Assembly: GCA_963930775.1 (NCBI GenBank)
Contig: OZ005704.1
Location: 4,712,001-4,776,000 of the forward strand
From: Cliona cf. orientalis
Lineage: Eukaryota; Porifera; Demospongiae; Clionaida; Clionaidae
Length of the DNA stretch: 64,000 bases
Direction: 5' to 3'
Made by a program: the position numbers and the translations under genes. The notes under the pieces are model-generated. The model was given only the letters and a program-made list of their open reading frames with translations. It was not told the origin of the DNA and made no database searches. Of this stretch, positions 1-64,000 are shown piece by piece. The stretch's first letter is position 1. Each line of letters begins with the position of its first letter.

Positions 1-291
1 AGCGAGGCAAAGGAGAACCGACACCTTAGCCATCCCATCACTGCTGGATAGTCATGTTGTCTCTACTGGGCAATCATGTCAGCCAAGCGTTTGTAGAAAG
101 TTGTTGCCTCCCTTCCCATGCCACCAGTTGTAGACAGAACTAGAGGGGCGAATATACCATGCTGGCTACGTTCTTGCGCATCGCAAGCACGATCGTGCGT
201 AAGCGTACGCATGCGATTATCGAACGTGTGAATCGCTGCTAACAATGTACAGATTCTGTACGCTTACTTTCAAAAAGTTGCCTACCTAATC

Positions 292-766
292 TAGTCTCGC
301 GCGCCAGCCCCTCCTATGCAAAAAAAAAAAAAAAAAAAGCGAGAAAGGGTCTGGTAAATAACGTACCATCCGCTTGTCGCCGTGTAGGCTATATGAACTA
401 CCAATGAAATGGCAGTATCTAGTCACATGACCATCCGGGATATACGCAACTCGCGAAGTAGCTGTGTACGTGTATACAATAAAGTTCGCGGTCACTGGCC
501 CGCGAGACTAGTTACGCTCTATCTTGGCAGGAACGATGGAGAAGCTCGAGGACGCAGTGAAGACAGCAAGCGCTGAGTTAGGCTATTTGTCATTGAAGGA
601 GAAACAGCTAGAAGTTATCACTTCGTTCTTGTCTGGTCGTGATGTTTGCGGTTAATGATGTCACGTTCTATGATGTCATGTGCATTCCACGGGAACAAAC
701 GGATGGTACGTTACTTACCAGACCCTTTCTCGCTTTTTGCGTAGGAGGGGCTGGCGCGCGAGACTA
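292..766. mobile_element. MITE of the TAGTCTCG family, 9-bp TSD
   Basis: The ends are inverted copies: the left begins TAGTCTCGCGCGCCAGCCCC and the right ends in its complement, followed inward by a shared GCGAGAAAGGGTCTGGTAA block. The nine bases TACCTAATC occur directly before 292 and directly after 766, an exact target duplication. No coding frame of interest lies inside, so this is a non-autonomous element. A 9-base duplication is typical of the Mutator superfamily, but that assignment is inference. Confidence 0.85.
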
Positions 767-953
767 TACCTAATCTGCAAGAACCAGTATCAATCCGCCA
801 ACAATCACGTTGAAGAGAAGGCCAAATAGACAGCTGAAGGTGTTAAAGGCAGGCCCTTGTTCCGCCGAGCCACTGTGGGCGGTGAATTATACCGAATTAT
901 CCGCGTCTGCGCGGGTGCTGCGGCGTGGTGGTATTCACGACCATCACGATAAT

Positions 954-1315
954 TAGTCTGGGGTACCAGCCCCTTCGCAAGAGAGAGGAAGGGTCTGGTA
1001 ACATCCCTATACTACTCTACTCTTGGGCACGTGGAATGTTGTGAATGTAATTTTTACTACGTTGTGGACGCAACTCATGTGGCTTCTAACCAAAATCATC
1101 GCGCACGCACCAATGATCATAGTACTATGTACTGGTGCGATTCAAAGCCGATCGCGCATATATAGCGCGAGCAAGTACTGCACACGGCGGTCACGCGCTA
1201 GACCACACTGTGATCTGATTGACCATGTCCACATTCCAGACATGAGCACAACGCGGGTATAGGTATGTTACCAGACCCTTCCTCTCTCTTGCGGAGGGGC
1301 TGGTACCCCAGACTA
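954..1315. mobile_element. MITE of the TAGTCT family, 9-bp TSD
   Basis: The left end TAGTCTGGGGTACCAGCCCC and the right end are inverted copies, and the arms continue inward with AGAGAGGAAGGGTCTGGTAAC. CACGATAAT flanks the element on both sides as an exact 9-base target duplication. The inner arm motif GGGTCTGGTAA is shared with the copy at 292-766, which ties both to one family. The interior has no supported gene. Confidence 0.85.
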
Positions 1316-3029
1316 CACGATAATTGGGATTTTCAGCAATTTCACGAAAATTTAGAACCACGAAAATTTGGAGCTATACGGTAATGAACCGCGATCTGAT
1401 TGGGATCTCCTATTTCGGTCGAGAAGTCGATCGGTATAGTACTCCGGGGGGGGGGGGGGGGGGGGGGATCAAAACGAATGCGCTTGTGGGCCACCGTAGT
1501 ATTTAGGGACACCCGAGCGTAGCGAGGGGGATAGAAGGATGCGGAGCTAAATACTGTGGATCCCATTGGCCAAGGTGAACTACCGTATGCGGGAAACTTT
1601 CGAGCGCGAATCGGTGAAATATAGTTTCGCGGAGAAAACTTTCATGGATCTGCAAACGAACGCTGGGTTCGCGCATGCGCAATCAATTGAAACTGCCGAG
1701 TGCAGTAGCTAGAGGTTGGATTGTTGGGACATTTGAACGCAATTGCATACCAAAAATGTGCGTCATGTCCAACCCTGAAAAGGCGGACGACACATCCCAT
1801 CCACGAAGCAGAGCCAGATCGCCAACGACCTCGTTTATCCGAGCCTGCAAGGTGCTAACCGCAAATGACCTCGTTAGTAGCGATTTCAGATCTCCAGGGA
1901 TAATTACTCCGCGCGGAATTACGTTTGCGTGGCTTCGGATAGAGGCTATATAATTCGAAATCTGGAATCGCTACCAAATGTTCGTAGCACGCAGGCACCG
2001 TGCTCACCCCCGTATGCCACTTTCTTATCCAAGCTCTTTGCCTACATGATCGACGATCGCCGATATTGCTGTACGAGAAGGGACTCTATATCGACCGCGC
2101 TGTTATCGATCTCGCCGACATACCCCGATAAAAAAATCGCTGCGCATTACATAATGGACCATTACATAATATTGCACGCGAGCGCGATCGAGATCTGCTA
2201 GTATAGTAAGTGATCAGTCTGTTTGGCCAAACAGTATATTTCTGGAAAGAGCAGTGGCTGAGAGAATTAAGTACGCTGCCGGTATTTACGCATAAATGTA
2301 TCCTCGCATAACATACCACTCCTGGTCTCGGCGAGTTTCAAATTTTTGCGCATGCACCACGTTAAGGATGACGTAGACCGAACTTTCACTTTCGCGGCGC
2401 GGATTGATAGAAGGGAGCATTTCGCGGAGAAAACTTTCACGGGATGATGGGTGTGGCATGCCTAAAATTTCGTAGAGAAAACTTTCGCGGATGGTTGTAA
2501 AATCGCGAAATTCGTGAAGATTTTATCCCTCGAAACCCCCCCCCCCCCCCCGCTATAGACCCATTGCACGTACAAGAAAAATCCGTAAAACTCCGTAAAT
2601 TGTCCTCCAACGGCCGCCTTGTTGGAGTACAAGCGTCTGTGTAAACTTGTACTAGCAAGCGCTAAATGGTGCTGTTGCTCTATCGATGTGCATCGACGCC
2701 AAACTAACTGATATTTCGAAGCACGCTGTGGTTAGTCTAACATACTGCAACCATGAGAAAAACGGATGCTTACCTTCTTTGCAAACGAGCGGCAAAGGCA
2801 GCCTCTGTACATTTTCGCCATAGAAAACGGCTCCAGTTTTCCTCCAGGGCGGCTCACTGTGAGCGCCCCGTGACGTCACGTGCAATGGATCTATACTTGG
2901 AAGATGGCTGACGACACGTACGTACGTACGGCAGCGTAGCTAGATATGACACGTGATGTATGCCACACCTCTTTAGGTATGTCACACCCCTTTAGGTATG
3001 CCACGCCCCAAATTTCGCGGAGAAAACTT
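1316..3029. other. Gene-free, repeat-derived stretch
   Basis: No coding exon is supported here. A motif close to TTTCGCGGAGAAAACTTT recurs near 1,625, 2,421, 2,472 and 3,011, indicating fragments of one old repeat. The stretch also holds a poly-G run near 1,446 and a poly-C run near 2,536. Short ORFs are low-complexity or read through these repeats. Confidence 0.6.
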
Positions 3030-3167
3030 TAGTCTCGTCCCCAGACCCCACCCCCAAAATGAGGAAAAGGGTCTGGTGAACTCGAACTTGGGCTAGTCTC
3101 GTCCCCAGACCCCACCCTCGAGGAGGAAAAGGGTCTGGTGAACTTGGGCAGAATCCTTGGGCCTGCG

Positions 3168-3495
3168 TAGTCTCGCAAGCCATACCTTTCAATCTCCGAG
3201 AGAAAGAGGGTCTGGTAACTTCGCGTACATAGAGTTGTGCTGCTGGAATTAAATAATGGACCGTTTTACGTGACATCACGTTAAGTTTAGATTGCGCCGC
3301 GCGCGCTTGCCTAGCATTCAATATAGGCGCGCGATGTTTAATAACAATGCGCGGTTATTGCGCTATAGTAACTCCGAAAAGCTGCAATCTGATTGGTCGC
3401 TCCAGGATCTTGGAGCGTGTACAACTCGATGTACGCGAAGTTACCAGACCCTCTTTCTCGCGTGCGGAGATTGAAGGGTGTGGCCAGCGAGACTA
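3168..3495. mobile_element. MITE nested in the composite, 9-bp TSD
   Basis: About 70 bases at each end are inverted copies (TAGTCTCG, then TTCAATCTCCG, then AGAAAGAGGGTCTGGTAAC). GGGCCTGCG flanks both sides exactly. The inverted counterpart arm near 6,115-6,150 carries the uninterrupted target (CTGAGGAATTTCC complement joined straight to GGCCC), so it shows the empty site directly. Confidence 0.85.
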
Positions 3496-4243
3496 GGGCC
3501 TGCGCTGAGGAATTTCCACGCGCCAATGAGATCGTAGCTTTGGCTCAGTCATATGACAAGCTTACCGCAGGAATGCAACATCGCTATATATACCGTCTGT
3601 ATAGCTATTGAATTTCGCCGACCAATCAGATTCAAGATTTGTTTTATTGCCGGTTGCGGGCATGCGATCACATGCAAACGCAGCCATAGCGACCAATCAG
3701 AACCAAGCTTTGCATGGCCTTGTCGGCACATATGCGCATGCGCCGTAGAACGAGAACCAAGGATTCAGCCCAATTTCACCAGACCCTTTTCCTCCTTTTG
3801 GGGGTGGGGTCTGGGGTTATGTAGACAATGGCGTATTTTAAGAAATATTGCCCTTAGACCTAAAGGGGAGATTTTACGCCACGCTCGCCGTTTTGTACAT
3901 AACGGGGACATTAATTTTTACGCAAGGTATTTTGGCGCATATCTGCCCTTGTGTTTGAACATGATAATAACATTATAAAGGGAAGATTATACGCCAACCA
4001 TATGAGTGGCGTAAAAGCTTATCTTTATGATAATAAACAAACACAAGGGCGAGTTTATGCGCCGTGAACGCGCGGCTCTTAATGAGGTGGGCGGGGCTGA
4101 GCATGCGCAATGGATCGAGTGGCGTCTTTATGTTAATGAACACAAGGGCGTGTTTATGTGCCGTGAGCACGCGGGTTGGGTTTCGGTAATCGGTTAGTGA
4201 CGGGGGGTTTGGGTTTAGGCTATGGTTGTTGACAAAGGGTTAG

Positions 4244-5180
4244 TATTTATAGTGCGTATTATGGGCAAATAATATCTAACACATCAATAAATATATTCGA
4301 TCGAATAGACACACCGATTGATAAATATATTCGATCGATCGAATAGACACACACATTGATTAAATATATTCGATCGAATAGACACACAGATTGATACTTC
4401 GGATTGATCGTTCCAAGAATTAGATCGATAGTAGTGACCAATCAATGTGATCGATTTAGTTGATCGCTTCATTGCAGGATTAAAAGACGCGGCATTTGTG
4501 ACCCGCGCCGGGTGTGGCTTATGGTAGGATTGATGGAAGGTAATAGTGCTTCACATGGGTGTGGCTTATGTATTCACGCATGCGCATGCGCATGGTGATA
4601 GTGTCACATAACACAAATTGAAGGGGCGTGGAATACCACACTAATACTGAGTCAGCAAAGCAACAGAAAGGTTCGCTGAAGCCACGCTCGTTAAATTAGA
4701 CGGCTATTTGCGTGTGTTGTATGCTGTCATAGGCACTATTCAATACCACTATGGAAGTGACCCTTCGAGTTCTGATTTGCTTGCGCTGGGTGTCAAACCC
4801 AATAGCCATGCGCATGCGTATGTGCGTGAATACATAAGCCACTCCCACTCCGGATGCCGCGCTAATGAAGCGCATCGATGATCCAATTCCATGAGCGATG
4901 ATTAAATTTTATCAATGAGAACTTTCTATCTGCCCGATCTATCTGCGATATCGATGTCACCATCAGCCACACCCGGTGCGGGTCACAAAAGCCGCGTCTT
5001 GTTAGCCTGCATAAAGCGATCAACCAAATCGATCTCGTTGACTGGTCACTATTATCGATCCAATTCTTGGAACGATCAATCCGAAGTATCAATCTATGTG
5101 TCTATTCGATCGAATATATCTATCAATGTGTTAGATCAGTCAGTTAGATATTATTTGCCCACAATACGCGCCATAAGTAT
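4244..5180. repeat. Long imperfect palindrome
   Basis: The arms at roughly 4,244-4,510 and 4,960-5,180 are inverted copies. They share GGGCAAATAATATC, TTCGATCGAATA and the run around GGTCACAAAAGCCGCGTC. Inner segments near 4,570 and 4,810 also mirror each other around CGCATGCGCATGCG. The sequence could fold into a hairpin several hundred bases long. No gene is evident in the loop. Confidence 0.75.
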
Positions 5181-5232
5181 TATAGTGACAAGGTGTATAA
5201 AGGTGGAAAAAAGGGTATCCAGCAGCGGCGAG

Positions 5233-5296
5233 CTGGGTTGGCAGAGCGGACTAGGGCTGTGGCTGGTGGAGCGGTGGTCATGGGTTCGAATCCCGC
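5233..5296 (+). repeat. tRNA-like promoter boxes, possible SINE head
   Basis: TTGGCAGAGCGG resembles an RNA polymerase III A box and GGTTCGAATCC matches the B box, spaced about 50 bases apart as in a tRNA with a long variable arm. I could not pair a convincing seven-base acceptor stem, and the T stem is imperfect. It is therefore more likely a decayed tRNA or tRNA-derived SINE head than a working tRNA gene. Confidence 0.35.
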
Positions 5297-5828
5297 TTGA
5301 TCTTTGTTTCTTCCACTTACATAGAATGGCCGAGTTTGAGGCGCATAAACTCACCCTTGTGTTATTCAGTATCATAAAGAGAAGCTTTTACGCCACTCAG
5401 TAAGATACTTTGCGCATGCTCAGCCCCGCTAAGAACGGCCGAGATCGTGGCGCATAAACTCGCCCTTGTGTTTGTTCAGTATCATAAAGAGAAGCTTTTA
5501 CGCCACTCAAATGGTTGGCGTATAATCTTCCCTTTATAGTATTATAATAATGTTCAAACACAAGGGCAGATATGCGCCAAAATACCTTGCGTAAAATGTC
5601 CCCGTTATGTACAAAACGGCGAGCGTGGCGTAAAATCTCCCCTTTAGGTCTAAAGGAAACACTGGCGTAAAATCTTCCCTTTAGGTCTAAGGGTAATATT
5701 TCTTAAAATACGCCAATGTATGTATGACCGGGTCTGGGGACGAGACTAAACTTGGGCTGAATTCTCGGTTCTCGTTCTACGGCGCATGCAAATCTTGAAT
5801 CTGATTGGTCGGCGAAATTGAATAGCTA

Positions 5829-6022
5829 CCGTATAGCGCTTAAATTTCGTGGGACTTAATTTTTGCGGATACAACGGCTTCCGCGAAAATTATTCAATGA
5901 AAATTTCCAATGCCCACGAGCGCGCGCCCATACCAGGCCGGAACCGCGAAATTTATTCAACGAAAACTTTGTAGAGAGCTATCCGCGAAATTTAAGTTCC
6001 GCGAAATTAAGGCGCTATACGG
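5829..6022. mobile_element. CCGTA-family MITE, TA target duplication
   Basis: The termini CCGTATAGCGCTTAAATTTCG and its near-complement GCGAAATTAAGGCGCTATACGG face each other, each bounded by TA. The interior repeats CGCGAAATT-like segments. The same design (CCGTA or CCATA ends plus TA) recurs at 12390 and 40944. It is non-coding. TA duplication fits Tc1/mariner-like mobilisation, which is inference. Confidence 0.65.
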
Positions 6023-6512
6023 TATACAGATGGTATAGCGATGTTGCATTCCTGCAGTAAGTTTGTCATAATAATATTATTATTATTATGATTGAGCCAA
6101 AGCTATAGCCACGATCTCATTAGCGCGTGGAAATTCCTCAGCACAGGCCCAAGAATTCTGCCCAGTTAAGTTCACCAGACCCTTTCCTCCTCGAGGGTGG
6201 GGTCTGGGGACGAGGGGGGCATAGCCCCTCCACTTTTGAGTCTGAACTTTCTTATACTAATTAGCTAATTTAAGAATTCATTGTGTATTTTATACCATGC
6301 ATTGTTGAAGTAATTTTCTTACTCGCCTGAACGAGCCTAATTACACAGGAATAACTGATTCAAATTTTAGTCCCCAAAATGCCTCAGAAAGCATCTGGTA
6401 ATACCTAAAATTTAATCTCAAAATTTTCTGGGGGAGCATGCCCCCAGACCCCCCTAGGAGAGCTGCAAGCAGCAGGGGCCTTTACCCCCAACCTATTCTG
6501 TGTCGGTTTGTA

Positions 6513-6545
<33 letters not shown>

Positions 6546-6747
6546 ACTTTTTTTATTGCTTCCTACCCCTCTGCTTGAAAACTTTAGTTTTACAACTGTT
6601 GCTATAGTAGTACAGCTACATATTTGCCTTGGAGCTCTCGTAATACCATGGATCCTATTGGCCAAAACGTACAAGTAACTAAACTACTTAGTTACCTCCT
6701 ATTGACCAATCAGATTATAGGAAAGTGGCAGTAAAATTAATAATTAG

Positions 6748-6882
6748 ACACTGTTTAGGAGGTTTCTATGTGATTTAGAAGACTGAAGGGCTCTATAGGA
6801 TCCAAGCGTACCAAGGGTTCCTAGACTACTGAGCCCTGAGGTCTTCTAAATTACGTAGAAACCGACTAAACAGTGTCTAACA
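6748..6882. repeat. Hairpin repeat, MITE-like
   Basis: TTAGACACTGTTTAGG...TTTCTA and its inverted partner enclose a second inverted pair around ATTTAGAAGAC and GTCTTCTAAAT. A diverged relative with the same inner pair lies near 40,110-40,250. No clear target duplication could be fixed. Confidence 0.55.
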
Positions 6883-9800
6883 AGTTTAGATCATATAGCT
6901 TTGTATTGCTAGAGCCAGAGGGCAAAACTTGTTGGTGACTGAGATATAGCTAGATACCTGTCAGTAGCCAATAAAATTGCAGTGTTTGTTACAGCTATGA
7001 TCTAAATAGTCCTTCGGTCTAAACAGTACAAGTGTCTATCTAATATGTAGAATCTCTGTGCAAAGCTACTGAAGCTGTCCTACCATGATGCTCACGCCAC
7101 ATGAACTTGTCAAGATAGGAGCTCATCATCTGGTCATAGCAACCTCTCATTCTCTTTATCTTGATTTTCACTCTGTTCCAATATGACTATGTTTTGAGTG
7201 TGAACCCCAGTTGTAGAGTTGACGAACTCAATGCTATGGTTCACTGTCCGGTATTGAGCCAAGGGGGGGGGGGGGGAGATGTTGAATATTGTTGTACGCC
7301 GCCCACATATCACTCCACACTATTGTTCCTGGGCAAACATGTCGCTGGATTATGGGGAGGAGAGTGGCAGCATCACAGGAGGCAACTAGCTAGCTCCATT
7401 ACTCAAAGTGCTGGACTCATGCTCGTGTCTACCATACCAAATACCCATGACTGCTGACGTGAGGGATGACTTAATTGTGTGTTTGTTTTCTGATTTTTTT
7501 TGTTTGTTATAGCTACCTTTGGTATGTGGCTAAATAGCGATTCATCAATTTGAACCACTAAGCTTACACCAGGACCTCCAAGTGTTAAACATTGTGTGAC
7601 CAGTCTCCAGTCTACTGGTAGACCTGGATGGCTGTGGTTTCGGTAACCTTGGCTTCCTCTGCTGCATCAGTCACCGGATACTCCCTAATTAGTCCACTAG
7701 TGCAACAAGACAGGCCACTTCTGGAGGGATACCTTTGACTCGAAACTCCCATGGTGTAAGGGTCTGGCTCCGCGAGACTAGGTGCAAACTCTGTGTCTTT
7801 CTGCAAGTGGTCACTGGACACCGCCATCTATAATTAACCATTTCCTGTCTATGCTGCGTATACTACACTGCCTAGGGTATAATCATTTACCTCCGTTTAT
7901 CTTGGATATCATTTCGTGTTTGTATGACCATTGCAGTGCCACAAACAGAGCAATTGGGCTGAAGAGACAGCAAGTTCTTCTCAGTGCTGAAACCAGGTAA
8001 TCCGCCGGCTTGACGGTCAAGATCACCAAAAATAATCTGCCCAAGATCCAAGATGCTCATCTTTCCGCCAGAAGTGCACAGTAGCCCGCTCAACTTCCCC
8101 GCGCTTGCTACTGATTGGCCATTGAGCTATATATCATAGGTGCATTCCCGAGAACTAATTTTACTTCACTCACACAGTGCGCATGTGCGTGCATAACATA
8201 CTATTATTATTACGCATGCGCATAATAATATATTCTGAATGGACACGCCTACATGATGAGCGGATTCCAGAAAGTCGAGTACAGCATATTATTTCATCAT
8301 TTCTGAGTTTCTAAAAGGTCTGGTCAGTCTACTATAGTTGATCCAGTTAATGATAATCTGAAAATTATTTGCAATAAGACGCTGATATCAACAATGTTAC
8401 ATCATAGAGTCGGTAGACTCTATAAGTAGGGATGGCCCGGACACTCCATAGGCCATATACATAACACATTACAAATACCCAAATATCTCAAAACAGGTAA
8501 CTTTGTAAAAATTTCTAAGTGTCAAAATCAGAATCTCCAGCAACCCTTTCTCGCGCATGCGCAAGGGGTAAAGGATAGATATTGGCGATGATTTTCTCGC
8601 TGTCGATTCTGAAGGTGTCCACTTAATGCCTCAGCTCATGATTTATCGAGTGTAATGTTTAGACAATTTAAGACGCAGGACTCCATGGAAGGTGTTGGTG
8701 AGGAGAGTCTCTCGAGGGATGACGGTGGTGGAGATGTTGGTGTACTCCATTTGGACAAATACCGCTGACTTGTACGTGGTGCCATAGATAATGGGGGGGG
8801 GGGGGGGGGAGAGAATGGTGGTGCCTCGTCTGTCTAGCCTTGTGCTAGGGAGTTTCTACCGCAGAACCTTTCCACTGTTCTCTTTTGAATGATATCCAAA
8901 CCATATTTCTCCCTGATTTGTGCGTAGCTGGTTCATTGTTTTTTATGTTATTCTGTGTGCGTGTCTGTGTGGCTTGCCACTCCCTTTCAGGGGCCAAATC
9001 AATAATCAATAATAGCTATATATGATATGTCGTCATCATAATGCGTCGTCAGCACAAAAATCGCAAGATCTCAAATTCTAGGCATCTGTGTGTACTCTAA
9101 GCACAACCAATCGGTAGATATCGGTGAAAACTGGTTTATACGCGCTTTGAATTGCTTTAAGAAGGCTTACTAGCGCTACAAATCGTGCATTGCTGTTTAG
9201 CATACCTGTGGTTTCGACCACACCCAACTATACTTGCATGTGCTGATGTGACTCAAGCTCAGTGTTGGAAAGGGTCGTCAAATCATTAAACAGCACTGTT
9301 GCTATAGTGGCTGCAGGGCACGTGGGGTATGTGTGGCCGTGGGTTATCACAGGAGCATGGTTAATAATGATTCACCTTGGCAGCTCTTATACATGATCCT
9401 GCATGGATATCATCATGCTTCTAGCAATTGTCATAATAAGGTAAATGAACCAGTTATGAAACAGTGAGTTATAAATGAATTTTAGGTGAAACTAGATCTA
9501 ATTAGCTCTTTGTTTCATAACCGGTTTACTTCCCTTATAGCAACGGGGCTATCTGTAGCGTGTCCAAAGAATTTCGAAAAATTCTGAAAACTGGTACAAG
9601 GATGTTACAGGCATGAAGAGCAACCTTAGAGCAGCTGAACAATATGCATATTGCTGGGGATTTAATCCGTTTTCTTGGTTCTACAACCTTTTGAAGTTAC
9701 TCACTACTGTCTCTCTTTTTGCTCCTTGCATAGTACTATATACAGACATGGCACCATACAAACTATGGGCCACCAAGGGTCCCTAGATAATCTACAATAT

Positions 9801-10688
9801 CTCAGCTCTGGTTAGGAGTTCGATCACGAAACAAATTGCACCAGATAGCTCACAGAATGAGCTTTCAATTGACCTCTTAACCATGTAAATTGGTTGCACA
9901 GAAGCGCCGCTAGCTTCATTTTTGTTTGTATTAAGTTTATATTGAGAAAGTGGTTTGGATGGGTATGCCATATTGCCTTGCAATGGTTTTATTTACGATT
10001 GTATTACAAATACTGTTGGATAGCACTTGCAAATAGCATGATAGTGGGACTTCAATACTGCTTTAGGTTACTGCTGAACCTGGGGCCTCTGTATATTAAC
10101 TATCTTTAGAGCCCAGCAGAGTGAGTTTCTTTCCACAATACATCACTAAATCTGAATGAAATTACCTAAAAAGTATATTCCACAAAAAAGTAGGCCATCA
10201 ATGACTTGCAATGATGCATATCATTGAAATCAGCACTAGAAAAAACCTATATGTCACGGTAAGGACCACTAAAAAGTTTTGGAGGTCATGAATACTCACA
10301 AACCCAGGCAAAAACTACAGAGATAAGTGCCAGAAAAATTATGTATTGATGTTCCTTACTATCAAATCCAGAAAGTACAGCAAAAGAGCTGCCGATTGAC
10401 GTGCGAAGCATGGAAAACGGTCGAGAATTGGTTTGTGGGCATGAAAATTTGTAATGTCACTTTATGGTGCCGCGATTAGATAGACTATAACGCGTAAAAA
10501 CAAGCGACACATTTTTTCGAGTTATAATTATCCTTTGGACTCGCTACTATCTGCAAGGATGTAAACCATAACACGGAGTGTATGCGTGTATACTTTATAT
10601 TACTCATATAATTAAGTTGTTCCAATCTCATTTACGTAATCTATATTATCTATGGATTCACAAAGGAAGGCACTGTGCACATATGTAG
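6883..10688. other. Gene-free stretch with dispersed repeats
   Basis: No supportable exon was found on either strand. Visible items are a poly-G run near 7,264, another near 8,793, the dispersed repeat at 8404-8543, and a small inverted pair near 9,440-9,532 (GTAAATGAACCAGTTATGAAACA against its complement). Near 8,199-8,232 a short palindrome is centred on ACGCATGCGCA. A fragment of a TAGTCTCG terminus sits near 7,755-7,780. Confidence 0.5.
8404..8543 (+). repeat. Dispersed repeat, copy 1
   Basis: This block, beginning CATAGAGTCGGTAGACTC and running through CAAATATCTCAAAACAGGTAAC to AATCAGAATCTCCAGCAA, is repeated with few changes at 23424-23565 in the same orientation. Family and boundaries are unknown. 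Neither copy encodes a protein that I recognise. Confidence 0.75.
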
Positions 10689-10737
10689 TAGCCTCGTGCA
10701 ACATTGAAAACGTGGGAGTGGCCTGGGGACGAGGCTA
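10689..10737. mobile_element. Short TAGCCTCG-family MITE, 9-bp TSD
   Basis: The element is only 49 bases, running from TAGCCTCG to CGAGGCTA, with one arm shortened. CATATGTAG stands on both sides as an exact 9-base duplication. The right arm (AACGTGGGAGTGGCCTGGGG) matches the elements at 13309 and 62871, so it is an internally deleted member of that set. Confidence 0.85.
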
Positions 10738-10758
10738 CATATGTAGCAGACTGCAATA

Positions 10759-11118
10759 CTGTTAATTAAGCACATGCGCTTATAACACGCAGCAGCAAGA
10801 AAATATGCGCTTAACAGGAAGCATGCGCTTGATTAAAAGTGCTAAAATACGGAAGTGGGGCGTGCATAAAGAACGTGTCGAGGGTAGAAAGGCCTACAAT
10901 GGTGGCCAAGACGCGACCAGAGAGCGTAATTCTCGACGTTTTCTTCTCCAGCCTACTTCTAGCCTTCTTTCTGGGCTCGTGTAACCGATCGCTCGTCATT
11001 CAGGTGGCTTGCTGGGCATGTGCGCCTAACTAAGAGCGGTAAACCTCACATAAAACTATGCGCTTAAGAAAAAGTATGCGCTTAACAGCGAGCAGCACTT
11101 AACAACCAGTTTCTACGG
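10759..11118. repeat. Remnant of a GCGCTTAACA-rich repeat
   Basis: Motifs such as AAGCACATGCGCTTAT, ATGCGCTTAACAG and CTTAACAACCAG recur within the block. Diverged versions appear at about 46,140-46,660 in a spastin intron, bounded by similar AAGCACATGCACTTAT and CTTAACAACCAGAGTC ends. It looks like one decayed interspersed element at two sites. Confidence 0.45.
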
Positions 11119-12389
11119 TATCTTCTTAGTTACGCCTATGGGTAATACTCCAAGCATAAAGTTTTTACTTGAATAATGATATGAATAAATAGTTTGGAAA
11201 CCTGCATGCATACAGTATAGCTACATAAACGTATGGTACATGTAATTATATTAAAATTAATCTCGTTTTTCTGGTTATACTATTTATACTATATACAACG
11301 AAAAATATTTTTCAGACGATCAATTTTCTCTATAATATTATAGTCCGTGTCCTAACCTGGAGGGCATAAAAGATGCGCTCTCCTACAAGTTCAGAAGGCT
11401 CATGATTGGTCAGAATTGTTGTGCCGTGTGCACAAATAAGGTTGCCAGGGCCAAGGCATAGATTATGTATAATGTATGGCCAAGGCATAGAGATGCATTC
11501 TAGATCTCGAGCTCGAGCGAGCGGCGCAAGCACCGCGCGTTTCGACAGGCCTGCTTGGCAGGCCACCGAGCCTCGAGCGAAGCGAGAGGTGATGTCTGCT
11601 CTTTGTCATGGTATGGAGGTAGATTCGACGTTCGAGCGGAGTGAGAATGTCTACACGGTGAGTTTGAGTAGCTGCTCAGTGAGGGGTGTGGTCTACACCA
11701 TAATAGCAAAGTTCGGTGCTGCTTTCATCTGCGCATGCGCCCTCTACTAACTGGCACTCGATTGTACATAGCATACTGTTAGTAGTGTTCAGTCATGATT
11801 GTGACATCAAACATACTTGTAAAGATTGTCAATAATTGTTCTGTTATGAGAATGCTAATGCTAATTTCTTGCGTCAAATTGGATCATTAGATTGATAGCG
11901 AGTGTGGTAATGTCACAAGCATAATGCATGACATTGTACAATAATTAACCTCCTGGAGTGGGTGGCAAAGTTTTGATGGAATTAATATGTATAAATGTGC
12001 TCAATGACCTATTATCAAGAGTATAATAGATAGAATCGATAGATATTTTAATGTCACACACAGAATAATGCATCTGGCCATGCAGGATTTGGCTTATGTA
12101 AGAGGGGAGGAGAAGAGAGTATCTAACTGCTGAAAAGCTGTTTTTTTGTAGTACAAAGGTCACCAGACATACTTTTGTACAATTGGTATACTTTGTACTA
12201 CGAAGAGGTTTGTTAGATACTTTCTCTTTTATCCACTTTTGCTATTACCCAGTATCATTATTATAAAATTTAATATTGGTAGCTAGGATAAGTCTAAAAG
12301 AGACCGTCATAATACAATATCATGTGGACTGTAAATGCAAACAGGATATATCGGTATGCAGGAAGATTAGACATGTTGCAGCTATAATA

Positions 12390-12574
12390 CCATAAATCGC
12401 GAATATTTCGATGTTAAAATATCTTCGGACAGCATGGCTTGTGCGAAAATTAAACGTACGAAATATATGCGCAATATTAACGACAATGCGGTCAGGGTCG
12501 TTTGTCCGAAAATTATTTAACGCGAAAAATTATCGCATGAAATATTTTAGACACGAAATATTCGCGATTTACGG
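12390..12574. mobile_element. CCGTA-family MITE, TA target duplication
   Basis: CCATAAATCGCGAATATTTCG on the left is the inverted copy of the right end (one mismatch), and TA flanks each side. The interior is AT-rich with CGAAAATTA-like motifs and no gene. It lies just beyond the 3' end of the minus-strand EGF gene. Confidence 0.75.
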
Positions 12575-12665
12575 TATTATTATTATTAGTATAAAATTAA
12601 TGGCCCCAGCTATTATGGCCTTGTTGAAAGTAAGGCAGTTTGTTCTTGCAAATTCTTAACTGTTC

Positions 12666-16763
<4,098 letters not shown>

Positions 16764-17197
16764 CCTTGCACACCGTGTAGTATTAGTTCGCTTGCAACTC
16801 AGCAGCAAAAAAAAAAAAAAAACAACCAACAACAACTGTGATAACTGATCTCCAAGGATCGCCGTGATCGATTTATAGGCGGGTATGCCCTTGATGCATC
16901 GCGTTGCTTCTAATTATAAATTGTTAAGGCCGCAGACCTTTAACCCCAGTCCATTATTACTTTGACCCCAACCATTTTCATTACTGAATTTAATTTTTGT
17001 AAACATCAAATTGACGTCAATTTGTGCTTATTTCCTCCTTCCTGGCCTGGCTGATTACTCGGGCTAAAGAGTCAACAAAAATTTTGACTGGCCGCTAACT
17101 CCAAGCCACAGAGTGTTGTGCACCTATCAAATCACTCCAAGTTTTTGACGAAATACAAAAGAACATACCATAAATATACTTGAGAGTGCCTTTAAAG
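16764..17197. promoter_or_regulatory. Shared promoter gap of two divergent EGF genes
   Basis: The two EGF-array genes start 434 bases apart on opposite strands. A TATAAA read on the minus strand at 16872-16877 lies about 110 bases before the minus-strand ATG and is a plausible core promoter. An ATAAATATA stretch near 17,171 could serve the plus-strand gene but is weaker. A bidirectional arrangement may co-regulate the pair; this is inference from layout only. Confidence 0.45.
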
Positions 17198-20100
17198 ATG
17201 GGCCTTCCTCTTGGAATGCTTTTGATCATTTTTACAGCAGTGCTGTCAGTGGAGTCCAGGTATTTTAGCAATGGTGTGTAGCTAAGCTTTAGCTATGTCT
17301 CCTTATCTGCGTGCATTTCAATGTTTCTTGGTATGCGGCATGAAGTGGGATCTGCTCCAGACAGCGGCAGACTACAAGAACAAGATCTGTTGCCCATGTT
17401 GTCTATGCTACTGAAGTACAGCACTACTATACTCGTTGTGGACTATTTGGATTGGGAAGATGCCGAAGATCACGAAATGTGTAAGATGCATGCAACATTG
17501 TACTAGCTATAGTATATGTATAGATCATGGGCTTATAATATTTTCTATAATAAATTATTATAGTCGAGTTAGTAGGACTGAATACATACCACAGACCTAC
17601 GTGGTTTACAGCATAGAGAACTACTGCTGTCCTGGATACTCTGGAACGGGTCGAAATTGCCAACGTAAGCATGAATGTATAATAATATAGTTATACTAAC
17701 ATTGTCATAGCTACTTCATAATAATATAATTATTGGGTAGCTAATAATTATAGCAGTAACTAAAGAATACTACAGTGATTGCATGATTGCAGTGCCACAA
17801 AGTAACATTCTATATCCCATGTACTCCACAGCTATTTGTACACCAGCGTGTCAACATGAGGGAAGATGCACACGGCCCAATTATTGCACGTGCTCAACTG
17901 GGTTTCGAGGTCATCGCTGTGAAGAACGTAAGACATTAATTAAGAATGAGCTTGAAGTTGATTGGATTACTGGCATTTATACAGCTATTTGTACACCTGA
18001 GTGTGAAAATGGTGGAGAATGTGTGGGACCAAATCAATGCCACTGTCCTGCACACTACTCTGGATCTCGATGCCAATATGGTAAACTAGCTAGTATACTA
18101 TAGCTCTAGACTGTGTGTTGATAATGATCCTTGCATTGTGTGATACAGCCGAATGTAGTCCTCCCTGTCAAAATGGTGGCCAGTGTGTGGCTCCCAATGT
18201 CTGTTCGTGCCCTGAAGGATGGACTGGACCACAGTGTGCAGAAGGTTAGAAATTATTGTCTGTAAACAAGTATAAATGTACGTGGTAATTTCTCACTGCA
18301 GCTGTTTGTGAGCCATCTTGTTTGCATGGTGGGAGATGTGTAGGGCCAAATCAGTGTGATTGTACAACAGAATGGACTGGTGAATACTGCCATATACGTA
18401 AGTGTTATACTTAAATAAAAATATGCACAGCCAGGCATTAATTTTGAAATCATGTTGTAGCTGTCTGTGACCCACCATGCCAAAACGGTGGAAGATGCAC
18501 AGAACCAGGAAGATGTGAATGTGCCAGTAGTACAAGAGGCTTGTATAGTGGGCATCTTTGCCAAACACGTATGTTAATTATTTTTAATCACCCAGTTGCA
18601 AGACTGTGCTAGAATAATAATCATTATTATGTTCACTTGTTATAGCTGTGTGCCAACCTGCTTGTCTGAATGGTGGTAGCTGCTCTGCCCCTGGTGTCTG
18701 TACTTGTACCAGCAGCTACACAGGGCCTCTCTGTAACAGACGTAAGTTTCTGATGCAGTTTCCATTCAATTTAATTTTTTTGGTCTCCAATTTATATAAT
18801 ATAATTATATAGCTGTTTGTGATCCTCCCTGCAAAAATGGAGCCACTTGTTCACAAGATCTTCGATGCCACTGTGCTCCTGGATGGACAGGAGAAGTATG
18901 TGATGAAGGTACATCTATTACATCAGCATGCTTTGATAGTATACCATTAGCAATATAATATTATGCTCATCAACTCTCTATCTATATAGCTGTCTGTCAA
19001 CCACCATGTGAAAATGGAGGGAACTGCACGCAGCCAGGATACTGCTCATGCCCATCAGAATGGGAAGGTGCAAGATGTGAAACACGTAAGTCTATAGTCT
19101 GAGTATCTACCAGTTCTTTTAATCCATTCTACTCATCTTGTATGCAGCCGGATGTTCACCAGAATGTCAGAATGGTGGAGATTGCTATGAGCCTGGAAAC
19201 TGTCACTGCACCACTGGGTGGTCGGGAGATCGGTGTGAAGAAGGTATTATTATTAGTATTGTATACTGCATGTGCAATGGTATGGATTCTCCGTTCTTTC
19301 TAGCTCAATGCCGACCACCTTGTGCAAATGGAGGGCATTGTGTCATTCCAGGCCACTGTGCTTGTCCAAGTAATTGGACAGGACCTCGATGTGAAGAAGG
19401 TACTACTATTGTGCATGAAATGCTGTTTAGTTAATAATGTTACTTTCATTTCTTTGTAGCCGTGTGTAATCCACCATGTGCAAATGGTGGCACATGTACT
19501 GATGTTGGGGAATGTACTTGCCTTCCTCATTGGGAGGGAGATCATTGTGAACAAGGTGAGCATGCAGTAGTTAATAGCATTTTTTAAATTGAAATTGATT
19601 TTTCATGCAAACTCAATATTATTATAGCTGTCTGTACTCCATCCTGTGCCAACGGTGGAACCTGTGTCAGTCCTGGTCACTGTTTGTGCACATCTAGCTG
19701 GAGAGGCCAGCACTGTGAAGAAGGTATGTTATAATAATAATTATGTTTTGCTGATTATCGAGTAATGCTGCTATGATTTACTCTGAATAGCTGTATGCTC
19801 TCCTGAGTGTGATAATGGAGGAATCTGTCTAAGCAGTGGAATTTGTGACTGTCAACCAGGCTGGGAAGGAAGCGATTGTCGACAAGGTTGGAATCGTGTC
19901 ATACCTCATAATATACTAGCCCTGAGCATGATTGAATGATGTACCTCACAATTATTATCGTAGCAATTTGTCGGCCACCTTGTTCGAATGGTGGACATTG
20001 TATTTCACCTGGACACTGTGCCTGTCCTACAAATTTCCATGGAGCAAGATGTGAACTAGGTACTTCTGTAATAGATATCCAGTACTCTACTCTAATACCA

Positions 20101-20628
20101 TACAATTACAGGAACTTGTACTGACAATGACTGCCTCCATGGTGACTGCAGTAGCAATAATACCTGTATCTGTCATCACCATTGGTTTGGAGAGCGTTGC
20201 AATCGTGCCATATGCTTCCCACCAGATGGCTGTCTAAATGGTGGCCACTGTGTCTCACCAGGACACTGTTCTTGTGCTGCTGGATATGGAGGGCTCAAAT
20301 GCGAGGAAAGTACGTATGCATCCATTTATGGTGTCATTGTAATGAAAATCCTCTCTTTTTATGTATCAGCTGAATGCACTGTAAACTGTTTGCATGGACA
20401 ATGTTTGGAAACTGAAAACAGGTGTCAATGCAACTATGGATGGACTGGCAGTAGTTGCAGTGAAGGTAGGCTAGATATACCAATCATGCTGTGTGACATG
20501 TTGCTGTGCATAATCTGCCTGTAGCTATCTGTCACCCACCATGTGAAAATGGAGGTACTTGTATCATACCTGGGACGTGTATATGTCCAATAGACTATCA
20601 GGGGTATCGCTGTGAAATTCCCCCGTGA
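17198..20628 (+). CDS. Secreted EMI plus 18 EGF-like modules protein
   Basis: The model has 20 exons and 678 residues. Exon 1 (17198-17259) is a signal peptide ([17 protein letters not shown]). Exons 2 and 3 (17361-17480, 17564-17664) form an EMI-like domain ending [12 protein letters not shown], as in MEGF and multimerin relatives. EGF modules follow, mostly one per 96-base phase-1 exon: 17832-17927, 17985-18080, 18149-18244, 18302-18397, 18461-18568, 18646-18741, 18813-18908, 18990-19085, 19148-19243, 19304-19399, 19460-19555, 19628-19723, 19791-19886, 19964-20059, then a two-module exon 20112-20309, and 20370-20465. The last exon (20525-20628) ends a few residues after its final Cys. No membrane segment was seen, so the protein is probably secreted. 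Two-module exon and short tail mirror the divergent neighbour, suggesting common ancestry. Confidence 0.85.
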
Positions 20629-22239
20629 GTTGCAGTAATTATTGTACTTCATGCATAAGCTAGGATATTATAATCATTGCATCTTTACTCAATTCAGCTA
20701 TAATGGATATAGTAATAAGTAGGATATGTACATCTATCATGGAGAAGCAACAAGCTTATTAAACTGTCATCATTAACAGCTATAGCATAGATAATTATTA
20801 GTGGATATTATTACACTATAATTGTCATGCAGTCTCTCCAGACTTATTATTGTAATTGTACAAAGTTGATTATGCATTGTTACTGAGTGACATGAGGATT
20901 GATTCTTGGTGGCTATAATATAGTAACTGTTTATAAAACCATGCACGCATAGACGTATAATATTATATGGATCCACTGTGCTTTTGCATGCTTAGAGTAT
21001 AATACAATAATTGTGGTTGGGCATGAAGTATAGATCTTGTATTTGGCCTATATCACATACTAGCTAGCCTTGCATGGGTATACGCCGGAGTAGATAAGGA
21101 ATACCGGTACGAGTATTGAACTGCATACTACTGCGTTTCGGAAATTTGACGTCTCAAATTGTGTCTATAAACATTAAAATTAATTTTAACTACTGATTCC
21201 TGTAGTCTTATCATAATGTTGTATACTACCTATGGATGATGTGGGCAGACCGCATTAATTAGCATGTAGCTAACTGCTTCAGACAGCACTTATCTAGCAC
21301 CATGTATATACTTGTTATGATAGTGATAGCAATAATTGGTCCAAATACTACACTAGTGACCTCAAAGTAGCTAGACTGGAATTGAAAGCTCAAGTACATA
21401 ATATTAATACGTATAAAATTATTATGACCAATAATTGAGCTACTGTACAAGCTCCATTTGCTAAGTCAAATAAAGAGGTGGTTTTTTACAATTAATTTTT
21501 GAATAATATTATAGAACAAAATAAAATTAACGATAAAATTATACTTCTATAATATTATTATATTATCTATAATATCTTGATTATTGATCAGAAGATGCAT
21601 GCTGCTATTAATGAAGGCACTGGAGTGCAGAACCCTCACTGCCGGGTATCATGTGACGCGGCATGGCCATGATCAAATCCTAGCTCAATCTCACTGTGTA
21701 TGTTTGCTCAAGTGGTGGCCAGCCAATTATTAGATATAGTAAGCTATTTGCAAATTAATATCGAGTACGTGTACGTCAAATGTGTACTTCCCTCAGACAG
21801 ATCCTTACCAGTGAACATGGGGAGGAATGGATGGACGGATGGACAGAAACCGCCATGCATTATAATTTTCATTACTATATTGGTTGTTGACCTGGACAAG
21901 CTAACTAGTTTACCTGATAAACTAGTAAGTCATAGTGAGAACATACGAAAATTAATGCAAAGTCTGTAGTCTTTGTGGATATGGTTCTTAGCATCCATGG
22001 CAAGTTATAAAAATCAATAATATCAGGATGCCAGGAGTGCAATAAGCCTATGTAGCTACAATAATTAATCCTCCAAAATATCTGGAGAAACAAAGAATCC
22101 AGTAGTTAATTTGTCCCACATCTGCATCATCTATCTTGCTATGATATGGATGTGGGACAAATAATGATACTGAGGAGTAGCTACCTCATCTGATCCTGCC
22201 ACACTAACAATAGGTAGGGTCACTGCACCCTAGTTTCAG
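20629..22239. other. AT-rich intergenic DNA
   Basis: No exon is supported. The repeat motif CACTGGAGTGCAGAACCCTC occurs near 21,618. A small inverted pair (TTTGTCCCACATC against its complement) lies near 22,109-22,162. Confidence 0.5.
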
Positions 22240-23423
22240 GACTGGACAGCCTGTGTCCTGTGTACAAAAAAATCCAAAGTTTAATGAGTGCATGAACTCT
22301 CCATTCAGAAGAGTTCTACTGAAAATGGATGAGGTAAACCATAATAACATTCAGGCCAGGAGGATGCATGCATATCATAACAACTATCTACACAAGGTAA
22401 TCATTGGGTCCCCCCACAGAAAGAACGGTAGGTCCCAGCATTAAGCATGCCACACCAACTAAGGATTAATTATCTAGTTTCAAGTTTGAACAGCCTGTGT
22501 ACAAAAAAGCCCAAGGGTGCATGACCCCTGCTGAAAATTCCAGTGTACAAATACTAATTCATAGGTGATATGTACATCCCTCATCAGGGATTTATCTGCA
22601 TAGAGCCCAGCAGAGTGTGTCCCCCTTCCCCCCAAATTTAATGATTACCTGTTTGTTAAGTAGGTGTTAACCAAGAGCAAGTGTACTCAGTGAGTGTGCA
22701 TGACTATCTGAATAATAATAATATCACCTGGACTAATTATGTTGAAGTGTTACTTAGGTGCCTTTATGGGAACATTAGTATTAATTTATGCTTTAGCTTC
22801 CCGCGCTTTGTGCGGGAGGGGGCACATTCCCCTCTCATACCCACCCCCTTGGGCCGCCAAGGTGGCCCATTACTTCAACTGCTCCCATGTTTCCCCACTA
22901 AATGTTTGGGCCAGATAAAACCCTGCTCATATAATATTATACCTAACAGTTATTATGAAAATTAATTGTATAGAGATAAATAAACGAGTGTCAAATCTAC
23001 TGCCCTCCATTCAGGAGAGTTCTACCGAAAATGGATCATGGAGTTGGTGAACCACAGCCACGAGTCTGTGAATATAGCATTAGAACAAAGCACATCAACC
23101 AACAATGTCATACACAACAAAGTCTGAACCCTTGTTACAGTTATGGTCTGTGCAAAACAAGTTTATGATGCATGACCTCTTCATTCATATAGACAGACAG
23201 TTTAGAGGTGGGGAACCACAGCTCTATGAATACCATTAGAGGATAAGGTACACTTCATAAGCTAGAACAGTGATTTTGATACTGGACATTCAAAATAACT
23301 CCCAATGGATATTATAATAATGTAGTATGTGGCACAATAGCAACTGTTATAGTAATTTCAATAGTTTGAATTGGCTTAGAAGAGGCATACAACTACATTG
23401 TATTACAGCCTGAAATAATAATC

Positions 23424-23565
23424 ATAGAGTCGGTAGACTCCATAAGTAGGGATGCCCCGGACACTCCATATACATAATACAATACAAATACCCAAATATC
23501 TCAAAACAGGTAACTCTAGAGTCTGTAAAATTTCTAAGTGTCAAAATCAGAATCTCCAGCAAATT
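23424..23565 (+). repeat. Dispersed repeat, copy 2
   Basis: This is the second copy of the block at 8404-8543, with the same start (CATAGAGTCGGTAGACTC) and end (AATCTCCAGCAA). It has small indels such as an extra TAGAGTC. It interrupts the degenerate array around it. Confidence 0.75.
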
Positions 23566-23887
23566 GTCTATCTAATAAGACCAAGGTCATTCATCAAAAC
23601 AATTGTACATGCCAGAACCAGATGTTAAAAAAAATAGCCATTTGTTATTCTTTCTTTCTTTTTCATTATCAGGGCTAATTAACTCAAGACTGCCTTGACC
23701 GCTCATCTTAGTTTGAGTATAAATCCACTCTATTTTGTAGCGCGCAGTGCAGTGGCACGCTAATTTTCCGTTTCCTTGACAGGTACCTCCCATCTTCTGA
23801 TCGAGAGTTGCATAAACAAACCATATTAAAAGATGGCATTGATAAAATTTAATTATGCTGAGAGCAATAAAAAAGAACAGAAACACA

Positions 23888-24258
23888 ATTGAATAAATTG
23901 AAGGATGAAGTAGGGATGGCAGGGTCAAAAAGTACACAAACAAGATTTGTAGGGATAGTCACATCCACTATACATCCCTACACTTGCTTTTTGTATAGCT
24001 ATAATATAACTGTGTATGTGGTGCAAAAATAATGCAAAGCTGATCAACTATCCTGAGCCATACAGGACGTTTTCTCCCACATGCACATCAAGAACACTCA
24101 CTGAAGGATAGCACAAACAAGTCAACAACAATAAGTGTATTATAATCGAGAAAAAAACAAGTGTAGGAATGTATAGTGGATGTGATTATCCCTACAAATC
24201 TTATTTGTATACTTTTTGACTCTATCATCCCTACGTCATCCTTCAATTTATTCAATTA
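23888..24258. repeat. Inverted repeat with ~100-base arms
   Basis: The left arm (23,888-23,990) carries AATAAATTGAAGGATGA, GATTTGTAGGGATA and ATCCCTACACTTG. The right arm (24,160-24,258) carries the complements in reverse order. A spacer of about 170 bases separates them. It resembles a MITE or foldback element, but the precise ends and target duplication were not resolved. Confidence 0.6.
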
Positions 24259-25622
24259 TTTTTATACTTGTAATAATATACACCAAAAGGTATAGCTGAC
24301 TTCACCACGAGTACTGAATGTGAAATAAGTGATTTGCCTAATTTTCGCTAAAAATTGTACCTGCGAATATTAAATTTGTCATCATCTTTTAATAACAAAT
24401 TTGCTAAAATTAGTGCCTGCTACACTTGCTATTTCCAAAATTCATTAAAATTTGTACCCGCAAATTAATTTTTATACTGTGTTTATGCTAATAAAACGCA
24501 AGATCTATAAATAGTGCAAGAAAATTCACATTCTATATAGGACTTTTCTTAATGGAGAGTGTGACGACCTTTACCAGAAATTTAAATTAATGAGTTTTTA
24601 ACTTGCGCTCTATTAGCATAAATACAGTACTTCATTGCATACCAGATTTAAAAAATAGATCATACGCAGCCAAAAAATCCCTAATATATATTGGGGTGAA
24701 CTATCAGATTCTTTGTTTTTTCCAGAGATCTTTGAAGGACTAATAATTGTACATGCAGGGATTTGATGCTAGCTCTCTTGACCTCTTGGTACCACTGATA
24801 GTAGTTTCTTGCAGGTATACACATTCCAATAGATTCCCAGCCCTGTATGAAACCAGCTGGTTTAGTGAGTGCATGAACTCAATATTCAGAAGAGTTCTAC
24901 TGAAAGTGGATGGGGCTATCTAAATAAGATCCCCAGACCTACTAGTGTCACAACTGAGCACTATCATGCCCTCATGTACTACATCCTTGTCACAAGGGGG
25001 TTGCCCAATTTCATGATTTTGGATAGCTTGTGTACAAAAAATCCCATGTTTAGTGAGTGCATGACCCTTGCTAAAAATTTAATAACCTATGTAGCTGTGT
25101 ACAAAATAACCAAGTCATGAGTCATAGATAACTATTTGCTGAAATTGCATGAAGATAAACAAGTGTACAAATAAATTTAATGGGTGCAAGACCCTTCTAT
25201 TCAGGAGAGTTCTACTGAAAATGGAGGTGGTGAACCACAGCTCTATGAATATTATGACACCAATCAGATGATTACTATGATACCAGTAATAACATTGTAC
25301 AATCCTAACATGCAAAACAAAGTATGAAGTGTTACGCTAATGCCATGTGTATGTGAAAACAAGTTTATTCAATGATGTATGACCCTTCTTTTAGTAGGGT
25401 TCAATAGAAAATGGAGGTGGTGAACCACAACTCTATGAATACCATTAAAGGACGAGGTGCACGAACTAGAATAATGATTATTGATATTTGACATGCAAAA
25501 TAACTCCCAATGGGTATAAAACAAAGAGAGCAATAGTTTGTGACACATGCAGTCAGTTACCTACAGCAGCTACCTGCTTTTAACTCATAGTCAGTGTATA
25601 TCCCATCAATAGTTTAATAGCT

Positions 25623-28600
25623 ATGATCATGCAGAACTGGTGGTTGTGGATTCTGACAGTAGCATTCTGCACTTATGAAGGTGACATTAGCAATAACTAC
25701 TGACTTGCATACATGTTGCTGTAGCTATATTTCATGCATGAAGAACTCACTTCCAATTACACATGAAATTTAATGTTTGCTGTTTGCATAAATTACACGC
25801 AGTACTTGCAGTACCAGCTGCAAGGCCACAAAAGAATGAAGACAAAGAGAGACAATCTACTTCATGGCAAAATGATAATGAGATGCAAAGAGCAGTCCGA
25901 CTGCAGTACCCAGTATTCCTTCAACCTGACCAATCAATGCCAGAAATCAATGTGAGCATAAACTTGGGAAGCGGACACTTTAGAAAGACTCGCCAAACTG
26001 GCCTACAAGGACCAGCAACATCAAGTAAGCTAGCAACTCTGAGCTGGTCACTGACACTTGTATTGACATTATTGAGTATAATAATATCTCTATTGAGATT
26101 GATGCACGAAGGTGCATTGTGATATTATCTGAGTTAAACTTGCCCTCATGCATGCATATAATATATGCAGCACCACCAAATCACTTGCTATTTGCTAATC
26201 GACAATTCCTGGCCAGGATAAACCACGATGGGACTGGGGTACAGGCAATACGGCTAACACACTCCAGCGGAATAGCACCTAATGCCATTGCAATTGACTA
26301 TGATATCAGGTTGGAAGGCTCATAGTCCTTCATGATTAACAATGAGTGAACATGCATACCATAGGAATGACCTGATATTTTGGTCTGATGTTCAGTTTCA
26401 AGTAATAAATGCTGCTCACTTCAACGGATCTAATTTAAGAGCTTTAATCAGTACTGGTATTACAGTACCAGGTATAATAATAATATTATGTCACATAATG
26501 ATGCCTTTGTTATCATCATATTTTTTTGTTCTTTTGGATAGATGGACTTGCTTGGGACTGGGTCAATCGTAAGCTTTACTGGACCGATGCTGGAGACAAA
26601 GATATTGAAGTCTATGATGTTGTTAATCAACATAGAAGGAAGCTTATTCAGAAAGGACCAAATGCTCTACCAAGAGCCATAGTGTTAGACCCGGCAAATA
26701 AGTAAGTAGCTAACTATACTACAATACATAGATGATAATAATTATTATAGCGTGAATACCCTAATAATAGATTGATGTATTGGACTGACTGGGGGCAACC
26801 AGCAACAATAGAACGGGCATCAATGGATGGTACTTCTCAGACCATCCTTCATAATTCTGGTTTAGGGTGGCCCAATGGTTTGACCATTGACTACACCACC
26901 CAGACACTTTACTGGGTTGATGCTCAACTGGACCGCATAGAAACTTCAACTGTATCTGGATTAGGCAGACGAATACTAAGTACTACACATATTATATACC
27001 ATCCATTTGGTATCGATGTTTATCAGGGAGTCCTCTATTGGACTGACTGGCAGGCCAAAGCTGTTTTGAAGGCACCAGTGAGCTCGCCAAGCTCAGTGCA
27101 AATCGTGATCTCTAACCTTTACCTGGATCCCATGACAATACGTACAGTTTCCCTGCAGAGGCAACAGCTTAGTAAGGACCTTCTAAAAAATCTGTTTTTG
27201 CCTTTTCTATTTAGACACAGCATACTTGAAAAAAATGCATGACATTGTGCTTAATTAAATGCTATAGGTACTAATCCATGTGGCGCCAACAATGGAGGCT
27301 GCAGCCACATTTGCCTGTTGAGCGCAAGTAGCTCCAGGGGATTCAAATGTGTGTGTCCTGATGGATCATACCTTGGAACTAACCAGAGGGATTGTGTTGG
27401 TGGTAAGTGATAAATTAAAACCCACAATTACTCATTTTATAATATCATGTGACTGTATACAATACCATAAAAGCATCACTAGCTCCCACTACTACAACTC
27501 CGCCTATCATTGGATCCACTTGCACACCTGAGTGTGAAAATGGTGGAACATGCACATCACCAGGAATTTGCACATGTGTAGCGGGATGGAGAGGAGTGCG
27601 TTGCCAGGAAGGTAACAAAAAGAAATAATAACACACACGTACACAATGCAACATTATTTTAGCAATTTGCACACCCGAGTGTATGAATGGTGGGACATGC
27701 ACTGAGCCAGGAACATGCTCCTGCACTGCACACTGGCAAGGGCCTACTTGCCAACAAGGTATAGACTAATGGAATTAATCTCAACTCAAAATCACAGAAT
27801 CACATACCTTTATCTGTTTCAGCTGTGTGTGATGCTGGTTTCTGCATGAATGGAGGCACCTGTGCTCGACATAATTTCTGCCTGTGCCCAGCAGGGTGGA
27901 CTGGAACCAGATGTAATACACGTAAGTCACTCTATTTAGCTTGCTGCATTATCATTGATGGTACTGCAACATCCACACAGCTGTTTGTAACTCAGCATGT
28001 CTGCATGGGAGATGTACTGCACCCAATACATGCACATGCGACAACGGATGGGAAGGAAACCTATGTGAAAGATGTATGCTACTTAGTCAATGGCTAATCA
28101 TGATACATACTAATAATCATCACACTTACACTTTTAGCAATTTGCAATCCATCTTGTGTTCATGGCACCTGCTCAGCCCCGGATACTTGTGCTTGTGACA
28201 TAGGATGGGAAGGCACACTCTGTGATGAGGGTGAGAGCTTTATCATACACACACGCATCTGTAACAAAAGTAGCAGCACTTGAAATGCATGCCTTCACCA
28301 ACAATGCAGCTATCTGTGACCCTGCTTGCTTAAATGGAGGTCGTTGTCATGGACCAAATCAGTGTACATGTACAGCAGAATATACAGGAAGCCAATGTGG
28401 AGAAGGTGAACTGGATATTTCTATCATTAGATCTTATCTAGTTTATTTCTCCTCTGCTAATTCATCAATCAGCTATTTGCTTTCCTCCTGATGGGTGTCA
28501 AAATGGAGGGGTGTGTGTTAGGCCAAGTCTTTGTGCTTGTCAAGCATACTGGGCAGGACGAAGATGTGAAGACCGTATGCCAATTTTCATCATATTGAGC

Positions 28601-29378
28601 TTGAGTTTACAAAACACCATCTAATTTATGCATTTTACAGCTATTTGTAATCCAAGTTGCATCCATGGTGACTGCACAAATCCTGGAAACTGTGATTGCC
28701 ATACAGGATGGACAGGAACACGCTGTAATGAAGGTAAGTTTTTTAGCACTATAGTCCAATTAAGAGTTATGATAACTTTGATCAAACTTGCCTTCATTCA
28801 ATAGCAATCTGCTATCCACCAAGTGGATGCCTTAATGGAGGCTATTGTATTTCCCCTGGAATCTGCTCATGTGCCTCAGGATGGACAGATGACAGATGTG
28901 ATGAAGGTAATTACCTCTCAATTTCTATTATTTTTATAGCGTTAAATTAAATAATTATTTATGACTAAGTCTTGAAACAATGATAGGTATCTGTCCACGA
29001 GGCTGCATCCATGGAGACTGCATCGCACCAAACAACTGTCGGTGCCACAGTGGTTGGACTGGTGATCAATGTGATACAGGTATGTATGCAACTAATCAGA
29101 GTCAAAATTGGTGAATATACCCAGTGACTTTTGTTAATGATTGCCGTGGCATTGCAGCGGTATGCTTCCCTGAATGTCAAAATGGAGGGCGGTGTATACT
29201 TCCCGGCCATTGTTCCTGTCCGCATAACACTGATGGCAATCGCTGTCAATATGCAGTAAGTGCATTATTAATTACTAACACACAAGGAATTAACCAATTT
29301 CTTCTCTGTAGTATTAACAATACCTGCAGAGTCGAAGAAAATCAAACTATACATGTAACTACTCCAACTATCCAGTAA
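25623..29378 (+). CDS. Secreted YWTD-propeller plus EGF-array protein (LRP-like)
   Basis: The model has 18 exons and 812 residues. Exon 1 (25623-25680) encodes a hydrophobic signal ([11 protein letters not shown]) and exon 2 (25812-26024) a polar linker. Exons 3-6 (26171-26309, 26365-26471, 26542-26701, 26771-27171) give six LDL-receptor class B strands, with LIFWSD, LYWTDAG, MYWTDWG, LYWVDAQ and LYWTDWQ visible, enough for one beta-propeller. Exon 7 (27268-27402) is the capping EGF typical after such propellers ([14 protein letters not shown]). Exon 8 (27474-27611) starts with a Thr/Pro linker and then an EGF. Ten more EGF exons follow: 27663-27758, 27823-27921, 27981-28073, 28138-28230, 28310-28405, 28473-28574, 28641-28733, 28805-28906, 28987-29079, 29158-29378. 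No LDL-A repeat or membrane segment is seen. The final exon is read through to a TAA; splicing at 29,256 would instead stop after one more residue. Function unknown. Confidence 0.8.
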
Positions 29379-31460
29379 TTTTACCTCATGATACTAGTAT
29401 GCACATTACTATTACCTCTTTTGATCCTTAAAAATTAATTAATGCACAACAATTATACCATTAACCTTATAAGCTAAAACACTCAATATAAAAGGTCAAT
29501 AATAATATTAATAAGAACGGCTAGCTATTATAAGGAGAGAGTTTAGTTCAGATGGAAGAATTTCACTGCAAATGGATCGGATCATCCGAGAAGTCAAACA
29601 ATATCAATGCAGTCTAATTTTCTTCAATGCTGTTTCTTAAGAGTGTATGGACTGTTGGCAAAAATGTCATCAGGGAGCTTATCGATCCTATCTGTGGCAT
29701 ATAGGTCAGTGCTATTATTGGCAAGACTGCAGTATCAAAGTTACTGTATATGGAATTCAGAAATATCAAGTTCAGTCATATCACTAAGAACAATTGCAAT
29801 TAATTCCAATATTATGACATTTCAACAGCTCAGTGACTGCTTTCCTTACTTTTTCTTCTTGAAGATGATAACAATATAATAGACATGACATTGTGTGTCT
29901 CCTCGGGTTGCACTAATAATCAGCTCCTTGTCACCCACTGTGACAGTCACTGTTCCAAAAAATTTAATGGCAAATCTAGGCTAGTTGTGTTGTTGCAGAT
30001 TGAAAGTTGATGTTCACTCTTGAAGCCATAGCTTGGACCCCAAATTCATCAGAAGATTGCATCATCATGTAAATGGCTGACAGTTGCTCCACCTATATAG
30101 CAAATTACACACTAATTACACACTAATTACACACTAAGTTACACACTAAGTAGAAAAAAAGAAAAAAGGAATAGGGCACGCAGAATGAGTCGAAACTAAT
30201 GATTTGATCTTGGGGGAGTTTGATTCACACCTTAGAAATAAAGTTACGGCCCTTTGAAGTTATCCCATATGTTTGTATAGGAAGCCATGCATTTGCAATG
30301 TTTTCCACCCACGCGCGCACAACAACGTGACGACCATTACCCACTTTGGCCAAAATTGATGTATAGGCTGCCTGCTTGCATTGTATGGCTCTACTATGCA
30401 TCCAGCTCAACAATGTGGTGGTTTTCGGATAACTTTTTTTCTGCTTAGTGTGTGGTCTGCTTGAAAAAAAAATCTAAATTCTACCACAAGAATACTCACA
30501 TCATGAAGACGAACAGTATACATATAACATGGTAATGTTCTGGAGAACGAGTATGATGGATAACAAGTTTAGCCACTTGCATCAAATGTGTACCTGCATG
30601 GGCCAGTGCCAGTGGAATGCTGGGATGCTAACTGAGTGGCTTGGAAACACTTGGAACATGAAGCACTATAGTGCAAAACCCTCGGCGCAAGAGCAATAGC
30701 TAGTCTGTATAGCCTTGAACCCAGGCTATATAGTCTGCATATTCCATTTTGCCAAGCAACACTGTAATAGTGTACAGTGTACAGCTCAGTTGTTGAGAGT
30801 AACCACAAGAATGCAGTTACACGGATTGCATGCAATTAGGTAATAGTGCCACGTGCATGCCAGATCAGCAGATTTTAATAGTACAAAGTAAAGCCAAGAA
30901 GCGTAGTTGATAGCCTACTGTGATCTGTGATGAGTCAGTTGAGTTACAAGAACTATCGCTAGAGTTACACACTACTAATCTTGAAATGAAGCCATCGCTA
31001 TCTCTTTCATCGATCGAGAGCTCGTCAAGAAGCGAAGAAGGCCATGGTGGTCAGCAAATGTCGCCAGAAAATTTGAACGAAGCGTTTTCAAAGAAGTCCA
31101 CACAATTCAGATCTTGAAACTACCACGAAAAGCCTAATGGTAACTTGTTTTCAACGTATAAAACTGGTATGTAGCAGCTAGCGCAGTAACAGACAGACAG
31201 ACAGACACATACACACAGAACGACTACCGTACCCCTCGCGCATGCGCCGAGGGTTAATAAAGAGGGTGGATATAGGAATCACTCTGAACTTGATTTGATG
31301 CAGTTGGTCCATCATAATAAATTATTCCAACAAAGTTGTTGATCGTCTGCTATACATAATATTCCAATAAAGCAGTTTGCAAGTCAACTATGGTCGTATA
31401 TAGATTTGCCTTGCACTAGCGGTTCATTACCTCCAGCAGTAAATATCATACCTTTAATAG
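29379..31460. other. Intergenic, possible stray exons only
   Basis: Nothing here supports a full gene. A minus-strand frame near 29,878-29,995 reads FFGTVTVTVGDKELIISATR and ends in a Lys-rich tail and stop. It looks exon-like but has no partner I could join with confidence. ACAGACAG simple repeats and a CGCGCATGCGCC palindrome occur near 31,186-31,245. Confidence 0.35.
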
Positions 31461-31498
31461 ATAGATTGTAGAGGAGGAGGGGAAAGGGATAGGAAACG
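31461..31498 (+). repeat. Left terminal inverted repeat of the P-like element
   Basis: This purine-rich 38-mer, with GAGGAGGAGGGGAAAGGGAT inside, is identical to the complement of 36838-36875. Perfect identity over this length suggests recent activity. Confidence 0.9.
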
Positions 31499-32247
31499 AG
31501 ATCACGTGAGCCATATATACGTGAACAAACGGGATTCCCATTCCCTGTCCTGCTGGTCTTTTGGCGCGAAGCAGAAGAGGTCAAGAAGCTGTCGACAGTC
31601 GGAGAAGCGAGGGTTGCCATATCTCCTTTTTGAGCTTAGATTGAAGCGTTCCAGAGTTTAGGTAAGTTTTTCGCGAGTTAAATGGCTCGTTAAAAATAAG
31701 ACTACAATTCGCCAGGTGCAGCGCTAGCGTTCTTGCGGGGTAGGTTTTGATGATTTGACTGATTCTTGACCTACTTGTGGAACATTTCCAGAAAAGCTAT
31801 GTAAGTATAGCTTTTCCTGTGATGTATTTCTAGTTGCTTACATGTTTATACACGCAATGAGGCACTTAGAAAGCTTTTTTTCTGTAATGGGATCTTTGAC
31901 ATAGCTTTATTACCACTGGATCAGCCTTTCTTACTTACCTATGCTTGTGGTGCAGCTACTTCGTGCAGGGAACCTCTAATGCCCCGTTTTTTATGTCAAC
32001 TAAAAGCTTATTTTGAGCCCAACATAAAGAAATTATGAATAATAGCTAAAATTTAAAGGTTTACTAGATACTTACCATTACATTCTAGTAGTTTATTGCC
32101 GCTGGATATTCTCTACAATGCTTATGAACAAAAAGAACTCTTAGCTTGTGTTCATGCTTAGCTTAAGGTAAAGGGATAATGTATGTATATATGGGCCTAT
32201 CATTGTGATATTTTTTAAGCTGGTATCCTTGCCACCACTATAGGGAA

Positions 32248-35200
32248 ATGAGCCGCCGTAAGTTTCGTCTAACAGCACCAAAAAACTGGGAAAGGAAAAA
32301 GTATGAACAACGTTCTCTTGCTTCGAATGACGTAGACATGCCAGACAGTGGTCCGCTTATGGTGAAAATTCCACGAGAAATTGCTGACACCGCATTGCTC
32401 ACCCTCCAAGTATCACGTACAGGTTTTGATGGATGGACAAGGATGTATGTAACTGTCAATGCTGTCCGATTCTGCAAGTTGGAACACCACGAAGACACCT
32501 CCAGAGTGGTGATGACTCTCGATTTGAAAATGGGGATATGCACATTGCTGGTAGAATGTAAGAATGTGAAGCTTTCACCAGAAAGGGTATCCACACTGGC
32601 AGAATTCACTGAGGTAGTGAAAATGATTGATCGTCACAATATTTGCCAGGGGATTACGGATAAGAAGTTTGCCCCTCTGATCAGCAAACGTGGAGGCACC
32701 TTTGTCGACCCTTATGGTAAGATGTAGTTTTCTGTTTCAAAAAAGTTGATTTTATGCATTTTATGTTGCAGGTAATCGTGTTGCTCACTACGACTCACAG
32801 TACAAAGCTATCCGGCATGATAGATGTCATCTTCTTGTAGACGGAATAATCTGTGAGCAGTGCAAGGTATACAAAAATAATTCCTTGTTAAAGCAATTGA
32901 AACGGATAACATGTAGCGAGGATAAGGAAAACAGAGTTTGCCACCCTCAAAGTCATGCAAATTATAGGTTCCTGACATCTGAAGAAAAGGATGAACGAAT
33001 GAAACTACTACATAGCCAACTTCGCAGCAAAACTCGTATGCTTCAACTGCTGAGACAAAACATAAAAAAAAATTATCAGAGAGAAGCAATCGTCATAGAT
33101 AAGACAACGAGTGACGAATTAGCAGGCATGTTGACGGCTCATGCTACCTCTGTCAAGGAGAAATATGGAGCAGAATCGTTTCCAGGCGTGTTTTGGGAGC
33201 AGCAGCTCTCAGCTGCTTCAAAAAAGAATGCAAGATCTATTAGGTGGCACCCACTCATCATTAAATGGTGTCTCTACCTACATCATAAATCAAGTGGAGC
33301 ATATAATATGTTGCGAGATTCCGGAATACTTAAACTACCTTCAGGTCGCACCCTTCGTGACTATAGACACTTCGCACGAGCCAAAACAGGTTTTTCATAT
33401 GATTACGACAAACAGCTTATCGAGCTTGCACAAAAAACAAAACCAACCTGGCTTTCACAGTATCTCATCCTTTTAATAGATGAGATGTATGTCAAGGAGG
33501 GATTAGTATTCAACAAGTCATCTGGGGCTCTGATAGGCTTTATTGAGCTTGGTGACATAGACGATCACCTACGTAAATACGAGAGTGTCATTCAGGAGTC
33601 GGGTGATGAGCAAAAGCCAAAAGAATTGGCGAAAACAATGGTGGTCATTATGGTACGTGGTGCACTTACCAACGTAGTGTTTCCATATGCTGTTTTTGCT
33701 GGAAAATCGCTGAAGGGCCACAACTTATTTCCGCTGTTTTGGGAAGCCATCGAACGTCTTACACGGCACCAATTTCGAGTTCTTGCAGCCACGTGTGATG
33801 GTGCATCTTGCAACCGAAAACTGTTTCAGATGCACAATCCTAAAGAAAAGCTAGTCTACAAAACAATCAACGTCTACTCACCTGATCGGCATCCAATCTA
33901 TTTCATATCTGACCCTCCTCATCTGATTAAGACACTACGGAACTGCCTGGCAAATGTGAAACGACACTTATGGGTGAGTATACTTTTTGTTGTGTGTGAA
34001 TGATTGAGTATTATATTTGCTCCTCCCACAGTGTCAAGGTAAAGACCTAAGTTGGAGCCATATTGTTGCTTTGTACTTGCGTAATGGTGGTGCTGCTACC
34101 GGGCTCAACTTGATTCCAAAGCTGAAATACGAACACGTGTATCTAACGTCTCATTCAAAGATGCGTGTGGACTTGGCCGCACAGGTATGTACATGTGTAC
34201 TGTACATTTACGTACAGTTACCAACTGTGAGAAAATTCCGAGCTACATGTATCTGTCAGATAACTGTGTACTGTCAATTTAATATTCATCACTCCAGGTC
34301 CTCAGCAGCAGTGTCGCAGAAGCACTGTATCTTACTGGTGGTTCAAGTGCATATGAGACTGCTTTTTTCATCAAGAAAGTTGACCAATTCTTTGACTGCC
34401 TCAATGTTAACTCCTACAATGAGGGCAAACGGAAGAGGAAGCCATTTCTTCAGGTGTATACCAGCAGCAAAGATTTTAGGTTGAAGGTAAGCTATGAGTG
34501 TGCTGATTGTAGTGGTGTGTAGACTAATAATATGCGAGATAAATGTGCATATAGATTCTAATAAATGCTCACCCAATGTGTTGTGTGCACCACATAGTTA
34601 CATACACTCTGAGTTACATATGCATAGTATTATGGTTCTAATAAATGCTCACTGTGTGTGTACACATGTATCTATGTGTATGCGTGCAAGAAGCAACTAG
34701 TGCTAAGGGTGTTTCTGTTTATTAATTTGCAGTTTCTGAGAGATGAGTTTTTGCCCTACCTAAAAGCGTGGGAGGATAGTGTGCACAGCAGGGAAGGATT
34801 TACAGCCAACGAGAAGAAGATGATGATGATTAGCCAAGAGACATTGAATGGCATCAGAATCACTGGTAGGTTGTTAAGCAAGGTTCCATTATACTGTTGT
34901 TACAGACGTCCTGTGTGTGATGCTGCTGATGCACAGAAATGTTAAATATTGTGGTGTACTGGCTTGTGCATATGCATGTGTGTTTGTCATTGCCTAGCAA
35001 CCAAAGTTTCTGTAGGTGAACTACCAATCACAGGATGAGTGTGGATGATCATAGGGTAGCCTGATGATGAAAGGGGTCATGGACAAACGAATCAGTTACA
35101 TGACGTTTATTGGGGTGCACTGTGTGTGTGCATGTGTGTGTATGCATGTACGTGCATGCATGCATGGTATGGACAGAGCATGACATTGTTATATTTTGTA

Positions 35201-35567
35201 TGTTCATAATTATCATGACTTTCGTGATGCTACTGTATTATACACGCTAACTTTCTAATCTACAGTATCGTCTTTCTTGGAGTTAGTACCTCTTATCCTC
35301 AATCTCCCTGGTGTATCAGCTTTTATGAGTGGCAAGCTAAACCAAGACCCTTTGGAGAAATTTTTTGGGTGCATAAGGCAAAGTGGAAGAGTGAATGATA
35401 ACCCCTCTGTTGCAGAAGCCGTAAAATCTACCCAAACTTTCCGGGTGATTAATGCCATCAGATTCAGCGATATACGAGGAAATTGTCGAGGTACCAAAAC
35501 AAAATCTCTTGAAGTTGAGGACTCAGATATCCACTTGTCTAAGCGCAAACGTAGACGTTCATCTTGA
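32248..35567 (+). CDS. P-element-type (THAP9-like) transposase
   Basis: Six exons (32248-32716, 32772-33973, 34032-34184, 34298-34486, 34733-34865, 35266-35567) give 815 residues in one consistent frame, close to the 750-900 usual for P and THAP9 transposases. The N-terminus shows no THAP finger (no C-x2-4-C start), though CHLLVDGIICEQC around residues 180-195 could bind zinc. A coiled-coil-like helix (LLHSQLRSKTRMLQLLRQNI) follows. The RNase H-like catalytic core is recognisable from FPGVFWEQQL through LLIDEMYVKEG (first Asp), TCDGASCNRK (second Asp), SDPPHLIKTLRN and the C-terminal NQDPLEKFFGCIRQ, which supplies the Glu. The tail is basic (SKRKRRRSS), a likely nuclear signal. It would cut and join the 38-base ends. 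No frameshift or stop was seen. Confidence 0.85.
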
Positions 35568-35625
35568 CTATGATATATCATATTATATTATACATACATG
35601 TACAATACTATGCTAATATACAACT

Positions 35626-36682
35626 TTATTCATTTTTTTCAGCAAGTTTCCTTCTCAGGGGTTTTGTTTTTTCTGTTGTTTTTTTGTTTTCTCTCTTGTA
35701 TTTTTCAAGGATGGAATTTGCAAAAGAAAAACCACGAACCGTTATCCACTGTTTTACGATCTTTTTAATAAGTAGTGTTGATATCTCTTCTGACATTCCT
35801 ACAGTCGCTATACACCAGTTGAATTGTACATCGCTATCTTCGATGATTTCAGCAGCAAGTGACTTGGGGATTCTAGTACAATCTGGTCTCAGCTTCCGAC
35901 GTGTGGCATATTCGATTGCACATAGGCTCTGGTAAAATTCATCTGTAATCCGTACAAGGCCACCCCTATCTATAGAGCACATCCACTCCTCTGATTCAGC
36001 AGGTACAGTGTCATCATCCAAATTTGTGATAAGCTTGAGTCCAACCAACATACTGTCATCCTTTTGTAAGCTGCTTGTAAGTGATCTGATAATATAACCC
36101 CCCACATACCTTAGGGCATTTGCTTCTTCGTATGTTAATTCAGTGATGTTTGTAGGATTGGCTTCTTGGATTGGGGTAGCCTGTTTTAGTAAAATCACTA
36201 AGCACTCCAGTGATAGACGCTGATACACCAGTGGATCTGGTTTCAATTTGTATACCTTCAGAAATTTTTCCCAATCAGACTGAAAGAGTGGTAATATTCT
36301 AATTTCATGAAATTTTGTCCAAAGTTTCTCTTGGTCAACACTTAGGTCATTTTGTGCACCTGTAATTATGCTTCGTAGCATTTCAAAATGCCACCTAATG
36401 AACGTTGCTGCACTGTTATTGACTGATGAGTAGTCGATGCCACTGATGTAGGTGTTATAAATTTTGATGTTACTCCTTATTTCATCTGTAGTGCAAAATT
36501 CTTCATCTTCTAGCAGCTTGCTACATGCTTTTTGAAGCAGCTGCACTGCTTCAGCTAGAACAGAGTCACCTGAAAAATTATAATAATGTCCACTATAAGT
36601 TTAAACTCTTACATTTGAGCACAAATAGCAATATACTTTGATTCTGAGCAGCGCAAACATTAGGTAGCTCTGCTGAAGCCAT
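35626..36682 (-). CDS. Accessory protein of the P-like transposon, function unknown
   Basis: Two exons (36637-36682 and 35626-36569) join in phase to give 329 residues starting MASAELPNVCAAQ. The protein is mostly helical in look. It contains LTYEEANALRYVGGYIIRSL near residues 160-180, a motif I associate from memory with uncharacterised transposon-linked proteins of sponges and cnidarians. It ends in a strongly basic tail (KRENKKTTEKTKPLRRKLAE), compatible with nuclear or nucleic-acid binding. It lies wholly inside the inverted repeats and converges on the transposase gene, so it is part of the element. No catalytic motif is visible. Confidence 0.65.
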
Positions 36683-36837
36683 TGTCCTGTCCTTCTCGTA
36701 GTCGTTTTCAACAGCGCGGTAATTTGGCGGGAATCACGTTACCACGGTATTGCGTCATCATTAACCCTTTTATTACGAAATACTTGTATATGCCCGCGAG
36801 TTACTGTTGGACACGGAGTGAGAGGGTTAAAAACGGC

Positions 36838-36875
36838 CGTTTCCTATCCCTTTCCCCTCCTCCTCTACAATCTAT
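36838..36875 (-). repeat. Right terminal inverted repeat of the P-like element
   Basis: This is the exact complement of 31461-31498. It ends beside GGATATACC, which does not duplicate the left flank. Confidence 0.9.
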
Positions 36876-37623
36876 GGATATACCTACTAGTTATACTATG
36901 TGTACGCCTAGCCTGGCCTGCTGGCCATTGATTAAATTTTAACACCACATGCACCCCGCGCGCGCTGCAGCGTCGATATATTATGGTCAGGGAGCTCGAT
37001 GAAAGCAGCCTGTTGACGACCTTTACCGACATATTGTGCTAGGTTGTGCGCATGAGCAGAGAGCACATAGTGGGTAGTGTGCATAGGCGTGGCCAACAAA
37101 ACGCAGTATTTGCAACGCTCGTGGGCCTTGCCAAACGATTCGAAGAATACTGAAGCCAGTTTTTCGGCGATATTTACGGATACGTTGCATTTACGAGTCA
37201 CTCAGATGCCTAGATCTCCAGATCTGGCGATTTTTGTGCTGACGACCGATCACATTACCGCTTGCGCATGCGCGCGGGATAATAAATGCACTGGAGTGCT
37301 GCAGAACCCTCACCGCGGGTACCGCATGATTAGTCTCGTGCCCGGCCCCTTTTTTGCGTAGGATCTAGGAGGGGCCCGGGCGCCCGGGGCCGGGGCTGGG
37401 CACGAGTCTCTCGTAGGGGGCGGGGCAAGAGACTACGCAATAATATCGCTATATCTACAAAAATTTTTGAGACCGCACCCCCAAAGGACGTGCTTACAAG
37501 TGATCTCTAATTAGAATAGCCACCACTGTACCTTCATGTGATGATCACATTGGGCAGTTTAGTTCCACTTTCTTCAGCTATAAATTTTATGTTTAACGGT
37601 GCAGTTCATTTACGGCTTTCAAA
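36876..37623. other. Spastin upstream region with a decayed MITE
   Basis: A TAGTCTCGTGCCCGGCCCC terminus at 37331 and an inverted GAGACTA end near 37435 enclose a very GC-rich palindrome, a decayed member of the TAGTCTCG family without a clean 9-base duplication. The block GGAGTGCTGCAGAACCCTCAC lies just left of it. TTGCGCATGCGCGCG at 37,262 is an NRF1-like palindrome about 360 bases before the spastin start and could be a promoter site. Confidence 0.5.
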
Positions 37624-40600
37624 ATGAGTGCTAATCCTGCCAATTCAGTGCGTCGGCCCTCCGGACACGTACAGGATTCACTTGGAGCGTCCTACAGTGA
37701 TCCTGGATATGCTTTAATGCGACAGCATCGTAAGAGAGCAAACGAGTATCTAGGTAGAGCTCTGGAGATAGATGAAAGCGGACATGGTGAGCATTTAAGT
37801 TTCATTATCTGCCATTGACACTACTGCAAGCGCATCACAATTTAATATTATGTATCAAATGCCTGTGTATGTAGGAGACAAGTCTGCAGCTATTGATTTC
37901 TACTCGAAAGCAGTGACAGAACTGGAGAATGGTGTATCTTGCACAGTAAATCTGAGAGGTCAGTCAGGAATATAACAGATAGTACTTGTCTAGTGAAACC
38001 TTGATTTTCTGGAATCCCTACTACCATGCCGTTTATGGAGAATGGTTTTTAAGTAATAAAATCTCCATGCTTTCTGGTCATCTGCTGCCAATCCCCCAAG
38101 TGTTACATAGTTGCCAAGTGTCCCGTTTTGGCTGGGACAGTCCCGGTTTTGGCCCTATGTCCCGGTTGTGTCCCGGTTTACCTGATATTGCAGCATTGTC
38201 CCGGAATCCAGCTCGATTGCACAAATGGAGGTGTGGCACAAGCATAAACTCAGTATATTATCGAATTTCAGTCCATATATCTCGATATTTAGTGGGTGTG
38301 GCAATACATAATCGGCCGAAAGTGGGTGTGGTCACCGGAAAGTGGGCGTGGTCAATAAAATTTCGCACCCGTTTCGCGCGCATTAATTCTGTATTGTTTG
38401 TTGTCCTGGTCTCTCCTCTCATAAACTTGGCAACTATGGTGTTAGGCCACTCCAAATCAACTAGAGCTCATAGAGCACATACCCCGCGTGCCATGGCAAT
38501 ACCATCCATGGCCATGCCTCTTTTTAGAGGCCTCTATTCTTGGAAGTTTAATCTCTTGCTACTAACAAACTTTTTTGTTTCCTTCTGAAATCCATGATCA
38601 CAAATGACATTAATTTTGTGCTAGAAGCATGCTATAGAGAAGCTTGAGCATGCGCAATATACTTCATAAGGTACTAGGTGGGCGTATCCGATATACTTGC
38701 ACGATTTGTAGCTTCCCTGGGTACTGCCTAAAGCTAAGAACGAGACAGAAGGTGTTCTTTCGCTGTCTTATACCATTTTCAGTGGCGGATCCAGGATTTG
38801 TGATAGGAGGGGGCACGCGCGCGAAAATTTTGCGCCACGCCCCCTAACGCTTGACCACACCCCTTAAATTGCCGCTCAACACTAGTTGACACGTGGTAAA
38901 TGGAAGTGGCTCAGCCATTTGAGCTAAAAAGCACTATGTAAGTTGGTTTATAGATAGTTTTACTCCACAGTTGATAGCCCTAGAATGTGTGCCTCTCTTG
39001 TAGCTACATAGTTTGCATGTGTGGCTCTCCAAAAAGGGGGGGCACGTGCCCCTTGTGCCCCTATGCTGGATCCGCCTATGATTTTATCCCATTTATTGAC
39101 CCTACTTTTGAGATTTGCTGATTTTTATGCCAACAGACAACGGACTACAGACAAACCGATTGCTTTATCCCTTGCTGCGCATGCGCGCATGTGGGGTAAT
39201 TAGTTATTTCTTGATTTCCGCCTGCATGTATTTCCATCAGTACCAGCACAATACCACCTCAATTTGTTTAACTTATGGTTTTGACGACCATTTCCCATCA
39301 AACTTGTGACTAAATGATCATTTCCAGCCACCTGCCCGCATCATATCAGTTTTGGGCTCAGGGGGGAATGAGAAATAATGAATTAATTTGGAGTGGCCTT
39401 ATCAGTTATGCCCTCTGTGTGAGTATATATTTACCCCGTGTGCTTGCGCTTGGGAATCTATCATTATTGTTGTGGGCAAAGTCACGACATCTTGAGATCT
39501 ACATGTATGACCTGAGCGATTTGATAAGCTCACCGACTCCATCAATAATTTGATGAAAAACTGGCTTCTGTATGCTTCGAATTGTTTGGTATGGCACATG
39601 AGTGTCACAAATGGTGTGTTTGTCAGCCACCCTAGCCATGCCTATAGATCGACCATGCTTATATTGCACTGATCAGTGTATAATTGGCCTATTTTTAATA
39701 AGGAAATAATAATATGCATACTTTTGCAGCTCTCATCTCTGTGTAGATTGATGTCCTCTATAGAGATCTTTAGTAATGTGACTTGAGCTTGTCTGAATGG
39801 AATCAAGATGCTTGATAAACGAGGCCAGAGAATCAAGATCAAGATCACATGATGTATTATTGTGAACCAACTCCCGAGGTTTGTATGCAGTATGGAAGCA
39901 CAAATCCCGAGGGCAAAGCAATAAACATATTTTTGGCCCTCAAGAACTGTATGAATGTTTTACCGTGGTCCTCAGGAACTATATAATAGTTAGATAGTAT
40001 CTGCTTAGGAGTTCTATTATACTATTAGGGTTTCTGCAGTTTATAATACATGTATCAAGCTTTAAGGCATATTAAATTTACTAGGATCTAAAACTGTGAG
40101 ACATGCACTGCTTGGTTAGCTTCTATGGGATTTAGAAGACCTCATGCAGGGCTCAGTTAAACTCTCACTTCACTTAGGATTCTATATAGAGCCCTTTGGT
40201 CTTCTGAATCACATAAGGGACTATGTTTTACTTGGCATTGGATCCTAGCCTCATTCAAGTCCTGTACCTAAGCAAAAATGGAGTCTAGATGCAGGCTAAA
40301 CACGGTACATTTGGCTAGTAGATAATAAGGAGAAAATTAAGATAACCATGGAGGATTTGTATGAATAGTGTCATCCACCATGAATATTGATACATCATAC
40401 ATGTAGCTGAAGCTTATCCCTTCACATGTAGCATAGATTCAGATCTGGTTACCTACATGTACATGCTTACCAAATGAGTTACATGTACATATACATTGTA
40501 TGTTCCCTGCCAGTGTGGACTTTTCAACGGTCCATTTTGACCCTAGATATTGAAAAATGCCATGATTATCATCAGATCATCCATTAAATATTTCACTTTG

Positions 40601-43600
40601 GCTGTCTACAGACAAGGTGAAATATTATTTTTTGCAAAATTTATGGTATTCACAGCCTTATCAAGTATCAAAATCAACTGTCCGCGCCCCACACCTTCAC
40701 AGTGTACACTGTACATATAAATCCTTATTGGATGGGAATCAGGATATTTACTTTGAATAAAAGGCCACTCCAAATTAATTCATTATTTCTCATCCCCCTG
40801 AGCCCAAAATTGATGCGGGCGGGCAGCTGGAAATTGTTGCTTAATCACAAGTTTGGTGGGAAATGGTCGTCAAAACCATAAGTTCGGAGGCCCAAAAAAT
40901 GGAAGCGGTATGCTTTTGTATTGTGCTGGTGCTGATGGAAATACCGTACCCTCGCGAAAGAGGGCCCATGGGCGGTGCACCTTACATTGGGCCAAGATTG
41001 GGGGATGGGCCGATATTTGAGTAAACACTAGACCTTAGCAGGAAATTGAGCCCAAAGTGAGGGGTGGGCCGACATTCCATAGTGGGCCCTCTTTCGCGAG
41101 GGTACGGTACATGCGGGTGGAAATCAAGGGGGGATGAGAAACAAGTAATTGATGTGGAGTAGCCTAACTCGTTATTTTGGCCTATATGGCCGTTTACATG
41201 TGATATAGATTTACCACGTACATTGACCCATTGAAATTTGGTACATGCATGGGTATATACTTGTGGACACTTGCCTACAGTAGTTAATTCTTCCAATGCA
41301 AGTCAGTTGCTAATGCACTATCTATATTATACTGTAGGAGAAGAGGCTGCAGCAGTGGAGAGCTTGAGGAAGAAAATGATGACCAACCTTGAAAATGCCA
41401 GAGATAGGGTCAACTTTCTATGTAAGCATTTATTCGCATTCTATATCATCTCACTTTCATATTTGATGACCATTTCCATAATATACATGTATTATGAGGA
41501 AGCTTATAAATTGCACTCCTGGCTCTGTGTGTTCTTAAGTTGCCATTAGTACCAATAAGTTTTCTATTTTTATAGTAAAGGGTGGCAGTTTGGATGGGGA
41601 GTCTAGCTCCACCCATCAGCCACACCTACCCCATCCAATGGAATCGGTGAGACTACCATTTGCTACTCCAAGAGACAAAGTGAGTTTCAGTAGGAATCAT
41701 GCAACATATTATATGAACATGTGTATCCATCTTGATAATAGCATCCTTCACACGCTCCATCTCCCAAGTCCCATCACTCTGATAAAGTTGATAGCACAAA
41801 GGGAGGTGGAGGTGACAGCAAACACTCAAGCTCTAACCTGAAGGGAGTGGATAAAAAGCTCGCTGCAACTATACTAGATGAACTCGTAGAAAGGTATGTT
41901 TATTTTCCCCTTTAGTAGTACTCACTTCCACTCAACTGAGATTTTCTTGTTCAATTGCATGCAGTGATTCCTCAGTGACTACTTGGGATGACATTGGTAA
42001 GTTGCGTGTTGTTCCAGTGTACGATACGATTGAGTGTTCTTTCTATGGGCAGTTGGTCTTGAGTTACCCAAGCGAACTCTCCAGGAAATTGTTATCCTCC
42101 CAGCCCTAAGACCAGAGGTTGGTATGGACTGTGTACATGTAGATTATTTGAATTATGCCTTGACCTAGATTCTTTTTTAATCCAGCTATTTACAGGGCTT
42201 CGGTCTCCTTGCAGAGGACTGCTTCTCTTTGGTCCACCTGGTAATGGAAAAACAATGTTGGTAAGTAGATTCACCATATTATGACATAATATTATAATGT
42301 GATGATGCCAAAAAGATTTTTAAGTTCCTAACCATATTATTTTTTGTCCACTTCAGGCCAAGGCAGTGGCTCATGAATCTCACGCAAAGTTCTTTAACAT
42401 TAGTGCATCATCGCTCACTTCCAAATGGGTAAGTATTCTTGTTCATCTTCAGACTCTAGCTCTCAACAGAAAGGAGCTGGGGACATTGGACTGATTTGTT
42501 GGTCTCCTTGAGACCCAGTAGTCAGTGCCAATGTCTCCAGACCACACGGTGTGAGGTCTGGAGGTCGTATATTATTTATGCAATGCTACTCCCTTAATAG
42601 TGCGTAATACCATACAATTACCCCCCCCCCCCCCCTTCCCTGACTCTGACTGAAAATGCAGATATTAGAACCCATAATAAAAACAGTAGCTAAAGCTTGC
42701 AAGCTAGCCATTTGTGTCATAATATTATATACCTTGCTACTCCCTTAATAGTGCATAATATTATTATTATGTTAGGTTGGTGATGGGGAGAGACTGGTCA
42801 AGGCTCTGTTTGCATTGGCCAGAGAGCTGCAACCATCCATCATATTCCTTGGTAAATTGCACATTATTGAATGCGTAAGGATTGGGGAGAGGGCCAGTAC
42901 TTTGAAATGTTGTTATCCACATTTTACCAACTACAGTATTGTGTATTCTTTTTAGATGAAGTAGATGCGTTGCTGAGTCGCAGGGGAGAGTCAGAACATG
43001 ATGCCATGAGAAGACTAAAGAATGAATTCCTGCAATCATTTGATGGGGTGAGTATATGCGACAATTACAACTAGAGCTCACTAGCACATGCATAGTGTCC
43101 CTGCATTGCATCTGAATAATGTAGCCACAAATTTAATGATTATAGTGGCTGTACAAGAATTACTGACGACCTTTACCCTCTCACAAATTGTGCTCACTTT
43201 ACCCCATTGTGCGTGTTCATGCATTTTTGGAAGGATTTTGTAGTATTGCATGAGCTGTGCATCCTTAAACTTCCAAACATTGTGGTGCTACATGTACATG
43301 TACATGTATAGATGCACACTACTGAGGGAGAAAGGATTTTGGTGATGGCAGCAACAAACAGACCACAAGAGCTCGACGATGCTGCACTAAGGTAAGATGA
43401 TATACATACTCTCATGCCTTGTATTCATAGCGTATAGCGGAAAACTTTCGTAAACATTAAATCTGGGTGAAATGGTTCTCAGTTGGATGTTTGAAACTTT
43501 TAATTTGGTGATCTGAATACTTTTTTAAGGCACCATAGATACGCATGTACCGTAAAATATCCCGTAATTGTGCATCCTCACGCATAAGCCCCCCATCTCT

Positions 43601-46600
43601 GACTGTACTATAAGAGTCCATAAGCCTATAAAAACAGTAGCCACAGCTAGCAAACTCGCCATTTTTATCATATTAGGCCTTACTTTGTCATTTTTCTCGA
43701 GTTTTGTCCATCAAACACCCAGAGAAAGTGCAGAGATCACGCGCCCACATGGTCATTAATGGTTGTCACACGGAAATGTTACGATCCAGCGTATAAGCCC
43801 CTCCCCACTTTTACCTGATGCTAGCATGCACAAAGGGGGCTGTGTAATTGCGGGATTCTATGGTTGTAAAAAATTGGCAAGTAGTTTTATTTGATGATCT
43901 TTGCCTAATAATCAAGTTTAATCAGTTTCCCCGCTATATGGTATAATTATAGCATGTGCTCATAACAAATCTGCAGGCGTTTTGGAAAGAGAATATACAT
44001 TCCATTGCCTGGACTGCAGGTCAGATCATTATTTGTTAGACCACTTTCACTTCCTCATGTTTTGTTTATAATACAAATGTAGGCGAGAAGAGCTATATTA
44101 GGAAAGCTGCTTGCTAAGCATCACCACTCCCTGACTGATAAGCAACTGCACACACTGGCTGAGTGAGTCCACAACTTCTATGTCCCAAATATTAACTAAC
44201 ATTAATGTTAATATTATTTTTAGTAACACTTTCAAGCAATTACTGTTTTCATGATTATCGTCGCACACATGTGTGAGAGTCACAGTAGTTATTCTCTGTG
44301 TGTGTATTACTGCGCTAACATGTATGTCCAAAGTGAGCCGTTATGTAGCAGCTTTTAGGCTTTTACAGACATGCATTATGTGAAATTCACTGAGAACATT
44401 TCATTCTGGAGATGACAATGCTTTGTTTAAATGTTCTGGTGACATTTTCTGACCATCATTGCCATTAGATTGTATCCAAATGGAGCGTGTGACAACCTTT
44501 ACGGTGTGCGAAAGTTAAAGCTGTAATTTATTTTTTAGCTTGCGTTCTGTTATAGATAAACTACACACTACTGAGGTTATCCACTTTGGTGTCTATTTGC
44601 ACCATCACCTTGTGTACATGTAGGTGTGATAACCTCAGTGGTGTGTAGTTGTACTACAGCTATAGTTAACTAGCATCCTTTGCTGATTAAGTGTAGTAAA
44701 CCTGCCCTAATTGGCAGTTAACTACTCCTTGTTTATGTTAGATAAACACTAGGTGGTGCCTTTGGTGCACCTACATGTACGCACTGTAGTACAATAGAAT
44801 AAACACGCGCAGTATGGTATGCTTCTTACCTTGCGTGTATTTGATCTGCTGATCTGACATGCATGTGGTATATTATTCTTGTGGTTACTAATATACTAGC
44901 CAGGGTTTCATTTGGGGGGAGTCCCCCCCCCTTAGAAACTTCTTGAAAATAGCCACCAACCATACACACAATACACGTACATGTACATGTAAAAAGTTTG
45001 AATGGTAAAAGTGTCCAAAGCGGCAGTTTTGCTCCATAAACTATCTGAAGCTTTGCACTACGTGTACGTGCATTAGGAAACACATTCCCATCCAAAAGGA
45101 GGGTTATCACTGACAGGCTCCTCCCCAACCAGGTCTCAAAAGCCACCAGAAACAGTTTCAGAGGTTGTAGAATTTTCGTGGGGGAGCATACCCCCAGACT
45201 CCCCCTAGTGTAAGATAGTTAATGAACATTATTCTTTGTGGATGAAAAAATACTTGAAGTTGAAGTACAGTGTAGTCCACCTACATGTAATTCGAATCCA
45301 CATACCACGAATTTTCTTCTAATTCGAAGTCTTTCCAATTCCCACACATAGAGCTAATACATAAATTCGAAATGCCGCTTTCGCTTAATTAGAAGAAACA
45401 CAAGGTCTAGTATATGGACGTCCGGACATGTATATATAGTATACGGAACATAGATCACGTGGGCACCACATGGCTGCAGCCGAGTGCAGCTGCACTAGCC
45501 AGAAGTAGCTATATCTAGTAGTATCAGGCTCTAAACTGTTAAAAGAAAGCTAGAAATAGTAGATAGAGTGGACAGTCTGCCTCCAGAGAAGGAGGAAAAG
45601 GTTGTTGCATCTGAATATGTGAAAGATTATTATGTGTGGTAGCTATTATCCCTTTAATTCAAAATTATCATTCATATGAGCAAAATTCGAATTATGTGGA
45701 TATTGCTGTAATTCAAATTTTCCTTTAATTCAAATTATTTGGGTGGATTTGTAAATTCGAATTAAGTGGACTACACTGTATTACATAGTCCTCGCCCCCT
45801 TTAACTCAGTGATTGTAGTGTTTGCTCTCCCTTGACAAACATCCTAAATGAAACCCTGCTAGCTATTGCTTCATTTAATAATACTTTTCTTTATTTGTTA
45901 GAATGACAGATGGCTATTCTGCTAGTGATCTAAAGGCTCTTGCTAGCGATGCTTCCCTGGGACCAATTAGAGGTACATAATTATAGGGGAAGAGTTATAC
46001 AACCATCTGACACACAAATAATCATTATTATGTTACAGAGCTCGACCTCGCGACACTGAAGAGTGTACCGGCCAATAGGGTATGTCAAAATCAATAATTA
46101 CTGTGGGTGTACATAATATTTTGTGCATCATATCAGGTTATTAAGCACATGCACTTATACATGTAGAAAGTGTGCACGTATAAAAGAGTGATTTATAGCA
46201 CCACCCACTTTCGAAGCTTATACATTAGCATGCAAGGTACCCCCGGTATTTATAGTTAATATGGGTATTATCCACATCATGTCTATCAAAAATAAAATAA
46301 CATGTAAACCAAGGATTCAAGAAACATTAGAAGAGTAGAGAGAGAGCAGCCAGCAGAAGAAGCTATGATCCTCGTGCTTGCATCTCACTGCTTCAGATAG
46401 TATCTCTGGGGTCGCCATGGGCCATGACTGAAGATTGTACCTTCTAGAGTCTTCTAAATCAGCAGTAGCACTGAGCTCGTCAATCATAAAACTAATAGTG
46501 TTTCAGTACCTGTTTGTTTGTCGTTTATACTAGTATCACAGTGTTGTGCTTTTTTTAGCCCCTGCACTTAACAGTGAGTAGCAAAACCAGGAAGGAAGTA

Positions 46601-46798
46601 TGCTCTTATAAGATACATGTACTTTAAAGGTGTGCTTAACAACCAGAGTCTACAGTACATATACTTTGTGTGCACTAGGTTCGTCCGATTAACTTCCATG
46701 ACTTTGAGCAGTCTTTGCATCAGAGTAGATCCAGTGTGTCCCCTGAGTTGATCAAGGGTCTGGAGGAATGGAATGCTAACTATGGAGTGTCCGCATAA
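37624..46798 (+). CDS. SPAST: Spastin, microtubule-severing AAA ATPase
   Basis: The 17 exons are 37624-37786, 37875-37958, 41338-41421, 41576-41679, 41802-41893, 41965-41996, 42053-42117, 42186-42260, 42357-42428, 42776-42851, 42956-43047, 43312-43391, 43977-44019, 44083-44162, 45902-45972, 46039-46079 and 46679-46798, giving 457 residues. Residues about 30-110 are an MIT domain ([20 protein letters not shown]). A spastin-type linker ([18 protein letters not shown]) precedes the AAA module. Walker A is GPPGNGKT, Walker B IIFLDEVD, followed by [18 protein letters not shown], the sensor region AATNRPQEL, and arginine fingers in [13 protein letters not shown]. The C-terminal helix ends [11 protein letters not shown]. 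Spastin hexamers sever microtubules and join ESCRT-linked membrane remodelling; this is family knowledge. The N-terminus has no hydrophobic hairpin, so it matches the short cytosolic isoform. Intron 2 is 3.4 kb and full of repeats. Confidence 0.9.
38106..38438. mobile_element. hAT-like MITE in spastin intron 2
   Basis: CATAGTTGCCAAGT at the left and ACTTGGCAACTATG at the right are inverted copies, flanked on both sides by GTGTTA. TTGCCAAG ends and repeated TGTCCCGG words inside are common in animal hAT-derived MITEs, but the visible duplication is six rather than eight bases, so the class is tentative. There is no gene inside. Confidence 0.6.
39206..41150. repeat. Large inverted repeat in spastin intron 2
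   Basis: The left arm (39,206-39,396) and right arm (40,763-41,133, interrupted) are inverted copies. They share GGCCACTCCAAATTAATTCA, GGGCTCAG, TTTCCAGC, GACGACCATTTCCCA and TTTCCATCAG in mirrored order. About 1.4 kb lies between the arms, without a supported gene. This is probably a degenerate inverted-repeat transposon. Confidence 0.65.
40944..41107. mobile_element. CCGTA-family MITE, TA target with empty-site proof
   Basis: The ends CCGTACCCTCGCGAAAGAGG and the complement face each other with TA on each side. It sits inside the right arm of the 39,206-41,150 inverted repeat. The left arm retains the uninterrupted complement of GGAAATACATG, so the insertion and its TA duplication can be read directly. 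Confidence 0.85.
44568..44650. repeat. Small hairpin in spastin intron 14
   Basis: ACTACACACTACTGAGGTTAT and its inverted partner (TAACCTCAGTGGTGTGTAGT) enclose a loop of about 40 bases. This may be a MITE end pair, but no clear duplication is seen. Confidence 0.5.
45268..45778. mobile_element. pogo-like MITE in spastin intron 14
   Basis: The 511-base block starts CAGTGTAGTCCAC and ends GTGGACTACACTG, each bordered by TA. AATTCGAA words recur throughout both arms. CAGT ends with a TA target are characteristic of pogo/Tigger elements, which is the basis for the class. It encodes no transposase. Confidence 0.7.
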
Positions 46799-47087
46799 TG
46801 ACTACTATCCATGCAATTCATGACTCATGTGGGTTTGTGTTTATTCATATTAACTGTTGCTGCCTTGTATGTTGTTAGTGTTTAATAGTAGCAATAGTAT
46901 AATATTATAATAATGAAAAACTTGACCACATCCCCAGTAGCTGCATAGTTCTAATGGTGCATGTGGTAAAGGTCGTCAATACACACCTCGATACCGGGGC
47001 CTCAATCACAGAGCTGGAGTCTAAGATCAACTTTCGACTTCGAGTTTCGATGCTTCAATCAAAGGAGATGAACTCGACAGCACAGTA

Positions 47088-47510
47088 CAGTCGTTAAGCC
47101 AGCGGTCCAAAATACGTACAAGCGTTGCAGATACAGGAAGTACATCCGGTGGCACATTCCAATGCATGCAATTTTTGGCCGTTTTTATCTATTTTTTCAT
47201 ACCTGTCCTATCTAGGTCATCCTTCACTTCTAGGATTCCAAACAAAGACTAGAAGACAGAGTAACTCTTCTATTTTCTGCTCGTTCAAGTCCTATAACCC
47301 GGAGACGTTCATGAGCTCCGTGGCGATCGTTTTTGTGCATGCCGTTCGCAAGCGCTCATAAAAAGTCCCTCGCGCAAAAAGTGGGGCATTTAGGTTCCCT
47401 TGGATCGATTCCCATGATTCAAGCACCATTCAATAGCTCTTGTGATGCTCTACAATATGAGACTGGAACGAAGTTTTTCCATAGAGCGGTTCCCGAGTTA
47501 CACACCACAA
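47088..47510 (+). repeat. Left terminal inverted repeat of the Academ-like element
   Basis: It is nearly identical to the complement of 53,710-54,123. Both arms contain GTGGCACATTCCAATGCATG and CGGAGACGTTCATGAGCTCC. Differences are mostly single substitutions. Confidence 0.85.
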
Positions 47511-47797
47511 AAAATTAGTGCAAAAATTTATTTTTCAACGCGCAAGTCAGCAATACAACGTATAGATTTATCATACAAACAAACAATATATTTGTATCCA
47601 CAGACATTTTCTGCCTATTGTAAGACACTAGATATCAGGAATATTCTTGAATAACATATTGAAGGTTTTCTTGACTTGTTCAAGGTTCTCTTAGCAGTCT
47701 CAACAGCCTGGGGTTTGGGAGTATGAGCGAGGACACTGATATAGCAGTTCTCTTGGCACCTCAGAAGTCAGCCTCTCTAAAAAAAAGGCTAAAACCT

Positions 47798-48089
47798 GAG
47801 GCCCAGGCAGCACCTTCGCTAGGCAGTGGAACTGCATCGCTGCCCCCCCTCCCTTCCACCCTCCCATACTCCCTTCCACCCACCCTGCGCCTCCTGGTAG
47901 CTCTTCGTCACCTGCATGATGGATATCGTGTATGTGGAGAGAAGAGTTTCATTAATAAACCCCAATTAAGGCCCAGGTAGCACCTTTGCTAGGCAGTGGA
48001 ACTGCATCATAGACCCGGCCCCTCCCATACTCCCACCCATCCTGCGCTCCTGGTAGCTCTTCGTTATCTGCATGATGGATAGCGTATGT

Positions 48090-48095
<6 letters not shown>
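47798..48095 (+). repeat. Tandem duplication next to a GA microsatellite
   Basis: The segment AGGCAGTGGAACTGCATC through GGTAGCTCTTCGT to GCATGATGGAT appears at 47,818-47,930 and again at 47,990-48,082. The second copy runs into the GA repeat. It lies between the left inverted repeat and the end of the large ORF. Confidence 0.7.
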
Positions 48096-48131
<36 letters not shown>

Positions 48132-48240
48132 AGGGAGAGAGGGAGGGAGAGGGGGAGGGGGAGAGGGAGGGAGGGGGAGAGAGAGCTGAGAGAGGGAGGG
48201 AAAGAGGGAGGGGGGAGAGAAAGAGAGAAAAGTAAGTACA
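48091..48240. repeat. GA/GGGA microsatellite
   Basis: A purine-only stretch of GA, GAGG and GGGA units covers about 150 bases downstream of the transposase stop codon. The long Ser/Pro- and Arg/Glu-rich frames read from it are artefacts of the repeat. Confidence 0.9.
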
Positions 48241-48360
48241 TGTACATATATTATATCATGGAGGGGGGAGAGGTAAGCAAGTGAAGAGGTGAAGGGGGAG
48301 AGAAAGGCATATAAGTAAGGGGTGTAGGGGGAGGGGAGTGAGCAAGCGAGCGATAGAGCA

Positions 48361-51300
48361 CTAGTCGTCATCTTCAGATAAGTTCTCTTCATGATCACTG
48401 GTACACGATGTGGTCTCGTCATCAGCTTCATCCTCCAATTGAAGATCAAGGTCATCCTGTAGCTGTTCTACTCCGCTGTCATCAGGCTGATTTCTAGACT
48501 TGGGTAAGTTCTCACAATTAGTGCATCTACATCCAGGCCCACACTTAACACCAGCTTTGAAACAGGAACATCTATTATTACAGCAACCTTTCTTACACCC
48601 ACACCCCCTCAATAACAGATGTACACTTTCTTTCACTTGCTCAAAGTTACTGGGATCATCCCAGTCTATTTCTAGACAGCCATCTACCACCTTCCATCCA
48701 AACTCATTGACATCCAATAGGTGGTATGTATTCCTGTATGCTTGTCCCCAGAAGTGTGATACCCAGCATGAGCGGAGCCAGTGTCGTCGTAGGGCCTCCC
48801 AAGAGGGAGGAAGCTCATCCTCAAACTCAATATTCTCCCATATGGTGGATCTAATGCAGTCAAGCCATTGTTTATGCTGGGAGATGGGATCACTACAACA
48901 GAAGGAATTTAACAAAGCTCTTGGACAGTCATACTTAAATGAACATAGATACTTCTTAAAATATACAGTTCCAATAAGACGAATAAAACTCAAGAATCCT
49001 AATTCACGATTACTATCACACGTGCTAGCTAGTGTACCTTGGGACACATCATTGATAAATGAGGCATGCTGGAAAAATACTTTCAAAAAGGTGGACTTTC
49101 CAAAACCAGCAAAATAGGACACATAATCACAACCTGTACATATGAATAGAGTTTGTAGCACTTTGGGCAGTAGATCTCTTGAAATAGAACTTAAGTCAGG
49201 GTCACCTTCAAGGGATGTAATAAGGCTGTTAAGACTAAGATAGCGATGTTCTTGACTTGAAAACACACTGATACGTACGAATACATCCTGTGATTGATTG
49301 CACATTAATGGTAGTCCAATATGGTATACATCTGTGTCTGGAGAGCACACGAGTTTGCGCGTTCCTGGACTTCTCAGTACATGCAGCCAAACTCTGGTGT
49401 CAGCCTCCTCAGCTCCACAGGACAGGGTAGGGACAGGTTGTACACCCCCAGTTGTTACTTCCCAGGCTTGGTCCTCCTCCACACCACTAAAACACCCAGC
49501 CAAAACAACCTTTTGATGTTCTCTAAGCCTACATGTACCCACTGAAAACTGCTTAAATGACTGACCCAGATACAAAACCAAGGCTCTCTTACACTCCCTA
49601 CAAGCAAGGTAGTCTCTCCACTTAGATGGTACAGGGCATGTATCAGAAAATGTCACATGCTTATGATCAGGGGATAGTGAGGCTGTGTCATCCCTACGCT
49701 TACGTTCGAATGACTTAGGTGTATTAGGCTGTCTACCAGGATTGTCAAATACAACATGCACCTCTTTACACCCATTAGTTAAGTGGTGGAGAACAAACCG
49801 ACGGAGAAGGAACTGTGAATAGTCCTTCATAGTGCTATGTGTGGTCAAAGGGGAGGTGTTGATCATAAACATGCCCTCTAGTACAACAACATCAGGCACC
49901 CACCCACCCAGCAGTTGGTTGCGAACTAGATCTTTGTAGCGGTTTTCAAGCCACTTGGTGGTATAGCTCTTCTGGCCCTTGTGGAGGTTGCCATTAGGAT
50001 CACTGATGGCTCGAGGAAGCTCGATGTACTGTTGACCTACCTGCTGGGAACTAGATCCAAACTTTGCATTCCATGCAAATGCTTTACGGAGGCACTTGCC
50101 CACAAGCTTTTTCTCTTTATCAAGCTGCTTCATTCTCTTCTTTAACTTCCTAGATGAGGCAAAGGTAAGGAGCTTGACTTTCCTCCTTGGTACTACTGCA
50201 GATGGATCTTTTAGGATATAAAACTTGACGTGATTTTCAAACCTTTCCTGCCCTACCTTCCAAAACCCAAGCAAGTCTATTTTTTGCTCTGGAGTGGCAA
50301 CTTGTCCACTCATTGATGTTAGTGGTCTCACTTCAACGACATCTAGAGTGTTTGTCGACTGCACTTTAGTCATCATGCATTTTATGTTTTCTTCTCTCTT
50401 AATAGACTGTTGAGAAACATCAAAGACACTAATTTTGTCATTCTTAGTTCCATCTAGGTCAAGCAAAACAGAATTTTTAACTGCATTCAGTACCAACGAT
50501 CGTACCGGATAATAGTAAAGCATGCGGTCAAGATACTCTTTGCTAGGGCGAACTATTGTTGTCTTTAAGTCCTTGTTCACTAGCATCTCATGTGCTTCAT
50601 CCAGTGCAACAGAACGCATGTGCTTACCAGTGATACTACACACAAACGCACCACTCTCAAGAAATTTCATCACATCACTAGGCATCTTGGCAAGGTCTCT
50701 CAGATGGTTTGGAATAAGCTTTTGGTAATGGGGGCGATCGAATGCCACAAATAAAGGGGCCATACTCTTAATCCCACTCAATCTCAACTTCCATAGTCCA
50801 CTACGCATGGACAAAAACAGAGATAAATAGGACAGCATGTCACGGAATACAAAATTAGCCCAAAATTCCCAAACAGGATCTTTTTCTTGAAGAGCAGATA
50901 CCCAATCAGTGAATTGTTTGTGCACTTCTGAATGGACTTCCCTAGTTCTTTCCAAGTACTCTTTCAATGGGTCATAGCTCTCGTTTTCACCCATTATCTT
51001 ATTACATTCAAGCATATTGGCCTTTGCAGCTGCTACGATGTCTGAAATGGAACTCTCATCATCACTGTCTCTCACACACTTAAATGCTTTAAACATCTGC
51101 CTATACATCGCTTCCCACGCTTGAAGCAGAAACTGATGGGTCCTCTTGTAACTAGAGCACTTTTTGATGGATGTTAATGTTTCCCCTCGATGACCTGAGG
51201 ACTCAGCCAAATCCTTAAGGCCAGCATCAAAATACACTTTCATCAACACTGACTGATAGTTTGAGAGAAGGTGCCAGTCACCAATGAATGGAATGACCCA

Positions 51301-53625
51301 ATCTAGATCAGCACCATACTCTTGCTTTAGCTCACAAATACGGGTATATGTCTTTTGATCACCAACTAGGACTAGATAGTCAGCAGACTCCCCTATCCCA
51401 TACTCCTTGTGCAGTTTAGCCACTACTGCTTCCATGGCCTCAGTTGAGTCAGCATGCAGGTCTACTACAGGCAAATACACCACATTAGAGCACTGTACCT
51501 TTGGAATATTGGGCAGAGTCATGCCACAGAATGTTTTCAGATCAACTAACAGTTTGTCAGGTCCACTGGCTTCCTTCATTAACACATAACTAAACAGAGT
51601 TTCATTCAAATTGTCAACAGCACTCTGCTCAGAGGCAGTAACTTGAAAAGAGCCCAGTTGAACAGTGCTCTGGGCACTACTGGAATTGGATGCCAGGGAA
51701 TGCCTAATACTATCCACTTCCATATCTGAAACATTCTGGCTATGATGTTTCGCTGCCTCGGCAAAGGTACGTGCTCTTTTTGTGTGGGGAGATCTGGTGG
51801 ACCGTAGTGGTGAAGCGATTGGACTGCTACGTTCTTGACGCTTCCGTGAAAGCAGTGAACAAAGCTTCTCAGCAGGTTCTATCTTAACAGCAGGCACATG
51901 TGCACGTTCGCTAGAACTACTTGCAGTGCTTTCACTAGTCGTTGCTTCTCCAGTTGAGCTAAAAAGTCTTCTTGTTGCTGTGTTTTGCTCACGATGGACA
52001 GCTGTATCAGGCATTGGTTGCACAAGCTGAATACTAGTTGCATGCCAACTGCGGTGTTGGTCACCAGAGTACACGGTAGCACTGCTCTGCAGAAAGTCTA
52101 CATTGTCGGTTGACGCAACAGTAAAAGCTTTTTCAACTAACAGGCTCCTAGTACCAGCATTCTTCCGATCTACCGATACAGAGTGGATTATACGTTTTAG
52201 TGTATCCACTGATGAGCAAATACCAAACCTGTTTAAAATAGTTATCAACTCAGTTGAGCCCCCACACGACTCAATGACATCACTGAGTACAGCATGGAAA
52301 GGGGAGTTACACTCACTATTGGTGATGAAGATGATGAGAGAGACAAGGTATGCCTGACGGAGGTGTTTGATATGACCAGAAAATGTACTGTCATTCACAG
52401 ATGCACTACGTCCCTTGCGTTCGTTAACAGACTGAGTAAGTTTACAAACATGTTCCCAAAGCTCAGGAGCAATAGAACGTACAGTAGCAACAAACTTGTC
52501 TACATCAAAGGCTAGCTTCATAGACTGATCTCTCGACTCACTTTTCTGATGGTTCACTAGTTCATGCACTTGATGGTTTAAAAGGTTGGTCTCATAGGCT
52601 TGAAAAGCAGCAGTGCAGCTGCTATTAGCATGGAGGGTATGGGATAACAAAGTACGCATGTCAGCTTTAGTCCTATGAAATATTGTACCAACATTCCTAT
52701 CAACACAAAATGATGTTAACAATTCACCAAACTCATTTCCTAAGAAGGTTAATAACCTACTCTTAGACGTACACACTTCAGAAAAATCAATATCATAGTC
52801 ACTCAAATGCTGCATAAATTGTCTGTACATAGTAGGGAATAGGAAAGGGCGATCAGATGCTGCCAGCTCACATGCATGCAGTGCCGTCTTGTAGAGACAA
52901 CATTCTACAATATCACTAGCTTCTGGCGTTATATACTCAAATTCATGGACTATTTTCTCTAGGTGTTCTTTCTTTGCCTTCAAATTCAAAATTATGTCCT
53001 CACTGGCCAGCATGCATACATCTGACTTGAGCATCTGATTGAAAAACTTGTAACACGGATAACACACTTGATCACCATCTTCAATGCTCTCACTAAATTC
53101 AATGGTATCTTTGAGAAAAGACTCAACTCTCTTAGGATCAGGGCAAGATACGAAAATACACTTCTTGTTCCGGCTTAACACACCACAGGCTTTACATGCA
53201 TCAGACTTACTTGTAGTATTAAGCTTATATACTTGCTGGTAATGCTTTGTGCACAATGAAATGTCCCCTGGGTGGTCAATACTACCTAACCCTAGAGAAC
53301 CACATATCGTCTCCCAGGTAAACTCATGCTTTTCAGCCTTGATGTCAACTGAGTTACAAGAGGGTACACAACACCGTGGCACTCTTTTATCCTTCAACCA
53401 CCTAAGCTGGAAAGGCTCACCATCATCCCTGGCCTTCATTGAATTTCTTATACTTGAACGACATGCTTCACACACACACATATTTTTGTTACCAACATTA
53501 AGTCCTGATTCCTCCTCAAGAAACGCAACCATAGACGGAGACCATCCTTCTGTATGGCGATGTCGCCTTCCACAAAACTCGGAAAAGCAAAAAGAACACT
53601 TCTTTGCTTGGCATTTTCGACTCAT
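48361..53625 (-). CDS. Academ-like transposase with XPG-type nuclease and CXC domain
   Basis: This is a single exon of 1,754 residues with an open frame throughout. Residues 1-210 hold several Cys/His clusters (C5, C10, C13, C18; CCVPSC near 85; CKACG near 145; CYPC near 197) that look like zinc-binding modules. Residues about 540-680 are Ser-rich with a basic TKRAR patch, a likely flexible nuclear-targeting part. Near 775-805 lies VIPFIGDWHLLSNYQ and a following DAGLKDLA helix, conserved-looking and possibly part of the recombinase core. Residues about 1,235-1,510 resemble a FEN1/XPG 5'-nuclease: an LEGMFMINTSP start, VHVVFDNPGR, EEADTRVWLH, SPDTDVYHI and TGCDYVSYFAGFGKSTF. Residues 1,670-1,710 are a CXC domain (CGCKKGCCNNRCSCFKAG). 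The tail is acidic. It presumably mobilises the flanking inverted repeats. Confidence 0.75.
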   Translation of the reverse strand: MSRKCQAKKCSFCFSEFCGRRHRHTEGWSPSMVAFLEEESGLNVGNKNMCVCEACRSSIRNSMKARDDGEPFQLRWLKDKRVPRCCVPSCNSVDIKAEKHEFTWETICGSLGLGSIDHPGDISLCTKHYQQVYKLNTTSKSDACKACGVLSRNKKCIFVSCPDPKRVESFLKDTIEFSESIEDGDQVCYPCYKFFNQMLKSDVCMLASEDIILNLKAKKEHLEKIVHEFEYITPEASDIVECCLYKTALHACELAASDRPFLFPTMYRQFMQHLSDYDIDFSEVCTSKSRLLTFLGNEFGELLTSFCVDRNVGTIFHRTKADMRTLLSHTLHANSSCTAAFQAYETNLLNHQVHELVNHQKSESRDQSMKLAFDVDKFVATVRSIAPELWEHVCKLTQSVNERKGRSASVNDSTFSGHIKHLRQAYLVSLIIFITNSECNSPFHAVLSDVIESCGGSTELITILNRFGICSSVDTLKRIIHSVSVDRKNAGTRSLLVEKAFTVASTDNVDFLQSSATVYSGDQHRSWHATSIQLVQPMPDTAVHREQNTATRRLFSSTGEATTSESTASSSSERAHVPAVKIEPAEKLCSLLSRKRQERSSPIASPLRSTRSPHTKRARTFAEAAKHHSQNVSDMEVDSIRHSLASNSSSAQSTVQLGSFQVTASEQSAVDNLNETLFSYVLMKEASGPDKLLVDLKTFCGMTLPNIPKVQCSNVVYLPVVDLHADSTEAMEAVVAKLHKEYGIGESADYLVLVGDQKTYTRICELKQEYGADLDWVIPFIGDWHLLSNYQSVLMKVYFDAGLKDLAESSGHRGETLTSIKKCSSYKRTHQFLLQAWEAMYRQMFKAFKCVRDSDDESSISDIVAAAKANMLECNKIMGENESYDPLKEYLERTREVHSEVHKQFTDWVSALQEKDPVWEFWANFVFRDMLSYLSLFLSMRSGLWKLRLSGIKSMAPLFVAFDRPHYQKLIPNHLRDLAKMPSDVMKFLESGAFVCSITGKHMRSVALDEAHEMLVNKDLKTTIVRPSKEYLDRMLYYYPVRSLVLNAVKNSVLLDLDGTKNDKISVFDVSQQSIKREENIKCMMTKVQSTNTLDVVEVRPLTSMSGQVATPEQKIDLLGFWKVGQERFENHVKFYILKDPSAVVPRRKVKLLTFASSRKLKKRMKQLDKEKKLVGKCLRKAFAWNAKFGSSSQQVGQQYIELPRAISDPNGNLHKGQKSYTTKWLENRYKDLVRNQLLGGWVPDVVVLEGMFMINTSPLTTHSTMKDYSQFLLRRFVLHHLTNGCKEVHVVFDNPGRQPNTPKSFERKRRDDTASLSPDHKHVTFSDTCPVPSKWRDYLACRECKRALVLYLGQSFKQFSVGTCRLREHQKVVLAGCFSGVEEDQAWEVTTGGVQPVPTLSCGAEEADTRVWLHVLRSPGTRKLVCSPDTDVYHIGLPLMCNQSQDVFVRISVFSSQEHRYLSLNSLITSLEGDPDLSSISRDLLPKVLQTLFICTGCDYVSYFAGFGKSTFLKVFFQHASFINDVSQGTLASTCDSNRELGFLSFIRLIGTVYFKKYLCSFKYDCPRALLNSFCCSDPISQHKQWLDCIRSTIWENIEFEDELPPSWEALRRHWLRSCWVSHFWGQAYRNTYHLLDVNEFGWKVVDGCLEIDWDDPSNFEQVKESVHLLLRGCGCKKGCCNNRCSCFKAGVKCGPGCRCTNCENLPKSRNQPDDSGVEQLQDDLDLQLEDEADDETTSCTSDHEENLSEDDD

Positions 53626-53709
53626 TCTTGCTATCTTTCAGAGAATCCAGAAAATTATCTACAAAACGAGCAGAAAACACCACGTGGCACGCATAGAATT
53701 TTCTGGATT

Positions 53710-54123
53710 TTTGATGTCGTGTAACTCTGGAACCGCTCGATGGAAAAACTTCGTTCCAGTCTCATATTGTAGAGCATCACAAGAGCTATTGAATGGTGCT
53801 TGAATCATTGGAATCGATCCAAGGGAACCTAAATGCCCCACTTTTTGCGCGAGGGACTTTTTGTGAGCGCTTGCGAACGGCATGCACAAAAACGATCGCC
53901 ACGGAGCTCATGAACGTCTCCGGGTTATAGGACTTGAACGAGCAGAAAGTAGAAGAGTTGCTCTGTCTTCTGGTCTTTGTTTGGAGTCCTAGAAGTGAAG
54001 GATGACCTAGATAGGACAGGTATGAAAAAATAGATAAAAACGGCCAAAAATTGCATGCATTGGAATGTGCCACCGGATGTACTTCCTGGATCTGCAACAA
54101 TTGGACCGCTGGCTTAACGGCTG
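53710..54123 (-). repeat. Right terminal inverted repeat of the Academ-like element
   Basis: This is the inverted partner of 47,088-47,510. It ends CCGTTAAG/CTG and is followed by the duplicated AGTA. The transposase start codon lies about 85 bases inside it, so the arm probably also carries the promoter. Confidence 0.85.
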
Positions 54124-56706
54124 AGTACAGCTTCCGAACTTCAGATCGATCGTGGGATGACGCGTGCTATAAATAGCGCAAGGCTAGCTTTATTTATCCA
54201 CAGGATTACGTCAGCCAAGAGAACGCGTGAAGTTCGGCCAGCATTACTTGTCGGAGAAAGTAGCGCTCAGCTTTTAATGTATTCGCTGGATATGTATGTA
54301 AGTTAATATATGATTCTGTGGATTTTCAGGTCTCAGAAGTGTTCTGTAAAGGCTCTGAATTTTAGCGCTATGACGACATAGGTTACATCATAATTACAAC
54401 ATAATTACCTAATAACCGCAAAAAAGTAAATTTATACTGGGGATGTAACTATTCCTTAAGCTTGTATATGTGCAGTTTCATGGTAATAATAATATTGTAT
54501 GCAGGACTGGTAGAACTGGTCCAATTGGTCGGACCACTTTTTCTATCATTTGGTTGGATAATCTCTATCGATCGTGTGGTAAAGAACTTGCATGCTCCAT
54601 AATTTTGAACAGATCCATTGAGACCGTTATCCAGACCTAGCATTCTTCACTAAGGTATCAGCATCTTCTGGCCCTAGTGCAAAGATATTTATCCAGGTTT
54701 TTTATGCTCAACTATATACTGATATTCAAGTGAGCCACATAACTGGCCATGCGATCATAGTTCAGTGGCATTAGAAGATATTCTGGAGTAGGGGGCTGGG
54801 AATGGTAATTGAATCAATATAATATTATAGCTGTGGCAGGCACTGCCCACTACAAATTTAAGGGGTATGGGGGCATGCTCCCTCAGGAAAATCTAGATTT
54901 TCACTTCATAGAGTGCTTCTGGTGCATTCTGAGTACGAAATTTTACCTGTAAAAGCCTAACCACACGCAAAATAAATTATAGCAAGGCAGCCATTGCAGA
55001 AGTTCATTTGTACACATTCAAGGCTGTAATAATATTAAGCTGCTATGCATTGTAACATGCCACAGAGAAGGGATAAACTCAGTGTGGTGTAAATCATATT
55101 CGAGTATGCATACTTGTTGATCCAAGTCTTTAGGGTGTCAGGAATACTGGGTAGAGGAATTTCACTGGGAAAGGGAGCCTATTTTGATCAGGGGATCCCT
55201 GGTTCTTTCGCCACTGTACTATCTGTAATGGAATGTACAGCTCATCTGAGTGCCTTCTGCTTCTCTAAATACCAAAAAGAAAAAAGAAATTAGCAGCTGT
55301 AAATTTCCGAATCTTGGATGTCTTGTGAGGCTAAAGTCTGGCTGTTAATACTGGACTCAGAAGCCTATCTCCCACTGGGATGACACCCGGCTTGGGAGGA
55401 ATAAGTTTATAAAACCACATGACTTAAGGGTGCTCACCCGAAGGCACCCTGATCCCCCAAGTACTAACTATATGGTACATCTCTGGATAATAATAAATTT
55501 TCTGTGGCACTTACACTACAATACTAAATGAATGATACTGGCTAACACTCCCCCGAAATTGTTGCTATCTTCCATACACACAAGGTAGCCTAGGCATCTG
55601 CATGTGACCAATGCATCTTGATCTACCAACTCGTGTTACCAAATTTTGTTTATTGTATGCACTTTCACTGTATTTTGTTACCCTAAACTTGTGTATTATT
55701 ATAATATACACTTCTTTATTATTGTCTTAAATCTCAAGAAGTAAACATGATATTGTACATTTTTGGGAACTGTTGTCGTTATCCTTTGACAGATTTATGG
55801 TTTCAGTATAACCCATGATAAATGAAGTGTAAACTACATAATATAATATGTTGATACTTCATGAGCAGCTGTAGTTGTGAATGCAATTAGAGTATATACA
55901 GCAGATTCAAGCACCTTTGCAATACTAAAAACCACAGGTGTAACTAATTTAATAAGCCATATATAGGTAATAATAATAATTATTGTAGGGGAACAGTTTG
56001 TACATGCAGCAACACAACTTAGGGTGGTTTTCAGTGTAGTCCGGCTATTGCAAGGGTGCGCTGAAGCTATTATTACTAGTGTCATGCAGGTACATATATA
56101 TACAGCTGATCATAATTATTAACCCTCACCATAAGCGTAATCAGTGGGATTACTGCAATCTTTGCTGTCCATCCATGTCTCCCTGTGTTCAGGGCAAGGG
56201 GTATTCTAAGAGATAGTATACATTTGTGAATCTTGCATTGAATACCAGTGAACAAATTTGACCATGAAAGTAGCTTACTAGTGGGCTGGTCACTGCAGTG
56301 GTTGTGAACACACCATCACTTGCACTTTGCTGAACAAGCATGCACAGTGAGTGAGATTGAGGCATTTTTCACATGCAATTGATATCATCTATGTTATAAT
56401 AGTCATGGCATGCTATACATGATGCCCAGCAGTGAGGGTTCTGCACGCCTTCAATAAGGCTTAAAAATTATTGATACAAGCCGCAATAAGAACTATGGTG
56501 TTTAACAGTGTCGTATGACTCACTATAATAATCATAATTAGTATAATATTATTATTGTGTTCATCTATAAATACTTAGTCTAGCTAGTATTACTTTTAAT
56601 GTCTATAACCGTGTGGCCTTGATTCATATTATGCAGGTAAAATCAGCAGTGTTCACATAGGAGTCCTCAGTATTGAATAATTATTACAAAATGTTTGTTT
56701 TTGTGC
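54124..56706. other. Intergenic DNA, 3' flank of the spastin duplication
   Basis: The first ~300 bases continue the sequence interrupted by the Academ-like element and have a diverged copy at about 61,880-62,240. Further right, a GGGGGCATGCTCCCTCAG block near 54,868 matches motifs near 6,430 and 45,180. A CTGCACGCCTTCA motif near 56,440 belongs to the CAGAACCCTCACTGC repeat. No exon is supported. Confidence 0.5.
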
Positions 56707-58292
56707 TCAGGCATTGTCACGCTGACAATAAGCTCTCTGTACATGCCTCCAATCTGTTGTGGATAGGCCTCGTCTTTGTCCAATACTTGCAGGTCGAAGA
56801 GTACGGATAGTTGGCCGACCATTAGAACTAAAATCATATGGTCCATAGTGCATGACTGAACCATAGTCATAGGGCAGACTAGTGTCCGCTCTAAGTATTT
56901 TGAAATTATGTCGATGTTCTGTAGTAATAAAACTGGAATCTTAACATTGTCATGACTAAAAATATTATTACCTCGTCTGATATTATTCATGTTTATGATG
57001 ACATAGTTGTCCCTGTCTGGTCGGCTCTGCTCGTGGGCTCTTCCCAGGGCATGAAGAATTTCATGTTGTACAATGCCTCTATCTTCACACCCTCTACCTA
57101 TATTGACAGCTTGCCTTCTACCGATCATTCCCAAGTATGAAAAGCAGCTATTAATGAAAGTGAATAAATTGACGAATAGGGTATGGTTGTGTTGTTTCCT
57201 TACCCACTACTACTTGATGTAAAGTGCACAAAATTTGGATAGTTCATCCAGTTTTGCTGTGTTCTCCTTTCAAATCTGATGCAGCTTCTCGATGCAAACT
57301 CTCTAATGGAATTATGAATGTGACGTAGAGCCACTGAATCTATGGTTAAAGTATACGTGAGTGATAATACGTCAAATCTGCTGGTTAACAACGGTATTAC
57401 ATCATATTGAATCTTCTGAGAAATACAAATATTTTTGTATTATCTGTATAGCAAGGGATTTTCATAAGGAGAAATGTTGTCCTATAATATTATTATTATT
57501 ATTATGGAAGTTTATAATTAGTGGGAATTTTTCATGGATAGTCAGTCTTTATCATTCATTTTTGCTATGGACAGGTAGCTGGGCTTGGTGAAATTTTGAA
57601 ATATTTGGCTCTAATATTTAATATTATGGTATACTCACTCAAGCTAGAGTCCAGCTCATATGGCACAATACCATTTGGCCAAAATCTTACACCTCTATTC
57701 AGAAATCCCTGTGCCTCACTGCCATCACCAACATTGATTATGAGCAGTTTCTCTTGCTCAGGTGTCAGTAGTAGATCTCCATACATGTGTGGATTTTTGG
57801 CTAAACCAGTTACTGCAGAAAGTTACAAACCTCAGTACATACACTTTAATAAGACTATTTCTTTGCTCACTTTCATTGATCTTCTCTTCATTCACTTCTG
57901 GCCCATATGTAGTGTAAAATAGTTAATCTTAGCAGCTATATATTATACTTTCTATGTAAAACATATTTTCAATATCTACAGTACCTTGTTGCTCATAGTA
58001 CGCCATTGGTGCTTCATCTCTATCTTGAACTTGCGAGTTGGCAAATGCATTGATAAGTTTAACAATCACATTCTGATACTCTTGATCACGGAGAGCTACT
58101 GGCCATAGCAAGATTCATGTAATGAGCATGTATGCATAATAAAGCCCAGGCCTAGAGAACGAATTTCTATTATGATCATAGGAGCCTACCTGATCTCTCT
58201 GCGGATGTTTGAGGTAGGAATGGTTTTGCACTTGCATACCAAACACTTCTGGTACCAAGCACCATTAAAGTGGCAAGGACTGCAAACTTCAT
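56707..58292 (-). CDS. Astacin family zinc metalloprotease
   Basis: Six exons (58190-58292, 57985-58098, 57639-57812, 57204-57339, 56972-57147, 56707-56918) join in phase to give 304 residues. The start gives a signal peptide (MKFAVLATLMVLGTRSVWYA). A propeptide of about 90 residues follows. The catalytic domain begins near RGVRFWPNGIVPYELDSSL and carries GCFSYLGMIGRRQ, the zinc site HEILHALGRAHE with its catalytic Glu and three His, RPDRDNYV, the Met-turn SVMHYGPYDFS and the closing IGQRRGLSTTDW and YCQ. Every expected landmark of an active astacin is present. The protein ends right after the protease domain, without CUB, EGF or ShK modules, so it resembles digestive or hatching-type secreted astacins. 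The substrate is unknown. Confidence 0.92.
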
Positions 58293-58399
58293 GATCTTGT
58301 ATAATAATAATATATAGCACCAGTACTGTAAGAAGCAATGGCTTCTGCCTACAATAGCAATTGTGTATTATGTGAACTGATAGTTCTAGTGGCAATAGT

Positions 58400-58412
58400 C
58401 TGTATATATAAC
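58400..58412 (-). promoter_or_regulatory. Possible TATA box of the astacin gene
   Basis: The minus strand reads TTATATATACAG about 110 bases upstream of the astacin start codon. Position and sequence suit a TATA element. There is no independent support. Confidence 0.35.
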
Positions 58413-59110
58413 AAACTGAAAGCTATCACATGATCAGTTGCTTAGTAAAATTATGTAGATGGTAGTTAAATACATTTTGTATTCATATTATTATACTGAC
58501 AGCCTGGGTTGTTACCCTAATAGTATAAGCTAAGGGCTTTCCGAGGGATATTACACAATATTAATACTAATGCAGCATAATGCATGGCCTGGTTGTTTGT
58601 TGTATATGTACTTATAGGTACTACATGAATTATAAGTACGTACAGTGCTTCAAGGCAAGAGAGAAATTTTTTTTATTTTGAGTTTTGAGCTTCACAGATA
58701 TCATTTTATCATCTTTCTGCATTAAGTGCATTGAGAGCCCCAAATGGATTTTCAAGTATTTTTTCAAATATCAATTGAGTTTTTGACGCTCTGAAATAAT
58801 ATTTTTTATGTAACCGACAAACCATAATTCCCTTAGCCTTCAAACTTGTGTCCAAGTAACTTCATATTTTGCTGTAATTTCTCGAAATGGAACCGCTCCC
58901 ATAAATATAAATTTCAATACTGTATAAACCAGATTTCATTAAACAGAGCCATGTTTACAAGCATTTAAGCTCAAAATTAAAATTTGCTCTCTTGCCCTCC
59001 CCCACACCCCCCCCCCCCCCCAAAAATCCCGGGGGGCTATGGATAGAGTAGGTAAAGGTCGCCAGGAGTGAAAAGATACTCAGCCATGCGACGATCTTTT
59101 CCAGCTCACC
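58413..59110. other. AT-rich intergenic DNA before ispF
   Basis: No exon is seen. A poly-C run lies near 59,006-59,020. The short GGTAAAGGTCGCCAGG segment at 59,051 resembles the GGTAAAGGTCGTCAAT found after spastin at 46,967, perhaps part of a small repeat. Confidence 0.45.
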
Positions 59111-59588
59111 ATGGCCAAAATGAGGATAGGCAATGGTTATGACATCCATGTATTGGTACCCGACCGTCCATTGGTCCTCGGAGGAGTGAACATCCCCTAC
59201 TCACGAGGTTTGCTCGGCAATACGGACGCTGACGCCCTCATCCACGCCATTATCGATGCAATTTTGGGTGCTCTTTGTCTTGGGGACATAGGACATCACT
59301 TTCCTCCTGACGACTCCAGCGTGAAAGATGCAAGAAGCGTCGATTTACTAAAGCAAGTTTCGAAGATGGTAACTGATAGATCGTGGCGCATCAACAATGT
59401 TGACTCTAGTGATTGCTGAGCAACCTAAACTCCGCCCACACATTCCTGCTATGCGGGATATCATAGCTGAAGCTCTTGATGTGGAAAAGGATTGCGTGAG
59501 CATAAAAGCAAAGACTAATGAGAAGATGGGACCAATAGGAAAAGAAGAGGCCATTGCTGCTCATGCTGTTGTACTATTGGTTCAGTAG
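59111..59588 (+). pseudogene. ispF: Bacterial-type ispF (MECDP synthase), frameshifted
   Basis: IspF closes CDP-methylerythritol phosphate into the cyclodiphosphate in the MEP isoprenoid pathway, which animals lack. The first frame reads [10 protein letters not shown] (metal-binding Asp11 and His13), [31 protein letters not shown] (His45) and [12 protein letters not shown], up to INNVD. It then meets a stop. From 59,397 the next frame continues the same protein: [18 protein letters not shown], then TNEKMGPIGKEEAIAAHAVV with the expected Glu. The total of about 155 residues equals normal IspF length, and there is no intron. Frames differ by a net loss of two bases (modulo three) near 59,400. 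All active-site landmarks remain, so decay is recent or the break is an assembly error. The gene lies 103 bases upstream of the spastin duplicate, arguing against a bacterial contig. Horizontal transfer is the likeliest origin. Confidence 0.85.
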
Positions 59589-60227
59589 TCTTAGTACTAA
59601 GATAGTTTGCTGTACGTTCAACATCACTATACTATTGCGCATGCGCATAATTGCAAGGAGTATTTCTGACCTCGAGCCTGGACCTCAAACATGAGCTCTG
59701 GTTCATATGCTTTGATGCGGCAGTACTACAAGAAAGCTAATGAATATCTTGCCAAGGCGTTGGAGATTGGACAAGGTTAGACGAAATCTGGAATTCTGTG
59801 ATCGGGATTCACCCTCCGATCGATTTTTATGACCGATTTAATATCCATGCAGGTGATAAGGCTACAGCAATTGCGCTATATTCTAAAGCCGTGGTAGAGC
59901 TAAAGAATGGAATTGCATGTTCTTTGAACGTAGAAGGTAAGCATGACTATGGCATGATAAAGATTCTTAGAACGTGAATGGTAGAATTAGACTGCTACCT
60001 TACTACGTATACCTTTGGCCATGGTGTGTGAGGCGTGAAAAATCGCGGAATGCATGCATCCGGTCATACACTCTGGCCCTCTCTAGGAAGCCCAGGGATA
60101 CAGCTACATGTACATGTACATGTGCATCCATGATTTATTTTGGAGTGCAATGCATGATGCCATATAGTGGGAAATTTTCGTGAAAGGCCAATTTAATTTG
60201 TAGTCCATGCAATCATGCCTGTACACT

Positions 60228-61090
60228 CATAGATGATATTCAATGTAGTACTAGAGTAGGGTTGGCATATTTCGGACAGCTAAGAAAAGACAGCGTTATA
60301 TCACAGACAAACGAGCAGCACTAGATCGCGACTATGCAACCACAGATAGGCCCAAACACCACCTACTAAACGAGCCCCTAACCATGCCCCCACCTACTTC
60401 CGTTTGTGCAGGGCGTGCGCACGAAGTACCGCTGGTTCTGGAGGTAGAGAGCGGACAGTGTCGACCATTACCGGACAAAGGTGAAAGAAAATACATAAAA
60501 AATCGCGGCTGCAGTTATCAATATATGACACATAAATGGCATCAAATGCATCACAAACAACATCCTTCTTACATCCTGCCTTTAGATTAAAAGATTAATC
60601 CAAAAATTGTGAAACAATTCATGAATACATTAAGTAATGCAATATATGCATTGTCCAGAAACTACCTCTGAAAGTTCTTTACAAAAAAAATCTGGTTTAT
60701 GCTTACAATAAGGTCAAAAAATTCCGGAAAAAATTCTAAAAATTCTCCATACATTCTAGTATGCACATACCAAATGAAAAAATAATTCATCAAAAATTGA
60801 TGCCGCTGTACCATAGTAATAATATTCATAAATCTTAGCTACCATGAAAAACCAGCTTCTTGAAAAAAATACGAAAAAGTTGCAACAGTTTAGAGCAGCA
60901 TTGTGCAGCTTCTGTGTGGATGCACACCACAAGAATTGAGATATAGGTAGTACTTACATGGCCCCTACCTCATGGCAAATGGTGAACGATTACGTAATAC
61001 CGTTGGCCGTATAAACACAATTATGTGCGAGGCGTCCAGTAACTGCCTCCGTCCGATAATACCCTACCCTACTCTATATCATCTATGGTA
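60228..61090. repeat. Possible inverted-repeat element in the truncated copy's intron 2
   Basis: ATAGATGATAT and AGAGTAGGGT at the left are mirrored by ACCCTACTCT and ATATCATCTAT at the right, about 860 bases apart. The inside has no gene. The match is short and imperfect. Confidence 0.4.
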
Positions 61091-61132
61091 CAATCGTGCT
61101 TATTTCTTGTGTGTAATTTCACAGTTAGTCAT

Positions 61133-61178
61133 CAGGAGCTTATGAGTGCCGCTATGCGACGCTCATAAGCTCCTGATC
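61133..61178. repeat. Short foldback sequence
   Basis: TCAGGAGCTTATGAG and CTCATAAGCTCCTGA face each other across 16 bases, an almost complete hairpin. One arm reappears near 62,830. It may be a minimal MITE. Confidence 0.55.
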
Positions 61179-61469
61179 ATTTATCCATAAAATCTTTGAA
61201 AATTGGACCCCTTTAAAATTTCCTGCTATTAAATTCCATGGGTTGATTTTTAGGCTGGGGATGGGGCCGGGCTGCCACGTCATACAATTACAGCACCAAC
61301 TATGTTGGTTTGTACGTATTTTGGACCTCTGTCTTAACGACTGTATACTCTCTGGCTTACTAGGTGCAGATAACTTGGCTGCAAGGAATCTGAGCAAGAA
61401 GATGGTGATCAATCTTGATAACGCTAGAGACAGGATTGGCTTCCTTTGTAAGTTCATAAAATACTTAAC

Positions 61470-62290
61470 CACATCCCCAGTAGCTGCATAGTTCTAATGG
61501 TGCATATGGTAAAAGGTCATTGATATAATGTATACACATTCTATGACTAAATCCCCCCCTCCCCCCCTCCCCCACCGATTTTCAGGCTCTACATTATATT
61601 TATTGGGAAGAATTGTTGATTTGTATCGAGACTACCAAATTGATGAGAATTTCTCCTCAAAAGAGCATTTTTATGACATTTTAAATAACAGGATAGAAAA
61701 TTTTGCGCACTTCGTGCACAATGATCATCAAGCCCCCCCACATTACAAATTGTGTCTATGCCCATGCTAAGCCACGTCAATGCCACGATCTCAATCATAG
61801 AGATTGAGACTGACTCTCAACCTTGACAGTGACAAGTTTCAATGCTTCAATCACAGGGGACGAGTACAGATCATGCTTAGTCTACAGCTTCCAAACTTCA
61901 AATTGGTCATGGCACAGCATGATAGCACGAAGCATGCTTGAGGCAATATATAGCGCAAGGCTCTGCTCTGTGCATCACAGGATGCAGATACAGCGCGCAG
62001 GGTATGCTCTGGAGAGCTCTAGTCTAATTATCCACGGGATTATGTAACCCAAGAGAACGTTCAGCCATCAGTACTAGTCAGAGAAGTCAACACTCTACTT
62101 GTTAAGTATTCGCTGGATATACATGTAGTAATCATACATGCATAAGATACTCTACATATTTCCTGACTTTCAAGTCTCAGTAAGGCTCCATCGAGGCCCT
62201 GAATTTTTCTCATAGGTTCCATCATTTCATCATAGGTTACACCATAGTAATGAATGCACAGGAGTGCAGAACCCTCACTGCTACGTGCAT
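61470..62290 (+). repeat. Duplicated 3' flank of spastin, empty Academ site
   Basis: The segment aligns in order with 46,915-47,087 and then with 54,128-54,420, passing from one to the other at about 61,895 with no Academ-like element between. Shared words include AGTAGCTGCATAGTTCTAAT, TTTCAATGCTTCAATCA-like text, TACAGCTTCC, ATAGCGCAAGGCT, GTATTCGCTGGATAT and CATAGGTTACA. The copies are clearly diverged, with several indels. Confidence 0.8.
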
Positions 62291-62870
62291 GCATGACTCA
62301 TGTGCATGTAAATCTATAGCATGGCTCACTGTGTATGCTTGTTCATTATCAGGATAGTACGTATCCTGCAGCTGAACAGAGTTCTGGTACTGTTCTCTTC
62401 AGAGTCAGTGATGTAGGAGTAGGGGGAAGGAGGGCACCTGGCTATATAAACTAAAGGCCTCTGTGGTGTATCTACACTGAATTACGCACTTGAGAGCCAC
62501 TGCCTGTTTACACTGTCACTGCATTGACAACTGACCAACAATTAAAGCACAGAATGGCAATCGTCATTGTAGCTGAGGTAGGTGCCATGTACATGAATAC
62601 AGACTGGCAACAGCAGCATGCTGCTACACTATTGGGCAGGACCTGACATGGCTGTGTTTAATTATAACTTGCACATGTACACTTAGCAAACTTCAATAAT
62701 CTTATGAACTTTCATGTTAACTTCCAATGGCATGTGAACTTCATTTCAAATTCGTGCAAACTTTGGTGTGAACTTACATGCAAACGTCCAAGTTAGTACA
62801 CAAACTAAGATACATATGCCCGAAGGGCGGCTCATAAGCTCCTGATACAGTGAACCACAAGGGGTACAAT
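62291..62870. other. Intergenic DNA with no supported gene
   Basis: I see no splice-supported coding exon. The stretch has repeated AACTT-rich words near 62,690-62,800 and one arm of the GGCTCATAAGCTCCTGA foldback near 62,830. Confidence 0.4.
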
Positions 62871-62947
62871 TAGCCTCGTTCCCAGGCCACTCCCACGTTT
62901 TCAATGTTACACACAGAAAACGTGGTAGTGACCTGGGGATGAGGCTA
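62871..62947. mobile_element. TAGCCTCG-family MITE, near-exact 9-bp TSD
   Basis: The 77-base hairpin starts TAGCCTCGTTCCCAGGCC and ends in the near-complement. GGGTACAAT precedes and GGATACAAT follows, matching at eight of nine positions. The arms match the elements at 13309 and 10689. Confidence 0.8.
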
Positions 62948-63846
62948 GGATACAATGATAATTTTCATTTGGGGGACAGTTTAATGTCTATGTGTTCACA
63001 TTCTCAAGTTTATGGCGGCTAAGAGGGACATTGCCACGGGGCGGCTTGGGCCACTTGAAAGCTGCTGTTGGCCGATAAAGGGCCGCCATTCGGCTATGGC
63101 TGGCCGCCGCGGCTCAGCATGCCTATTAAAATTATTATTTAGTTTACGAATCGTTAACTGGACAATGTTGGGTGTGGTCTTAGAGTTAGACCGCCGAGTT
63201 CTCTCTGGATTCACCCCTCTGCGTGTTTATCAAGACGCTGTGATGGGAGTATGACTATTGATGAGACTACTGCCCATGCACACGCAATACCAACTTACCA
63301 GACCACGCCAACTGCAGCGTAATGAACTCTTAAGTGAGCACTTTTGATCTCTGCTGAGCACGAGAACGATTACCACTGAAAAAAGAAAGGGTGGTATACG
63401 TAATATAAACGTTTACCCTCTGAAGTTTAATAGCTAGTAGTCTACTGAAAGCACGTGATTAATAGGCATGGCTATCGCCCCTGTAGCCAGTGTTGTTTGA
63501 ATCCAAATGAGACCAAGTTCATTTCTTTGTTATGTTTGATCGCCATTATAAGCCACTGCGCCCAGATGACAGAGATAGTCCAGTAAACTGACCCTTTGCG
63601 CATGTACGCGGGCAAATACATAGTACCATACTGTCTCGTAAACTGGAGAATGATTTTTTTTTTTTAAATTGGCGGGTGCGGCTGAGCTGCGGACGCCAAA
63701 CGGCAGCCCTTTGTTAGCCGACAGGCGGCCCATGGTGGCTTGGACCACTGTGACAGTGTCCCTCTCGGCCACTGTACAAATTTGATAATTCATGGCTCAG
63801 TGACATGTATTTGGGGTCAAAGTTTGCCATTCACATCCATGAAAAT
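62948..63846. other. GC-richer stretch, no gene resolved
   Basis: Two GGCGGCT-rich patches (63,010-63,120 and 63,665-63,735) partly mirror each other: CCGGCA/TGCGGC-type words, GCCGACAGGCGGCCCAT against ATGGCCGGCC-like text. They may be ends of another inverted-repeat element. No exon is supported. Confidence 0.35.
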
Positions 63847-64000
63847 ACCGTATTTTCTTGTTATTAGGCGTATTTCGCTTATAAGCACATATTCGTTATT
63901 AAGTGCATACTATTTTGTTGGCCTAAGCACTCGCTATTAGGCGCATTTCACGTATAAGTGCATATTATGTGACCCTTGACCTCGATATCTGCACGCTTGC
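63847..64000 (+). mobile_element. Left end of a CCGTA-family element cut by the window
   Basis: TA then CCGTATTTTCTTG starts a stretch repeating TTATTAGGCG and ATAAGTGCATA words. The start matches other CCGTA elements with TA flanks. The right end lies outside the window. Confidence 0.4.

Follow-up and report, generated by a model that had tools for sequence, protein, structure and literature searches.

The window (the whole stretch of DNA analysed, 64,000 nucleotides) corresponds to G000:C16:4,712,001-4,776,000, in an assembly of 216,785,154 bases and 149 contigs. The contig that carries it, C16, measures 7,979,668 bases. An ispF-like gene and its surroundings are given below in window coordinates.

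56670..57206, minus strand: astacin protease exon, an animal-type neighbour upstream of ispF.
58654..58996, no strand assigned: MITE-like element, with inverted arms within 58654-58692 and 58967-58996.
59072..59419, plus strand: upstream open frame, IspF as far as Asn-Asn-Val-Asp, with the Zn ligands Asp8, His10 and His42 (E. coli numbering).
59105..59114, plus strand: start context CTCACCATGG, which we take to be Kozak-like (A at -3, G at +4).
59111..59588, plus strand: ispF-like gene, a single exon with one internal frameshift, whose two pieces span YgbB profile positions 1-154.
59373..59588, plus strand: downstream open frame, the C-terminal part of IspF, with Pro103, Lys104, Thr133 and the metal ligand Glu135.
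59404..59410, plus strand: frameshift site, where reading shifts to the +1 frame; in the relative P0011, two residues are inserted here.
59691..61449, plus strand: spastin-type MIT fragment, with exons 59691-59777, 59852-59938 and 61363-61449.

The upstream frame matches positions 1-96 of the Pfam YgbB/IspF model PF02542 (131.2 bits) and the downstream frame positions 96-154 (69.1 bits), both above the curated cut-off. With NCBIfam TIGR00151 (ispF; 2-C-methyl-D-erythritol 2,4-cyclodiphosphate synthase, or MECDP synthase; cut-off, 116.45 bits), the upstream piece scores 122 bits, above the cut-off, and the downstream piece 72.9 bits, below it. Since the pieces abut in the YgbB profile, which continues across them with zero gap, they are parts of one full-length intronless IspF split by a single frameshift, a pattern not expected by chance. 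The single-exon, full-length-equivalent ispF of the original prediction is thereby confirmed. Among solved structures, the two pieces match 30 and 27 distinct sequences, all of them IspF, IspD/IspF or IspF-scaffold fusions. The two pieces are the sole matches of the YgbB profile in the whole 216.8-Mb genome, i.e. the gene is single copy.

The host is a demosponge, perhaps near Haplosclerida, according to COX1, which is found on contigs C111 and C149 with TGA within the frame: in the 120 matches listed, a Demospongiae cluster (Xestospongia muta) at 91% is the closest of those with a name, and the best named cnidarian stands at 87%. The spastin-type fragment begins 102 bases downstream of ispF. 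Its joined exons match four sequences in the PDB, all spastin; the Pfam MIT model gives 13.8 bits, under the 30-bit cut-off. A search that reached 19 kb past the end of the window detected no AAA part for it. The window also contains, at 37690-43100, a fuller spastin-type gene with MIT exons of its own, a Walker A motif and an AAA exon. The MIT exons of the two are 55-63% identical per exon, and the fragment is a divergent copy of the fuller gene. The adjacency of ispF to a spliced spastin fragment was thus borne out. On the other side of ispF, the 58,996 end of the MITE-like repeat is 114 bases upstream, and this right end recurs at no fewer than 39 further sites of the genome; the repeat at 58654..58996 would belong to the MITE class. 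The location of ispF within an animal chromosome, as originally predicted, is upheld by the demosponge-like COX1, the length of the contig, the spastin-type and astacin neighbours and the same-genome repeat.

A protein search over 5.8 billion proteins returned 7,319 matches, of which 120 were listed; among these, 18 are 68-91% identical to the window protein, and 14 of the 18 are full length. These proteins (P0001-P0015, P0018, P0019 and P0035) and the window protein (19 rows in all) are referred to here as the clade. Its monophyly is supported at 100/97 in a tree of 69 rows, whose bootstrap had not converged, and at 100/98 in a tree of 50 rows. The clade is placed beside cyanobacteria, which form one side of a branch supported at 100/99; the named bacteria in the trees are all cyanobacteria, except E. 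coli, included in the 69-row tree only. The organism names found among the 120 listed matches are likewise cyanobacterial throughout, and none is attached to a clade member. A scan of GTDB (84,980 prokaryote species) confirmed at least 559 loci. The best 80 of these were kept; all are cyanobacteria by title and 59-66% identical to P0002. A homology search against bacteria with a phylogeny had been proposed as a check, and both its parts agree with the horizontal transfer that had been suggested. A small group of IspF proteins (P0029, P0040 and P0121) adjoins the clade and has HS or YS at positions 34-35. The AlphaFold2 model of P0002 is a confident one, with a pLDDT of 93.5 and a pTM of 0.91.

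Since the entries carry no organism names, the 18 relatives are only by inference assigned to sponges; they would be copies from other sponges. P0001 has a CDDLFxL stretch immediately before its start, and the same stretch is found in the window, which ties P0001 to the same locus.

Residues at positions 34, 35 and 132 (E. coli numbering) were counted in the 18 database members of the clade and in the other 102 proteins among the 120 listed. Position 34 is Asn in 17 of the 18 (Ile in P0015) and His in all 102 outside the clade; position 35 is Thr in 18/18 and Ser in 102/102; position 132 is Lys in 18/18 and Thr in 102/102. The window has Asn-Thr at 34-35, and the standard His34-Ser35 loop is not present. 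In two listings totalling 236 IspF proteins, the pair is HS in 216, NT in 17, IT in one and YS in one (P0121); the one protein left unparsed by the script, P0094, is HS by eye. Among the best 80 of the at least 559 GTDB loci, 79 have HS, one has NS (L011, Lyngbya aestuarii) and none has the Asn-Thr pair. Asp8 and His10 are retained in 15 of the 18 clade rows, i.e. every row that reaches that far; His42, Asp46, Asp56, Thr133 and Glu135 in 18/18; Lys104 in 17/18. The Zn ligands Asp8, His10 and His42 and the second-metal ligand Glu135 are all present in the window. The original prediction that all metal-binding and signature motifs are present holds for the metal ligands and fails for the His34-Ser35 loop, replaced by Asn-Thr.

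PMC2151065 is the source of these metal-ligand roles (Asp8, His10 and His42 for Zn, Glu135 for the second metal). According to the same text, the amides of His34 and Ser35 and the Ser35 hydroxyl bind the attacking 2-phosphate, the His34 side chain stabilises the flexible loop 61-71 and Thr132 is able to bind the beta-phosphate. Given this role of 34 and 35, the changes of the clade lie on the acceptor side, and the metal and CMP side is mostly kept. As Asn34 occurs in the Lyngbya aestuarii locus, Asn34 alone is no proof of a new function; as Thr35 in addition keeps a hydroxyl, the His34-Ser35 pair is not taken to define the IspF family, and its replacement is no proof that activity is lost. 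Lys132 is also found in the solved structure 5l12 (KAKTNE stretch). Loss of the active site was considered and not concluded, in view of the Thr35 hydroxyl, the Lys132 of a solved enzyme and the Asn34 of Lyngbya. The changes at 34 and 35 are mild, and ordinary IspF activity is possibly compatible with them.

The reading frame of the window copy is not intact: it contains one frameshift and no further stop or shift. An intron in place of the frameshift was rejected, profile positions 1-96 being followed by 96-154 with no coding stretch lost or extra. There is likewise no evidence for programmed frameshifting, and 14 full-length relatives manage without it. Of the 160 positions compared across 13 clade members, 65 do not vary, with approximately 668 changes inferred inside the clade, or about 4.3 per column (50-row tree). 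A simple neutral expectation would be some 26 stops within the clade; this figure is biased because the source database consists of predicted ORFs, in which intact copies are over-represented, and the invariant columns were relied on instead. They suggest that the gene has been retained under selection. The reading frame of P0019 is apparently lost towards the C-terminus, and P0006, P0018 and P0035 begin late and lack the N-terminus; decay may therefore be recurrent across several lineages and the gene dispensable.

The window keeps all 64 columns that are invariant among the 14 full-length members of the clade, so that the break would be recent, polymorphic or an assembly error. Either the window copy was constrained until lately, as its residues would indicate, or the break is not real; the frameshift of the assembled individual would represent a null allele of recent origin or else an error of assembly. 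That it is an assembly or consensus error, the sponge having a working gene, is a serious possibility rated somewhat short of even. The 64 intact columns favour it, as do the lack of a second stop or shift and the small number of private residues, three, one of which adjoins the break (a statistical test on these private residues alone is weak, P ~0.21). Against it, the frameshift site has no homopolymer, and no copy near 100% identity is present among the 120 matches listed, in which clusters at 90% may conceal one.

The best explanation of the locus is that a cyanobacterium-type ispF was anciently transferred into sponges and kept there as an orphan host gene, the clade being a sponge clade, and this is held to be probable. 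After an old transfer into the sponge lineage, the gene would have become one of the host's own; the orphan IspF would have been retained under selection without MEP partners, and would be broken by a frameshift in this assembly. Contamination or a chimeric contig is very hard to credit for 478 bases inside an 8.0-Mb contig, flanked at 114 bases upstream by a repeat that recurs across the same genome and at 102 bases downstream by a host-type gene fragment. Moreover, even the best 80 of the at least 559 bacterial loci are a mere 59-66% identical to P0002. The relatives could instead come from a lineage of bacterial sponge symbionts, the window then containing one recent and already decaying insertion of its ispF. 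This would fit with the ordinary presence of IspF in bacteria, the broken state of the window copy and the source of the relatives, which are entries from ENA and 'lgn' that bear no organism names. Such an origin is nevertheless judged improbable: among the best 80 of the at least 559 loci from 84,980 prokaryote species, the highest identity to P0002 is 66% and Asn-Thr is absent; the names among the 120 listed matches are all cyanobacterial and absent from the clade; and P0001 has a short upstream stretch in common with the sponge locus.

The source of a transferred gene had been proposed to be a bacterial or algal symbiont. The cyanobacterial type of the sequence is well supported; on the choice between alga and cyanobacterium, no named algal sequence occurs among the matches. 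An ispF derived from an alga, as a plastid-derived nuclear gene, and not directly from a cyanobacterium is rather unlikely. It would account for a cyanobacterial-type sequence on a long stem that adjoins the unplaced group of P0029, P0040 and P0121. Two weak points oppose it: PDB chain 2pmp, presumably from Arabidopsis, is only 20th of the 30 matches to P0002 (139 bits), and no algal name appears among the 120 listed matches for P0029. A viral carrier was also considered and rejected; 76 pattern matches were found in viral contigs and none is a relative.

IspF catalyses one step of the MEP pathway, by which bacteria and plants make isoprenoids and which is absent from animals. In the host genome, DXS, DXR, IspD, IspE, IspG and IspH gave 0 matches each, by a search that could miss a divergent and finely split gene such as animal ISPD. 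The same method found HMG-CoA reductase as seven pieces at two places, the pieces on C18 lying in three separate open frames; genes in pieces are thus detectable by it. The host has at least one mevalonate-pathway gene, HMG-CoA reductase. Its two loci are G000:C18:3877244-3878501 (minus strand) and G000:C14:2010794-2012695 (plus strand). Since all six other MEP enzymes went unmatched in the genome, the suggestion that ispF gives the host one working step of a foreign isoprenoid pathway is not supported.

The enzyme is predicted to be trimeric and Zn-dependent, taking up a CDP-alcohol, releasing CMP and forming a cyclic phosphate. Since no host MEP pathway was found, its substrate would be either another CDP-alcohol, a host metabolite (e.g. 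CDP-ribitol), or a CDP-methylerythritol compound supplied by symbionts or food. It is proposed very tentatively, as an unlikely reading on present data, that sponges have re-tooled IspF into a Zn-dependent CDP-alcohol cyclase with a changed phosphate-holding loop (Asn34-Thr35-Lys132), which would yield the cyclic phosphate of a sugar alcohol, from host or symbiont, outside MEP. We know of no such reaction on a sugar alcohol outside MEP described from animals.

The window protein resembles cyanobacterial IspF in its family profile, its Zn ligands Asp8/His10/His42, Glu135 and Pro103/Lys104, and is 56-63% identical to the cyanobacterial-type IspF proteins listed. It differs from cyanobacterial IspF in its location in an animal chromosome where no MEP pathway was found, in Asn34-Thr35-Lys132, in Val at 68 and in the frameshift. 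A partial parallel is animal CRPPA/ISPD, a member of an MEP-type enzyme family in animals without the MEP pathway, which acts on CDP-ribitol. The window IspF is likewise an MEP-type family enzyme in an animal where the pathway was not found; CRPPA/ISPD belongs, however, to a different enzyme family (PF01128), which was not found in this genome in an exon-wise search.

Prokaryote-type genes in a sponge genome are already known: PMC4784904 (Conaco 2016) describes bacteria-derived genes in Amphimedon queenslandica, one of them a class II HMG-CoA reductase that acts in the mevalonate pathway. The two HMG-CoA reductase loci found here agree with the two classes in Amphimedon given there. Unlike that bacteria-derived reductase, the product of the window gene belongs to the MEP pathway, and the main text of PMC4784904 gave no match for ispF, cyclodiphosphate or YgbB. 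Among the open-licence PMC papers listed in literature searches, none was seen to describe ispF in an animal. An orphan, altered IspF in animals would thus be the new element. The MEP pathway is pursued as a drug target because humans lack it, as stated in the abstract of PMC2151065. If the proposed history is true, an animal lineage with a lone IspF would directly test the capabilities of IspF outside its pathway and the time over which a cyanobacterial gene can remain useful to an animal. The Asn-Thr signature allows the clade to be easily sought in any sponge genome.

Two further open frames in the window are recorded. The one at 48364-53637 (minus strand; 1758 aa) matches DUF6589, with a Tesmin/TSO1 CXC match below cut-off, and is perhaps derived from a mobile element. 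The one at 32753-34000 (plus strand) encodes a TNP-like RNase H domain and is perhaps a DNA transposon remnant.
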